A model generated the notes under the pieces. The model worked only from the letters and a program-made list of their open reading frames with translations. It did no database searches and was not told where the DNA came from. From Flavobacterium sp. (GTDB lineage: Bacteria > Bacteroidota > Bacteroidia > Chitinophagales > Chitinophagaceae), in assembly GCA_030053925.1 (NCBI GenBank), contig JASGCX010000010.1, positions 5,292 through 69,279 on the forward strand: a stretch of 63,988 bases of DNA, written 5' to 3'. Each line of letters starts with the position of its first letter. Positions within the stretch are counted from its first letter, which is position 1. The translations under genes were made by a program, and so were the position numbers. Of the stretch, positions 1 to 63,988 are shown in pieces.

Positions 1-63
1 AGTGTGCAACGCAACAGAAGCTGAGATAACAACAAAAGCCTACAAACAAAAAAATTATACCAA
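1..63. repeat. Direct repeat copy A (~62 bp): agtgtgcaacgcaacagaagctgagataacaacaaaagcctacaaacaaaaaaa
   Basis: Almost identical to 182-243; differs by a small indel near the poly-A/ttatac end. Copy A begins at the window edge, so its left limit is unknown. Confidence 0.9.
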
Positions 64-181
64 ACAAGTGCTGAAAGAATTTGGAAGATAGGAACGCTGA
101 TGACACTGATTTAGGTAGATAAAAGCAGATTTTTTGTAAAAATTTCTCTTAGCTGAAAGTTGAAAATAGATAGAATGTTGC

Positions 182-243
182 AGTGTGCAACGCAACAGAA
201 GCTGAGATAACAACAAAAGCCTACAAACAAAAAAATATACCAA
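182..243. repeat. Direct repeat copy B, directly upstream of crtB
   Basis: Same 62-bp sequence as copy A, 181 bp downstream. Confidence 0.9.
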
Positions 244-248
244 GGGCC

Positions 249-1091
249 ATGACCAACATGCAACTTTTTGATAGCGTATGCCAAGAATGTAGTAGAAACA
301 CCACGGTGCAATACAGTACTAGTTTTTCTTCTGCCATAAAGCTGTTGCATAAACACCTAAGACAACCCATTTTTAATATTTACGGTTTTGTACGTTTTGC
401 CGATGAAATTGTAGATACTTTTCATGCCTACGATAAGGCTAATTTGCTTGCAGAATTTAAGGTTGCTACTTACGAGGCAATTGAAAGAGGTATAAGTTTA
501 AACCCCATTTTACACAGTTTTCAGCTTACAGTAAATGCCTATAACATTGATACAAAACTGATTGATGCTTTTTTGTTTAGTATGGAAATGGATTTAGACA
601 CACGCAAGTACAACAAAGCAGGCTACGAAGAATATATTTATGGTAGTGCAGAAGTGGTAGGCTTAATGTGCTTGTATGTGTTTTGCAATGGTAATAAAAC
701 CGAGTACGAACGCTTAAAACCGGGTGCTAGAAGTTTAGGGGCGGCGTTTCAAAAAGTGAATTTTTTAAGAGATTTGAAAGCCGATTTTGAAGGATTGGAT
801 AGAGTGTATTTTCCTAACTGCGACTTTAGAAATTTTACCAAAGAAGACAAATTATTAATAGAAGCAGATATTCAAAAAGATTTTGACGATGCCTACGCTG
901 CCATATTGCAATTGCCTATACAAGCAAAATTTGGCGTGTACGTAGCCTATAAATATTATCTCTCTTTGTTTAAGAAAATTAAACAACTAAAGCCGCAGCG
1001 AATTATGGAAGATCGCATCCGTATTCCCGATTATCGTAAAGCTTTTATTTTGGCAAAAGCTGGTATTAGAAGCCAATTAAACATTCTTTAA
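249..1091 (+). CDS. crtB: Phytoene/squalene synthase family protein
   Basis: ORF contains YSTSFSSAIKLL, DEIVDTFH and NFLRDLKAD typical of phytoene synthases. The ORF-track start (GTG 183) lies in the repeat; ATG 249 or 258 is more likely. Confidence 0.88.
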   Translation: MTNMQLFDSVCQECSRNTTVQYSTSFSSAIKLLHKHLRQPIFNIYGFVRFADEIVDTFHAYDKANLLAEFKVATYEAIERGISLNPILHSFQLTVNAYNIDTKLIDAFLFSMEMDLDTRKYNKAGYEEYIYGSAEVVGLMCLYVFCNGNKTEYERLKPGARSLGAAFQKVNFLRDLKADFEGLDRVYFPNCDFRNFTKEDKLLIEADIQKDFDDAYAAILQLPIQAKFGVYVAYKYYLSLFKKIKQLKPQRIMEDRIRIPDYRKAFILAKAGIRSQLNIL

Positions 1092-1178
1092 ATTGATTTA
1101 GATTAAAGCTACCTTAAAATTGATGAAAGGCAACACATTGGTTTCTATTAATCAATTTTTCGCATTAATTTTTAAGCC

Positions 1179-1700
1179 ATGGAAACAGTTGTTCTTGTAA
1201 ATGAATTTGATGTAGAGATTGGCTTAATGAAAAAAATGGAAGCCCATGAAAAAGCTTTGCTACACAGGGCTTTTAGTGTGTTTGTATTTAACAAAAAAGG
1301 CGAATTATTACTACAACAAAGGGCACTGCACAAATACCATAGCGGTGGGCTTTGGACAAATACTTGTTGCAGCCATCCTAGACCAAATGAAGATACCAAA
1401 GCTGCTGCACACCGCAGGCTGCATGAAGAAATGGGTTTTGATACCGAACTTACCAAAGCATTTGATTTTACCTACAAAGCAGAATTTAATAATGGCCTTA
1501 CAGAACATGAATTTGACCATGTTTTTATAGGTACTTACGATGGTTTGGTGCAGCCAAATTTTGATGAGGTAGAAAGCTATGCTTATTGTACATTGCCTTT
1601 AATAGAAACGGCTTTAAAAACTAATCCCAATTTTTTTACACAATGGTTTCATATTGCTTTTCCTAAAGTGGTAAGCTGGCTTGCAGAAAACAAAAGCTAA
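1179..1700 (+). CDS. idi: Isopentenyl-diphosphate delta-isomerase (NUDIX)
   Basis: WTNTCCSHPRPNE and AAHRRLHEEMGF motifs; located between carotenoid genes. Confidence 0.9.
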   Translation: METVVLVNEFDVEIGLMKKMEAHEKALLHRAFSVFVFNKKGELLLQQRALHKYHSGGLWTNTCCSHPRPNEDTKAAAHRRLHEEMGFDTELTKAFDFTYKAEFNNGLTEHEFDHVFIGTYDGLVQPNFDEVESYAYCTLPLIETALKTNPNFFTQWFHIAFPKVVSWLAENKS

Positions 1701-1757
1701 ATAACTAGGCATTGCATTAGTATTTTTATTACCAATCGCTAAAAATATATTAGGTAC

Positions 1758-3257
1758 ATGTCTCACAAAAAAGCCATTATTATAGGAGCAGGTGTTGCAG
1801 GTTTAGCAAGTGCTATAAGGCTTGCAGTGCAAGGCTTTGCGGTAGAAGTGTACGAGAAAAATACTTATCCTGGTGGTAAGCTATCGCATTTTGAAACCAA
1901 TGGTTACAAGTTTGATGCTGGACCTAGTTTATTTACACAACCTCAAAATATAGAAGCATTATTTGAGCTAGCCAATGAGCCAATTGCAGATTATTTTACT
2001 TACCAAGCCTTACCTATTTCTTGCAAATATTTTTATAGCGATGGCATTGTTGTAAATGCTTACACCAATACAGCAGCTTTTGCCAACGAACTAGAAAACA
2101 AACTTGGCGAAGATGGAAAAAAGCTCACTAGTTATTTGCAACAGTCAGAAAAAGTGTATAAGAATATTGGTAGTATTTTTTTAAATTATTCGCTGCACAA
2201 GTGTAAAACCTTGTTTACAGCACCTATACGTAAGGCACTAGCTAGCGCAAAGCCTAAATATTTGTTTAAAACATTGCACAGTGTAAACGAGGCTTCGTTT
2301 AGCAAAACGCATACTGTACAGTTGTTTAATAGATACGCTACTTACAATGGTAGCAACCCCTACAAGGCACCAGGTATGTTAAGTTTAATACCGCATCTTG
2401 AACATAATGAAGGAACATTTTACCCAAAAGGTGGTATGATTAGCATTACCAATGCACTATATAAATTGGCACTTAAAAAAAATGTGCTTTTTCATTTTAA
2501 TACGCCTGTAACAAGTATTATTAGGCACGAATACAAAGTAAGAGGTGTGGTTGCTAATAACGATAACCATTACGCAGAAATTGTGGTAAGCAATATAGAT
2601 GCTTATTTTACCTACAACAATTTGCTAAAAGATTATCGCAAGGCGAATAAAATTTTAAAGCAAGAACGTAGTAGCAGTGCACTCATTTTTTACTGGGGTA
2701 TTAATGCTAGTTTTCCTGAATTAGAGTTGCACAATATTTTTTTTGCCAAAGATTATAAGGCCGAGTTTGACAGTTTGTTTACATCAAAAAATCTGTACAG
2801 CGATCCAACTATTTATATCAACATCACTAGTAAATGCGAGCCAAAATTGCAAGCACCTAATGGTAAAGAAAACTGGTTTGTAATGGTAAATGTACCCGCT
2901 AATGTGGGGCAAAACTGGCAAGCATTTACACAGCTTTACAGAGAAATTATAATTGCTAAACTATCTGCTGCACTTGGTAAAAACATTGCTTCGCTTATTG
3001 AGGTACAAGAAGTGCTAAACCCCATTACAATTGAAAGTAAAACGGCCTCGTACATGGGTTCGTTATACGGCACTAGCAGTAATAGTAAATTTGCGGCTTT
3101 TTTGCGCCATCCAAATTTTAGCAATGCTATTAAAGGCTTGTATTTTGTGGGTGGTAGTGTGCATCCTGGCGGTGGCATACCCCTTTGCTTGCAAAGTGCT
3201 AAAATTATGAGTGATATTGTGGCTGATGATATTAAAAAGATAAAAAGGCAGCACTAA
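1758..3257 (+). CDS. Carotenoid (phytoene-type) desaturase, CrtI/CrtD family
   Basis: N-terminal FAD motif IIGAGVAGLASAIRLAVQGFAVEVYEKN and C-terminal YFVGGSVHPGGGIPL. CrtI versus CrtD not resolved. Confidence 0.85.
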   Translation: MSHKKAIIIGAGVAGLASAIRLAVQGFAVEVYEKNTYPGGKLSHFETNGYKFDAGPSLFTQPQNIEALFELANEPIADYFTYQALPISCKYFYSDGIVVNAYTNTAAFANELENKLGEDGKKLTSYLQQSEKVYKNIGSIFLNYSLHKCKTLFTAPIRKALASAKPKYLFKTLHSVNEASFSKTHTVQLFNRYATYNGSNPYKAPGMLSLIPHLEHNEGTFYPKGGMISITNALYKLALKKNVLFHFNTPVTSIIRHEYKVRGVVANNDNHYAEIVVSNIDAYFTYNNLLKDYRKANKILKQERSSSALIFYWGINASFPELELHNIFFAKDYKAEFDSLFTSKNLYSDPTIYINITSKCEPKLQAPNGKENWFVMVNVPANVGQNWQAFTQLYREIIIAKLSAALGKNIASLIEVQEVLNPITIESKTASYMGSLYGTSSNSKFAAFLRHPNFSNAIKGLYFVGGSVHPGGGIPLCLQSAKIMSDIVADDIKKIKRQH

Positions 3258-3311
3258 AGCTTACCGCATTAAGGTTTTACTTGCTTATTTTCGCCCAGTC
3301 AAAATACCCTC

Positions 3312-4001
3312 TTGAAACAATATTTAACCCGATACAGGTTTGCCATTGCTACAGCCATTCTATTTCATGTAAGTGGTTTTATTGGCATTTTATTTACCCC
3401 CTACGCCAATTGGTTTATACAAAACACCCAACTAAATCAATTGCTCATGTTTGCGTTATTAATTTATACCCAACATTATAGAAACAGGCGTTTTTACTTG
3501 TTTATGCTCATTGCGTTTGTGGTAGGCATGTTTACCGAAATAGTTGGTGTAAACACAGGCAAGTTATTTGGCCATTATCAGTATGGTAGTGTAATGGGCC
3601 CCAAATTATGGGGCGTACCATTTTTAATAGGGCTCAATTGGTTTGTGGTGGTGTATTCTGTGGGCATAATAATGCGTAAAATAAATATTTGGATGGAGGC
3701 TAAATATTTGCCCCAAGGCCATCAAATGCGGCCTGGTTTTAAAGCCGCTAGTTTTATTATTGATGGTGCTTTGCTTGCAACTTTCTTCGATTTTATAATG
3801 GAGCCCGTGGCAATTAAGTTAAAATTTTGGCAATGGCACACTGCTTATGTACCATTTTTCAATTACTTCTGTTGGTTTTTCATCAGTGCTTTTTTACTAG
3901 TTCTTTTTAGAAAGTTTAACTTCAATAAAACCAACCATTTCGCTATACATTTGTTTATCATACAGTTGTTGTTTTTTATAGCGCTACAAATTTTTCTATA
4001 A
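3312..4001 (+). CDS. Carotenoid biosynthesis membrane protein (CruF-like, DUF422-type)
   Basis: Multi-TM ORF with TEIVGVNTGKLFGHYQYG and MGPKLWGVPFLIGLNW. TTG start; its end overlaps the downstream crtZ start. Confidence 0.7.
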   Translation: MKQYLTRYRFAIATAILFHVSGFIGILFTPYANWFIQNTQLNQLLMFALLIYTQHYRNRRFYLFMLIAFVVGMFTEIVGVNTGKLFGHYQYGSVMGPKLWGVPFLIGLNWFVVVYSVGIIMRKINIWMEAKYLPQGHQMRPGFKAASFIIDGALLATFFDFIMEPVAIKLKFWQWHTAYVPFFNYFCWFFISAFLLVLFRKFNFNKTNHFAIHLFIIQLLFFIALQIFL

Positions 4002-4477
4002 TGCTAATATATATAGTAATTACACTTACTGTTTTTTGTTTAATGGAAGGTGTTACTTGGCTTACGCACAAGTATGTTATGCATGGTTTTTTGTGGTTTT
4101 TGCATGAGGATCATCACCAAAAAACACATGGGTTTTTCGAGAAAAACGATGCCTTCTTTCTCATTTTTGCAATACCAAGTTGGCTATGTATTATGCTTGG
4201 CAGCATCAATCAAAATTACGTTTCGGTAAGTATAGGTGCAGGTATAGCTATGTATGGCTTTGCCTATTTTTTGTTTCACGAAATCATTATTCATCAGCGT
4301 TTTAAGCTGTTTACCCGTACCAACAGTCGCTATATTAAAGCCATTCGTTGGGCGCATAAAATGCACCATAAGCATATTAATAAAGAAGATGGCGAAAGTT
4401 TTGGTATGCTAATAGTTGCCAAAAAATATTGGGATAAAGTAAAGCGTGATGAAGCGTTGAAGCATCGTATTTTGTAA
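4001..4477 (+). CDS. crtZ: Beta-carotene hydroxylase (sterol desaturase/fatty acid hydroxylase superfamily)
   Basis: Histidine-box motifs THKYVMHG, HEDHH and HKMHHKH; carotenoid cluster context. Confidence 0.85.
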   Translation: MLIYIVITLTVFCLMEGVTWLTHKYVMHGFLWFLHEDHHQKTHGFFEKNDAFFLIFAIPSWLCIMLGSINQNYVSVSIGAGIAMYGFAYFLFHEIIIHQRFKLFTRTNSRYIKAIRWAHKMHHKHINKEDGESFGMLIVAKKYWDKVKRDEALKHRIL

Positions 4478-4709
4478 CACAAACAATTGGAACACCGATA
4501 ACGCCGATTGAATAGATGTAAACTGTTTTTCTTTACTGAGCATTTGTTTGTCAATTTAACTTTGGTTGTGTCACTTGCCGTTTTTTTAGGCATCCCGATA
4601 TTACATTTGAATCGGGGCTTCTACTTTCTTATCACTATTTGGCACCCACAAATACACCATTTTGATTCGCTAAAAATCACAAATCATCAACAAAAAATCA
4701 CAAATATCG

Positions 4710-5849
4710 CACTACGATTACATCATTGCAGGTGCTGGTTGTGCTGGTTTAAGTTTATTAATGCGCTTATTACAAACGCCTTTGCTTTGCAACAAACAAA
4801 TTTTAGTAATAGACCAAACACCTAAAAACAAAAACGATAGAACTTGGTGTTTTTGGGAAACTGAAGCAGGTTTGTTTGAGCCTATTGTACACCATCGCTG
4901 GCACGATATACAATTTCTCTCGCAGCAATTTTCTAACACAATTTCTATTGCTCCATATACTTATAAAATGATACATGGGTTAGAGTTTTACAACTATGTT
5001 ATCCATTTTGCGCAGCAATTTTCTAACGTAACCTTTAAGTACGATACCGTAAAAAGTATTGTAAATAAAGATAAAAGGGTAGAAATAAAGTTAGAAAATG
5101 ACGCTTTTACGGCTGATTATGTATTTAACAGTATCATTTTTAAGCAACCTAAAGTGCCAAAGGGTAAATATTATTTGTTGCAGCATTTTAAAGGTTGGGT
5201 AATTAATACCAAAACGCCGGCTTTTAATACCAACTTGGCCACGTTTATGGATTTTACAGTAAGCCAGCAACATGGCACAACTTTTATGTATGTGATGCCT
5301 ACAAGTGCCACGCAAGCTTTGGTTGAATACACGTTGTTTACCGAAGAATTATTGGCGCAAACAGATTACGAAAATGCACTTAAACACTATATTCAAAACA
5401 AGTTAGACATTAGCGATTACACCATAGAACACGAAGAATTTGGCATCATACCAATGACCAATATTAATTTTCCAAAGTACGAAGGTCGCATTATTAATAT
5501 AGGTATAGCTGGCGGGCAAGCAAAGGGTAGTAGTGGTTATGCGTTTCAGTTTATACAAAAGCGAACCGCCCAAATTGTAGCTTCTTTGGTAAAAAATCAG
5601 CATCCATTTACCAAAACAACCTTTTTAGAAAAAAAGTTTAAATTGTATGATAGTGTACTGCTAAATGTATTGCATCATAAAAAATTAAATGGCGATACCA
5701 TTTTTGCTGATATATTAAAAAAAAATAACGCTAAAATTATTTTTCGCTTTTTAGATAACAATAGCAACTTATGCGAAGATTTGCAAATAATGAATAGCGT
5801 ACCTACAAGTTTTTTTCTTAAAGCTGCGTTACAAGAACTATTTTTATAA
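4710..5849 (+). CDS. Lycopene cyclase family FAD protein (5' start unresolved)
   Basis: ORF track starts at ATG 4761, but in-frame upstream codons encode HYDYIIAGAGCAGLSLL, the dinucleotide-binding motif. Later NDRTWCFWE and GGQAKGSSGYAFQ are lycopene-cyclase-like. Confidence 0.75.
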   Translation, partial: HYDYIIAGAGCAGLSLLMRLLQTPLLCNKQILVIDQTPKNKNDRTWCFWETEAGLFEPIVHHRWHDIQFLSQQFSNTISIAPYTYKMIHGLEFYNYVIHFAQQFSNVTFKYDTVKSIVNKDKRVEIKLENDAFTADYVFNSIIFKQPKVPKGKYYLLQHFKGWVINTKTPAFNTNLATFMDFTVSQQHGTTFMYVMPTSATQALVEYTLFTEELLAQTDYENALKHYIQNKLDISDYTIEHEEFGIIPMTNINFPKYEGRIINIGIAGGQAKGSSGYAFQFIQKRTAQIVASLVKNQHPFTKTTFLEKKFKLYDSVLLNVLHHKKLNGDTIFADILKKNNAKIIFRFLDNNSNLCEDLQIMNSVPTSFFLKAALQELFL

Positions 5850-5887
5850 CATAGCTACTTCAATCACAGAAAATCAAATCCATCTCA

Positions 5888-6745
5888 TTACTTTGCGGTT
5901 AAAACCACTTCTTCTACCACTCTAGAAAAATGTTGATGCTCTAGTTGCTGAATTTTAGCTGCCACCGTAGCAGGTGTATCGGCTTTGCTTACAGCGCAAC
6001 TAGCCTGAAAAATGTGTTTACCCTCATCAAAGTTTTCATTTACATAATGTATGGTAATGCCGCTTTCTGTTTCGCCATTGGCTACAACTGCTTCGTGTAC
6101 AAAATGGCCATACATGCCTTTTCCACCATATTTAGGTAATAACGCAGGGTGAATATTGATAATTTTATTTGGATAGGCTTTAATGAGTGCAGCAGGAACT
6201 TTCCATAAAAAGCCCGCAAGAACAATAAAGTTGATGTTTTTTGTATTTAAAACATTTATATACGCATCGCCTCTAAAAAATTGATCTTTTTCTATCAAAA
6301 GTGTTTCAATGTTATTGGCTTTGGCAATGTTTAAAACACCTGCTTGGGGCTTATTGCATACAATTAAAGCCACTTGTATATGTTGGTTATTTTGTAAATG
6401 TTCAATAATTTTTGCAGCATTGCTACCAGCACCAGAGGCAAAAATGGCTATATACTTGTTTCCTTTTCCTTTTCCTGTCATTGTATTTGCCATTCTTTGT
6501 AAATAATTTTTAAAAAAAGCAAATTGCCCCAAAGGAATACTAATAAGTAGTACGCAAAAAGGCCAAAGAATAGATATTGTAATTATGTATATAATGAAAT
6601 ATAGTGCATTTTTCTCTAACAATCTAAAAGCCAGTAATTTTTTACCAGCAAAGCCGCACAAACTACCGCCACAGGCAAACGTGCAAATAATTAGCGTGAA
6701 TTGCAGCCAGCTAACTTTCCATTTTTCTTTCCATTTTTTAAACAT
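5888..6745 (-). CDS. purN: Fusion of a small N-terminal membrane domain (DUF6787-like) with phosphoribosylglycinamide formyltransferase
   Basis: N-terminus MFKKWKEKWKVSWLQFTLIICTFACGGSLCG...PLGQFAFFKNYL (2 TM), then IAIFASGAGSNAAKIIEHL...NIHPALLPKYGGKGMYG typical of PurN. Confidence 0.85.
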   Translation of the reverse strand: MFKKWKEKWKVSWLQFTLIICTFACGGSLCGFAGKKLLAFRLLEKNALYFIIYIITISILWPFCVLLISIPLGQFAFFKNYLQRMANTMTGKGKGNKYIAIFASGAGSNAAKIIEHLQNNQHIQVALIVCNKPQAGVLNIAKANNIETLLIEKDQFFRGDAYINVLNTKNINFIVLAGFLWKVPAALIKAYPNKIINIHPALLPKYGGKGMYGHFVHEAVVANGETESGITIHYVNENFDEGKHIFQASCAVSKADTPATVAAKIQQLEHQHFSRVVEEVVLTAK

Positions 6746-6986
6746 AAGTCAAATGTGCAACTATTTTTTGAGTAAATTTTAGTGGGTTTTTAACAGTACT
6801 GGGTTTAACAGTTTTGGTTACAATTTTATGACAATTCAAATAGTAAACTTTCTACAATTGGCTGAAAGCCTTGCTACCAAAGGATAAAAAAAAATTTAGT
6901 GAGATGTGCATTTCTCATGTTACTGTCATATTTTTGCCACCGCAAAAGGATATTTCTCCTCACCTAAGAACAATTAGAACGTGAAT

Positions 6987-8225
6987 ATGATACGTCTTAG
7001 AAGTATAGCCAAAACATTTTTTCTTACGCTGACTGTTTTAATGGCTTTTTCGTTTTTAAATACCGCATCTGCTCAAGATGGTAAAGCCTTGTTTATGTCA
7101 AATTGTGCATCATGTCACAAAGTTGATAAGGATATGACTGGTCCAGCTTTAGCTGGTGTAGAAGATAGATGGCCTGATAAAGCCAAATTATATGCTTGGA
7201 TTAAAAATAACCAAGCCTTCTTGAAAACGGGAGATAAATATGCAAACGATTTGTATAACAAGTACGACAAATCTCCAATGAACTTGTTTACAACCTTAAC
7301 CGATAAAGAAATTGGTGCTATATTAGGTTATATTAAAGATTACAAAGATCCGGTAATTATTTCTGACCCTAAAAATCCTGAATCAAGCGATAACTCTCTA
7401 TTATTCGGTATTCTTACTTTGGTATTAGCTGTTGTAGCATTAATATTATTGCAAGTAAATAGTAATCTTAAAAAACTATCAGACGACAAAGAAGGTATTG
7501 CTGCTGCCGAACCAGTTGCTTTTTGGAAAAACAAAGCGTATATAGCAGTAGTAATTGTTATCTTATTTATTGTAGGTGGTTATTATACTACAATGGGGGC
7601 AATTAATCTTGGTAGAAGTAAAAATTACCAACCAGAACAACCAATTTACTATTCTCACAAAGTACACGCTGGTGTTAATCAAATTAACTGTCAGTATTGT
7701 CACATTGGTGTTTACCAAGGCAAGCAAGCTACCATACCTTCAGTAAATGTGTGTATGAACTGTCACCTTGCTATTAATGAGTACAAAGGAGAGAAGATTA
7801 TAAATGAAGACGGTGTTGAAATAAACGGTACTGCCGAAATTAAAAAATTATATAAATATGCTGGTTTTGAAGAAGGTAAGGCTTGGGATGCTACAAAAGC
7901 AAAACCAATAGAGTGGGTGAGAATTCACAATTTACCAGACCACGTGTACTTTAACCACGCTCAACACGTAAATGCTGGTAAAGTTGCTTGTCAAACTTGC
8001 CATGGCGAAATTCAAAAAATGGGCGAGGTGAAACAACAAAACGACCTAAGCATGGGTTGGTGTATTAACTGTCACCGTGAAACTAAAGTTCAATTTAAAG
8101 ACAATGGTTTCTACAGCATTTACGAAAAATACCATGCTGATTTAAAAAGCGGTAAACTTGATAGCACAAAAGGTATTACCGTTGAAAAAATTGGTGGTAC
8201 TGAGTGCCAAAAATGCCACTACTAA
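6987..8225 (+). CDS. actA: Multiheme cytochrome c, alternative complex III subunit ActA-like
   Basis: Six CxxCH motifs (CASCHK, CQYCHI, CMNCHL, CQTCHG, CINCHR, CQKCHY); first gene of the ACIII cluster. Confidence 0.85.
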   Translation: MIRLRSIAKTFFLTLTVLMAFSFLNTASAQDGKALFMSNCASCHKVDKDMTGPALAGVEDRWPDKAKLYAWIKNNQAFLKTGDKYANDLYNKYDKSPMNLFTTLTDKEIGAILGYIKDYKDPVIISDPKNPESSDNSLLFGILTLVLAVVALILLQVNSNLKKLSDDKEGIAAAEPVAFWKNKAYIAVVIVILFIVGGYYTTMGAINLGRSKNYQPEQPIYYSHKVHAGVNQINCQYCHIGVYQGKQATIPSVNVCMNCHLAINEYKGEKIINEDGVEINGTAEIKKLYKYAGFEEGKAWDATKAKPIEWVRIHNLPDHVYFNHAQHVNAGKVACQTCHGEIQKMGEVKQQNDLSMGWCINCHRETKVQFKDNGFYSIYEKYHADLKSGKLDSTKGITVEKIGGTECQKCHY

Positions 8226-8350
8226 TAAAAGCCAATTAGTAATTAACCCAAAAGTTAACTGCTAGTTTCAATAACAATAATACCTGATTAATGTAACAGG
8301 TTGTAAGGGTTTTACATTAGCATATTAGCTAATTATCACATTATAAGATT

Positions 8351-11300
8351 ATGAGTAAAAAACATTGGCAAAGTTTTGGGGAATTGAATAATTCTGATGC
8401 TTACAAGCAATCGGTAAAAGATGAGTTTCGTGAAGATTTACCTATGGAAGCCGCCGATAATGGTTTTCTTGAAGGTAAAACGCCACGTAGAGATTTCTTA
8501 AAATATTTGGGTTTTAGTACTGCTGCTGCGGCTATTGCTGCAAGTTGTGAAATGCCAGTAAAAAAGGCAATTCCTTTTGCTAACAAACCAGAAGATATTG
8601 TACCCGGTATTGCCAATTATTATGCTACCACTTATGTACAAGATGGCGATGCTGTAAGCGTTGTTGCTAAAGTACGTGATGGTCGTCCTATAAAAATAGA
8701 AGGTAACGATTTAAGCCCTTTAACAAATGGTGGTACTTCTGCAAGAGTTCAAGCATCTGTATTAGACTTATACGATACAGCACGTTTACGTTTCCCTTCA
8801 ATTGATGGTACAGAAGTTAAATTAGAAGCTATTGATAAGGCTGTAGCTGCTGATTTAGCTAGTGTGGGCAATGTGGTTGTGTTAACTTCTACTGTGGTTT
8901 CTCCTTCTTCAAAAGATGTGGTTGCGCAATTTTTAGCAAAACATCCTGGTAGCAAGCATGTAACTTTTGATGCTGTTTCTTACAGTGGTATTTTACAAGC
9001 TAATGAAGCTACTTACGGTAAAAAAACAATTCCTTCATATAGATTTGATAAAGCAAAAACAATTGTAAGCATAGGTGCTGATTTCTTAGGTACTTGGTTA
9101 AGCCCAATTGAATTTGCAAAGCAATATGCTGTAGGCAAAAGATTAGATGAGAAGCAACTAGAAATGAGCAAGCATTTTCATTTTGAAACTGTTGCAAGTT
9201 TAACTGGTAGCAATGCCGATGAAAGAATTTTACATCGTCCATCTGAAACTGGTGCTGTGGTAGCTGCGTTGTTAGCTGCTGTTAATGGTGAAGCGGTTAG
9301 TGGTGTTGATGATAAATTAAAGAAAGGTGTAGAGAAAGTGGCTAAAGCTTTGGTAGCTACTAAAGGTGCATCGTTGGTTGTTGCGGGCAGTAACGATGTA
9401 AATGTTCAAATTTTAGTAAATGCCATAAATGAGGCTTTACAAGCAAATGGTACAACAATAGATTGGAGTGCTACATACAATACACGTGAAGGTATTGATG
9501 CAGATATGGTGACATTAGTAGCCGATATGAAAGCTGGCACTGTAGGTGCTTTAATTATATATGGTGCAAACCCTGCTTACGCTTGGTTTAATAGCAAAGA
9601 GTTTGTTGAGGCTTTGAAAAAAGTAAAAGTGACCGTTTCATTCAACACTAAAGCTGATGAAACAACGCAACTTTGTAAATATGTAATTCCCGATCATAAC
9701 TACCTTGAAAGTTGGGGCGATGCAGAAATTAAAACTGGTTATTACTCATTTTTACAGCCTACTATTTACCCATTGTTTAAAACACGCCAATGGCAAGATA
9801 GCTTGCTAAAATGGAGCGGCGCAACTACCGATTATTTGGCTTTCTTAAAATCTTTTTGGAGTGCTAAAGTAGGTGGCGAAACAGGTTGGGATAAAGTTTT
9901 GCAAGACGGTGTTATTAACCCTGCGCCTGCCGTAATTACCACTGCTAGCTTTAATGCTGCCGCTGTTGCAGGTGCAAGTGCAGCTATTTCAAGCTACAAA
10001 AAAAGCGATAAAATTGAATTGGTTTTATATCAAAAAGTAGCAATTGGCGAAGGTCAAGGTGCTGCAAACCCTTGGTTACAAGAATTACCAGATCCAGTAT
10101 CTAAAGCTACTTGGGATAACTACTTGATTATTTCACCAGCAATGGCGATTAAGTTATTAAATATTGACTTGATTAATCCAAAAAATGCTGGACAAGCTGA
10201 TTCATATGAGGTACAACCACCTAAGCATGTAGTTGAAATTACTGCTGCAAATGGTGTTAAAGTATCATTGCCAACATTAATTATTCCTGGTACACACCCT
10301 AGCACTGTAGGTATTGCAGTTGGTTACGGCCGTACAGAGAAATTAGGTAAAGGTGTACTAGCCGATGAAGGTGGAAAAGGCATGGGCGCAAATGCCTTTC
10401 CTTTTGCTAGCTTAGTAAATGGTACAGTTGCTTATTCTGTTGCTGATGTAACTTTAAAAGATACAGGTGATTTATACAAAGTAGCTATTACACAAACACA
10501 CAATGTTTACAATACGCCACAAGGTAATCGTACAGAGGTGATGAAAGAATTGACTTTGGCCGAGTTTAAACACAATCCAAACGAGATTTTAGAAGAGCGT
10601 GACAAAGAACTAAAACCTTACGGCGGTATAGCCAACTTTGAGAAAGAAGGTACAATTTACCCAACATTCGATAAACCAGGTATTAAATGGGGTATGAGTG
10701 TTGATTTAAACACTTGTAACGGTTGTGGTGCTTGCGTTGTAGCTTGTAATGCAGAAAATAATATTCCTGTTGTAGGTAAAATACAAGTAGCTAAAGCACA
10801 TGAAATGCATTGGTTACGTATTGATAGATATTACACAGGTGATCCCGAAAATCCAAAAGTGGTATTTCAACCGTTGATGTGCCAACACTGCGACAATGCC
10901 CCTTGCGAGAACGTTTGCCCGGTAGCAGCAACTAACCACAGCAGTGAAGGTTTAAACCAAATGACTTATAACCGTTGTATTGGTACAAGGTATTGCGCAA
11001 ATAACTGTCCTTATAAAGTTCGCCGTTTTAACTGGTTAGATTACACAGGAGCTGATAGTTTTGGTGATAACCAACAGCCTTTGATAGATGAAGGTAGCTT
11101 GAATGAAGTGGTGTTAGATATGAACGACGACTTAACAAGAATGGTATTAAACCCCGATGTTACAGTACGTGCAAGAGGTGTAATTGAAAAATGTTCTTTC
11201 TGTGTACAACGCTTACAGGCTTCTAAATTAACTGCTAAAAAAGATAGCCGCCCATTAGAAGATAAAGACTTGAAAGTTGCTTGTCAGCAGGCTTGCCCTA

Positions 11301-11539
11301 CCAATGCAATTGTATTTGGTAATGCTAATAGCGAGAAGAGTGAAATTACTACCGTTCGTAAAGCCAATGAAAAACGCTTATTCTTATCACTTGAGCAATT
11401 ACACGTGTTACCAAATGTAACTTATATGGCTAAAGTGCGAAACATTGAAGAAGAAGAAGGTGAACATCGTGGAGGAGCGCATGGTGGCGAAGAGCAGAAA
11501 GAAGGTGCGAAAGCCGAACATGCTGGTCACGCAGAATAA
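8351..11539 (+). CDS. actB: Alternative complex III iron-sulfur/molybdopterin-like subunit ActB
   Basis: TAT-like leader RRDFLKYLGFSTAAAAIAASC; Fe-S motifs CNGCGACVVAC, CQHCDNAPCENVCP, CIGTRYCANNCPY. Confidence 0.92.
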   Translation: MSKKHWQSFGELNNSDAYKQSVKDEFREDLPMEAADNGFLEGKTPRRDFLKYLGFSTAAAAIAASCEMPVKKAIPFANKPEDIVPGIANYYATTYVQDGDAVSVVAKVRDGRPIKIEGNDLSPLTNGGTSARVQASVLDLYDTARLRFPSIDGTEVKLEAIDKAVAADLASVGNVVVLTSTVVSPSSKDVVAQFLAKHPGSKHVTFDAVSYSGILQANEATYGKKTIPSYRFDKAKTIVSIGADFLGTWLSPIEFAKQYAVGKRLDEKQLEMSKHFHFETVASLTGSNADERILHRPSETGAVVAALLAAVNGEAVSGVDDKLKKGVEKVAKALVATKGASLVVAGSNDVNVQILVNAINEALQANGTTIDWSATYNTREGIDADMVTLVADMKAGTVGALIIYGANPAYAWFNSKEFVEALKKVKVTVSFNTKADETTQLCKYVIPDHNYLESWGDAEIKTGYYSFLQPTIYPLFKTRQWQDSLLKWSGATTDYLAFLKSFWSAKVGGETGWDKVLQDGVINPAPAVITTASFNAAAVAGASAAISSYKKSDKIELVLYQKVAIGEGQGAANPWLQELPDPVSKATWDNYLIISPAMAIKLLNIDLINPKNAGQADSYEVQPPKHVVEITAANGVKVSLPTLIIPGTHPSTVGIAVGYGRTEKLGKGVLADEGGKGMGANAFPFASLVNGTVAYSVADVTLKDTGDLYKVAITQTHNVYNTPQGNRTEVMKELTLAEFKHNPNEILEERDKELKPYGGIANFEKEGTIYPTFDKPGIKWGMSVDLNTCNGCGACVVACNAENNIPVVGKIQVAKAHEMHWLRIDRYYTGDPENPKVVFQPLMCQHCDNAPCENVCPVAATNHSSEGLNQMTYNRCIGTRYCANNCPYKVRRFNWLDYTGADSFGDNQQPLIDEGSLNEVVLDMNDDLTRMVLNPDVTVRARGVIEKCSFCVQRLQASKLTAKKDSRPLEDKDLKVACQQACPTNAIVFGNANSEKSEITTVRKANEKRLFLSLEQLHVLPNVTYMAKVRNIEEEEGEHRGGAHGGEEQKEGAKAEHAGHAE

Positions 11540-11676
11540 ATAAATGGTGGGCAAAGCACAATAAAGTATCTAACAGATGCAGTGTGCGACGCAACCGCAG
11601 ATACATAGTAGTAAAAAAGCTGGTTACATAAATATTCCTAAGAGTAATATCGAAGGTTAATAATAACAAGAGACAG

Positions 11677-13116
11677 ATGCATTTAAAGTACGAATCACAA
11701 TTAAGGGAACCGTTAGTAACGGGCAACAAAAATTACCATCAGGTAACTGAAGATATTTTAGCCCCTATTGAAGGCAAGCCAACAAAACTTTGGTACGTGG
11801 GTTTTTACATTGCCGTTGCGTTGTTGCTATTTGGAGTGTATAGCGTTTACAGAGAGGTAACTTACGGTATTGGTCAGTGGAATTTGAATAAAACCATTGG
11901 TTGGGGTTGGGATATTACCAACTTTGTATGGTGGGTAGGTATTGGGCACGCCGGTACTTTAATTTCTGCCATTTTATTATTATTTAGACAAGGTTGGAGA
12001 ACTGGTGTAAACCGTGCTGCAGAGGCAATGACAATTTTTGCCGTAATGTGCGCTGGTCAATTTCCAATCTTCCACATGGGGCGTGTATGGATGGCTTTCT
12101 TTGTATTGCCTTACCCTAATAGCCGTGGTCCTTTATGGGTGAACTTTAACTCACCATTACTGTGGGACGTATTTGCCATTTCTACTTACTTCACTGTGTC
12201 ATTATTATTTTGGTACAGTGGTTTAATTCCTGACTTTGCTACTGTACGTGATAGAGCTAAAACTAAATTGCGTAAACATTTATATGGTTTAGCTGCTTTT
12301 GGTTGGACAGGTTCTACCAAACACTGGCAACGTATAGAAAGCTTACACTTAGTTTTAGCAGGTTTATCTACACCGCTAGTATTATCAGTACACACAATTG
12401 TATCTTTTGACTTTGCTACATCAGTAATTCCTGGTTGGCATACAACAATTTTTCCTCCTTACTTTGTAGCAGGTGCGGTATTCTCTGGCTTTGCAATGGT
12501 ACAATCGTTAATGATTATCGTTCGTAAAGTATTTGGTTTGCAAGACTACATTACACTTGGCCACATAGAAGCCATGAACAAAGTAATTGTAACCACAGGT
12601 TCAATTGTGGGTGTTGCTTACCTAACTGAGTTGTTTATGGGTTGGTATAGCCAAAGCAAATACGAAGGTTACACGTTTTGGTACAGCCGTGCAAATTTGT
12701 TTAGCCCTTATGGTTGGAGTTATTGGGGTATGATGGCTTGTAACGTATTAAGCCCGCAAATTTTTTGGTTCAAAAAAATGCGAAGAAACCTATTTGTTAC
12801 CTTTTTCATGAGTATTATTGTAAACGTAGGTATGTGGTTTGAGCGTTTTGTAATTATTGTTACTTCGTTATATCGTGACTACTTACCATCATCTTGGAGC
12901 GTTTACTACAGCCCTTCAATTTGGGAAATCGGTTTCTATTTAGGAACTTTTGGTCTATTCTTCACATGTTTCTTCTTATTTGCTAAATACTTCCCCGTAA
13001 TTGCAGTAGCTGAGATTAAATATGTATTGAAAACAACTGGTAATAACTACAAAGTTGATATGACCGAAGTAGAATCTAAGAAATTGGATGAGTTTGTGCA
13101 TGAGTACGCACACTAG
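11677..13116 (+). CDS. actC: NrfD-family membrane subunit ActC
   Basis: Polytopic protein with GIGHAGTLISAILLLFRQ and HTIVSFDFATSVIPGWHTTIFPPYFVAGA. Confidence 0.9.
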   Translation: MHLKYESQLREPLVTGNKNYHQVTEDILAPIEGKPTKLWYVGFYIAVALLLFGVYSVYREVTYGIGQWNLNKTIGWGWDITNFVWWVGIGHAGTLISAILLLFRQGWRTGVNRAAEAMTIFAVMCAGQFPIFHMGRVWMAFFVLPYPNSRGPLWVNFNSPLLWDVFAISTYFTVSLLFWYSGLIPDFATVRDRAKTKLRKHLYGLAAFGWTGSTKHWQRIESLHLVLAGLSTPLVLSVHTIVSFDFATSVIPGWHTTIFPPYFVAGAVFSGFAMVQSLMIIVRKVFGLQDYITLGHIEAMNKVIVTTGSIVGVAYLTELFMGWYSQSKYEGYTFWYSRANLFSPYGWSYWGMMACNVLSPQIFWFKKMRRNLFVTFFMSIIVNVGMWFERFVIIVTSLYRDYLPSSWSVYYSPSIWEIGFYLGTFGLFFTCFFLFAKYFPVIAVAEIKYVLKTTGNNYKVDMTEVESKKLDEFVHEYAH

Positions 13117-13199
13117 TTGATGAGAAAAAAGTAGCGTGAATTTATAACAATGTTTCACTGTAGTTTAGCGACTATAGTCTATAGATATAAAAATTAACT

Positions 13200-13790
13200 A
13201 TGGCAAAGAAGAAATTTGTGATTGGCTGTTTTGATAACGAAGATGTATTATTTCCTGCGATAAAGAAAGTTCGTACTGCTGGTTATAAAATACAAGACGT
13301 TTATACGCCATTTCCTGTACATGGTTTAGACCACGCATTGGGGATGAGAGAAACAAGCCTACACACTGCTGGTTTTATTTATGGCGTTGCAGGTACTGCT
13401 ACTGCTATTAGCTGTATGAGTTGGATTTTTACAAAAGATTGGCCTTTAAATATTGGTGGTAAACCAAATTTTGCTTTGCCAGCTTGGATACCAATTATGT
13501 TTGAGCTAACGGTACTTTTTGCTGCTGTGGGTATGGTGTTAACGTTCTGCTATTTATGTCAACTTGCGCCTGGTGTAAAAAAGCATCATTTTCATGCAAG
13601 AGCTTCCGATGACACTTTTGTAATGGTAATTGAATGTACAGATAAAACTAACATTGATGATTTGCAAGCATTTTTATCGAACGCAGGTGCACTAGAAACT
13701 AATTTACAAATTGCTGAAGAAGGCTGGTGGTTTGGTAGATATGATAAAGATGAAATGCCTTTTGAATCAACTCAAATTGTTGCTGCTTAA
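13200..13790 (+). CDS. actD: ActD (DUF3341) membrane protein
   Basis: DVYTPFPVHGLDHALGMRETSL motif and operon position. Confidence 0.88.
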   Translation: MAKKKFVIGCFDNEDVLFPAIKKVRTAGYKIQDVYTPFPVHGLDHALGMRETSLHTAGFIYGVAGTATAISCMSWIFTKDWPLNIGGKPNFALPAWIPIMFELTVLFAAVGMVLTFCYLCQLAPGVKKHHFHARASDDTFVMVIECTDKTNIDDLQAFLSNAGALETNLQIAEEGWWFGRYDKDEMPFESTQIVAA

Positions 13791-13802
13791 TTATAATACA
13801 AA

Positions 13803-14438
13803 ATGAAGAAATTATCAATCATAGCTATTTTGAGTGCAGGTGCAGTTATTGTTAGCTGTAGCGATGTGAAACGTAAGCCAGGTAGTATTTACATGCCCGA
13901 TATGGCTAACAGCGTTGCTTACGAATCGTATGCTGACCATAGCAACTTGGCTGAAAAAGGTATTAATTATAACAATAGACCTGTTGAAGGTACTATTGCC
14001 CGTGGTGAAGAAATGCCTTTTCACCTTGCTAAAGATGTAGCAGGCGACACAACTAATTACTTTGCTTCAAGAGCTGTTAAAAATCCAATTGACAGTTTAA
14101 GCGACAAGCAAATGGTAGAAGCCGAGAGATTATACCTTATTAACTGTGGTATTTGTCATGGAACTAAATTAGACGGTAATGGCCCTTTATGGAAAGGCGG
14201 CGATGGCCCTTATCCTGCTGCACCCGCTAATTTAATTGGTAAAGATCAATACTTGAACATGCCCGATGGTCAGATGTTTTATTCGGTAGCCTACGGTAAA
14301 AATTTGATGGGTAGTTATGCTTCTCAACTAAGCAGAACAGAACGTTGGATGGTGATTAAGTATATTAAGAGCAAACAAGCTACAGCAAATGCTACAGCAG
14401 CACCAGCACCAGCAACAGATACAACTGCTGCAAAATAA
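13803..14438 (+). CDS. actE: Monoheme cytochrome c lipoprotein ActE
   Basis: Lipobox-like VIVSCSD, CGICHG heme motif, operon position. Confidence 0.88.
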   Translation: MKKLSIIAILSAGAVIVSCSDVKRKPGSIYMPDMANSVAYESYADHSNLAEKGINYNNRPVEGTIARGEEMPFHLAKDVAGDTTNYFASRAVKNPIDSLSDKQMVEAERLYLINCGICHGTKLDGNGPLWKGGDGPYPAAPANLIGKDQYLNMPDGQMFYSVAYGKNLMGSYASQLSRTERWMVIKYIKSKQATANATAAPAPATDTTAAK

Positions 14439-14489
14439 ATTTTAAAAATAGAGATCCAACATATTAGACGGACATTCAAAACATAAACA

Positions 14490-15716
14490 ATGGCATCTAT
14501 AAAAGAACAATTTGAAATTCCTTCCAAACTTAAAACATGGTCAATGGCCTTAATAGGCATTGGTTTGGTGGCATTGATAATAGGCTTTATTACAAAAGGC
14601 AACGGTACCGAAGAAGAGCAAGTAGAATTTATAGGTACAATTATGTACAATACTATATTTTGGACGTTGGTATGTAATGCCGCTATGTTCTTTATTTGTG
14701 TATGTACATTAGCCATGGGTGGTTGGTATCAGGCTTTTAGAAGAATACCTGAAGCCATTTCAACACTTGTTCCATTATTTGGTGGTATTACACTTGTTGT
14801 TTTGTTGTATGTGGGCTTTTCTCACAATCACCATATTTACCATTGGTTAAATACTAAAGCTGTAGCTGAAGATTCTATTTTAAAAGGTAAAGTTGGCTTC
14901 TTGAATATTAAATTCTTCACTATTTGGACCGTTTTAGCAATTGGTTTGTGGTCTTTATTAGGTTGGAGAATGCGTTTATTGAGTAATGAAGCCGATAAAG
15001 GCGCATTTGATGCAGATTCTGCCGCATCTTATATTTGGAGAAATACAGTTAGAGCAGCCTTATTTATTGTTTGGTTTGCCTTAACCGTTGGTTCTACAAT
15101 TCCTTGGTTGTGGATGATGAGTATAGACGCACATTGGTACAGCACTATGTATAGCTGGTACACATTCGCTAGTTCGTGGGTAAGTGGTTTAAGCTTAATT
15201 GCGCTTTGGATTATCTACATGAAAAACAAGGGTTACATGGAGTACGTAAGTCAAGAGCATTTACACGATATGGGTAAATTTATGTTTGCCTTCTCTATCT
15301 TTTGGACTTATTTATGGTTTTCGCAGTACATGTTAATTTGGTATTCAAACCAACCCGAAGAAACTATTTATTTCAAACACAGAGTACAAGGTGCTTACAA
15401 GCCAATTTTCTTCTTAAATCTTATCATAAACTTCTTATGCCCTGTGCTAATTTTGATGAAGAAATCTGCCAAGAGAAATTACACACTAGTAACTTTTATG
15501 GCGGTTTTAATCATCTTTGGTCACTGGATAGATTTTTATCAAATGATAATGGGCAGCTTACGCAAAGAACATGCTGCTTTAAGTTGGTTAGATTTTGGCG
15601 TGTTGGCATTATTTGTAGGGTTAATGATTCGCTTTACAGCAAAAGCATTGGCTAGCAAACCACTAGTTGCGAAATATCACCCTTTCCTAAAAGAAAGTAT
15701 TGTACACCATACATAA
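14490..15716 (+). CDS. actF: ActF, quinol:cytochrome c oxidoreductase membrane subunit
   Basis: Polytopic ORF with IPWLWMMSIDAHWYSTMYSWYTFASSWVSG; operon position. Confidence 0.88.
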   Translation: MASIKEQFEIPSKLKTWSMALIGIGLVALIIGFITKGNGTEEEQVEFIGTIMYNTIFWTLVCNAAMFFICVCTLAMGGWYQAFRRIPEAISTLVPLFGGITLVVLLYVGFSHNHHIYHWLNTKAVAEDSILKGKVGFLNIKFFTIWTVLAIGLWSLLGWRMRLLSNEADKGAFDADSAASYIWRNTVRAALFIVWFALTVGSTIPWLWMMSIDAHWYSTMYSWYTFASSWVSGLSLIALWIIYMKNKGYMEYVSQEHLHDMGKFMFAFSIFWTYLWFSQYMLIWYSNQPEETIYFKHRVQGAYKPIFFLNLIINFLCPVLILMKKSAKRNYTLVTFMAVLIIFGHWIDFYQMIMGSLRKEHAALSWLDFGVLALFVGLMIRFTAKALASKPLVAKYHPFLKESIVHHT

Positions 15717-15788
15717 ATTTAGCTTGTTGCACAGCAACATTATTTAATTGAAATTGTTTTAATAGTTATAGAAAATATTGGTAGCGTT

Positions 15789-16856
15789 ATGACACTTTAT
15801 TTAACCATCGCCGTTATAGTTTTAGTTTTTGTTGTTGTTTTTCAAATAGCAAAAGCTAGTGAGTATGTATCTGTATTGAAGGGCGAGGAAACAAGCCGTA
15901 AAGAGAACAATAAGATAAATGGCTTTTTAATGGCCGCTTTTTTAGTGCTTGGTTTAATTGGTGTTTGGTATTGTAATCACTTGTTTTTTCACAAAACATT
16001 ATTCGCTTACGAAGCAGCAAGTGAACAAGGCGAGAAATATGATAGTATGCTTTGGCTTACTATTTATGTTACAGGTTCTGTATTTATTGCTACGCAAATT
16101 CTATTATTTTGGTTTTCTTATAAATACCAAGAGAACGAAAATAGAAAAGTATTTTATTTTCCTCACAACACCAATTTAGAGTTATTATGGACTGTTGTTC
16201 CTGCAATTGTGTTAACAGTGTTGGTAGTTATTGGCTTGCGTAACTGGTTTTCTTTCACTGGCGAAGCCCCAAAAGAGGCCCAAGTTGTTGAGGTTACTGG
16301 TAAGCAATTTGGTTGGGTTTTTCGCTATCCAGGAAAAGACGGTCAACTAGGTAAAAAATACTATAAAAATATTGATGCATCTACTAATGAGCTAGGTTTA
16401 GTTTGGGATGATAAATTGGCACAAGACGATATTGTAAGCACACAAGCTTTATATGTTGTAAAAGGCAAACCAGTGAAATTAGTAATTGGTAGTAGAGATG
16501 TCATTCATGATGTGGGCTTAACACAGTTTCGTATGAAAATGGATGCTGTACCTGGTATTCCTACAACAATGTGGTTTACACCTAAGTTCACTACCAAAGA
16601 AATGAAAGACATTTCTGGTAATCCAAATTTTGTGTATGAAATAAGCTGCGATCAAATGTGTGGTAATGGCCACTACTCTATGAGAGGTATTATAGAAGTG
16701 GTTACACAAGCTGAATATGATGCTTGGTTAGCCAAACAAAAGCCTCAGTATTACACGGCTTTCCCCGATAAAGAACAGGGTGTTGCAAAGCCAGTAACTG
16801 ACACTGTTAAACCTCAAATTACAAAAGCACCTGTGCCTATTGCACAAAAGGCCTAG
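15789..16856 (+). CDS. coxB: Cytochrome c oxidase subunit II
   Basis: CuA region CDQMCGNGHYSMRG; ELLWTVVPAIVLTVLVVIG. Confidence 0.92.
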   Translation: MTLYLTIAVIVLVFVVVFQIAKASEYVSVLKGEETSRKENNKINGFLMAAFLVLGLIGVWYCNHLFFHKTLFAYEAASEQGEKYDSMLWLTIYVTGSVFIATQILLFWFSYKYQENENRKVFYFPHNTNLELLWTVVPAIVLTVLVVIGLRNWFSFTGEAPKEAQVVEVTGKQFGWVFRYPGKDGQLGKKYYKNIDASTNELGLVWDDKLAQDDIVSTQALYVVKGKPVKLVIGSRDVIHDVGLTQFRMKMDAVPGIPTTMWFTPKFTTKEMKDISGNPNFVYEISCDQMCGNGHYSMRGIIEVVTQAEYDAWLAKQKPQYYTAFPDKEQGVAKPVTDTVKPQITKAPVPIAQKA

Positions 16857-16897
16857 AAAAATTTAATCAAAAAATTTCGATTTCTAAAGATAGTTAT

Positions 16898-18718
16898 ATG
16901 AGTACTGAAGCGATTTTACATTCACATTCTAACGTTGCTGTAAGCCACGATGCCCACGGCGAACACCACGAACATCACCACCACCACGAAACTTTTATTT
17001 CTAAGTACGTGTTTAGCATGGATCATAAAATGATTGCTAAACAATTCTTAATTACAGGTATGGTTTGGGCTGTACTTGGTGGTTTAATGAGTGTATTGTT
17101 TCGTTTGCAATTAGGTTATCCCGATAGTACTTTTCCATTTTTAGAAGATATTTTAGGTAAATGGGCTAAAGGTGGTAGAATTTCTCCAGAAGCCTATTAC
17201 GCATTGGTAACTACACACGGTACAGTATTGGTATTTTTTGTATTAACTGCTGGCTTGAGTGGCACTTTTGCTAACTTCTTAATTCCGTTACAAATTGGCG
17301 CAAGAGACATGGCATCTCCATTTATGAACATGCTGAGTTACTGGTTTTTCTTTGCTGCTAGTATTGTAATGCTATCATCTTTATTCATCGAAACTGGTCC
17401 TTTTAGTGGTGGTTGGACGGCTTACCCACCTCTATCTGCTTTAGGTTCTGCATCACCTGGTTCTAAAACTGGTATGGACTTATGGTTGATAAGTATGGCA
17501 CTATTTGTAGTTTCATCTTTGTTAGGTGGTCTTAACTACATTACTACTGTTTTAAACATGCGAACAAAAGGCATGAGTATGACTCGCTTACCATTGACTA
17601 TTTGGGCATTATTCTTCACTGCCGTATTAGGTGTATTATCTTTCCCTGTATTATTCTCTGGTTTTATTTTATTGATATTCGATAGAAATTTTGGTACTAG
17701 TTTTTACTTGAGCGACATTTATGTAAATGGTGTTGGTGCATTACCAAATGAAGGAGGTAGCGCAATTTTGTACCAACACTTATTCTGGTTCTTAGGTCAT
17801 CCAGAGGTTTACATCATCTTATTACCTGCAATGGGTATGGTATCAGAAATTTTATCTGTCAACTCACGTAAACCAATTTTTGGTTACATGGCTATGGTTG
17901 GTTCATTGTTCGCAATTGCAATATTGGCCTTCTTAGTATGGGCCCACCACATGTTTGTTACAGGTTTAAATCCATTCTTAGGTTCAATATTTGTATTGCT
18001 AACACTACTAATTGCTGTACCATCTGCTATTAAAGTGTTTAACTGGTTAACAACTTTGTGGCGTGGAAACATACGTTTTACACCTGCTATGTTGTTTGCT
18101 ATCGGTTTTGTTAGCTTATTTATTTCTGGTGGTTTAACTGGTATTTGGTTAGGTAATTCAGCATTAGATATTCACTTGCATGATACCTATTTTGTGATTG
18201 CACACTTTCACATTGTAATGGGCGTAGCTAGTATGTTTGGCATGTTTGCTGGTATCTACCATTGGTATCCAAAAATGTATGGTCGTTTTATGAACAATTC
18301 ATTGGGCTATATTCACTTTTGGGTTACAATTGCTGGTGCCTATTTAATATTTTGGCCAATGCACTACGAAGGTTTAGCTGGTATGCCACGTAGATATTAT
18401 GACTATAGCATTTGGGAAAGTTTTAAACAATTTGCAGAGTTAAATAGATTTATAAGTACTGTAGCAATGATTGTATTTGCTACGCAATTATTGTTCTTAT
18501 TAAACTTCTTCTATTCTATATTTAAAGGCAGAAAAGTAATTAATCAAAATCCTTGGGGTTCTAATAGTTTAGAATGGACAGCCCCAATTAATCCTGGTCA
18601 TGGCAACTGGCCTGGTGAAATTCCCGAAGTGCACCGCTGGGCTTATGACTATGGTAAAGATGGTAAAGATTTCATTCCTCAAACAGTGCCTGTTGGTGCC
18701 GACGAAAGTCACCATTAA
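16898..18718 (+). CDS. coxA: Cytochrome c oxidase subunit I
   Basis: HLFWFLGHPEVYIILLPAMGM, WAHHMFVTG, HDTYFVIAHFHIVMG; His-rich N-terminus. Confidence 0.95.
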   Translation: MSTEAILHSHSNVAVSHDAHGEHHEHHHHHETFISKYVFSMDHKMIAKQFLITGMVWAVLGGLMSVLFRLQLGYPDSTFPFLEDILGKWAKGGRISPEAYYALVTTHGTVLVFFVLTAGLSGTFANFLIPLQIGARDMASPFMNMLSYWFFFAASIVMLSSLFIETGPFSGGWTAYPPLSALGSASPGSKTGMDLWLISMALFVVSSLLGGLNYITTVLNMRTKGMSMTRLPLTIWALFFTAVLGVLSFPVLFSGFILLIFDRNFGTSFYLSDIYVNGVGALPNEGGSAILYQHLFWFLGHPEVYIILLPAMGMVSEILSVNSRKPIFGYMAMVGSLFAIAILAFLVWAHHMFVTGLNPFLGSIFVLLTLLIAVPSAIKVFNWLTTLWRGNIRFTPAMLFAIGFVSLFISGGLTGIWLGNSALDIHLHDTYFVIAHFHIVMGVASMFGMFAGIYHWYPKMYGRFMNNSLGYIHFWVTIAGAYLIFWPMHYEGLAGMPRRYYDYSIWESFKQFAELNRFISTVAMIVFATQLLFLLNFFYSIFKGRKVINQNPWGSNSLEWTAPINPGHGNWPGEIPEVHRWAYDYGKDGKDFIPQTVPVGADESHH

Positions 18719-18756
18719 TTATTACAAACTCACAAGCGTATTTACATAAGTTGATT

Positions 18757-18791
18757 ACAGTAATGCCCTGACATTCTCGGGGCATTACTGT
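18757..18791 (+). terminator. Strong hairpin between coxA and cyoE
   Basis: Perfect 12-bp inverted repeat ACAGTAATGCCC ... GGGCATTACTGT, 11-nt loop; no long T tract. Confidence 0.65.
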
Positions 18792-18870
18792 TAAGAGTGA
18801 TTAAGAATTGATTAGCCTCATTGGTAACTATAACTAAGCTACTTTTGTAGGTCTTTCAACAGCATTTATA

Positions 18871-19782
18871 ATGGATAATCCTGTACCGCATACACCATCT
18901 ACTTCTTTTACTTTAGCTTCAAAAGTGAAAGATTATTTTTTATTGATAAAGTTTACGCTCAGTTTTACTGTAGTGTTTTCTTGTGTTGTATGTTTTCTGT
19001 TGGCACCAAAAAATGGGTACGATTGGTGGATGATTACCGTAATTTTTGTTGCAGGTATGTTGGTTACCGGTAGCGCCAATGCTATTAACCAAGCAGTAGA
19101 AAAAGATACAGATGCCATGATGAAAAGAACAAGCACACGACCTGTGGCTAGTGGAAGAATGTTGCAAAATGAGGCTTATACATTTGCATTAATTGCAGGT
19201 GCGTTAGGTGTAGCCATGATGTGGTATTTCTTTAACTTCTCATCGGCGTTATTATCTGCATTTAGTTTGTTTTTGTACGCATTTATTTATACGCCTTTAA
19301 AAAAAATTAATTCAATAGCGGTATTGGTAGGTGCTTTTCCTGGTGCTTTGCCTTGTTTAATTGGATGGGTTGCCGGATTTTATAATCAACCAATAGCTTG
19401 GACCGGCGGATTGATTTTGTTTGCTATTCAATTTTTATGGCAATTTCCTCATTTTTGGGCAATTGCATGGGTAGCACACCAAGATTATAGTAAAGCAGGG
19501 TTTAAATTATTACCTGCGGATAAAGGACCTACAAAATTTACTGCTGTACAAGCAATTATGTATAGTGTACTAATGATTCCTGTGGGTATATTGCCTAAAG
19601 TATTTGGAATAACTGGTAATGTAAGCTTATGGATTGTGCTAGCTTGTAACCTTTTTATGGTAGTACAAAGTGTAAGATTGTATAAAGAAATGGATGTAAA
19701 AGCTGCAAGAAGAGTGATGTTTAGCAGTTATATTTATCTGCCAATTGTATTATTAGCTTTGCTGGCAGATAAAATTTTGTAA
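18871..19782 (+). CDS. cyoE: Protoheme IX farnesyltransferase (heme O synthase)
   Basis: NAINQAVEKDTDAMMKRTSTRPVASGRM and HFWAIAWVAHQDYSKAGFKLLP. Confidence 0.92.
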   Translation: MDNPVPHTPSTSFTLASKVKDYFLLIKFTLSFTVVFSCVVCFLLAPKNGYDWWMITVIFVAGMLVTGSANAINQAVEKDTDAMMKRTSTRPVASGRMLQNEAYTFALIAGALGVAMMWYFFNFSSALLSAFSLFLYAFIYTPLKKINSIAVLVGAFPGALPCLIGWVAGFYNQPIAWTGGLILFAIQFLWQFPHFWAIAWVAHQDYSKAGFKLLPADKGPTKFTAVQAIMYSVLMIPVGILPKVFGITGNVSLWIVLACNLFMVVQSVRLYKEMDVKAARRVMFSSYIYLPIVLLALLADKIL

Positions 19783-19886
19783 ACTAAATTTTACTTCTGT
19801 TTGTTGATGATAAGTGAGATGAAAGTTCAAGTGTGCAACACAACGAAGTAACATTGAAAAACAACAGTTGATAAAAAAATATTGTG

Positions 19887-20465
19887 ATGATGGCAACGGC
19901 AAGTTCAAATGAAATTAAGAGAATACACCCACATAAATTTACTTTGTGGGTTGCTATGGGCAGCATTGTAATGATGTTTGTTGGTTTAACGAGTGCGTAT
20001 ATTGTTAAGAAAAAGCAGGCAAACTGGCTAGAGTTTTCTCTGCCTAGTGTATTTTGGTACAGCACTATTGTAATTATTGCAAGCAGCATTACCATTCATT
20101 TGGCGTTGAAGAGTTTTAAGGCTCGTGAAATGAGGCGTTACAAATTGCTGATAACAATTACAGCATTACTCGGTATATTGTTTATGGTGTTGCAAACAAT
20201 AGGATTTTTTAGCCTAGAGGCAAGAAACATTCATCTTACGGGACCAAATAGCAATGCCGCATCTTCGTTTCTATTGGTAATTACATCTTTACACATGTTG
20301 CACGTATTGGGTGGCGTAATTGCAATATTGGTAACTTTTTTAAGGGCTTTTAACAACAAATTAAAAAACTACAGTAGTGTGCCTATTGAAGTAATTAGTA
20401 CTTACTGGCATTTTGTAGATATTTTATGGATTTATCTGTTCCTCTTTTTCAATTGGTTGAAATAA
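19887..20465 (+). CDS. Cytochrome c oxidase subunit III-like (heme-copper oxidase subunit III family)
   Basis: Five-TM ORF with LHMLHVLGGVIAI and YWHFVDILWIYLFLFF. Confidence 0.82.
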   Translation: MMATASSNEIKRIHPHKFTLWVAMGSIVMMFVGLTSAYIVKKKQANWLEFSLPSVFWYSTIVIIASSITIHLALKSFKAREMRRYKLLITITALLGILFMVLQTIGFFSLEARNIHLTGPNSNAASSFLLVITSLHMLHVLGGVIAILVTFLRAFNNKLKNYSSVPIEVISTYWHFVDILWIYLFLFFNWLK

Positions 20466-20542
20466 TTAAGAAAAAGTTGAGGTTAATTCACGTTTATTCA
20501 ACAACAGCTAATATTTTTGTAACCGAATCTTAGAACAATCTC

Positions 20543-21217
20543 ATGAGTACAACAACTGCAGCGTTACCCACAAAATTGTGGAATGGTGGTAAAAGCCCTT
20601 TTAATGTAGAGTATGGCAAATTGATGATGTGGTATTTTTTGATGAGTGATGCCTTCACTTTTGGTGCTTTCCTTATCTCTTACGGTACTATTCGTTTTTC
20701 ATCAAACGGTTGGCCAAATCCAAATGAAGTATTTCAGTCTTTTCCTGGCTTAGGTTCAGGTTTGCCACTAATGTTTGTGAGTTTAATGACTTTTATACTT
20801 ATCATTAGCTCTGTAACCATGGTATTAGCGGTTCATGCTGGTCATAACATGAATAAGAAAGGGGTGGTAACTAATTTAATTTTAACCATTATTGGCGGTG
20901 CTGCTTTCTTAAGTTGCCAAGCATGGGAATGGGCACACTTACACCATGAAGGTGCATGGTGGGGCTTAAATCCGTTTTTAAATGCAGATGGTACGCAATC
21001 TTCAACCAGTTTTACTAACTATTTCTTTACTATCACTGGTTTTCATGGTTTTCACGTATTTAGTGGTGTGGTAATTAATATTGTGATGTTAATTATGACA
21101 TTAACCGACCAATTTGAAAAACGTGGCCACTACTTAATGATTGAGAAAGCTGGTTTGTACTGGCACTTTGTAGATTTAGTTTGGGTATTTGTATTTACCT
21201 GTTTTTACTTAATCTAA
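20543..21217 (+). CDS. coxC: Cytochrome c oxidase subunit III
   Basis: FFTITGFHGFHVFSGVVINI and YWHFVDLVWVFVFTCFYL. Confidence 0.88.
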   Translation: MSTTTAALPTKLWNGGKSPFNVEYGKLMMWYFLMSDAFTFGAFLISYGTIRFSSNGWPNPNEVFQSFPGLGSGLPLMFVSLMTFILIISSVTMVLAVHAGHNMNKKGVVTNLILTIIGGAAFLSCQAWEWAHLHHEGAWWGLNPFLNADGTQSSTSFTNYFFTITGFHGFHVFSGVVINIVMLIMTLTDQFEKRGHYLMIEKAGLYWHFVDLVWVFVFTCFYLI

Positions 21218-21261
21218 ATTTCAACAACAAACTATTTTAATTAACTTATTACAATATAGCT

Positions 21262-21693
21262 ATGGCACAGGCAGCACATGCAGAACACAGCAACAACGGC
21301 GCAGTAAAAGAAATTTGGATTGTAACGGCCATTTTAACCGTACTTACTATAGTAGAATTAGCAATTGGCTTCTACATGATGGATGTAACTAACCCTAAAA
21401 CAATTTTGTTTCTTAAAGGCGCTATTGTTATTTTAATGATGGTAAAAGCATTTTATATTGTTGGTTATTTTATGCATTTAAAACATGAGCTAAAGAACTT
21501 AATAATGACCATTGTAGTGCCTTTAACATTATTCATTTGGTTCATCGCTGCTTTCTTATACGATGGGAATTCTTACAAAAACTTGCGTAATACTTACGAC
21601 CCCTACAAGAAAGCGCAAACAACTATAAAAGTTGAGAAAAAGAAAGAAGGTCATGCTGAACACGGCTCCGAAACGCATAAAACTGTTGAATAA
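21262..21693 (+). CDS. Cytochrome c oxidase subunit IV family (prokaryotic)
   Basis: Three-TM ORF with ILTVLTIVELAIGF and MMVKAFYIVGYFMHLKHE. Confidence 0.82.
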   Translation: MAQAAHAEHSNNGAVKEIWIVTAILTVLTIVELAIGFYMMDVTNPKTILFLKGAIVILMMVKAFYIVGYFMHLKHELKNLIMTIVVPLTLFIWFIAAFLYDGNSYKNLRNTYDPYKKAQTTIKVEKKKEGHAEHGSETHKTVE

Positions 21694-21731
21694 TTGGCTA
21701 ACGTTTTAATGCATTCATTCACATATTTAGA

Positions 21732-21757
21732 ACCATCGCTTGTGGCGATGGTTTTTT
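21732..21757 (+). terminator. Rho-independent terminator
   Basis: ACCATCGC-loop-GCGATGGT followed by a T tract. Confidence 0.8.
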
Positions 21758-21808
21758 AGTAGTAGCCATTACTAATGGTTATTATTTTGCAACACTTAAA
21801 TGTAGATT

Positions 21809-22621
21809 ATGAACAAGAAAGCATTGTTGGCTTTGTGCATTGCAATATTACTACCAGTTTGTAGCTATTTAATTTTAAAAGGTACTAGCGAAAGTGCCGT
21901 AGACATGCCTCGAAAATATTTGCTTGATACAGTAATTGAAAGCGTACAAAATGGCAAGCAATTTTCCGATAGTATTTGGCATAAAACGGCCAATATTACT
22001 TTGGTTAATCAACTTGGTGATACAGTAAGTTTGTATGATAAGCCAGGGAAAATTATTGTACTAGATTTCTTTTTTACCCATTGTAGAAGTATTTGCCCTA
22101 AGCTTACTAGAAATATGGCTAAACTGCAACATAGCTTTATTTTAGGTGGCAATTCAAGAAAGAAAATTGACACTGCTATTGTGCAATTTGTATCTTTTAC
22201 AATAGATGCTGAAAGAGATAGTGTAAGTGTTTTAAAAGACTATGCAGACCGTTTTAACGTGAACCACGATAACTGGTGGTTGCTTACAGGCAACCATGAT
22301 AGTATTGCTAATTTTGCCTTTGCAGAATTAAAAGTAGATAAGTTTAGCGGCGAGCCTGTTGATTCTGATTTTGTACATACCAATCGCTTTGTGGTGCTTG
22401 ATAAAAACTATGTAGTAAGGGGTTATTACAACGGGTTAGATTCTGCTTCTATAACCAAACTTGCTAGAGATATTGGCTTACTAATGCTAGAGAAAGACAA
22501 GACCAAAAAGAGCGAGGTTTTTACAAAAATTATTGAGTTAAAATGGTTGTGGTTAATCATTCTAGTGCTAGTGGTAATTTTTGTTTTATTCATCTCTAAT
22601 CGCAAAAAAATAAACGGGTAG
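21809..22621 (+). CDS. SCO1/SenC family copper chaperone
   Basis: FFFTHCRSICPKLTRNM (CxxxC) and NRFVVLDKNYVVRGYYNG. Confidence 0.88.
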   Translation: MNKKALLALCIAILLPVCSYLILKGTSESAVDMPRKYLLDTVIESVQNGKQFSDSIWHKTANITLVNQLGDTVSLYDKPGKIIVLDFFFTHCRSICPKLTRNMAKLQHSFILGGNSRKKIDTAIVQFVSFTIDAERDSVSVLKDYADRFNVNHDNWWLLTGNHDSIANFAFAELKVDKFSGEPVDSDFVHTNRFVVLDKNYVVRGYYNGLDSASITKLARDIGLLMLEKDKTKKSEVFTKIIELKWLWLIILVLVVIFVLFISNRKKING

Positions 22622-22672
22622 CTAAACCCGCAGCGTATAAATTTTGTTAAAGCCATTAAATACAGTGTCATC

Positions 22673-23215
22673 ATGTTAGCAGCCTCTTTTAAAAAAAATG
22701 ATAAGCAAGCCTTTTGGTTAATTGGTATTTTTTCTATGGTAGTGTTTACAGTAGTTGTGCTAATAAGCAACTTTAAACTTCAGGTACATTTAGGGTTTAA
22801 TGTGCACATTTTTGCTACAATCAACGCTATTATAAATTCATTAATAGCCGTGCTACTTGTATTGGCATTAGTTGCCGTAAAACAAGGCAATTATTTACTG
22901 CATAAAAAATTTATGATGGCCGCTTTAATAATGTCTATCTTGTTTTTAGTGTCTTATATTGCCCATCATTTATTGGCTGGAGAAACCAAATTTGGTGGTA
23001 AAGGAGTAGTGAAGATTATTTATTTATTGATACTAGCCACCCATATTTTCTTAGCAGCAATCATATTGCCCTTTATACTTTTTACCGCATATCGTGCTTT
23101 AATAGCAGAATTTTCGGTACACAAAAAGCTAGCACGCATTACTTGGCCATTGTGGTTTTATGTGGCTGTAACTGGGCCTATTGTTTATTTAATGATAAGC
23201 CCTTACTATCGCTAA
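22673..23215 (+). CDS. DUF420 family membrane protein
   Basis: Four-TM ORF with HIFATINAIINS, LHKKFMMAALI and TWPLWFYVAVTGPIVYLM; next to the SCO-like gene. Confidence 0.75.
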   Translation: MLAASFKKNDKQAFWLIGIFSMVVFTVVVLISNFKLQVHLGFNVHIFATINAIINSLIAVLLVLALVAVKQGNYLLHKKFMMAALIMSILFLVSYIAHHLLAGETKFGGKGVVKIIYLLILATHIFLAAIILPFILFTAYRALIAEFSVHKKLARITWPLWFYVAVTGPIVYLMISPYYR

Positions 23216-23231
23216 TATTCATTCGCTAAAT

Positions 23232-23272
23232 ACAAACGCCAACTTATGTAAGGTTGGCGTTTGTATTTTTTT
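23232..23272. terminator. Bidirectional-looking terminator between convergent genes
   Basis: ACAAACGCCAAC ... GTTGGCGTTTGT followed by a T tract. Confidence 0.85.
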
Positions 23273-23287
23273 TAGAGATAGAATATT

Positions 23288-24043
23288 TTAAACAACTTGC
23301 CTTACACTTTTAATAGCAGCACTCATTTCTTTTATCAGCGAAATATCTTTTTCAATAGCATTACCTACCACAATTACATCAGCACCAGCCTTACAGTTTA
23401 AGTACGCTTTTTCTGGTGTTGTAATACCTCCGCCAACAATTAATGGTGCTTCAATATGTTGCGATACAAACTGAATCATCTTTTCAGTAATTGGTCGTTG
23501 CGCACCGCTGCCTGCATCCATGTATATCAACTTCATACCTAGCATTTCGCCAGCCATAGCTGTACACATGGCTATTTCATTTTTATCTGCAGGTATAGGG
23601 CTTGCATTAGAAATATAAGAAACGGTTGTAGGTGCACCGCCATCAATAACCATATAACCTGTGGGCATTATTTCTAAACCACTCTTTTTTACAAAAGGTG
23701 CCGAAATTACATGCTGGCCAATTAACAATTCAGGATTACGGCCAGAAATTAACGATAAATACAGTAACGCATCTGCATAGCGGCTTACTTGCGATGGCGA
23801 ACCTGGAAATAAAATAACAGGAATATCGCAGTTGGCTTTTATTTGCTTTATGCAATCATCTAAATGGTTAGAAATAACTAAGCTGCCACCAACAAAAAAG
23901 TAATCAACAGAGGCTTCTAGGGCAATACTCACCAATTGATCAATAGTAGACACGTCTACCTTATCTGGGTCAATTAACACCGAAAACGACTTTTTCCCCG
24001 CTCGTTTTTTCTCTACAAATTGATGGTATAAAACTTGCTTCAT
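23288..24043 (-). CDS. Geranylgeranylglyceryl/heptaprenylglyceryl phosphate synthase family
   Basis: FSVLIDPDKVD, VILFPGSPSQVS, YMDAGSGAQRPI, LIVGGGITTPEKA. Confidence 0.87.
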   Translation of the reverse strand: MKQVLYHQFVEKKRAGKKSFSVLIDPDKVDVSTIDQLVSIALEASVDYFFVGGSLVISNHLDDCIKQIKANCDIPVILFPGSPSQVSRYADALLYLSLISGRNPELLIGQHVISAPFVKKSGLEIMPTGYMVIDGGAPTTVSYISNASPIPADKNEIAMCTAMAGEMLGMKLIYMDAGSGAQRPITEKMIQFVSQHIEAPLIVGGGITTPEKAYLNCKAGADVIVVGNAIEKDISLIKEMSAAIKSVRQVV

Positions 24044-24444
24044 GCAGTAAAAATGAAATGTGATTACTGCAAAATTGCAAGAAAAATAGCATTCAAGCAG
24101 TAATTATTAATTATTTGTTTGTTACTTATAATTAACCAAAGAAACCAAGTTAATCATATCTGCAATTTAGGGGTTGTTAGTAAAAATACCCTACTTTTTT
24201 TCAGATATTTTATTCAAAAATCCAAAAACTACACAATTGGTTGCGATGTTGCTATAAATAACTAGCAGTTCAATGGCCAAGATTAGCTATATTTTAGAAT
24301 AAAAACTGCTTAAAGTTATTATCCACATCTGTTAGCACTTGTTCATTTGTATTTCAATTTCGTAGAGATATTTTCGTAGAAGCGTTAAACATTCTTTAAC
24401 CATCCTTTCATCTACTTTCAAATCAGTAAATACCATTGCTTATT

Positions 24445-27400
24445 ATGGCAAAAACTACCAACAAAGGCTTGCAATTTAGCCGTCGTTTCACAAAAGAAAA
24501 TGTTAGCCCGTATGACATGTTTGCTTACGATTACCGAGACAGCGTTATTAAAAATCCCACCGGCGAAAAGGTGTTTGAAATGAATAATGTTGAGGTGCCA
24601 AAGCAATGGAGTCAAATAGCAACAGATATTCTTGCTCAAAAATATTTTCGCAAAGCTGGTGTACCACAAGCAGATGGTAGTGTAGGTAGAGAAACTTCTG
24701 TAAAGCAAGTAGCGCATCGTATGGCTAACTGCTGGCGAGTTTGGGGCGAACGTTATGGTTATTTTGCTACAAAAAAAGACGCTCAAATTTTTTACGATGA
24801 ATTGGCATACAGCATTTTAAATCAGTCATGCGTACCTAATAGCCCACAATGGTTTAACACGGGCTTGCATGAAAGTTATTGCATAACTGGTAAGCCGCAA
24901 GGGCACTACTTTGTAGACCCTAAAGATGGTGAATTAAAAAAATCTTCAAACGCTTACGAACGCCCTCAACCACATGCTTGCTTTATTTTAAGTGTAAGCG
25001 ACGATTTAGTAAATGAAGGTGGTATAATGGATTTGTGGGTGCGTGAAGCAAGAATATTTAAGTACGGTAGTGGTGTTGGTACTAACTTCTCGCAAATACG
25101 TGGTAGTGGCGAAAAACTGAGTGGTGGCGGCACTTCTAGCGGATTAATGAGTTTCTTAAAAATTGGTGATAGAGCCGCAGGCGCTATTAAAAGTGGCGGC
25201 ACTACAAGGCGTGCTGCTAAAATGGTTTGTTTAGATTTAGACCATCCAGAAATAATGGAATTTATCAACTGGAAAGTTGGCGAAGAAAAAAAAGTAGCTG
25301 CTTTAGTATCGGCGGGCTATGATAATAGTTACGAGGGTGAAGCTTACATGACAGTGGCAGGCCAAAACTCTAACAACTCAATTCGTATTCCTAATGAGTT
25401 TTTTAAAGTACTACAAGAAGATGGTGATTGGGAATTAAAAGCAAGAACTGATGGTAGCGTAATGAAAAAAATTCCAGCACGTGAAGTGTGGAAACAAATT
25501 GCTTACGCAGCTTGGGCTTGCGCCGATCCTGGTACACAATACGATACTACAATTAACGAGTGGCATACTTGCCCTAATGGTGGTAAAATTAACGCTTCTA
25601 ACCCATGTAGCGAATACATGTTTTTAGATAATACAGCTTGCAATTTAGCATCAATAAACCTACGTAAATTCTTTGATGAAAGTACCAACAAATTAGACGT
25701 TGAAGGTATTGAATACATTAGCCGTTTGTGGACTGTTGTGTTAGAAATATCTGTGTTAATGGCTCAGTTTCCTAGCAAAGAAGTAGCGCAATTAAGCTAC
25801 GATTATAGAACACTTGGTTTAGGTTTTGCCAATCTTGGTACTGTGTTAATGATTAGCGGTACACCATACGACAGCGAAGAAGCACGTGGCATTGCAGGTG
25901 CTGTAAGTGCCGTAATTACTGGTGTTGCCTATAAAACATCAGCAGAAATGGCGGCCTTCTTAGGCACATTTGCTAAGTACCAACAAAATAAAGCCCACAT
26001 GTTGCGTGTAATGCGTAACCATCGTGCCGCTGCATACGATGCCTCTGAAGCCTACGAAGGATTGGAAATAAAACCACAAGGTATTAATGCCAAATATTGC
26101 CCCGACTTTTTGTTAAAAGCAGCTACTAAAGCCTGGGACGAAGCAGTACAACTAGGCATCAAATATGGTTACAGAAATGCACAAACTACTGTAATAGCAC
26201 CAACAGGTACAATTGGCTTGGTAATGGATTGCGATACCACAGGTGTAGAACCAGATTTTGCCTTAGTGAAATTTAAAAAATTAAGTGGTGGTGGGTACTT
26301 TAAAATAATTAATGGGGCAGTGCCAAATGCCTTGAAAACATTAGGCTACAGCCAAAAAGAAATTGATGCTATTGAGAAATATACAGTAGGTGCTGCAAGT
26401 TTTGATGGTGCACCTTTTATAAATACACAAACACTTTTAGCCAAAGGCTTTTTGCAAGAAGAAATTAACAAGCTAAATGCAGCCGCTAAAGCTGCATTTG
26501 AAATTGGCTTTATCTTCAACAGATACGCATTGGGCGATGCATGCTTGCAACGCTTAGGGTTTACCGAAGTACAATATGGCAACTTTAGCTTTAACATGCT
26601 AGAAGCACTAGGCTTTACCGATGATGAAATTGATGCGGCTAACTACTATGTTTGTGGCGCTATGACGGTTGAAGGTGCACCATACTTAAAGCCAGAACAT
26701 TTGCCAGTATTCGATTGCGCCAATAAATGCGGTAAGAAAGGTGAACGTTACATTCATGCACACGGCCATATTCGTATGATGGGTGCTTGCCAGCCATTTT
26801 TAAGTGGTGCTATTTCTAAAACAATCAATTTGCCACACGAAGCAACTGTTGAAGAAATTGCAGACTGCTATAAAATGAGTTGGGAGTTAGGCCTTAAAGC
26901 CAATGCTTTATATCGTGATGGGTCAAAATTATCTCAACCATTAAGCAACAAATCCGATAAAAAGAAGAAGGCAGAAGCTGCAAACGAAGAACAACAAGAT
27001 ACAAGTTTAAAGTTGCAAGAAACAAGCAACCACCAATTGCTAACCAGTAATTCTGCCAATATTGTAGACCTTACAAAGCTTACTGTTGATGAACTTTTAG
27101 AAGAAGTAAATAAACGCATGGCGGCTTCAACAGATACTAAGTTAAAGCGTCAATTATCAAGAATAGTTGAGCGCAAAGCATTGCCTGCAAAACGCCGTGG
27201 CTATACGCAAAAAGCTAAAATTAATGGCCAAGTATTGTTTTTACGTACAGGTGAATATAACGATGGTACTTTGGGTGAAATATTTATTGACCTAGCAAAA
27301 GAAGGCTCAACGCTGCGTAGTTTGATGAACTGTTTTGCAATCTCCGTATCTGTTGGCTTACAATATGGTGTGCCATTAGAAGAGTTTGTAGAGAAGTTTG

Positions 27401-27810
27401 TGTTTACCAAATTTGAACCATCAGGCATGGTAGATCATCCAAACATCAAAACAACTACATCACTAGTAGATTTTGTTTTTCGTGCGCTAGCTTTTGATTA
27501 TTTAAACAGAACCGATTTGGTGCATGTACTTAACAAACCAGAAGTAGAAAACCTTGGCGAAGATGATGATACAACATTTATTGGTGAGCCACAATTAAGT
27601 AGTGTACGCATAGCCTCATCACCAGCATTACAACCTCAAAAAATTGCTGCAGCTACCACTAAAACAGATTATGGTATAGATGCAGTAAATGCTGCTGCTA
27701 AAAGTATGCAAAGCGATGCACCAAGTTGCAACACTTGTGGCCATATTACAGTACGTAGCGGCACTTGTTATAAATGCTTGAATTGCGGTAATAGCATGGG
27801 CTGTAGCTAA
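24445..27810 (+). CDS. nrdJ: Vitamin B12-dependent ribonucleoside-diphosphate reductase
   Basis: NSPQWFNTGLHESYCI, FKYGSGVGTNFSQIRG, NPCSEYMFLDNTACNLASINL, APTGTIG; C-terminal CNTCGHITVRSGTCYKCLNCG. Confidence 0.93.
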   Translation: MAKTTNKGLQFSRRFTKENVSPYDMFAYDYRDSVIKNPTGEKVFEMNNVEVPKQWSQIATDILAQKYFRKAGVPQADGSVGRETSVKQVAHRMANCWRVWGERYGYFATKKDAQIFYDELAYSILNQSCVPNSPQWFNTGLHESYCITGKPQGHYFVDPKDGELKKSSNAYERPQPHACFILSVSDDLVNEGGIMDLWVREARIFKYGSGVGTNFSQIRGSGEKLSGGGTSSGLMSFLKIGDRAAGAIKSGGTTRRAAKMVCLDLDHPEIMEFINWKVGEEKKVAALVSAGYDNSYEGEAYMTVAGQNSNNSIRIPNEFFKVLQEDGDWELKARTDGSVMKKIPAREVWKQIAYAAWACADPGTQYDTTINEWHTCPNGGKINASNPCSEYMFLDNTACNLASINLRKFFDESTNKLDVEGIEYISRLWTVVLEISVLMAQFPSKEVAQLSYDYRTLGLGFANLGTVLMISGTPYDSEEARGIAGAVSAVITGVAYKTSAEMAAFLGTFAKYQQNKAHMLRVMRNHRAAAYDASEAYEGLEIKPQGINAKYCPDFLLKAATKAWDEAVQLGIKYGYRNAQTTVIAPTGTIGLVMDCDTTGVEPDFALVKFKKLSGGGYFKIINGAVPNALKTLGYSQKEIDAIEKYTVGAASFDGAPFINTQTLLAKGFLQEEINKLNAAAKAAFEIGFIFNRYALGDACLQRLGFTEVQYGNFSFNMLEALGFTDDEIDAANYYVCGAMTVEGAPYLKPEHLPVFDCANKCGKKGERYIHAHGHIRMMGACQPFLSGAISKTINLPHEATVEEIADCYKMSWELGLKANALYRDGSKLSQPLSNKSDKKKKAEAANEEQQDTSLKLQETSNHQLLTSNSANIVDLTKLTVDELLEEVNKRMAASTDTKLKRQLSRIVERKALPAKRRGYTQKAKINGQVLFLRTGEYNDGTLGEIFIDLAKEGSTLRSLMNCFAISVSVGLQYGVPLEEFVEKFVFTKFEPSGMVDHPNIKTTTSLVDFVFRALAFDYLNRTDLVHVLNKPEVENLGEDDDTTFIGEPQLSSVRIASSPALQPQKIAAATTKTDYGIDAVNAAAKSMQSDAPSCNTCGHITVRSGTCYKCLNCGNSMGCS

Positions 27811-27841
27811 TTTTTGTAATCAGTTATCAGATAATATTTAT

Positions 27842-27875
27842 AGTAAAGCCTCGTTTAACGGGGCTTTACTATTTT
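27842..27875 (+). terminator. Terminator after nrdJ
   Basis: AGTAAAGCC-loop-GGCTTTACT then ATTTT. Confidence 0.8.
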
Positions 27876-28306
27876 GTAGGTTTAGGCAGTATAAATACCC
27901 AAGTGTATTGAAGTAAAAAACAAGCATTTTTATTTTGAGTACCCTGTTTAACCCTATGCAAAACAAGCATCGTTAATTGTGTAGTTACAATGGTATAGTG
28001 CAAAAGGTGGTAACAATTGCTAAAGAAAAATATCGCAATTAATTGGCGAGCCAACTACAAGTTACTAAAGCACCACGATAAGATTTTTTGCCTCACAAGT
28101 TGAATGTAATTTGTGCCATACTTTTTTTAGCAGTAATAAACCTTATAGCAGGTTTAATTTTATTGGCAATTAGCGCATTTATTTAGAGTTTAGCTATTTC
28201 TAAAACTTGAGCCTAAAATTTATAGCTTATGCACTATGTTATTAAAGCCAATTTATGTAAATAATTCAATTACCCGTTACTTTTACAAGTCTATATTCAT
28301 TACATC

Positions 28307-28780
28307 ATGCAGGTATCATTTTCGTACGATAAAAAGAAAACACTTCAAGCATTGCGCTACCACTTTATTGCACGGCCCGAAATTAAGTGGATGATGATTG
28401 TGGTAAACGTATTTGCAGTGGTTGCTGCAGCCCTATTTTATTTTCATAAAGTTAGGCCCGAGCCATTTTTATTAGGTACTATTATTTGGTTAATAATGAT
28501 GCTTGGTGTGTGGTATGTTTTGCCTTACAGTATTTACAATAAAGCAACTACTTTTAAAGAAAGTTTTACAATTTATTTCTCCGAACATCAAATAAAGCTA
28601 AGTAGCAACGTAGGATATGTAGATTGGCCTTGGAGTAAAATAATTATGTTCTTCGAGAGCCCTCATTTTTTTCATTTATACTTCGATGCAAAGTCTTTTT
28701 TTCTAGTGCCAAAAGACAATATGAGCGATGATTTTAGGCACGAATTAAGAGCGTTATTAAAAGCAAAAATTGATAAATAG
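28307..28780 (+). CDS. YcxB-like small membrane protein
   Basis: Two predicted TM helices, then FTIYFSEHQIKLSS...WSKIIMFFESPHFFHLYFDAKSFFLVPK. Confidence 0.6.
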   Translation: MQVSFSYDKKKTLQALRYHFIARPEIKWMMIVVNVFAVVAAALFYFHKVRPEPFLLGTIIWLIMMLGVWYVLPYSIYNKATTFKESFTIYFSEHQIKLSSNVGYVDWPWSKIIMFFESPHFFHLYFDAKSFFLVPKDNMSDDFRHELRALLKAKIDK

Positions 28781-28803
28781 TTTACCATTATAACTCCTTT
28801 TCT

Positions 28804-30246
28804 ATGCAAAAAATTATCTTCCTTTTCGCTGCTTTATTAGTGGTTGGTGTTACCAATGCACAAACAAAAAATACAGAGGTTTTAAAAGATCAAGCTATTA
28901 AAGATCTTCAAAGTAATTATGATGATTACAAGAAAGTGGCACTTCAAATTTGGAACTATGCAGAGGTTGGTTATAAAGAAGAAAAAAGCTCGGCTTTACA
29001 CCAAAAAACATTAAGCGATAATGGCTTTACTGTAGAAGCAGGCGTGGCCAATATTCCTACAGCATTTGTAGCTACTTATGGTAGTGGTAAACCAGTTATT
29101 GGTTTACTAGCAGAGTTTGATGCCTTGCCTGGTTTAGCGCAAGCTGCAACACCAGAGAAATCTGTTATTGAAGGGCAAAATGCGGGTCATGGTTGTGGCC
29201 ATCATTTATTTGGTACAGCTAGTGTGGCTGCTGCTATTGAACTAAAAAAATTAATAGCCTTAGGCAAGTTAAAAGGCACTATTAAACTGTACGGTTGTCC
29301 TGCAGAAGAAGGTGGTAGTGGCAAAGTGTACATGGTTCGTTCAGGTTTGTTTAGCAATGTAGATGCAGTTATTCATTGGCATCCTGGTAACGATAACGAA
29401 GTAACTATGACGAGTGCCTTGGCTAACTCATCTGCCAAGTTTCGTTTTCATGGCTTATCTGCACACGCTGCTGCGGCACCAGAAAGAGGCAGGAGTGCAT
29501 TAGATGGTGTAGAAAGTATGAATTACATGGTAAACATGATGCGTGAACATATCCCTCAAGAAACACGTATTCATTACGTAATTACAAATGGTGGCAAAGC
29601 ACCTAATGTAGTTCCAGATTTTGCAGAAGTTTACTACTACGTGCGTCATCCTAAACGAGACCAAGTAAAAGATATTTTTGAACGTGTGGTAAATGCAGCC
29701 AAAGGCGCAGCATTAGGTACAGGCACATCGGTTAACTATGAAATTATTGGCGGTACACATGACCTACTTTTAAATAAAACTTTGGGCGAAGTGATGCAGA
29801 AAAATTTAGAAAAAGTAGGCGGTGTAAATTACACCACAGACGAAATTGCATTTGCTAAAAAAATACAAACATCTTTTACATTTCCTGCACCAGATTTAAG
29901 CGTAGCCACAACAATAAAACCATTAAACCTAAGCCCCGATGCTGGTGGCGGTAGCACCGATGTTGGCGATGTAAGCTATGTAGTACCTACCGTAGGTATG
30001 AGTGCTGCAACTTGGGTACCTGGTGTACCTGCGCATAGCTGGCAAGCCGTAGCTTGTGGCGGTACCGATATTGGTATAAAAGGTATGATGGTAGCAGCTA
30101 AAACAATGGCACTAACGGCTATTGATTTATACACCAATCAGCAGTTGATAGATACAGCCACACAAGAATTTAAACAACAATTAGGTAGCTATCAATACAA
30201 GGCACTTTTAGGCGATAGAAAACCCGCATTAAACTATCGTGATTAA
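28804..30246 (+). CDS. M20D-family amidohydrolase (AbgB-like)
   Basis: GHGCGHHLFG, GLLAEFDALPGLAQ, FHGLSAHAAAAPERGRSALDGVE. Confidence 0.87.
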   Translation: MQKIIFLFAALLVVGVTNAQTKNTEVLKDQAIKDLQSNYDDYKKVALQIWNYAEVGYKEEKSSALHQKTLSDNGFTVEAGVANIPTAFVATYGSGKPVIGLLAEFDALPGLAQAATPEKSVIEGQNAGHGCGHHLFGTASVAAAIELKKLIALGKLKGTIKLYGCPAEEGGSGKVYMVRSGLFSNVDAVIHWHPGNDNEVTMTSALANSSAKFRFHGLSAHAAAAPERGRSALDGVESMNYMVNMMREHIPQETRIHYVITNGGKAPNVVPDFAEVYYYVRHPKRDQVKDIFERVVNAAKGAALGTGTSVNYEIIGGTHDLLLNKTLGEVMQKNLEKVGGVNYTTDEIAFAKKIQTSFTFPAPDLSVATTIKPLNLSPDAGGGSTDVGDVSYVVPTVGMSAATWVPGVPAHSWQAVACGGTDIGIKGMMVAAKTMALTAIDLYTNQQLIDTATQEFKQQLGSYQYKALLGDRKPALNYRD

Positions 30247-30367
30247 CATTTCTTTTGTCACGCATCCGTCATTTTACGCTTAAAATATTTTTTTTAGCGT
30301 ATGTAATAACGATACTTCTTGGCTAATTACGTGTAGCTACATATATTTGCATATACAAACATTGCCT

Positions 30368-31288
30368 ATGCCTCAAGTACACGAAATATTAAAGTTGGCT
30401 CATAGAGGTGGCATTGAGCCTAGTATGGATTTGTTGTATCATAAAGAACAGCATATTCCTGGCTCTATTAGCTATAACATTAACCGCTATTATGCGCAGC
30501 ACCCTTGGGTAGCCGAAGATACTGGTATGATGGTGTATCATTACGATGCAGACAAGCCCGATAACAATTATTTAGAACTTCGTTATTGTACCACTGGCAA
30601 TAAATATTGCTACGAGAAAAGTTGCTCTTTTTGCAAAGACCAACCTACTAATTGTAAAGGTGAACAAATAACTGTAGATGTATTTACATTCCATTTTTCT
30701 TCAGCTTTTTTATACCAGTTTACACACAATGTAAAACTGAGTAATCGTAAAGATGAAGTGTTGGCTTTTAAACATCCAAATACATTTACCAAAACTTTTC
30801 CTTTGTGCAGTAAAAAGCGCAATACACTAGATGCACTACTTAATCACAGCTACACAGGTGCTTTAGAAAACATCTTCATTAATGCCAAAGTACACGAACT
30901 ATTGTTGTATAGTTTAGATTGTTTGGTAGATGAAAAAGAAGAAGGCTTTAGCTGTAAGTTTTTAGAAGACGAACGTAGCCGTGAAGGTATTTACAAGGCA
31001 AGAGAAATTTTGCTACAGCACATTGGCAACCCAATTACCATTAAAGAATTGAGCCGTAAAGTAGCCATGAATGAGTGCTATGTAAAAAAAGGATTTAAAG
31101 AAATATTTGGTACAACTATTTTCGATTTTTACCAACAACAGCGCATGGAACACGCAAAATATTTGTTGTACGAAAAATCACTTAGCGTTACAGATGTGTC
31201 AGCACTTTTGGGCTATTCATCTATCTCGCATTTCTCTGCCGCATTTAAAAAACACACAGGTTTAAAACCTTGCGATTTATTGAAATAG
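30368..31288 (+). CDS. AraC-family transcriptional regulator
   Basis: C-terminal AraC HTH: ITIKELSRKVAMNECYVKKGFKEIFGTTIFDFYQQQRMEHAKYLL. Confidence 0.85.
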   Translation: MPQVHEILKLAHRGGIEPSMDLLYHKEQHIPGSISYNINRYYAQHPWVAEDTGMMVYHYDADKPDNNYLELRYCTTGNKYCYEKSCSFCKDQPTNCKGEQITVDVFTFHFSSAFLYQFTHNVKLSNRKDEVLAFKHPNTFTKTFPLCSKKRNTLDALLNHSYTGALENIFINAKVHELLLYSLDCLVDEKEEGFSCKFLEDERSREGIYKAREILLQHIGNPITIKELSRKVAMNECYVKKGFKEIFGTTIFDFYQQQRMEHAKYLLYEKSLSVTDVSALLGYSSISHFSAAFKKHTGLKPCDLLK

Positions 31289-31364
31289 CCATTTTAGTAA
31301 GCCATCTATCATAAGTTACTTACTATTTTGCCAATAATTAAAACTTTCTCTGCAATTTTAATGC

Positions 31365-32996
31365 ATGAGAAAGTTTTTTATTTATAGCCTACTGATGGCA
31401 TTTGTAGCTTGTCAGTCTAAAACAGAAGTAGATACCATTGTTCATAATGCAGTTATTTATACCGTAGATAGTGCCTTTACCATTACAGAAGCAATGGCGG
31501 TAAAAGATGGAAAAATTGTAGCTACTGGCAAAAATGACGATATCCTTAATCGCTTTGGTGCAAAAGAAACCATCAACGCACATGGCAAACCTGTGTATCC
31601 AGGATTTATAGATGCACATGCACACTTTTTAGGTTACGGGCAAAGCCTGTTTCAAGTAAATTTATTTGGCTGCAATACTTGGCATGAAGTAGTAAGCCGT
31701 GTGCAAGAATTTGCTGCAAAACACCCCGATGAACCTTGGATAAAAGGCCGTGGTTGGGATCAAAATAAATTTCCCAATAAGCAATATCCAACCAACCAAA
31801 AGTTAAATCAACTATTTCCAAATAAACCTGTGTTTTTAACCCGTGTAGATGGTCATGCTGCAATAGCCAATCAAAAAGCATTAGATATGGCAGGTGTTAA
31901 TGCAGGTGCTACTTTAACAGGTGGCCAAATTGAAATTAAGAATGGCAAACTATCTGGCATTTTAATAGATAATGCCACTACTTTAATAGAAAGTATTTTG
32001 CCAAAACCTACAAAAGCAGATTATGAGAAATGGTTGCTAGCAGCGCAAAACAATTGCTTTGCACAAGGGCTTACAACCCTTACAGATTGTGGTTTGATGT
32101 ATGATGATGTAGAAAAAATAGATGCTTTGCAAAAGGAAGGTAAATTAAACATGCGCTTGTTTGTAATGCTTACCGATGCCACAGATAATTACAAGCACTA
32201 CTTAGCAAAAGGGCCCTACAAAACAGATAAATTATTTGTAAATGGCTTTAAAGTATATGCTGATGGTGCTTTGGGTAGCTGTGGTGCTTGTTTGCTGCAG
32301 CCTTACACCGATAAGCCCAACTGGACTGGCTTTTTGCTAAATACAAAAGCGCATTATGATAGTGTTGCAGCTTTGCTTGTGAACACTAAGTTTCAAATGT
32401 GTACACATGCCATTGGCGATAGTGCCAATAGAGAAATTTTAACCATTTACAACAAATATCTAAAAGGCAAAAACAATAAGCGCTGGCGCATTGAACATGC
32501 ACAAGTTGTTAATGAGGCCGATTTTAATTTGTTTGGTAGTGCAACTGTAGTGCCATCGGTACAGCCTACACACGCAACTAGCGATATGTATTGGGCCACA
32601 GAACGCTTAGGTAACCACCGTATTAAAAGTGCTTACCCATACAAGCAATTGCTACAACAAAATGGTTGGCTGCCTTTAGGCACCGATTTTCCTGTAGAAG
32701 ATATTAGCCCTTTCAAAACATTTTTAGCATCTGTTTTTAGACAAGATGCAAAGCAATACCCTAATGGTGGTTTTCAAATGAGTAATGGTTTAACCAAAGA
32801 AGAAACCTTAAAAGGAATGACCATTTGGGCTGCAAAAGCAGGCTTTCTAGAGCATGAAATTGGTAGCTTAGAACTAGGTAAAAAGGCCGATTTTATAATG
32901 CTTGATAACGATATTATGAAAGCCAATGCAACTAATGTTTTGGCTATTAAGCCATTACTTACTGTTGTGGGTGGTAAAAAAGTATTTGGTAAATGA
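31365..32996 (+). CDS. YtcJ-like amidohydrolase (lipoprotein-type N-terminus)
   Basis: PGFIDAHAHFLGYG, RVDGHAAIAN, GTDFPVEDISPF. Confidence 0.87.
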   Translation: MRKFFIYSLLMAFVACQSKTEVDTIVHNAVIYTVDSAFTITEAMAVKDGKIVATGKNDDILNRFGAKETINAHGKPVYPGFIDAHAHFLGYGQSLFQVNLFGCNTWHEVVSRVQEFAAKHPDEPWIKGRGWDQNKFPNKQYPTNQKLNQLFPNKPVFLTRVDGHAAIANQKALDMAGVNAGATLTGGQIEIKNGKLSGILIDNATTLIESILPKPTKADYEKWLLAAQNNCFAQGLTTLTDCGLMYDDVEKIDALQKEGKLNMRLFVMLTDATDNYKHYLAKGPYKTDKLFVNGFKVYADGALGSCGACLLQPYTDKPNWTGFLLNTKAHYDSVAALLVNTKFQMCTHAIGDSANREILTIYNKYLKGKNNKRWRIEHAQVVNEADFNLFGSATVVPSVQPTHATSDMYWATERLGNHRIKSAYPYKQLLQQNGWLPLGTDFPVEDISPFKTFLASVFRQDAKQYPNGGFQMSNGLTKEETLKGMTIWAAKAGFLEHEIGSLELGKKADFIMLDNDIMKANATNVLAIKPLLTVVGGKKVFGK

Positions 32997-33270
32997 TATG
33001 CTTATGCGTATAAGCTAGCCCATTTTTTTGTGTGTAACCAACTTTAATGTACTGCTTGTATGTTATTATTTTTTTGCAAAAAAGTAGTATTACTTAACTG
33101 TAACGCAATAGCAGCATCAATTACAGGGTTTTATTGTTATATTGTTACCTAATATTTTAACAGAAAAGCATTTTTAAACTTGGTAGATAATGGTTTCGTA
33201 TTTATTTTCGCCGCTCGATTTTATAATCGAATAAACAATATTTGTTAACGCCACTAAATTTCTATTTAAC

Positions 33271-33738
33271 ATGGCAGTAAAAATGAGATTACAAAGACAC
33301 GGTAGCAAAAAACGCCCATTCTACTTTATAGTAATTGCCGATGGTCGTGCTCCGAGAGATGGTAAATTCATCCAAAAAATTGGTACTTACAATCCACTTA
33401 CAGTACCTGCTACAATTCAATTAGATCGTCAAAAAGCATTAGAATGGTTGCACAAAGGTGCTCAACCTACTGATACTGTTCGTCGTATCTTGTCTTTCAA
33501 AGGCGTATTGTTCTTGAAGCACTTACTACGTGGTGTAAAACTTGGTTTGTTTGATGATGCACAAGCGATGATTAAATTTCAAACTTGGCACGATGAACAC
33601 GAAACCAACATTATGCGTCGTAGCGATGCTCACAAAAAATCGCAAAAAGACCGCAAAAACGTACCCGTAGTGCGTAAAGTAGAAGCTGCTCCGGTTGCAG
33701 TTGCTACCGAAGTACCACAGGCTAGTGAAGAAGCATAA
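33271..33738 (+). CDS. rpsP: 30S ribosomal protein S16
   Basis: [39 protein letters not shown]. Confidence 0.97.
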
Positions 33739-33753
33739 AATTTTTCACCGTCT

Positions 33754-33788
33754 AAAAAGGTTTCAATCTATTTGGTTGAAACCTTTTT
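33754..33788 (+). terminator. Terminator after rpsP
   Basis: AAAAAGGTTTCAA-loop-TTGAAACCTTTTT. Confidence 0.9.
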
Positions 33789-34108
33789 TAGTTTTATACA
33801 CAACCTGTTTTTTAGTGCAAAAAACAAAGCAACTAATTAGTTAAACAATATGTTGTAAAAACTTAGTTCCTCAACTTTTGCGTGATGTTGTCAATAAATT
33901 ATTTTACTACCAATACACTAGGGTGCATAAACAATTTTCCATTTTTTGCTCAATTTTTAAACGGTTGCCAACCTTCAAAAGATTGGCAAACATTGGCTCG
34001 CAGCAAAAAAAATGTATGCTCCATTACACTATAACAAATACCTCTGTATCTTGTTATAGTGTTACGTTGCATCTTTGCAACCAACCAAATACATAACACA
34101 ACTGCATG

Positions 34109-36157
34109 ATGGCTTACCAATATACCAATCAACTTATACACGAAACAAGCCCTTACTTGTTGCAACATGCCCATAATCCTGTAAACTGGATGCCTTGGAG
34201 CGAGCTTGCTTTGCAAAAAGCTAAGGAAGAAAATAAGCCTATTTTGGTGAGCATTGGTTATGCAGCTTGCCATTGGTGCCATGTAATGGAAAGAGAAAGT
34301 TTTGAAGATGAAGCCACTGCGCAAATTATGAATGAGTACTTCATTAATATTAAGATTGATAGAGAAGAGCGACCAGACCTAGATCATATTTACATGGATG
34401 CTGTTCAAGCTATTACAGGTAGTGGTGGTTGGCCGCTAAACGTGTTTTTAACGCCAGATTGTAAACCATTTTTTGGTGGTACATATTTCCCACCAGATAG
34501 GGCTTACAACAGAATGAGTTGGAAAGAAACTTTGCACGCTATTCATCAGTCGTACCAACAAAAGAAACACGAAATAGAAGCACAAGCAGATAACTTAATG
34601 AACCATTTGCTTAATGCCAATGCCTTTGGTATCACTAAAGTTGGTGAAGCACAAAAGCCATCCATTTTTACACAAGAAAACTTGGCTTTAATTGCTGATA
34701 ATATACTAAAGCAAGCAGATACAGAATGGGGTGGTTTTGGCAATGCGCCAAAATTTCCTCAAACATTTTCTATACAATATTTACTAAGGCATTATCACTT
34801 TACAAAAGATGAAACGGCTTTGCAACAAGCCTTACTAAGCTTAGATAAAATGATTTATGGCGGTATTTACGATCAGCTTGGCGGTGGCTTTGCTAGATAC
34901 AGTACAGATAGTAAATGGCTAGCACCGCATTTTGAGAAAATGCTGTACGATAATGCACTTTTGATTGGCGTGATGTCTGAAGCATTTCAAATAACCAACA
35001 ATAAACTTTACGCAGAAGTTATTGAACAAACTATTGGGTTTATTGAACGAGAAATGCTGCATACTAGTGGCGGCTTTTATAGCGCATTAGATGCCGATAG
35101 TGAAGGTGTAGAAGGCAAGTTTTATACGTGGACAAAAGCGGAGGTAGATGCCTTGTTGGGTAATGATAGTGCTTTGTATTGCGAATATTATAATGTAGTG
35201 CCAGAAGGCAATTGGGAACACGCAAATATTTTGTGGGTACAAGAACCACTACAAGATTTTGCAGAACGTAAAGTAATAGAAGCCCACGATTTAAAAGCAA
35301 TTATTCAGCGTTGTAATGCAAAATTATTTGCGCAGCGCAGTACAAAAATTCGCCCGCAGCTTGATGATAAAATATTGCTAGGTTGGAATACTTTAACTAT
35401 AACTGCTTTGTGCAAAGCTTATGCAGCAACAGGTGTAAACCGCTACAAACAGTTGGCACTAAATACTTATCATTTTCTTGTTAAAACTTTTCAAGCAAAT
35501 GATGGTTCGTTGTACCATACTTATAAAAATAACCAAGCAAAAATTCCTGCTTTTTTAGATGATTATGCTTACCTAATTCAAGCATGTATTCACTTACAAG
35601 AAGTAACTGGCGAATTTGTGTATGTAACAAAAGCAAAAAAACTAACCGAATATGTAGTTGAAAATTTTGTAGAAGTTGATACAGGCTTCTTTTACTATAC
35701 ACACCAGCATCAACAAGATGTAATTGTACGAAAGAAAGAAGTGTATGATGGAGCCGTACCCTCGGGCAATGCTATTATGGCCAATAATTTGCTTTATTTG
35801 GGTATTTTATTTAACAATCTTAATTGGCGCAACCATTCGTTAGATATTATCAATAATCTTGCAACTGCAATAATTAGATACCCTACTTCGTTTGGTGTGT
35901 GGGCAAGTGTGGTGCAAATACAAACAAATGGCATTAAGGAAATTGTAGCAACAGGCGCAGATGCTAAAAATTATCTAAAGCCGTTATTGCAAGTGTTTTT
36001 GCCAAATAAAATTATGCAAACTGCTATTTTTTTCGAGAACGGCTTTCCATTGCTTGAAGGCAAAGAATTTGCAAAAGAAACAACGTTTTACGCATGTGAA
36101 AATTATGCATGTAAAGAGCCTGTCAATAATTTTATCAATTTTTTACCAAAATTATAA
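34109..36157 (+). CDS. Thioredoxin domain-containing protein (YyaL/DUF255 family)
   Basis: [49 protein letters not shown]. Confidence 0.92.
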
Positions 36158-36378
36158 CACAGAAATAAGGACGCTATTGAAATATTTACTAGTTTGGCAG
36201 TTTCTAAGAGTATATCTTTGGAATTACCATAAAAAACATTACTGGTAAATAACCTTTAAAACAAGCGTACTGACAAATTTCTACTTTATAGTGTAAAAAA
36301 TATTGGCAACAAAATTCAAACTGGATTTTTTAACTGGGTTTTACCTATATATTTGTCATTACCTGTTAATAGTTTTTT

Positions 36379-37674
36379 ATGATGATAAACGGAAACAATC
36401 TTTTATTAATTGCTGTACTACTTATAGTATCTGCAAGTTGTTCTAACTCAGCGAACAAATCAAAAGGTGGTCCAGATGATGGCCAAGTAAGAGGTGTAGC
36501 ACCTTCTGCTAAACAAAGTATGAATTCGCCGTTTGGTATGGTGTATGTGCCGCCTGGTACATTTCACATGGGACCAAGTGACGAAGATATTAACTATACT
36601 TTCACAGCAAGAAATCGGCAGGTATCTATACCTGGTTTTTGGATGGACGCAACTGAAATTACCAACAATAAATACCGTCAGTTTATAATTTGGGTAAGAG
36701 ATTCTCTTGCTGCAAAAGAAATGGGGTATTATAGATCTGCACCTGGTGGTAATGGCGATTCTGCAATTGCAATCGATTGGGTAAAAGCTAGAAACATCAA
36801 GTATAATGCTTCTAATTTAGAAAAACTAGGCAATAAATTAATATTGGCACCAGATAACAGATTAAATGGTAAAGCTGATATTGATCCAGATAAACTAATA
36901 TACCATTCTGAGATTTTTGAATTAGCGGAAGCCGCTAAAAGAGAGAATGCTGGTGTAGCTCGTAAAAACTTCATCACACGAAAAGATACTAAAATTTATC
37001 CCGACACATTGGTTTGGATGAGAGATTTCTCATACTCTTACAACGAACCAATGACTAAGAGATATTTTGCGCACCCTTCTTTTGGAAATTATCCTGTTGT
37101 TGGTGTAACTTGGAAACAGGCAGTTGCTTTCTGTCATTGGAGAACTCATATACAAACTGACTATCTTGAAAGAAAGAAAATGGCTGTAGAAAGCGATTAT
37201 CGCTTGCCTAGTGAAGCTGAATGGGAATACGCAGCTAGAGGCGGTAGAACAAATTCTATGTATCCTTGGGGTAACTACTACTTAAGAAATAAGAAAGGCT
37301 GTTTGTTAGCAAACTTTAAACCAGGGCGTGGTAATTATGCCGAAGATGGCGGTTTATACACAGTTCGTGCCGATTCTTATAATGCAAATGACTACGGTTT
37401 ATATAATATGGCAGGCAATGTAGCAGAATGGACAAACTCTTACTTCAACGAAAGTTCATATAACATTATGTCTGAAATAAGCCCAGATGTGCGTTGGGAT
37501 GCCAAAGATTCTGATCCTCCAAGAATGAAACGTAAAGTAATTCGTGGTGGTAGCTGGAAAGATGTAGGCTATTTTTTACAAACTAGTACACGTGCTTTCG
37601 AGTATCAAGATTCAGCAAAATCATATATCGGTTTCCGTTGTGTAATTGATTTATCACCAAGAATGAAAAAATAA
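36379..37674 (+). CDS. gldK: Gliding motility / T9SS lipoprotein GldK
   Basis: Lipoprotein signal and formylglycine-generating-enzyme-like SUMF fold; followed by gldL, gldM, gldN. Confidence 0.9.
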   Translation: MMINGNNLLLIAVLLIVSASCSNSANKSKGGPDDGQVRGVAPSAKQSMNSPFGMVYVPPGTFHMGPSDEDINYTFTARNRQVSIPGFWMDATEITNNKYRQFIIWVRDSLAAKEMGYYRSAPGGNGDSAIAIDWVKARNIKYNASNLEKLGNKLILAPDNRLNGKADIDPDKLIYHSEIFELAEAAKRENAGVARKNFITRKDTKIYPDTLVWMRDFSYSYNEPMTKRYFAHPSFGNYPVVGVTWKQAVAFCHWRTHIQTDYLERKKMAVESDYRLPSEAEWEYAARGGRTNSMYPWGNYYLRNKKGCLLANFKPGRGNYAEDGGLYTVRADSYNANDYGLYNMAGNVAEWTNSYFNESSYNIMSEISPDVRWDAKDSDPPRMKRKVIRGGSWKDVGYFLQTSTRAFEYQDSAKSYIGFRCVIDLSPRMKK

Positions 37675-37811
37675 TAGAATCAATTAGTTTGCCTATTCAA
37701 ATTATTTCTAACCATCAATTTATTTAAAAATTAAACCGTAAAGCCATAAATATCACATTTATGGAAAGAAAATACCAATAACCATTTTATTAAAATATAA
37801 AAATAAAAATC

Positions 37812-38558
37812 ATGTCAGAAGGATTAACCAGTTTTCAAAATAAATTATTAAACTTTGTAGTTTGTGTTGGTGCAGCAATTGTAATTGTAGGTGCATTATT
37901 CAAAATCATGCACTATCCATGGTCCGAATATTTGTTACCTATTGGTCTTGTTACAGAAGCAGGTATTTTTTTAGTGTATGCGTTTTTACCACCACCAGAA
38001 TTGGGTAATGCGCCAGCGGTAGAAGTAGTAACTGGAAATCCAGCCCTAAAAAGTATGGAAAAGATGTTGGCCGATGCAGATATTACACCAGCTAACTTAG
38101 GTAAACTGAGTACGGGTTTTCAAAAATTGGGTAGTACCGTAGATAAAATAGGCGAAATTGGCGAGGTAGTTAAGTCTACTACCGATTTTGCAGCTAAATC
38201 TAAAGACGCAGCAACTGCATTTAGTAATGTTTCAGTTGCAGTTACAAAAGCTACCGATTCTTTAAATGCGTTTAGTGGTGCATCAGACTCTGCAAAACAA
38301 TTTCATGGTCAAGTACAAGTTTTAACTAAAAACTTGGCTTCTATTAATACAGTTTACGAATTAGAATTGCAAGAAAGTAACAATCACTTAAAAGCACTTA
38401 ATCAGTTTTACGGTAAGTTAGCACAAGCATCATCTGCAATGCAAACTAGCGTTGAAGATGCAATAAGAGCTAAAGAACAAATTTCTGCATTGGCAACTAA
38501 TTTAAGTAAGTTAAATCAAGTTTACGGCAACATGCTTACTGCAATGCAGGGCAGATAG
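37812..38558 (+). CDS. gldL: Gliding motility / T9SS motor protein GldL
   Basis: Two TM helices at N-terminus (IVGALFKIMHYPWSEYLLPIGLVTEAGIF); gene order. Confidence 0.92.
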   Translation: MSEGLTSFQNKLLNFVVCVGAAIVIVGALFKIMHYPWSEYLLPIGLVTEAGIFLVYAFLPPPELGNAPAVEVVTGNPALKSMEKMLADADITPANLGKLSTGFQKLGSTVDKIGEIGEVVKSTTDFAAKSKDAATAFSNVSVAVTKATDSLNAFSGASDSAKQFHGQVQVLTKNLASINTVYELELQESNNHLKALNQFYGKLAQASSAMQTSVEDAIRAKEQISALATNLSKLNQVYGNMLTAMQGR

Positions 38559-38613
38559 TTGTTGAACTTTGAGAACTTAACCTAATTTGTAAATTTAAAG
38601 TAATTAAAAAATT

Positions 38614-40155
38614 ATGTCTTTACCTAAAGAACCGAGGCAGAAGATGATTAACGTGATGTACTTGGTACTAACAGCTTTGTTAGCATTAAACGTATCATCT
38701 GAAATCTTGAACGCTTTTAAAACGGTTAATGAAAGTTTGATTAATTCAAATAAATCAATTGATGAAAAAAATCAAACCATTTTCAATTCATTTAAACAAG
38801 AATTAAATCAAGCAGAGAAAAAACAGATAGCGTCAATTTGGTTACCTAAAGCAGAACAGGCACAGAAATTGGCTGATGATATGATACAATATTTAGCTGG
38901 CTTACAACTTACATTGAAGCAAGACTCTAAATTAGAAATGGTTGATGGAAAAGAGAAATATAATGAAGATAATTTAGATGCAGCTACTAGATTATTTGTA
39001 GAACCTGGCAAAGCAAAAGGTGAAGAATTAAGACAAAAGCTTACAGAATTTAAAACTAAAATTTTAGCAATAGATACTGCTATTTTTAATGAGTTTAGTA
39101 CCACATTACCATTAAATTTATCAATTCCACAATCTTCAGATAATAAAATTGGTAAAGATGACTGGGCTTTTTCATATTTTCACATGACACCAACTATTGC
39201 TGCTATCACAATCTTGAGTAAATTTCAAAATGATGTAAAAAATAGTGAAGCACAAATAGTTGAATTTTGTCACAAAAAAGTAGGAGAAGTACAAATTAGA
39301 TACGATGCTTTTCAAGCACTTGTGGGTCAAAATGCAGAATATTTAATGCCAGGTGCCGAATTGAGAATTACTGGCGGTGTAGGTGCTTACAGTAAAGCAT
39401 CTTTACCTACAGTAACTATTGATGGTGCTATTGTTCCTTTAAATGCCGAAGGTGTTGCTGAATATAAAGCATCTGCGGGTAATCCTGGTACTTATTCTAA
39501 AAAAGTACGTGTTAGTTTTAAAGATCAAAATGGTAAAGTGCAAGTTTTAGAAAAAGAAGTTAAATACACTGTTGGTTCACCCACTGATATTACTGTAAGT
39601 GCAGATGCAGTTAAAGTGTTATACATTGGTGTGGCAAATCCAATTTCTATTACTGGCGGTGCCAAAGGTGCAGAGTCTATTACCGCTACTATAGATAATG
39701 GCTCTATAAGCGATAAAGGCAATGGTAAGTACGAAGCCAATGTAGAAACACCGGGCAAAGCAACTATAAGTGTATCCTCCGATGGTAAAACAACTCCCTT
39801 TAATTTTAAAGTAAAACGAATTCCTTCACCGCAACCAATGGTTGGTCAAAGTGCTGGTGGTTCAATTTCAGTTAATACATTCAAAGCACAAGTAGGTGTA
39901 AGAGCAGAGTTGATAGATTTTGTGTTTCAAGGTATTAAATATGATGTTACAAGCTTCTTATTGGTTGCTCAGGGTAAAGGTTTTCAAAGCGGTGAGTTTG
40001 CACAAAATAGAGGTGCTTATTTTACTCCCGAAGCCAAAGCAATTATAGAAAAATGTAAGGCTGGTTCTACAGTTGTGTTACAAGATATTATAGTATCTGG
40101 CCCAGATGGTTCAAGAAAATTAGATGGCGTTGTAGCCTTTAATCTTACACCTTAA
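38614..40155 (+). CDS. gldM: Gliding motility / T9SS motor protein GldM
   Basis: MSLPKEPRQKMINVMYLVLTALLALNVSSEILNAF N-terminus; gene order. Confidence 0.94.
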   Translation: MSLPKEPRQKMINVMYLVLTALLALNVSSEILNAFKTVNESLINSNKSIDEKNQTIFNSFKQELNQAEKKQIASIWLPKAEQAQKLADDMIQYLAGLQLTLKQDSKLEMVDGKEKYNEDNLDAATRLFVEPGKAKGEELRQKLTEFKTKILAIDTAIFNEFSTTLPLNLSIPQSSDNKIGKDDWAFSYFHMTPTIAAITILSKFQNDVKNSEAQIVEFCHKKVGEVQIRYDAFQALVGQNAEYLMPGAELRITGGVGAYSKASLPTVTIDGAIVPLNAEGVAEYKASAGNPGTYSKKVRVSFKDQNGKVQVLEKEVKYTVGSPTDITVSADAVKVLYIGVANPISITGGAKGAESITATIDNGSISDKGNGKYEANVETPGKATISVSSDGKTTPFNFKVKRIPSPQPMVGQSAGGSISVNTFKAQVGVRAELIDFVFQGIKYDVTSFLLVAQGKGFQSGEFAQNRGAYFTPEAKAIIEKCKAGSTVVLQDIIVSGPDGSRKLDGVVAFNLTP

Positions 40156-40165
40156 AATTAATTAT

Positions 40166-41323
40166 ATGTCTAATCGTCTTTTTTTAAGAGGTATAGTTTG
40201 TAGTGTTTTAGCAATAGTAGTTTTATGTACCAATGCTCAAACTAAGAAGAAGCCTGTGGCCAAAAAACCTACTACTACTACTAAAAAAAATCAAGTTGGA
40301 GGTGCTAAAAAGCAGACTACTAGCCCTGCTTCAAGAACTACAAGAGGTACAAAAAACCCTTTTGGTGAGCCTAGTAATACTAGTGCAGTAGATCCATTTG
40401 GTGCAAGTGCCTCAAGAGGAACTAATGAAAAACCAGATACTGCTAGAAAGCCAAAATTAACAGGTAAAGACGCACCTTTAGTTATTGTTAAAACAGCTAG
40501 TGGTAATCCTTTAACAGATTCCAATAAAGTGTCTTTACGTAACGATAATGCGGTAGAAGCTAACTTAATTAAAGATAGAGCACCTCTACCTTATGATTAT
40601 ATTCGTGAAGATGACGCTGTTTTTAAGCAAAGAATTTGGCGCATTATAGATGCTCGTGAAAAAATGAATCTACCATTTAAAAATACAATGGAAACGGATA
40701 ATGGTAGCCAATTATTTTTTGCAATCCTTTTTAAATCTGCTGCCGATGGTGGTGTAGTTGCTTTTGAAGATGAGCGCTTTACAACACCTTTTACCAAAGA
40801 GAAATTTAAAGAGCGTTTTTCTGGTGGTACAGATACGGTACCTGTTTACGGTGACTTAAATAACCCCGAATTGATTACTTCTAGAGAAGTACGTACACGA
40901 GAATTTCCTGTAGATTCTGTATATCGGTTTCAAATTAAAGAAGAAGTTTTATTTGATAAAGAAACGTCGAGACTGGTTACAAGAATATTGGGCGTTGCAC
41001 CAATGGGACCACAAATTTTACCTAATGGTAAAGTACTAGAAGGGCCACCAATTACTTATTTTTGGATTTATTACCCAGATATAAGAGCCACACTAGCAAA
41101 ATTTGAAGTGTATAATCCAAAAAATTATGGTAGTAGAATGTCTTGGGAAGATTTGTTTGAGGGAAGATTTTACAGTAGCTATATATTAAAATCTACAATG
41201 GACAATCCTCACAACCAATCCTTGGCTGATAAATACACTAAAAACAAGTTGTTTATGCTTTTAGAAGGCGAAGCAATTAAAGAGAAAATATTTAATTACG
41301 AACAAGATTTGTGGGCTTATTAA
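40166..41323 (+). CDS. gldN: Gliding motility / T9SS protein GldN
   Basis: IREDDAVFKQRIWRIIDAREKMNLPF; gene order after gldM. Confidence 0.92.
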   Translation: MSNRLFLRGIVCSVLAIVVLCTNAQTKKKPVAKKPTTTTKKNQVGGAKKQTTSPASRTTRGTKNPFGEPSNTSAVDPFGASASRGTNEKPDTARKPKLTGKDAPLVIVKTASGNPLTDSNKVSLRNDNAVEANLIKDRAPLPYDYIREDDAVFKQRIWRIIDAREKMNLPFKNTMETDNGSQLFFAILFKSAADGGVVAFEDERFTTPFTKEKFKERFSGGTDTVPVYGDLNNPELITSREVRTREFPVDSVYRFQIKEEVLFDKETSRLVTRILGVAPMGPQILPNGKVLEGPPITYFWIYYPDIRATLAKFEVYNPKNYGSRMSWEDLFEGRFYSSYILKSTMDNPHNQSLADKYTKNKLFMLLEGEAIKEKIFNYEQDLWAY

Positions 41324-41345
41324 TACTTGTATTTATAATAATCTA

Positions 41346-41378
41346 AAAAAAGGTGGTACATTTTGTACCACCTTTTTT
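41346..41378 (+). terminator. Terminator after gldN
   Basis: AAAAAAGGTGGTACA-loop-TGTACCACCTTTTTT. Confidence 0.9.
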
Positions 41379-41669
41379 GGGTGTAGCTTATTTTTTGATT
41401 TTGCGAACCCTTGCTCAAAATTTGTTAGAACTGTGGCACTAAAAAAATAATTGCCGAAATGTTTTTTTATTATTAAATAAACACGATATTCGCTTTGGTT
41501 TTTCATAGGATATTGGATTTTAAAACGGGGCTGGATTTTTATCCTGGCCCTTTTTTGTTTTATAAACTTTCTCGTAACTATTTTTCTGCGTAAAAGAGTA
41601 TGTAATTCTTTGCATGCACGCATCTTCTTTTGTGCAAACAGTTTATTTTACCCTCAAATTGGTGATTTT

Positions 41670-44600
41670 ATGCAACTACGTATTCTGCTAATCTTAATGC
41701 CATTATTTCTCGTTTTTTCTACCGCAATAGCCCAACAAAAACCTCTTAATACTACTAAAGAGTGGATAGAAATAGATACATTGGTTCTTGCCAAAAATCA
41801 GCCAAAGGCGGCTTTACAAAAAGTAAATAAATTGTATGTTATTGCTAAGGCTAACCAAGACGATGTACAGCTAATTAAGTGCTTGATTTATCGTATTAAT
41901 TTAGAAGACGCTGTATTTGATAATAAGCCAAATAATGCCATACAGCTTTTAGAATCGGAAATAGCAGCTAGCAAGCATGAAATAGCCAAAAACATTCTAT
42001 ATAGCCTATTGGCAAATAGATATTTACAATACTACAATGCTAATAGATGGCAGGTGTACAATAGAAGCAAAACAACAACCGTAAATAAACTAGATATTGA
42101 AACATGGAACGCAGATGATTTTGGTGCGGCTATTAGCCATTTTTTTTTAAAAAGCATTGCCAATGCATCATTACTACAAGGTGTATCAATTGCTGCTTAT
42201 GATGCACTTATTTTTAAAGGAAACGCCACACAGCTTAGGCCTACTTTATACGATTTATTGGCACACGAGGCACTTGATTATTTTAAAACAGGTGATTATT
42301 ATTTAACAAAACCTACCTATGCTTTTGAACTGAAAGATGTACTTGCTTTAAGTAATGCCAACACATTTATTACAACCACATTTACATCAACCGATACCGC
42401 TTCGCATTTATTAAAGAGCCTACAATTGTTTCAGCAGTTGTTGCAGTTTCACAATAACGACACGGACAAAAATGCTTTTGTAGATGTTGATTTAGAAAGA
42501 ATAGAATGGGTGTACAAAAACTTAATTGCTGATAAAGAAACTGCTTATGCGCAAGCATTAACTGGTGTTACCGCAATCCCTTCGGCAAGAACAGCGCAAG
42601 CTTATTATTTATTAGCTAATCATTTTGCGCAAGCTGCCAATAATTACCAACCTTTTGGCGATACCTCAAAACGTTTTGGTAAAGTAAAAGCCATGAAAAT
42701 TATTAAGGAAGGATTGGCAATGTACCAGCAAGATGATGATGGTATTTATAATCTAGAAAATCTCAAACAAAGCATTTTACAAAAGTCTATCACTACACAA
42801 GTGGAAGAAGTAAACTTACCCAATATGCCCTTTAGAGCATTGGTAAGTTTTAAAAACGTAGATACACTTTTTGTACGGATTATTAAGTTGCCAAAAAAAA
42901 CTTTTATGCAAAATAATTGGCACAATGCAGACTATGATGAACTTGCTGCAATGCCTTTTGTTACAACATTTGCGCAGCCATTACCTACTACTACTGACTA
43001 TCAACAACACAGTGTAGAAGTTAAAATAGATGCCTTGCCTACGGGCCAATATGTGCTACTAACTAGTAGTGGCGCAGGTTTTATAGATACACTAGATAAA
43101 ATGAGCAAGCACTTGCTGCATGTATCTAACATCAGCTACATAAAAAATGGTAACAACTATTTTGTACTGCATAGAGGCAATGGTAAGCCTTTGGCAAATG
43201 TGAAAGTTACTATCGCCAAAAGCGAATGGAATAACACTACTAAAAAAACTGAAACAAAGATTTTAACAACCAAAATCACCAACAAAAATGGCTATTTTAG
43301 TTTTGTGCCAAAAGATGATTACGGTAATTATGACTTTGCATTTGTAAGCAAAGGCGACCGCTTACAACTAGAGTCTAGCGAATACCTTTATAAGCCAAGC
43401 AACAGTAGTGACGAAGACGATTACGATAAAGATGAAATAGCTGACTACGAAGAAGATAATACCAAAGTGTATTTTTTTACCGATAGAAGTATTTATCGCC
43501 CCGGGCAAACGATATATTTTAAAGGCATTGCCATTACCAAAGATTTTAAAACTAAACAGCCTAAAGTACTAGCCAATAAAGCTTCTGTGTTAGTCTATTT
43601 AGAAGATGCCAATAATAAAAACATCGATTCGCTGTATCTAAAAACCAATGCTTACGGTTCATTTGCTGGTAAGTTTATACTACCGCAAAATGTATTAACT
43701 GGTAGGTTTGAAATTGATGCAGATGACTTTGATAATAGCAGCGTAACCTTCTCGGTAGAAGAATACAAAAGCCCTAAATTTTATGTAGAATTTGAACCTG
43801 TAAAAGGCATGTATCGTGTAAATGATTCCATCACTATTACAGGCTTTGCAAAAGCATACGCAGGCAATGTGGTAGATGGTGCAAAGGTGATATTTACTGT
43901 ACAGCGTAAAGCAAGGTTTGTGTACGATTGGCTGTGGCGCAATGGTAGCAGGCCTTACAGTGGTAACAGGCAAATTACTAATGGCAATATTGTAACCAAT
44001 GCCGAAGGCAAATTCACCATTACATTTAAAGCCTTGCCTGATGAAAAAGTAGAAGCTGCAAACGAACCAATTTTTGATTTTACGGTTTCGGCCGATGTGA
44101 CTGATATTAATGGCGAAACAAGAACTGCCAATAAGCAAGTATCAGTTGGCTATAAACGATTACAGTTAGCCATTGCAGCACCAAAATTGGCAGAAGCAGA
44201 TAGCCTTAAACAAATAACCATTAGCAGCAAAAACATGAATGGTGAAAACGAACCTGCTAATGTGGGCGTAAAAATTTACGCAATACAAACACCACAACGC
44301 TTAATTCGTAAGCGTTTATGGCAGCGAGCAGATATGTTTGTAATGGATAAAAATAGCTACCTACAAAACTTTCCTAACGATGATTATGAGGATGAATTAA
44401 ATGAGGAACTATGGCCCGTAAATAGTCTTGTTTTTGAAGATAACATCAATACTTTAACCAACACCAAATTTCAAATTCCAAATTCTAAATTGGATCCCGG
44501 CTTTTACAAAATAGAAGCTACAACTACCGATAAAGATGGCAATACCATAAAAGATGTGCGCTACATGCAATTGTTTAATAGAAGTGCTACGCCTTACCCT

Positions 44601-47600
44601 CAATACAACTTTAATTATACGCTTAATAACTATGCACAGCCAAATGTATCTGCCGCATTTATAAGCGGTAGCATGGCCGAAAACACCTTTGTGGTTAGTA
44701 AAATAACTAGACCAAAATTGGCTGGTAAAGAACGAACCATTTATCAGTATAACAATTACCAGAAAGGCTTGCACAGTATCACCTACAAAGCCGATGAAAC
44801 CGATAGAGGTAATGTTGCCATTAGCGAAGCATTTGTGAGTAATAACCGTGTGTACACCAATCACTACAACATTATTGTGCCTTTTAACAACAAGGCTTTA
44901 GACATAAGCTACACAAGTTTTAGAAACAAAACCGAGCCAGGAAGCAAAGAAACTTGGACCGTAAATATTGCTGGCAATAAAGGTGAAAAAGTTGCGGCTG
45001 AATTGCTAACAAGCATGTACGATGCAAGCCTTGACCAGTTTAAAAAGCATGAATGGGCGCAGCCGAATGTTTGGACTGAAAATCAATATAAAAATGATTT
45101 TACAAGTAGCGCAGGATTTGAGACAAGTGAATCGGAAGAAAACTATTTAAACAATTATAATAAAGAAAGCAATCTTATATACAGCAGCTTGATAACAGAT
45201 GCCCAAACTTTTTTGACTTATGCAGCAGAGGAATTTTACAGAAATGCGAAGTTGAAAAAGAACAAAAAGCGGCAGGCAAGTAAAGCTGAAATGACAAAAT
45301 TTACAGTACCTCGTATTTTTGGTGATAATGGAGTTTCTGAATTAAAAGGTCTTCGTATTCTAGCAATGAATTTAAGTGGTAGTAAAGAGGAGGAAGTTAC
45401 TGTAGGAAAATCACTTTCATCTGTTGTAACGGTTATAAAAGAAACTTTAAACCACGAACAAGCAGCAGCTAGAATTAGAGCAATATCTGGTGTAGCAGAC
45501 GAAAATTCATTGCTTCTTGTAATTGATGGTGCTATAAGTGTTCTTAAGTTTAAGGATATTGATATGGAGTTAATCGATTTTATTGACATCCTAAAATCAG
45601 CCCAAGCAACTGCATTATATGGCTCAAAAGCAATTAATGGTGTATTAGTAGTTACCACAAAAGAAGGTAAAAGAAAAAAGCAACAAGAAAAACCTATTCA
45701 ACCTCGCAAAAACTTCAACGAAACGGCTTTCTTTTTCCCACAGTTATATGCTGATACAAGTGGCAATTACAGTTTTAGCTTTACCATGCCCGAGGCTTTA
45801 ACGCAATGGAAATGGCAAACATTAGCCCACACCAAAGACCTCGCTTTTGGCAATAACACCGCTACCATTACCACACAAAAAACACTGATGGTACAAGCCA
45901 ATGCACCACGCTTTGTACGTGAAGGTGATAACCTAGAATTTGTAGCCAAACTATCTAACCTCAGCGATAAAGAATTAACTGGTCAGGTGCGGTTAGAGCT
46001 TGTAGATGCAACCACCAATGTATCAGTTGATGGTTGGTTTCAAAACCTATTTCCTACGCAATATTTTACCGTAGGTGCAGGGCAAAGCAGTGCTGTAAAG
46101 TTTCCTATTCAAATACCGTTTACGTTTAACAAACCGTTTACTTGGCGTGTGATTGCAGAGGGGCACACCAACCCCCGTGAGGGAGGTTGGGCAGGTGCCG
46201 ATGGCGAAGAAAATACACTACCCGTTTTAAGTAACAGAATGTTGGTAACCGAAAGCCTGCCAATGCTAATTAAGGGCGATACCACGCAGCGTTTTGTGCT
46301 AGATAAATTGGTGAATAATCAAAGCGAAACACTTACCAATCAATCATTAACGGTTGAGTACACAGCTAACCCAGTGTGGACGGCTGTACAGGCTTTGCCC
46401 TACTTAATTAACTACCCATACGAATGTGCAGAACAAACCTTCAACAGGTATTTTGCAAATGCTTTGGCAGCTAATATTGTAGCCAAACATCCACGTATAA
46501 AAACGGTTTTTGAAACATGGTTAAAGGATAGTACCAACAATATTGGTTTATTAAAGGGAACGTCAAAAGTGCCCACCCTTGGAGACGATTTAGGCGAGGC
46601 CTTAAAGCAAGTGTTGTTACAAGAAACACCTTGGGTATTGCAAGCCGAGAACGAAGCGCAACAGCAAAAAAATATTGCCTTACTGTTTGATGTTGTAAAA
46701 ATGAGTAACAGCAGTGCAGCAGCTATTGATAAACTACAACAACTACAATTACCAAGTGGTGGTTTTACTTGGTTTAAAGGTGGTAGAGAAGACCGATACA
46801 TAACCAACTATATTTTGGCTGGTATTGGTAAATTGAAAAAAATAGATGCCATTACTATTACAAATGCAACCAAGCTAGAACCCATTATTAGTAAGGCTTT
46901 GGCGTATTTAGATGATGAGATAAAGAACGATTACAAAAGCCTGCAGCGCAATAAAGCCAATTTGCAACAACAACAAATTACCACTACCCAAATTCAGTAT
47001 TTATACATGCGTAGCTTTTTTACCAATGCCATTGCACCCAAAGAAGCTTACAACTATTACTACAATCAAGCGAAGCAGTTTTGGAACGTTCAGAACACTT
47101 ATAATACGGCCATGATTGGTTTGGCCTTGTATCGCAATAACGAGAGGCGTTTTGTAAATGTGAACATACTGCCAGCCATTACACAAAATGCGGTAGAAGA
47201 TACGGCTAATGCTAGTGTGTATTGGAAAGATAGAAGCACCTGCTTTTGGTATGCCTCACCTATCGAGCATCAAAGTATGCTATTGCAACTGCTAGAAGAA
47301 GTTGCCAAGCAAGAAAATATCGCCAATTTATCAGCCACCATTCAAGGGGCAAAAAACTGGTTATTACGCAACAAGCAAACCAATCATTGGGCTACAACCG
47401 TTGCTACCGCCGATGCTTGTTATGCTTTATTAAATAACAATAGTGCATTGGCCAACTATAAACAAGTACGTATTCAATTGGGTAATGTGCCTGTAAAAAT
47501 AAACGCTGCACAAGCAGGTACAGGCTATGTAAAATCTACAATTGAAGGCAGCAAAATAATGCCACAAATGGGTAATGTAACAATCACTACTTCTAATATT

Positions 47601-48155
47601 CCCCCTTTGGGGGAATTAAAGGGGGCTGTTCTTCCCCCTTTGGGGGAATTAAAGGGGGCTATCTCTTACGGCAGCCTCTATTGGCAATACTTTGAAGACT
47701 TCGATAAAATCACTGCATCGGCATCGCTATTGTCTATTACCAAAAATTTATTTGTAGAAAAAAATAGCCCCGAAGGCAAAATATTAACCCCTGTAAACGA
47801 CAACAGCGAATTAAAAGTAGGTGACAAAGTAGTGGTACAATTGGTGCTAAAAACCGATAGAGATATGGATTATGTACACCTAAAAGATACCCGTGCCGCA
47901 ACAATGGAACCAGTAAATGTACTGAGCGAATACAAGCATCAAGATGGCCTAGGCTATTACGAAGCCACCAAAGATGCCAGTACCAATTTCTTTTTTAGTA
48001 GTATTCGCAAAGGCACTTACGTGTTTGAGTATCCTGTGTTTATAACGCATGTAGGTACGTTTAGCATTGGTATTGCGAGCTTGCAGTGTATGTACGCACC
48101 AGAATTTACCAGCCATAGTAATGGGTTTAAGGTGCAGGTTAGGTATAACAATTGA
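41670..48155 (+). CDS. Giant alpha-2-macroglobulin family protein with an internal Plug/SusC-like segment
   Basis: Signal peptide MQLRILLILMPLFLVFSTAIAQ; MG domain FFTDRSIYRPGQTIYFKG; thioester-like YPYECAEQTFNRYFANA; internal ATALYGSKAINGVLVVTTKEG. Confidence 0.9.
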   Translation: MQLRILLILMPLFLVFSTAIAQQKPLNTTKEWIEIDTLVLAKNQPKAALQKVNKLYVIAKANQDDVQLIKCLIYRINLEDAVFDNKPNNAIQLLESEIAASKHEIAKNILYSLLANRYLQYYNANRWQVYNRSKTTTVNKLDIETWNADDFGAAISHFFLKSIANASLLQGVSIAAYDALIFKGNATQLRPTLYDLLAHEALDYFKTGDYYLTKPTYAFELKDVLALSNANTFITTTFTSTDTASHLLKSLQLFQQLLQFHNNDTDKNAFVDVDLERIEWVYKNLIADKETAYAQALTGVTAIPSARTAQAYYLLANHFAQAANNYQPFGDTSKRFGKVKAMKIIKEGLAMYQQDDDGIYNLENLKQSILQKSITTQVEEVNLPNMPFRALVSFKNVDTLFVRIIKLPKKTFMQNNWHNADYDELAAMPFVTTFAQPLPTTTDYQQHSVEVKIDALPTGQYVLLTSSGAGFIDTLDKMSKHLLHVSNISYIKNGNNYFVLHRGNGKPLANVKVTIAKSEWNNTTKKTETKILTTKITNKNGYFSFVPKDDYGNYDFAFVSKGDRLQLESSEYLYKPSNSSDEDDYDKDEIADYEEDNTKVYFFTDRSIYRPGQTIYFKGIAITKDFKTKQPKVLANKASVLVYLEDANNKNIDSLYLKTNAYGSFAGKFILPQNVLTGRFEIDADDFDNSSVTFSVEEYKSPKFYVEFEPVKGMYRVNDSITITGFAKAYAGNVVDGAKVIFTVQRKARFVYDWLWRNGSRPYSGNRQITNGNIVTNAEGKFTITFKALPDEKVEAANEPIFDFTVSADVTDINGETRTANKQVSVGYKRLQLAIAAPKLAEADSLKQITISSKNMNGENEPANVGVKIYAIQTPQRLIRKRLWQRADMFVMDKNSYLQNFPNDDYEDELNEELWPVNSLVFEDNINTLTNTKFQIPNSKLDPGFYKIEATTTDKDGNTIKDVRYMQLFNRSATPYPQYNFNYTLNNYAQPNVSAAFISGSMAENTFVVSKITRPKLAGKERTIYQYNNYQKGLHSITYKADETDRGNVAISEAFVSNNRVYTNHYNIIVPFNNKALDISYTSFRNKTEPGSKETWTVNIAGNKGEKVAAELLTSMYDASLDQFKKHEWAQPNVWTENQYKNDFTSSAGFETSESEENYLNNYNKESNLIYSSLITDAQTFLTYAAEEFYRNAKLKKNKKRQASKAEMTKFTVPRIFGDNGVSELKGLRILAMNLSGSKEEEVTVGKSLSSVVTVIKETLNHEQAAARIRAISGVADENSLLLVIDGAISVLKFKDIDMELIDFIDILKSAQATALYGSKAINGVLVVTTKEGKRKKQQEKPIQPRKNFNETAFFFPQLYADTSGNYSFSFTMPEALTQWKWQTLAHTKDLAFGNNTATITTQKTLMVQANAPRFVREGDNLEFVAKLSNLSDKELTGQVRLELVDATTNVSVDGWFQNLFPTQYFTVGAGQSSAVKFPIQIPFTFNKPFTWRVIAEGHTNPREGGWAGADGEENTLPVLSNRMLVTESLPMLIKGDTTQRFVLDKLVNNQSETLTNQSLTVEYTANPVWTAVQALPYLINYPYECAEQTFNRYFANALAANIVAKHPRIKTVFETWLKDSTNNIGLLKGTSKVPTLGDDLGEALKQVLLQETPWVLQAENEAQQQKNIALLFDVVKMSNSSAAAIDKLQQLQLPSGGFTWFKGGREDRYITNYILAGIGKLKKIDAITITNATKLEPIISKALAYLDDEIKNDYKSLQRNKANLQQQQITTTQIQYLYMRSFFTNAIAPKEAYNYYYNQAKQFWNVQNTYNTAMIGLALYRNNERRFVNVNILPAITQNAVEDTANASVYWKDRSTCFWYASPIEHQSMLLQLLEEVAKQENIANLSATIQGAKNWLLRNKQTNHWATTVATADACYALLNNNSALANYKQVRIQLGNVPVKINAAQAGTGYVKSTIEGSKIMPQMGNVTITTSNIPPLGELKGAVLPPLGELKGAISYGSLYWQYFEDFDKITASASLLSITKNLFVEKNSPEGKILTPVNDNSELKVGDKVVVQLVLKTDRDMDYVHLKDTRAATMEPVNVLSEYKHQDGLGYYEATKDASTNFFFSSIRKGTYVFEYPVFITHVGTFSIGIASLQCMYAPEFTSHSNGFKVQVRYNN
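46168..46190. repeat. In-CDS palindrome ccaacccccgtgagggaggttgg
   Basis: Inverted repeat with GTGA loop and one bulge, inside the A2M coding sequence. Confidence 0.75.
47599..47660. repeat. Two copies of a 29-bp palindromic sequence ttccccctttgggggaattaaagggggct, 33-bp period, inside the A2M CDS
   Basis: Exact duplicate at 47599-47627 and 47632-47660; encodes PPLGELKGAVLPPLGELKGAIS in frame. Confidence 0.95.
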
Positions 48156-48287
48156 GTCCGTAAATTATCTAGTTGCGCAAATTTCTAAAGATAAAGATGC
48201 TTTTAGTGAGATTTTATGATGAACAACCAAACAGAATTGGTGCAATGCCATTATGAAGCTAGAAAATACTTGATTGTAGGTGCAACG

Positions 48288-48390
48288 TAGTAACGCTAAG
48301 GGCTTTATGCAGGTGGTAATTCCGAAGGTTGCACTAGCCCACAACAAAGCCAAATGGTTTCCGCTGCGGCGGATGCAGATGTTTTTTTCC
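48288..48390. repeat. Left copy of a ~100-bp imperfect direct repeat (exact 44-bp core at 48346-48389)
   Basis: Core aaagccaaatggtttccgctgcggcggatgcagatgtttttttc is identical at about 52163-52206; homology continues upstream imperfectly. Confidence 0.9.
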
Positions 48391-48472
48391 TTCGTATTTT
48401 ATCAAGCAAATTATTTTAAAATGTTACTTATAGTCTTTGAATTATAGTCGGCAATAACTTTGCTTTGCAACA

Positions 48473-48712
48473 ATGGAAGTAAAAGAAAAAATTGGTCAAA
48501 GAATTAAAGCCTTACGAGAACAGAAGCAAATGTCTCAAAAGGATTTATCATTTTCTTCTGACTTAGATAGAAGCTATATTGCAAGTGTAGAGAACGGTAG
48601 TCGTAATATTTCCATAGTCAATATAGAGAAAATTGCGAATGCACTTGAAGTAACACTAAAAGTTTTTTTTGACGATAATGAGTTTAATAAGCATTCAAGA
48701 AGCCCTAAATAA
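48473..48712 (+). CDS. XRE-family HTH regulator (possible RM controller protein)
   Basis: IGQRIKALREQKQMSQKDLSFSSDLDRSYIASVENGSRNISIVNIEKIANALEV; overlaps the following restriction-enzyme-like ORF. Confidence 0.85.
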   Translation: MEVKEKIGQRIKALREQKQMSQKDLSFSSDLDRSYIASVENGSRNISIVNIEKIANALEVTLKVFFDDNEFNKHSRSPK

Positions 48713-49136
48713 TTTTAAAGAACTTATCGATAACTCCATTGTTGAAGGTGGCGATACGGGAAAAGAAGCAATGATTAGGTCTTCTCGACCAATACTGAAT
48801 TTACACGAAGCTGTGAAAAGCGAACTTGTAAAAGCTGGAATTGATGAGCATTTAATATTTCCACCATTGAATAGTAGAACGCCTGAACTTAAACTTGCAG
48901 GTTCAAGAAAATAGAAAAAACAGGATGTTTGTGTAGTGACAAATTTGGATAAAGCCGAACAAATTTTGCAAGAAGGTTTGCTACAAGATGTTGTGGATGA
49001 ATATGGCGAAAAATTTACTGAACAAACAATTTCCATAAATGAAAGAAGTCAGATTAGTAGTATTCAAAAAAACTTTGACACTCTTTATGAAAGAACAACA
49101 TCAGAGGCTATCAACCTAAATTTTTGTCTTAATTAA
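48678..49136 (+). pseudogene. Decayed type II restriction endonuclease-like gene (in-frame stop, 3' truncated)
   Basis: MSLISIQEALNNFKELIDNSIVEGGDTGKEAMIRSSRP...PELKLAGSRK-TAG-KKQDVCVVTNLDKAEQ...ISINERSQISSIQKNFDTLYERTTSEAINLNFCLN*: the same frame continues after one TAG at 48912-48914. Family named from recall only. Confidence 0.65.
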
Positions 49137-50078
49137 ATCAAAAATTTTATAAACTTCGTCTTCAGATTTTAGATAAACTTCATATCTTTCTGTTCCTAAA
49201 CTTCCTTTCTTTTTTGCACCAGGTCTTACTCTGTCATCAACATCAATATTAGTGAGTGTTGTTATCTCATCAATATCAGTATTAATTTGTAAGAATGCTT
49301 TTCTTGGACCTGTTCCACTAAATCCAACAACAGAAAAAGACTGTTCGTTTATCTCAACTTTAATTTTGGTTTGTTGTGCTTCGATTTCAACGACAGCAAT
49401 ACTTTTCAAGAGTTTATAAAAAATAAGAAACAGCCTTTTTGCTTCATCTTTTTTATGAAAGAACATATCAACTTCGGTAATACTATCATTAACTGGCTTG
49501 TTCTCAATAATAGCTTTTATCTTTTTTATTTTTTCTGTATTCTCTTTTTCAATTAATTCAAGAGGGTCATTATTAAGATAATCAATTAAAAGTAGTTCAT
49601 CTTCAAACCACATATACCTGATTAAAGTAATTTCACCTTTGCTTTTTTTAGCTTTATCTACGTCCAAATGACTAAACTCTTTTGCAATTAAAATAAGTTC
49701 AATATTGTCTTTTGCTATTTCAATAAATTTTGGTAATTCAACATCGTATTTTTGAGTTGATAACAAATAAATATCTGCAAAATTATCTTCGATAAAATCT
49801 TTATAATCGCTGGCTTGGTTACGAATATTTTTATCAGAATCTTTTTTTAATTCTATAACAACAAATTTTTTTGTTTTAGGATTAAATGCTAAAATGTCCA
49901 ACCTGCCTGCTGTTCCTTTGCTTCGTACATTTCCATCTAAAGTAAATTCACTTTTAATAAACTTAAATTGAGTAAAAAAATCATTCCAATTTTCTGAGAG
50001 AAAACGATTTAATTCGGCTTCAGATTTTTCAATTGATTTGAGAAATTTTTTATTATTTGATGAAAAAAGTCTAATCAT
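49116..50078 (-). CDS. PD-(D/E)XK nuclease-like protein (DUF91/NucS-like segment)
   Basis: GTAGRLDILAFNPKTKKFVVIELKKDSDKNIRNQASDYKDFIED; likely start overlaps the upstream ORF stop (ATGATTAG). Confidence 0.65.
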   Translation of the reverse strand: MIRLFSSNNKKFLKSIEKSEAELNRFLSENWNDFFTQFKFIKSEFTLDGNVRSKGTAGRLDILAFNPKTKKFVVIELKKDSDKNIRNQASDYKDFIEDNFADIYLLSTQKYDVELPKFIEIAKDNIELILIAKEFSHLDVDKAKKSKGEITLIRYMWFEDELLLIDYLNNDPLELIEKENTEKIKKIKAIIENKPVNDSITEVDMFFHKKDEAKRLFLIFYKLLKSIAVVEIEAQQTKIKVEINEQSFSVVGFSGTGPRKAFLQINTDIDEITTLTNIDVDDRVRPGAKKKGSLGTERYEVYLKSEDEVYKIFDLIKTKI

Positions 50079-50256
50079 TTGTAATACTTTGTTTTGCTTT
50101 TTCAATTTGATGAATCATACTTCTTCCCATATCAGCTAATCCATAGAAATCTTCTAATTCTAATGGTTTTTCTTCATCACCATCTATTTCTTTAAAAAGT
50201 TCAATACTGCCAATAAGCGATTTGTATTCATCGTCTGTAAAAATAAGTTGTATCAT
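50071..50256 (-). CDS. Small hypothetical protein of the RM module
   Basis: 61-aa ORF tightly packed and overlapping the nuclease-like gene. Confidence 0.55.
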   Translation of the reverse strand: MIQLIFTDDEYKSLIGSIELFKEIDGDEEKPLELEDFYGLADMGRSMIHQIEKAKQSITND

Positions 50257-50259
50257 AAA

Positions 50260-51972
50260 TTATGCTGAAAGTTTATATTCTAATGTTGATGTATTTGCGT
50301 TAGGGATTGAAGTGGAAATCCTTTTTTGAGGAACGAAAAAAAGATTGGAACGGAAAGCCCGACCCTTTAGGGTAACGCCCAAATTGTTCCTTTCTTTTTC
50401 TTTAAAATAAAGGCCATAACCATTTGTAAAAAAAGCGTCAACTTCGTTAACCAATAAAAACCTTGGGTGTTGGCTAAAAGTTGGATTTAAAATTTTCTTT
50501 CCTGTTTTTGTAAGACCTTGTGTTCGACCCCAAACAAAGAAAGGTTCAAAATTTACTTTGCCTTTATCTCGTGCTAGTAAAGTTTCTTTTTCGGTAAGCA
50601 GGTAAGCGTAACATTTTGGAAATTTTATTTTAAATTCAATTTCAGAAATTGCAGTTGCTACACCTTTTTTTCGTGTGTATGGAAAAATTATTTTTCTAGT
50701 GTTTCGTTCTGCTTCTTCTTGTGATTTAAAATCTGAAATTTTATAGACGGGTTTCACTGCTTCTTTTTCAATTTCAAAACTGCCTTTGTCTGTTGTTTTT
50801 ATATAATAGCCGTTTTTTGTATTGCTGCCGTCAATAAAAAAAACATCATCTTTTAGAGTTGCAATTCCAACACAAATGTCAAATAGTTTTCCAATTGGTT
50901 TTCCGGTTGTTTCAATGGTTTTAATGTTCTGCTGCTCGTCTGTTTTTAGTAATCGCCATTTTTTTGAACTTAAATTTTTTATGTAGTTAGGCGAGCCATT
51001 TGCATTTGGCAAAAACGCTTCGGGGCTATAACCATTTTTAATTCTGTCGAATGTTATCGCTTCGTTTTCTTGTTTGTTTAAAAAAGTTAAGGCTGTGTAG
51101 GTTTGTGCATCAAAAACTTTATTGTGTGTAAAATCTATAATTCTTGTAACGCATTTTTTTTGCTGAAAATAGCTGCGTAAAGATTCTCCTGCTAACGAAG
51201 TAAAGTAATTGTTGGGTGTAATAAAACCAAGCTTGCCTGTTGTATTTAAAAGTTTGTACCCAAGTTCAAAAAAAGCAAAATATAAATTGAAAGTTCCACC
51301 TTCAACCGTTGTCCAATTTTTTGCTAAATAACTTCTGTTTTCATCTGTCAAATCTTGAAATTTTACATAAGGTGGATTACCAACAATATTGTCAAAAGTA
51401 AACGCCCAATTAGCTTTTAAGCTGTCTTGATGATACAAATTGAAGTCATTATCGCTTAAAATTTCTCCCTGTTGTAAAGCATAGATTGTTACGATAAGTT
51501 TTGTTCTTTTGATGTTGTAAAGTAAAATGTCTGAACCATAAATGTTTTGCTTCACAATGTCTTTAATAGTCTTATTAAAAGTAGTTTTATAGTAGTCAAC
51601 TAAGCCAACAAGAAACGCCCCACAGCCACAACTCGGGTCAAGATTTTTGTCATTCGGTTGTGGTTTAATCTCATTTATAATGAAGTCAATAATGTATTCT
51701 GGTGTAAAAAAAGCACCATTAAATTTTCTGTCATATTCTGGTATGATTAACTCTAAATAATTTTCAAGTTCTTTAATTGTTGAAATATCTAAAGAACTTG
51801 TTTGAAGGAATAATTTAGGATTATTTTCAAAGTTCTTAAAATAGTCAATTAGGATGGGACTTTGCTTAAAGTCAAGTTTGTTATTTGTTAAATACGAATA
51901 TAGCAAATGCTGTTCAAGGCTGTTTAAATCTTGAGTTCTTATAAGTTCGTTTAGTATATTCTTATTTATCAT
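50260..51972 (-). CDS. N6-adenine DNA methyltransferase (Eco57I/TaqI-like)
   Basis: GAFFTPEYIIDFII, DPSCGCGAFLVGLVDYY, and catalytic NPPYVKF. Confidence 0.87.
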   Translation of the reverse strand: MINKNILNELIRTQDLNSLEQHLLYSYLTNNKLDFKQSPILIDYFKNFENNPKLFLQTSSLDISTIKELENYLELIIPEYDRKFNGAFFTPEYIIDFIINEIKPQPNDKNLDPSCGCGAFLVGLVDYYKTTFNKTIKDIVKQNIYGSDILLYNIKRTKLIVTIYALQQGEILSDNDFNLYHQDSLKANWAFTFDNIVGNPPYVKFQDLTDENRSYLAKNWTTVEGGTFNLYFAFFELGYKLLNTTGKLGFITPNNYFTSLAGESLRSYFQQKKCVTRIIDFTHNKVFDAQTYTALTFLNKQENEAITFDRIKNGYSPEAFLPNANGSPNYIKNLSSKKWRLLKTDEQQNIKTIETTGKPIGKLFDICVGIATLKDDVFFIDGSNTKNGYYIKTTDKGSFEIEKEAVKPVYKISDFKSQEEAERNTRKIIFPYTRKKGVATAISEIEFKIKFPKCYAYLLTEKETLLARDKGKVNFEPFFVWGRTQGLTKTGKKILNPTFSQHPRFLLVNEVDAFFTNGYGLYFKEKERNNLGVTLKGRAFRSNLFFVPQKRISTSIPNANTSTLEYKLSA

Positions 51973-52112
51973 TTGCTCATGTTGACTATAAGTAACAAAT
52001 GTAAAGGTTTATTTTACAAAAGTCAAACTAAGTGGATAATTTTTTAGTAAACAAAGTCCAAATTAAAATTTCTCTGTCAAGTAGTATTACTGTTGCCATA
52101 GCATACCGTAAA

Positions 52113-52206
52113 ACGCTAGGGCTTGGCGTTGTTGGTAATTAGAGTTGCAGCAGCCCATACCCAAAGCCAAATGGTTTCCGCTGCGGCGGATGCAGATGTT
52201 TTTTTC
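52113..52206. repeat. Right copy of the ~100-bp imperfect direct repeat
   Basis: Shares the exact 44-bp core with the left copy, plus aacgcta-ggctt...tggtaatt...gttgca..agccca upstream. Confidence 0.9.
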
Positions 52207-52353
52207 ATAAGCCAAATTTAACGTTAAGCCCAAAATAAAGCACAATAAAGAACATAAGTTGAGGCGATGTTTGCCAAGCACCAAAAAGGCCAAATTAGAT
52301 GTTGGGTGCAGCCCAAGTATAGTCATAGTGTCTTCTCTTGTAAATAATGCTTG

Positions 52354-53118
52354 TTAAGCACTATACCTTGCTATTGCAACACTTATATTGTCAATACCAC
52401 CATTTCTATTTGCAAGTGAAATTAAATCATCTGCAGATTTATAAATACTTCCATTGATTGTTTGAGTTATTTCATGATCTTCTATCATTCCATATAAACC
52501 ATCACTACATAACATCAATGTCTCATTTTTCATATCCTGCTCGTAAAAATCTGGTGAAACACTCTCCGATAAGCCAAGTGCTTTTGTTAGAATATTTCTT
52601 CTTGGGTGATTTTTGGCTTGCTCTTTTGTAATTATATGATTGTCGAGCATTGCTTGAACTGCTGAATGGTCTTTAGTAATTTGCTGTATTGATTTGTCCT
52701 GGTGAATTAGATACGCTCTTGAGTCACCAACGTTGACTACATAAACATGATTATTAACGATAATTGCTCCAACTAAAGTTGTTCCAATTTTACCTTCTTG
52801 GCTTTCAGCTAATGCCCAAACTTCTTTGTTTGCAGATTCTACAGCTTTCGTTAAAACATCTTGAAATTTTATTTTTCCATTTTGAGATGTAACCTGAAAA
52901 ATATTTTCGGTAACAGTTTCTATAAATTTTTTAGTAGCAAGTTCAGAGGCAAGTTCTCCCTTCTGTAAACCACCCATTCCGTCAGCAACAACTAAAATTC
53001 CATAGTTAAATTCATTGCGAAAACTCTGTGAATTCATTATTAAAGAAGCCACACTATCCTCGTTAGTAATTCTTTCTTTTCCTATATCTGTTTTTGTATA
53101 AAGTGTTATTGGCTGCAT
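52354..53118 (-). CDS. PP2C-family Ser/Thr phosphatase
   Basis: GILVVADGMGGLQKGELAS, VNVGDSRAYLIH, LMLCSDGLYGMI, GGIDNISVAIARY. Confidence 0.92.
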   Translation of the reverse strand: MQPITLYTKTDIGKERITNEDSVASLIMNSQSFRNEFNYGILVVADGMGGLQKGELASELATKKFIETVTENIFQVTSQNGKIKFQDVLTKAVESANKEVWALAESQEGKIGTTLVGAIIVNNHVYVVNVGDSRAYLIHQDKSIQQITKDHSAVQAMLDNHIITKEQAKNHPRRNILTKALGLSESVSPDFYEQDMKNETLMLCSDGLYGMIEDHEITQTINGSIYKSADDLISLANRNGGIDNISVAIARYSA

Positions 53119-53128
53119 TAAATTGTAT

Positions 53129-53392
53129 TTATAGTGAACGATAAATTGAAGATAATTCTATTTTTAATTGAGATACAGATTGATAACGACTGTTTAAATC
53201 AAATGCAATCATTCGCAAAATTGCGTTATCAAGAGCCGTTGAAATTGATGGATGATTTTGTGATGAGGGTATTGGAACATTAAATCTTTGTCCGGTTAAA
53301 GGGTCAAACACTTGTGGAATTTTTCCTGTCATCATTTCATAAAACATAATTCCAACAGAATAAATATCTGTTCGTCCATCAACGGTTTGCAG
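53129..53392 (-). pseudogene. 3' fragment of a Ser/Thr protein kinase
   Basis: TVDGRTDIYSVGIMFYEMMTGKIPQVFDP... is the C-lobe of a Hanks kinase. The N-terminal MAGSVLNSTG... part of the ORF-track call lies in the insertion end. Confidence 0.8.
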
Positions 53393-56300
53393 CTTGGCGA
53401 AGTGGCGGAAATCGAAGCACAAAGGTTCAGTTTTGCACAAAAGTTCAATCGAAGAACTGCCCGTTGAATTTAGCACTGAACCCGCCATTTTGCCAAACTG
53501 CTGTTACCTGCTGGCGTTCTGTCTGTCGTTGCTCTGGTGCCCATTGTTTATGGTGTCTTGGTGCGTTGGCTTGGTGGCTCTTTTGGATTTTTTAGCGTTG
53601 GTCTGTGCGGCTGCAAAAAATACAAATGTGCCATCAAATGCGTTGACTATAAATACTTTTTCATTACTTTTTTTTTCTTGTCTGCCGAACTGTTAATTTT
53701 TGCTTGTTCTGCTTTCATTTTTTTCTCATACAGTTCAATTTCAGAAACTAGTTTTACTTGCTCTTTTAAATTCGGAAGATTAATTGTAAAATTTTCTATG
53801 TCGTCTTTATTTATACTCGGATAAGAACCTCTTGGCATAGCTTTTTCCATTTGTGTCATTAAATCATTTGAATACATAAAAGCATAAAAAATGATTTTGT
53901 TTAAAAGTATAGTTTCGTCTTTGCTTTTTAGAACAGCAAAACCTGTTGAATAGATACTATTGGCAACCTCCTTTTCTATAAATGCAAAACCTTTTAAATA
54001 AGGTCTAACAGTTGACACAATTGTGCTACCACTTGTCGCTATTCGCCTAGCCCTTGATGGAGCGTTTATTCCTAAAATAGATTGCTCATAGCTAATTATA
54101 CCTGTTCCTTTGCCAACGCTTTCAATATCTACGTATATGAATTCCTTATCCTTTTCAGTTGTTGGGTCTTTTGATAATGTATTAATATCAACTAAGTCTT
54201 TTATTTTTTGAGGTTTAGCAGATGCAAAATACTTGCTAATAGTAGAATTAATTTCATTTTTCAATTTTTCAATTTCGGCTTCAGCTTTAATATTTGTTTT
54301 ATCAATTAAAATACACTCATCCACAATGCTTTTTTGAATTGGCATTGGAGGGAAAGGTATTTTTAATTCTTTGAGATATGTAGTGTTAACGCTGGCTTGA
54401 TTGATTGCCTTTTGTGCTTGGTTTTTTATTTCATTTGTAAGGTCGTCTAATTTTAAAATTTCAGCAACATATTTAGGTAAAACCTTTTCTGTATTTGGTC
54501 TGAATTTTAATAAATTAATTCCGTGAACTATTTTTTCATCTAAATTAAAAACAGCTGTCTTAGCTAAATGCTTTATACTATTTATGTGACTAAATAAAAT
54601 ATCATTCTTTTGCAAAAAATCTTCCTCCTTAACTTTGTCATTAGTCCATTTAACTGCATCTGCATCAAATCTACCTGTAGCAATAGTTTCAATTCTTGAA
54701 ACTTTATATTTACCAACGTCATCGTTCTGAGTAACGGTCTTGCCATTTTTTATTTCAATAAATGCATCTTCCAATTTTATTGAACCATATTTAGAGGCAA
54801 TTGGGTTCATATTTTTTGCAGACAGCTTAATCTGTTTATTAAATGCTTTCAATCTGAAATCTAACATATCAACAAGTTTTAAATAGTAAACTTGTGATTG
54901 CAAATTTTCAGGTATTTCTACTGGTGTTCCTAAGAAGTTTTGCTTAATTAAATAGTTTATTTTTGTTTCATTTTCAGAATTAGATGGGTCATAAAGTGGA
55001 GTTTGAATATTGTGTAAACCACTAATTTTTTGAACAAACTCTTCCGTTTCGGTATCATCATCATCAGAAATAGGCTTGCTTTGATTGAGATATTTTATAC
55101 CCTCGTTCCCTTTTGCATTACTCCATTCATAGCCAAGAAATTTCTTTTGCTCTTTATTATCTGTTGGACATTTTACGACTAAAACATTTTGTTTATTTTC
55201 CGAAGCTAAAACATAGAAATAGAGTTTTTCCTTTTCTATCACTTGTAAATATTCTATAAAACGTTTTTTAAGTTCGGTTTCTTGGTCTGCTTTTAATTTT
55301 TTACTAAAAGCACTATTTGATTTTTTGAGGTTTTTAATTTCCGATAAATTGTCAAACGCTTTTTTGTAATCAACAAACATTTCAGATTTTAATAACTCAT
55401 TACTTGGCTTACCAGTTAATAATGTTTTATATTGTGTTGCATCAACTTCGATATGATTGCAGTAATTGGCTATGTAATTACCATCATTGTAAACAGCATC
55501 GGCTTTATTCTTCGTAAACCAAGCATCAACTCTGTTTTTCCAATGGTCGGCAGGTGATGGATTTTCCTCTTTTCTTCGTAAGAAAAGTGTAACTGTATTT
55601 TGTCCGGTTTTCCCGAATGTTTGATTACCAAATTCTACTATTGAAACAATATCAAAATACTTCAATATTATTTCTCTTGTATTTACATAAATAGTTGAGC
55701 CATCAAAAATTATAGATGTTGGTAGTACTATACCTGCAATTCCATTAGATTTTAAAAGCTGTTTGGCTCTTTCAATAAAAAAGGTTTCTATACTTTTATT
55801 ACTAGCAAGACTTTTCTCATCTACAGAATTTATTAAAGAAAACTTCTTTCTTTCTGTTTCGCTTAAAGTTTGCAGAAAACCTCTTACTGTGTATGGTGGA
55901 TTTGCTACTATTACAGAAAATTCGCTATCCTTCAATTTTGATTTACTACCAAGTGCATCGGCATAAGTTATTTTAATTTCATCCTGACCATACATAAAGG
56001 CTGAAACTTTAGCAACTTTTGATAATCGATATTCCTTTTCAATGCCTACAATTTCCTTATAGTACTCTCTAATATCTGTTTCTTTATTTTTTTCAACAAA
56101 TTGCTTTATCTGAAGTGCTAATTCATTTAAAAAGTGACCCGCACCACAAGCATAGTCAATCGCTTTAGGGGGCAATTCACTTTCTTGGATAATTCTTTCT
56201 AATGGTAAAGAATTAAGTATGAATTTTACAATTGGCATAGGTGTAAAAAACTGCCCCTCACTTTGCTTAACGCCACTATCCAAAAAGCCTTCAAACAAAT

Positions 56301-57786
56301 CTCCTAAAAACTGATGCTCATTATCTGATTTTAATTTAAAATCTTGGAGCATTTTGACAACTTGAATTAATACCTCAGAATTTTGATGAAATAGTTTTTC
56401 GTTATGCACATCAATAAATCCGAAATCATTGTTGTTATAATATTTTAATTCTTTAAAATATTTTTTTACAGTTTCTTTAGCTGCATCGGGGTCTTCAATA
56501 AAAAATCCAAATGCGTTTTCAATTGCATTATTACTTACATAGACAACATCTTCACCCAAAAAACGTTGCATACCTTCTTGATATAGTTTTTGTAATCTGT
56601 CTACAATATCAAATGAACTATCATAAGCTATTCCTTTCCAATAAAATTTAAGATTATCCTCATTTATAGTTTCATCAACAATTTTACAAAGGAAAAGATT
56701 AACCAATTTATCAAAAGCGTTTTCTCGACCAGAAACATTATGTTGTCGCATAATGGTTGCAAACTCGTGGTATTTGCTTTGAATGTCTTTACTGCCAACT
56801 TCTATAAGGTCGTCAATAGTGTATTTTTGTTTACCTATTTCGTATGGTAAAATATCATCTTCAAAAATTCCTTTTGTTCCAAAATCTAAATTGTAGGTTT
56901 CTTTCCAAGCCTTGTATATATCTTCAACTTCTAACGCTTTAGCTTCTTTAAAAGATAAAGGCTTTTTGTCGGCTAACTCTTCAAGCAACTTTTCGTTGTC
57001 TTTGAGAGATATGATATAATGATATGGTATTACTTTGCTGTCAGAAAAGTCTGAAGCATAAAGGCAAACATATTGTGTTGTTCCTGCCTGCTTCGCATAC
57101 GTCAGCATTTGTCCGCCACGTTGCAAAGTATTGTTCCATTCTTTTTTAAATTCGTTTCCTTCCGTTTTGCACTCAATTATTAAAAGTGATTTTCCTGAAT
57201 TGTCTTTTACTAAAATGTCTGCTCGTCCACCGCTTGCACCGTGTCCAACTTTCCATTTTGGTTCAAGTTCTATATGTTCGGGTTTATATCCTTTGTTAAA
57301 AAGTCTATGCACACACTCAAAAACAACAAAGTTTTCGTCTGATGCAAAATTGCAAGTAAACTCTCCGTTAACAACAAAACCTTTGTCTGTTGGATAAACA
57401 AGTAAACTTTTAGCGAAATCGACTTTTAAATATGCGTCAGTTTCGGGAAAGTGTTTACTAAAAACTTTGCCCTTTTCTTCAAAGTTCAATGTTTTCAATA
57501 AGTCCTTTAAGTTTTCTTTATTTATCATTTATTTCTTGTCAAATTATTTGGTCGTAAAGTTAGTTTTTCTATAGTGATTTTTCGCAAAAGTTATCGTAAA
57601 AATGTCAACACTCGTACTGTCGAGTGGTGGGTAGGCATTGGGTGCGGCTGGGTAAAATTAAATGTGCTGCAAAAGCGTTGGCTTGTGTGTCGGCTTGCAG
57701 CTCTTTTAATTTTACGAAGCGTTGGCATTTTGTCTGTCGATTTATGGTTCGTTTGTTGTCGGTTGTGTCGTCCGCTACGCTTGCAG
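53393..57786. mobile_element. ~4.4 kb insertion carrying a fused RM gene; interrupts the kinase gene
   Basis: Kinase subdomains continue on both sides; TTGCAG occurs at both boundaries (53387-53392 and 57781-57786); ends contain related GTGGCGGA/GTAGCGGA (opposite strands) and gcgttggctt/tgtctgtcg motifs; no transposase ORF inside. Confidence 0.65.
53647..57528 (-). CDS. Single-polypeptide restriction-modification enzyme: PD-(D/E)XK-like nuclease + HsdM-type N6-methylase + specificity (TRD) region
   Basis: GGRADILVKDNSGKSLLIIECKTEG (nuclease), SEGQFFTPMPIVKFILNSL, DYACGAGHFLNELA, VIVANPPYTVRGF (methylase); C-terminal HsdS-like repeats. Confidence 0.85.
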   Translation of the reverse strand: MINKENLKDLLKTLNFEEKGKVFSKHFPETDAYLKVDFAKSLLVYPTDKGFVVNGEFTCNFASDENFVVFECVHRLFNKGYKPEHIELEPKWKVGHGASGGRADILVKDNSGKSLLIIECKTEGNEFKKEWNNTLQRGGQMLTYAKQAGTTQYVCLYASDFSDSKVIPYHYIISLKDNEKLLEELADKKPLSFKEAKALEVEDIYKAWKETYNLDFGTKGIFEDDILPYEIGKQKYTIDDLIEVGSKDIQSKYHEFATIMRQHNVSGRENAFDKLVNLFLCKIVDETINEDNLKFYWKGIAYDSSFDIVDRLQKLYQEGMQRFLGEDVVYVSNNAIENAFGFFIEDPDAAKETVKKYFKELKYYNNNDFGFIDVHNEKLFHQNSEVLIQVVKMLQDFKLKSDNEHQFLGDLFEGFLDSGVKQSEGQFFTPMPIVKFILNSLPLERIIQESELPPKAIDYACGAGHFLNELALQIKQFVEKNKETDIREYYKEIVGIEKEYRLSKVAKVSAFMYGQDEIKITYADALGSKSKLKDSEFSVIVANPPYTVRGFLQTLSETERKKFSLINSVDEKSLASNKSIETFFIERAKQLLKSNGIAGIVLPTSIIFDGSTIYVNTREIILKYFDIVSIVEFGNQTFGKTGQNTVTLFLRRKEENPSPADHWKNRVDAWFTKNKADAVYNDGNYIANYCNHIEVDATQYKTLLTGKPSNELLKSEMFVDYKKAFDNLSEIKNLKKSNSAFSKKLKADQETELKKRFIEYLQVIEKEKLYFYVLASENKQNVLVVKCPTDNKEQKKFLGYEWSNAKGNEGIKYLNQSKPISDDDDTETEEFVQKISGLHNIQTPLYDPSNSENETKINYLIKQNFLGTPVEIPENLQSQVYYLKLVDMLDFRLKAFNKQIKLSAKNMNPIASKYGSIKLEDAFIEIKNGKTVTQNDDVGKYKVSRIETIATGRFDADAVKWTNDKVKEEDFLQKNDILFSHINSIKHLAKTAVFNLDEKIVHGINLLKFRPNTEKVLPKYVAEILKLDDLTNEIKNQAQKAINQASVNTTYLKELKIPFPPMPIQKSIVDECILIDKTNIKAEAEIEKLKNEINSTISKYFASAKPQKIKDLVDINTLSKDPTTEKDKEFIYVDIESVGKGTGIISYEQSILGINAPSRARRIATSGSTIVSTVRPYLKGFAFIEKEVANSIYSTGFAVLKSKDETILLNKIIFYAFMYSNDLMTQMEKAMPRGSYPSINKDDIENFTINLPNLKEQVKLVSEIELYEKKMKAEQAKINSSADKKKKVMKKYL

Positions 57787-58357
57787 GTAACAATTGTATT
57801 AGCGAACCATTGTTCTGGTGAGCAATATCTTGGTGTGCCGATACCACCAACGGTAAGTCCTATTGAGGTTCTATTAATATCTTTTCCAATACCCCAATCA
57901 GCCACTTTTATCACATTCTGTTGCGCTGTTGTAAATAATAAATTTTCAGGTTTTATATCTCTATGAAAAGTGAAATTTGAATGAGCTAATTGCAAAGCTT
58001 CTAAAGTGGGAAGTATTACAGCACCTAAAGCCCACTTTTGAGCAAATAATCCTCTTTTAGTGTTAAACATTTCACTCATTTTCCCTCTTAGTGACCCACC
58101 ATCCATAAACTCCATAATATAGTTTGGTCCAATGTTATTCGCTAGGTTTCCTTGTAAATTCCATTCATAAATACTGATAATACTTGGGTGCTTGAGAGTT
58201 TGAAGAATATTTATTTCTCTCTCAAATCTCTTTAAATTAATTGTGTTAGGATTTTTTAATTCTTTTAATGCACCTTTTTTTCAGTATCCGATTTTACTTC
58301 ATAAACTTTTCCAAAATCCCCCTCGTCAATAGTTTTAATTATGTTCCAATTTGCCAT
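57787..58357 (-). pseudogene. 5' fragment of the Ser/Thr protein kinase, with a frameshift
   Basis: MANWNIIKTIDEGDFGKVYEVKSDTEKK (frameshift in 7-T tract 58275-58281) then LKELKNPNTINLKRFEREINILQTLKHPSIISIYEW...HRDIKPENLL...GTPRYCSPEQWFANTI. Confidence 0.8.
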
Positions 58358-58639
58358 TTATAATTTATATTTTCTTGTGTATTACCAAAATTAGTAGGAA
58401 TACTTGCCTTATTTTCTAAAGTATTTTTAGGCATTTTTCTTTTATTTCTTGAACAAGATTTTTAATTCTTTGCCTTCTGTTTATCCAAATAATTAATAAA
58501 ATTGCCCCAACAATTAAATAGAATACAGGCAAAAATAAACAGAATAATTGAAGTTAAGTTTGATTTAGCAAATCCAATTTCCGAAATGGGAACAAGAATG
58601 TTACCTAAAAGCATACCTAAAATAGAAAGAATAGAGGGT

Positions 58640-59017
58640 GTAACTTTCCTCGTGGCTACTGTAATTTTTCTTGCGCCTACTGTAACTTTCCTTGTGGCTA
58701 CTGTAATTTTACTCGTGTCTACTGTAATTTTCCTCGTGGCTACTGTAATTTTCCTCGTAGCTACTGTAACTTTCCTCTTGTCTACTGTAACTTTCCTTGC
58801 GCCTACTGTAACTTTCCTTTTGGATACTGTAACTTTACTTTTGGCTACTGTAAGTTTCCTCGTGTTTACTGTAAGTTTCCTCGTCTCTACTGTAACTTTC
58901 CTCGTGACTCTTGTAAGTTTCCTCGTGTTTACTGTAAGTTTCCTCGTGGCTACTGTAATTTTCCTCGTGTCTACTGTAACTTTCCTCGTGACTACTGTAA
59001 CTTTCCTCGTGGCTACT
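58640..59017. repeat. 21-bp minisatellite, 18 tandem units (gtaactttcctcgtggctact and variants)
   Basis: Counted 18 consecutive 21-bp units spanning exactly 378 bp, followed by a partial gta-agtttt unit. Confidence 0.97.
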
Positions 59018-59193
59018 GTAAGTTTTAACGAAAAATTTGGAGGGTGTAATTTAAACTGTGTCAGGTCAAAATATAAGTAGACCTTTAACAGGATAAATTA
59101 TGATTGATAAAAAAGATACATCGTTTGCATTTAATTACCTAGCAATTGCTTTGTGTTCTTTGTATCCTTTGTTTCTTTGTGTGAAATTATACA

Positions 59194-60252
59194 ATGACTT
59201 ACGACTATATAATTGTTGGCCAAGGTGTTGCAGGTACCTTTTTAAGTTGGCAATTATTGCAAGCTGGCAAAACGGTATTGGTAATAGATGAAGCCAAGCC
59301 TTTTACGGCTTCTAAAGTGGCTAGTGGGGTTATTAATCCGGTTACTGGCAGGCGCATTGTACGTACTTGGATGATTGAAACCCTGCTACCATTTGCATTA
59401 GATGCCTATACCACTTTGGGCAAGCAACTTGGGGTAAGTTTAATAGCACAAACTAATATTCTCGACTTTCATCCCACGCCACAAATGATGCTAGCTTTTA
59501 AAGAGCAATTACCAGTAGAAACCAACTATTTGCGAGTACCTACAAACGAAGCATTGTATAGGCAGTATTTTAATGTAACGTTTGGTATTGGCGAAATTAA
59601 CCCATGTTACTTGGTAGATTTAAGAACCACCATTGAAGCGTGGCGTAATTATTTGCAAGCGCAAAACCTACTACTTAATCAGCGGTTTCATAGCACACAA
59701 CTTCAAATTTCAAACGCCAAACTAGTAATCTACAACGGTTATGCTGCTACCGCTATCATTTTTGCAGATGGTGCTGCGGGTGCAGATAATCCTTACTTCT
59801 CTTTATTGCCTTATGCTAAAAATAAAGGGCAAGCCATCATAGCCGAAATACCAAATTTACCACGAACCAATATTTACAAACAGGGCATTACGTTGGTGCC
59901 TTGGCAAGATAATTTGTGGTGGATAGGCTCTACCTACGAGTGGCATTTTAAAAACCTAGAGCCTTCGGTAGATTTTAGAAATAAAGTAGAAATGCAGTTA
60001 CAGCATTGGTTAAAACTGCCTTACAAAATAGTCAATCATATTGCATCTGAAAGGCCAGCCAACCTAGAGCGAAGGCCATTTGTAGGCATGCATCCTGTAC
60101 ACACAAATATTGGTGTGTTTAATGGTATGGGTACAAAAGGCTGTTCCTTATCGCCCTATTTTGCAAAGCAATTTGCCGATGCTTTAATAAATAAAGCAAC
60201 CATAAATCCTCTAGCAGATGTGAAGCGTTTTACAAAAATCTTGAGTAGATAA
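59194..60252 (+). CDS. FAD-dependent oxidoreductase (DAO family)
   Basis: MTYDYIIVGQGVAGTFLSWQLLQAGKTVLVIDE; GMGTKGCSLSPYFAKQF. Confidence 0.85.
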   Translation: MTYDYIIVGQGVAGTFLSWQLLQAGKTVLVIDEAKPFTASKVASGVINPVTGRRIVRTWMIETLLPFALDAYTTLGKQLGVSLIAQTNILDFHPTPQMMLAFKEQLPVETNYLRVPTNEALYRQYFNVTFGIGEINPCYLVDLRTTIEAWRNYLQAQNLLLNQRFHSTQLQISNAKLVIYNGYAATAIIFADGAAGADNPYFSLLPYAKNKGQAIIAEIPNLPRTNIYKQGITLVPWQDNLWWIGSTYEWHFKNLEPSVDFRNKVEMQLQHWLKLPYKIVNHIASERPANLERRPFVGMHPVHTNIGVFNGMGTKGCSLSPYFAKQFADALINKATINPLADVKRFTKILSR

Positions 60253-60298
60253 TTGTGAGTTTGTTATCTTTCATTTTATAACCAAAACCGAATGTAAC

Positions 60299-60703
60299 AT
60301 GCGTGAAATAGTTTCGCAACAAGAAGATATGTACCACATACCAAAGCGATTTAGGCAAATGGAAAATTTGCACATTGTATTTTGGTTGTTTAAAGATGTG
60401 GCTTGGTGTATGGTATGGAGGCCTTTGGGTATTGTGATGATTATACCAACCTTGTTGATATCTATAGTAATTGCTTGGCGCACCAGGCATATTGTTGCCG
60501 AATTGTGTCACAACCTTGCCATTACTATTTGGATTTCTGCTAACTCTTATTGGATGCTGAGTGAATTTGCTGGTATTGATACCAAACCATTATTCTATAG
60601 TTATACTTATAAGCATTTAGCCATTATACCATTTGCTTTGGGCTTGCTAATTTTAGGCTATTATTATTTATGGTATGCACCAAGGCATAAGCAAGGTAGC
60701 TGA
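60299..60703 (+). CDS. Hypothetical membrane protein
   Basis: 134-aa ORF with several hydrophobic segments. Confidence 0.6.
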   Translation: MREIVSQQEDMYHIPKRFRQMENLHIVFWLFKDVAWCMVWRPLGIVMIIPTLLISIVIAWRTRHIVAELCHNLAITIWISANSYWMLSEFAGIDTKPLFYSYTYKHLAIIPFALGLLILGYYYLWYAPRHKQGS

Positions 60704-60740
60704 CTGTATTCTAATTCTCTAATAAAGCCAAGGTGTGCCG

Positions 60741-61430
60741 TTAGTTAGAAGGCTTGGCGTACTCTAACAATCTTTCCACTAAAAGATAAACCCTTGTAGT
60801 GGGACAGGAATTTGCTGGTGTTGCACCCGTGCTGTTTGCTTCCAAAACCCTTGCCCATTCAATTGCTTGACGAACATTACCTTTTTCAAAAAGTAATTTA
60901 ATGACATTCAAGTCATTTTTTTCATACTTAAACTTCAAAATCTTTGACAAAATTGTAATGTAGTCACTTCTGTGTAGAGCGTTTTGGAGAAATTGAAAAT
61001 GGAGAACATACCATAACTCAAAAGATTGATTAGAATGGCCGCTTTCAATATTATTTTGAGTAGCCAAATTAACAGCGGTATTAAATCTGTTGGCAGGAAA
61101 ATCATCTTTATCGTAAACAGCCCAAACCTCATTATAGTTAGGCAGCAAAACATTTTTCTTTCTTTCGTCTCTTAAAGAAATTGCTTTTAAAACAATGTTT
61201 ACAGTATTATCACCTTCGCCATGTACATTAATAGTTTCAATTAAGTGCTTAGGTAAAAATGTTTTAAAATGATTAAAGTAATTTGGCTCGGTTCGTTCGC
61301 CTTCGCTAACAATTAAGAAGTATTTTCTTTCTGGAATTACTTCTACTGGCTTTGGTGCGGCAATAACATTCTGCTTTAATTCTTTTAAGAAATTTGCAAA
61401 GGTCTCTTTTTTAGCTTTTGCCATTAACAA
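60741..61430 (-). CDS. RloB-like protein (AbiLii-like)
   Basis: KYFLIVSEGERTEPNYFNHFKTFLP, EVWAVYDKDDFP, SFELWYVLHFQF; overlaps the upstream AAA ATPase ORF by about 20 nt. Confidence 0.82.
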   Translation of the reverse strand: MLMAKAKKETFANFLKELKQNVIAAPKPVEVIPERKYFLIVSEGERTEPNYFNHFKTFLPKHLIETINVHGEGDNTVNIVLKAISLRDERKKNVLLPNYNEVWAVYDKDDFPANRFNTAVNLATQNNIESGHSNQSFELWYVLHFQFLQNALHRSDYITILSKILKFKYEKNDLNVIKLLFEKGNVRQAIEWARVLEANSTGATPANSCPTTRVYLLVERLLEYAKPSN

Positions 61431-62688
61431 TCAATTTTTCAAGGTCTTCAATAAATGGAATTGCACCGTACTTTCCTTCTAGATAGTTTTTATCATAAGG
61501 AGAATCTTTTCTTGGTTTATACTCAACCAATGAGACAGCACTTGACGCACCATAAATGTTTTTCTCAATAAAATAAATCTGGTCACGGCGAAGAATTTCT
61601 CTATCAAGTAGCGCCGTATCATGACTTGCTACAAGTAGTTGAGCAGTCGATTTAATAATAGAAGAATTAAAAAGCTTCAAAATCGCTTTTGTAAGTAAGG
61701 TGTGTAATCTTGCATCAAATTCGTCTATAACAACAACTCTATTTTCGAGCAAAGCGGTTATTAGTAACCCAACTATATTAAAATATTTCTTTGTTCCCTC
61801 TGATTCTGATTTATTTAGTAATAGTGGTACAGTTCCAACTATCTCATTCTTGTCATTGTACTTATTATGGATTGCAAAAACAGCTTTCTCCGAACGTTCC
61901 TTAAACCCCTTTTTAAAAAAATCTTTGAGCTCGTCTGGCACCCTTTTAATGATATCTTCACCCTTAATTGGATTATCAACAACATCAATATTATTAATAC
62001 CTAAATCGGCCTTTTTAATGAAATTATTTATAAGTGTTGAATACTTTTTATCATTTAAAAGCTCAATAGTTAATTTTCTGTATTCATCATCTTCCATTCC
62101 ATGAACAGTAAAAATACGCTCAATCCATTCATCAATTTTTTGTGCTTTTGAAACATTCCACTGTGAAGCCACAGACAGAAAAAGCGCATTTTTTCTAGTA
62201 CGTTTTTCCAAATCTTCAGCATTTTCAAATCTTTTATAATCAATTTCTACTTTCTGATTGATGCGTAAGAAAACCGGATATTCTTTGGCAGCTTTAGATT
62301 CTAAAAGCCATTCTTTGTGTACCACGTTTTTATCAGCTTCGAACCCATAACGATATGTTAGTTTACCGAGTGTAAACGACATTTCAAAAAAACTGGGTTT
62401 ATTGGCTGTTGATTCATTAAATTCAAATGGCTCTACGTCAATTGGCTCATTACTTTGTTTTTCTGTTGCGGAGTTATTTATAAACCATTTAAAGTAAACT
62501 AGGGCATCAAGCAACTTAGATTTACCACTTGCATTATGACCATACAAGACAATAGATTTCAGCAAGGAACTCTTGTTATTATAAATAACATTCGATTCTG
62601 TATGTTCGCTTATTGATGCCGCATTGAAGTTTAAGGTGACAGCTTCTTTAATAGACTTAAAATTGGCAACCTTAAAATAAATTATCAT
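61411..62688 (-). CDS. AAA family ATPase, RloA/AbiLi-like (AAA15/ABC-ATPase type)
   Basis: FKVANFKSIKEAVTLNF, Walker A LYGHNASGKSKLLDAL, Walker B NRVVVIDEFDARLH, ATPase switch SHDTALLD. Confidence 0.87.
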   Translation of the reverse strand: MIIYFKVANFKSIKEAVTLNFNAASISEHTESNVIYNNKSSLLKSIVLYGHNASGKSKLLDALVYFKWFINNSATEKQSNEPIDVEPFEFNESTANKPSFFEMSFTLGKLTYRYGFEADKNVVHKEWLLESKAAKEYPVFLRINQKVEIDYKRFENAEDLEKRTRKNALFLSVASQWNVSKAQKIDEWIERIFTVHGMEDDEYRKLTIELLNDKKYSTLINNFIKKADLGINNIDVVDNPIKGEDIIKRVPDELKDFFKKGFKERSEKAVFAIHNKYNDKNEIVGTVPLLLNKSESEGTKKYFNIVGLLITALLENRVVVIDEFDARLHTLLTKAILKLFNSSIIKSTAQLLVASHDTALLDREILRRDQIYFIEKNIYGASSAVSLVEYKPRKDSPYDKNYLEGKYGAIPFIEDLEKLIVNGKS

Positions 62689-62859
62689 TTTATGCAGATT
62701 TTACGCAAAAATACAACTTTTTACCCCATTATAAGTTAATATTTAACCGCTTATGCGAAAAAATAGCACGAACGCTTAATAAACGTATTTGCAAAAGCAG
62801 TTAGGCTTAATGCTTATTGGAACCGCTGAGAATTCAACAATTCTGACAAAACAATATCA

Positions 62860-63988
62860 ATGAGAAGAATACTAGAACTTAATCATACAGAGGCAAGACA
62901 ATTTCTATTAAAGGCTGAAAGCTATTTTAATTTTGATTTACCTAAATATTTCACTTTCACAAATATTATTCAACAAATTTCAACAAAACTCACTCGTAAA
63001 AGACTTTCTGATTTCTTAGGCATTTATACAGACCCAACTAATAGAAAGCAAAAACCAACTCAACCTTATGACTACGAAAATGTAAATTATACTTTCCTAA
63101 ATAATAAAGATGGGAAGTTTGCTTGGCGACCATTTCAATTAATACATCCAGCATTGTATGTTTCTCTTGTACACAATATGACTGAAGAAGTAAATTGGAA
63201 CTTTATCGTTGCTAGATTTGTTCAATTTGCCACTAACCCAAACATTAAGTGTTACAGTATTCCTTTAGAATCACAAGGGGTACAATCTGACAAGGCTACT
63301 AATGTTAGCCAATGGTGGCAGTCAATAGAGCAACAATCTTTAGAACTTGCATTATCATACGAGTACATTTTACATACAGACATTTCCGATTGTTATGGCT
63401 CAATCTATACACATTCTGTTCCTTGGGCACTTCATAATAAATTAGTTGCAAAAGCTAATAGAGACCCGAATGGAAATTTAGGAAATATCATTGACAAACA
63501 TCTTCGTGATATGGCTTTTGGACAAACCAATGGAATACCACAAGGAAGTGTGTTAATGGATTTCATTGCCGAAATGGTTTTAGGTTATGCCGACACAGAA
63601 ATATCAAACAGAATTCAACAAGCAAATATTCAAGACTATCACATAATAAGATATAGAGATGATTACCGAATATTTTCAAACAATCCACAAGATTCTGAAT
63701 TAATTACTAAAATTTTAACCGAAGTTTTAATTGAACTAGGAATGAGGCTGAATACTCAAAAGACTTTAGTTTCAAACAATGTCATTAGGGATTCTATTAA
63801 ACAAGATAAATTATATTGGATAGCTAAAAAAAATGTTGCAAAAAGTATTCAGACACATCTTCTGTTAATTCATAACTTAGCAGAAAAGCATATAAATTCA
63901 GGTAGTTTACAAAAGGCTTTAGGCAAGTTTTATAGGGTGCATAAAAGTTTTTCCGTGTGCATAAAATTTTTCTGCAAAAAAACCGTTA
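62860..63988 (+). CDS. Reverse transcriptase (RNA-directed DNA polymerase), partial at window edge
   Basis: Own translation from ATG 62860; no stop before the edge. Motifs HTDISDCYGSIYTHSVPWAL, TNGIPQGSVLMDFIAEMVLGYAD, IIRYRDDYRIFSNN, LGMRLNTQKT. Not in the ORF track. Confidence 0.9.
   Translation, partial: MRRILELNHTEARQFLLKAESYFNFDLPKYFTFTNIIQQISTKLTRKRLSDFLGIYTDPTNRKQKPTQPYDYENVNYTFLNNKDGKFAWRPFQLIHPALYVSLVHNMTEEVNWNFIVARFVQFATNPNIKCYSIPLESQGVQSDKATNVSQWWQSIEQQSLELALSYEYILHTDISDCYGSIYTHSVPWALHNKLVAKANRDPNGNLGNIIDKHLRDMAFGQTNGIPQGSVLMDFIAEMVLGYADTEISNRIQQANIQDYHIIRYRDDYRIFSNNPQDSELITKILTEVLIELGMRLNTQKTLVSNNVIRDSIKQDKLYWIAKKNVAKSIQTHLLLIHNLAEKHINSGSLQKALGKFYRVHKSFSVCIKFFCKKTV

Follow-up and report, generated by a model that had tools for sequence, protein, structure and literature searches.

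The right end of the stretch of DNA analysed here (63,988 nucleotides, referred to as the window) very probably carries the 5' two-thirds of a Bacteroidota gene (probably Chitinophagaceae) for an anti-phage polymerase of the Abi-P2 family, which an insertion sequence disrupted not long ago at codon 359; the gene is most likely inactive and comes from a clade that spreads in cassettes. The family assignment draws on relatives: a genome listed under the same family has an Abi-P2 locus that agrees, in every part compared, with that of Parafilimonas terrae (L074). As a reverse transcriptase (RT) the gene is ordinary, being one more broken copy of a known family. The weight of the finding would lie with the carrier, an integron-like cassette system of Bacteroidota that moves anti-phage genes, including a protein-primed polymerase.

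An insertion sequence interrupts the RT gene

The frame that begins at ATG 62860 had been described as open to the window end, and it is indeed open as far as 63987 (376 codons). However, the gene's own sequence runs only to 63934 (358 codons plus 1 nt), where an element enters codon 359 and supplies the final 18 residues of the frame. What keeps the frame open is solely the position of the contig end (contig C38, which ends with the window), 54 bp inside an insertion sequence. The preliminary description overlooked the element end that follows 63934 and took the gene simply to run on past the contig. The left end of the element (63935..63988, + strand) bears the terminal inverted repeat GGGTGCATAAAAGTTTTTCC, and these final 54 bases of the window are also found at the end of contig C102. 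They are preceded by an 8-bp target-site duplication, GTTTTATA (63927..63934, +), the second copy of which lies at the element end on contig C99. By pattern search, the 20-bp terminal repeat was found at the ends of five contigs, followed by one of two versions of sequence, which we thus take to be the left and right ends of a single insertion sequence: the left end closes C38 and C102, and the right end closes C30, C88 and C99.

The missing part of the gene lies on C99. Positions 337-486 of the AbiP2 profile, which are missing from the window, match the end of this contig beside the right element end, in an open frame with no stops, and the remaining ~150 codons of Abi-P2 are intact and in frame. 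A homologue that is 69% identical and intact runs uninterrupted across the position of the break (SKFYNRIKGITE); joined at GTTTTATA, the two halves read GKFY-TRIK where this homologue reads SKFYNRIK. Beyond the broken gene, C99 carries housekeeping genes that, read by eye, we take to be elongation factor P and acetyl-CoA carboxylase subunits.

The element body is absent from the assembly, so the joining of C38 to C99 is inferred from the duplication, the frame and the collinearity, and not from reads. When 150 genomes of the family were searched by pattern, no intact copy of the insertion sequence was found, and with neither a body in the assembly nor such a copy the attempt to name the element was abandoned. 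It is conceivable that only a fraction of the population carries the insertion. Given the insertion in codon 359 with its 8-bp duplication, the gene is filed as a disrupted Abi-P2 and not as a working member: the helical domain is encoded (on C99), but both domains do not stand in one uninterrupted frame.

Inverted pairs of GTGCATAAATTTTTTTC and GTGCATAAACAATTTTC (or near variants), ~83 bp apart, were observed elsewhere in the genome (C30 55676/55759, C55 61195/61278, C74 26648/26731 and C57 15691/15772) and at ~33923 of the window. These pairs resemble small non-autonomous elements, and their ends are like those of the insertion sequence in the RT gene.

Consequence of the break

In our reading, an Abi-P2 anti-phage polymerase gene, a member of a clade spreading in Bacteroidota as an integron-like cassette, was split by the recent entry of an insertion sequence at codon 359. 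The predicted 5' product would consist of residues 1-358 and 18 element-derived residues, keeping the fingers and palm and losing nearly all of the helical domain, and the present copy would then most likely lack activity. The helical domain has two roles in Abi-P2 and AbiK, as a lining of the DNA channel and as a participant in the trimer, and in Abi-P2 it makes inter-protomer contacts (PMC9508834). AbiK activity requires oligomerisation, to which the helical domain contributes, and AbiK without its 46 C-terminal residues loses its anti-phage activity (PMC9508834). Since the window gene has lost nearly all of a domain that serves the DNA channel and the trimer, and since truncation of AbiK abolishes activity, the present copy is probably inactive by analogy.

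The split gene might still work if the 5' fingers/palm product and a C-terminal fragment were to assemble as two chains. The C-terminal frame (locus L039, 11310-11786, - strand) is intact, with 158 codons from an ATG located in the element tip and in frame with it (MHPFYTRIK...), and neither half contains a stop or frameshift. However, intact halves are equally to be expected shortly after an insertion, and the inter-protomer contacts formed by the Abi-P2 helical domain (PMC9508834) also speak against a two-chain enzyme, which we consider unlikely.

The genome is a draft in 134 contigs whose contamination is estimated at 3.5%, and the contig ends in question are repeats, which could have been wrongly attached to a gene that is intact in the cell. 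Against such an artefact stand two separate insertions of the same element, each with its own exact 8-bp duplication (the second, between C102 and C30, has ATTATTTT), and the fact that both halves of the RT gene stop at the same codon at the element end, which makes an assembly error improbable.

The RT belongs to the Abi-P2 class

The 5' two-thirds of the gene (62860..63934, +) encode residues 1-358, comprising the fingers, the palm and the start of the helical domain. The RT motifs recognized earlier (DISDCYGSIYTHS, NGIPQGS and RYRDDYRIF) are present, with a Pfam RVT_1 match at E 8.7e-13. A PADLOC search and an RT phylogeny, both proposed in the preliminary description, agree on the class. 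The PADLOC model PDLC03744 (AbiP2) matches residues 1-360 with 533 bits (E 1.8e-160), compared to 169.5 bits for the second-best class, RT_UG14. The best match in the Protein Data Bank is Abi-P2 7R08 (E 1.9e-70, aligned residues 1-359), and the matching phage records are Abi-P2 proteins of P2-like prophages. In a tree that took in UG14, DRT4/6, DRT2, UG17, retron and group II-type RTs from related genomes, the window RT falls inside the Abi-P2 clade, beside its counterparts in Flavobacterium silvisoli (L063) and a Cytophagales metagenome-assembled genome (L065), with support of 100/98; as the outgroup branches are long, only this inner placement is used.

Conservation of individual residues was counted over 99 RT relatives from many phyla. 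Tyr30 (codon 62947..62949, +), which aligns with the priming Tyr61 in 7R08 numbering, is invariant (99/99), as is the catalytic Asp174 of DISDCYG (63379..63381, +). In the YRDD box (residues 265-268; 63652..63663, +) the tyrosine and the arginine are each found in 98 of the 99 relatives and the two aspartates in all 99. The catalytic aspartates D174, D267 and D268 are all in place. YRDD, which had been singled out as an unusual form of the box, is normal for Abi-P2, with 98/99 relatives having it. The supposed N-terminal extension of ~100 residues is simply the fingers region that Abi-P2 proteins normally have, the Abi-P2 alignment beginning at residue 1.

By its sequence, the window RT is of the Abi-P2 class, a known family with a solved structure and in vitro biochemistry. 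The Abi-P2 of 7R08 forms a trimer and carries out protein-primed, template-independent DNA synthesis in vitro, with Tyr61 as the priming tyrosine, and the Y61F substitution abolishes this synthesis (PMC9508834). The polymerase mechanism of the window gene would be the same, as judged from this solved relative.

The RT motifs and the defence neighbourhood could also suggest an intact RT of a new, unlisted UG/DRT defence class that continues past the contig end. The preliminary description correctly saw the membership among the Abi/UG (DRT) defence RTs, but took the exact class to be unassignable by eye. The reading as a new class is refuted by the AbiP2 match over residues 1-360 together with the placement inside the Abi-P2 clade, which assign a class, and by the sequence past 63934, which is a repeated element end; we regard a new class as very improbable. 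An origin as a retron, group II intron or DGR RT, set aside already in the preliminary description, has a negligible chance, as the scores of 51 bits with the group II model TIGR04416 and 34 bits with the best retron model (St85), which reflect the common RT core, are far below the respective cut-offs of 300 and 235, the tree gives the Abi-P2 clade, and an Rfam scan of the window yielded neither a group II intron nor any other RNA family linked to RTs in the vicinity of the gene.

Genes around the RT

The RloAB-like and restriction-modification genes reported earlier beside the Abi-P2 gene were recovered. An AAA_21 ATPase, AbiLi-like or RloA-like (61411..62688, -; PADLOC AbiLi E 5.1e-88, PF13304 E 3.4e-38), and an RloB-like, AbiLii-like protein (60741..61430, -; PF13707 E 8.9e-41, PADLOC AbiLii E 1.2e-23) form a pair oriented away from the RT, and restriction-modification genes also lie in its neighbourhood. 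Across all relatives, no recurrent partner gene of Abi-P2 was found. A non-coding RNA partner was also considered and rejected: the conserved flanks of the relatives proved to be attC-like sites and not a shared upstream RNA.

In seven distant relatives (L092, L095, L103, L107, L116, L131 and L139), Abi-P2 is embedded in a type I restriction operon or adjoins one, with hsdM/hsdS before it and hsdR after it (gene families checked in L103, L116, L131 and L139). Elsewhere in the window, a Flavo-1 RNA (Rfam RF01705, 59 bits; 50292-50368, +) is encoded antisense to the 3'-terminal part of a gene for an Eco57I-type methylase (50260-51972, -).

Abi-P2 is carried in integron-like cassettes in related Bacteroidota

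In close Bacteroidota relatives, Abi-P2 genes are carried as integron-like cassettes. Their flanks contain a core site ~50 bp before the start codon and its complement right after the stop codon, and downstream of the stop follows a ~136-nt palindrome that is imperfect in the manner of attC sites, individual bases being left unpaired at constant positions. An alignment of 12 sequences shows covariation: 17 of 24 pairs have changed on both sides, and 87% of the cells pair, compared to 31-40% when the alignment is slid by 1-3 columns. The covariance model R1 found 46 sites in the loci searched, comprising 44 in Abi-P2 loci on the gene strand, one in the window, and one weak reverse match over a known site. 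An attC-like site lies 8-16 nt past the stop in 10 independent Abi-P2 genes; the 3' sites of seven of the Abi-P2 loci were included in the training of R1, while L066, L091 and L098 contributed none. Also outside the training set are the window site, the other sites of the window's genome, and all array sites of L063 but the first.

In integrons, the two half-sites of a core site derive from one and the same cassette. Among 17 same-cassette pairs, the core sites match at a mean of 5.5 of 6 variable bases, compared to 2.5 with the next cassette; the same-cassette value was reached in 0 of 10,000 permutations. The first core-site statistic, computed over all 93 loci, gave 6 against 0.5 expected, a modest result because most of the distant relatives are not cassettes.

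Both tree neighbours of the window RT, L063 and L065, have an attC-like site downstream of the gene. In Flavobacterium silvisoli (L063 6158-17001), Abi-P2 is the first cassette after the integrase of an integron-like element, followed by 13 attC-like sites, mostly between small ORFs. The integrase, directly upstream of Abi-P2, is a 580-residue tyrosine recombinase with an N-terminal part of ~290 residues. Its best family is the integron integrase (TIGR02249, 221.7 bits, cut-off 265) and its best solved relative is Vibrio IntI (2A3V). L068 has a similar arrangement, with an integrase that scores 202.5 bits with TIGR02249 and slightly higher with a XerA-type model, which is itself named tyrosine recombinase/integron integrase. 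No integrase above the TIGR02249 cut-off of 265 was found in the window's genome or in ten cassette-bearing genomes, and these ten gave no TIGR02249 match at E 1e-40. The term integron-like is used since the integrases score below this cut-off. IntI/Xer-like recombinases are encoded on other contigs of the window's genome.

A restriction cassette in the window and scattered sites in the genome

The window contains an integron-like cassette of 4,408 bp (53383..57790, -) that carries a type IIG restriction-modification gene (PADLOC, 1486 bits) and lies inside a kinase gene. It was delimited by the attC model, by its core sites and by the restored kinase frame. Its attC-like site (53376..53512, -) scores 97.6 bits with R1 (E 1e-18), and the core sites at its two ends match at 9/9 positions (GTTACCTGC/GCAGGTAAC). 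The N-terminal piece of the Ser/Thr protein kinase (57791..58115, -; PF00069, E 1.2e-16) and its C-terminal piece (53129..53382, -; PF00069) flank the cassette, and excision between G and TT rejoins them in one frame, GTPRYCSPEQWFANTI-VDGRTDIYSVG. This precise insertion of a 4.4-kb restriction cassette in a kinase gene is a clean test case.

Over the whole of the window's genome, R1 gave 14 matches at E up to 0.001, the weakest on C21. Scattered attC-like sites (L201-L211) are located on contigs C107, C114, C127, C9, C47, C29, C110, C92, C54, C2 and C89, several of them directly after restriction or Abi genes, and in L205, L207 and L210 the 5' core site of the respective cassette matches exactly. 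Among the genes beside these sites are those for a type III restriction enzyme, a TdeIII enzyme and methylase, an AbiLi/AbiLii pair, a methylase and specificity subunit, a type IIG enzyme fragment, a PDC-S11 candidate and a KilA-N protein.

For the window RT itself, no attC-model match was found beside either half of the gene. A weak stem follows the stop codon (P 0.015, picked post hoc), and GTTAGGC, a possible cassette core site, occurs 60 bp before the start (62800..62806, +), with no attC-model match beside it. Given this stem, the GTTAGGC motif, and the nesting of the gene beside cassette-borne copies in the tree, we infer that a cassette origin of the window copy is plausible.

Comparison with known systems

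The window RT resembles the Abi-P2 proteins of P2-like prophages (ORF570, e.g. that of P2-EC30, PDB 7R08) over the whole RT part, with 37-38% identity. RYRDDYRIF is identical, and the priming tyrosine and catalytic aspartates are in place. Unlike the prophage genes, the window copy is chromosomal, lies outside a P2 prophage, belongs to Bacteroidota and is split by an insertion sequence. Nearest to it in the tree is the Abi-P2 of Flavobacterium silvisoli (81% identity over residues 1-365), which is intact and is the first cassette of an array, whereas the window copy has no attC-like site that passes the model.

IntegronFinder 2.0 reported a single complete integron in Bacteroidetes, that of Salinibacter ruber (PMC9024848). 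There is perhaps an even chance that Bacteroidota have a distinct integron class, largely undescribed in the open-licence PMC literature, with an IntI-related integrase that has a long N-terminal part and is without the middle section of the profile, attC sites of ~136 nt, and cassettes rich in anti-phage genes (Abi-P2, restriction-modification, AbiL) that occur singly or in arrays; the window Abi-P2 would then be a decayed, transposon-broken cassette. Anti-phage cassettes are known in Vibrio and mobile integrons, according to the passages of PMC12444791 and PMC12409362 that cite Darracq, Getz and Kieffer 2025. The Bacteroidota system is like these integrons in its attC-type palindromes, cassette-specific core sites, IntI-related integrase and defence genes. 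It differs from them in its integrase, which is most similar to IntI yet scores under the cut-off for integron integrases, does not cover the middle of that profile and carries a long N-terminal part, and in that the cassettes of the window's genome are scattered, one of them being 4.4 kb long.
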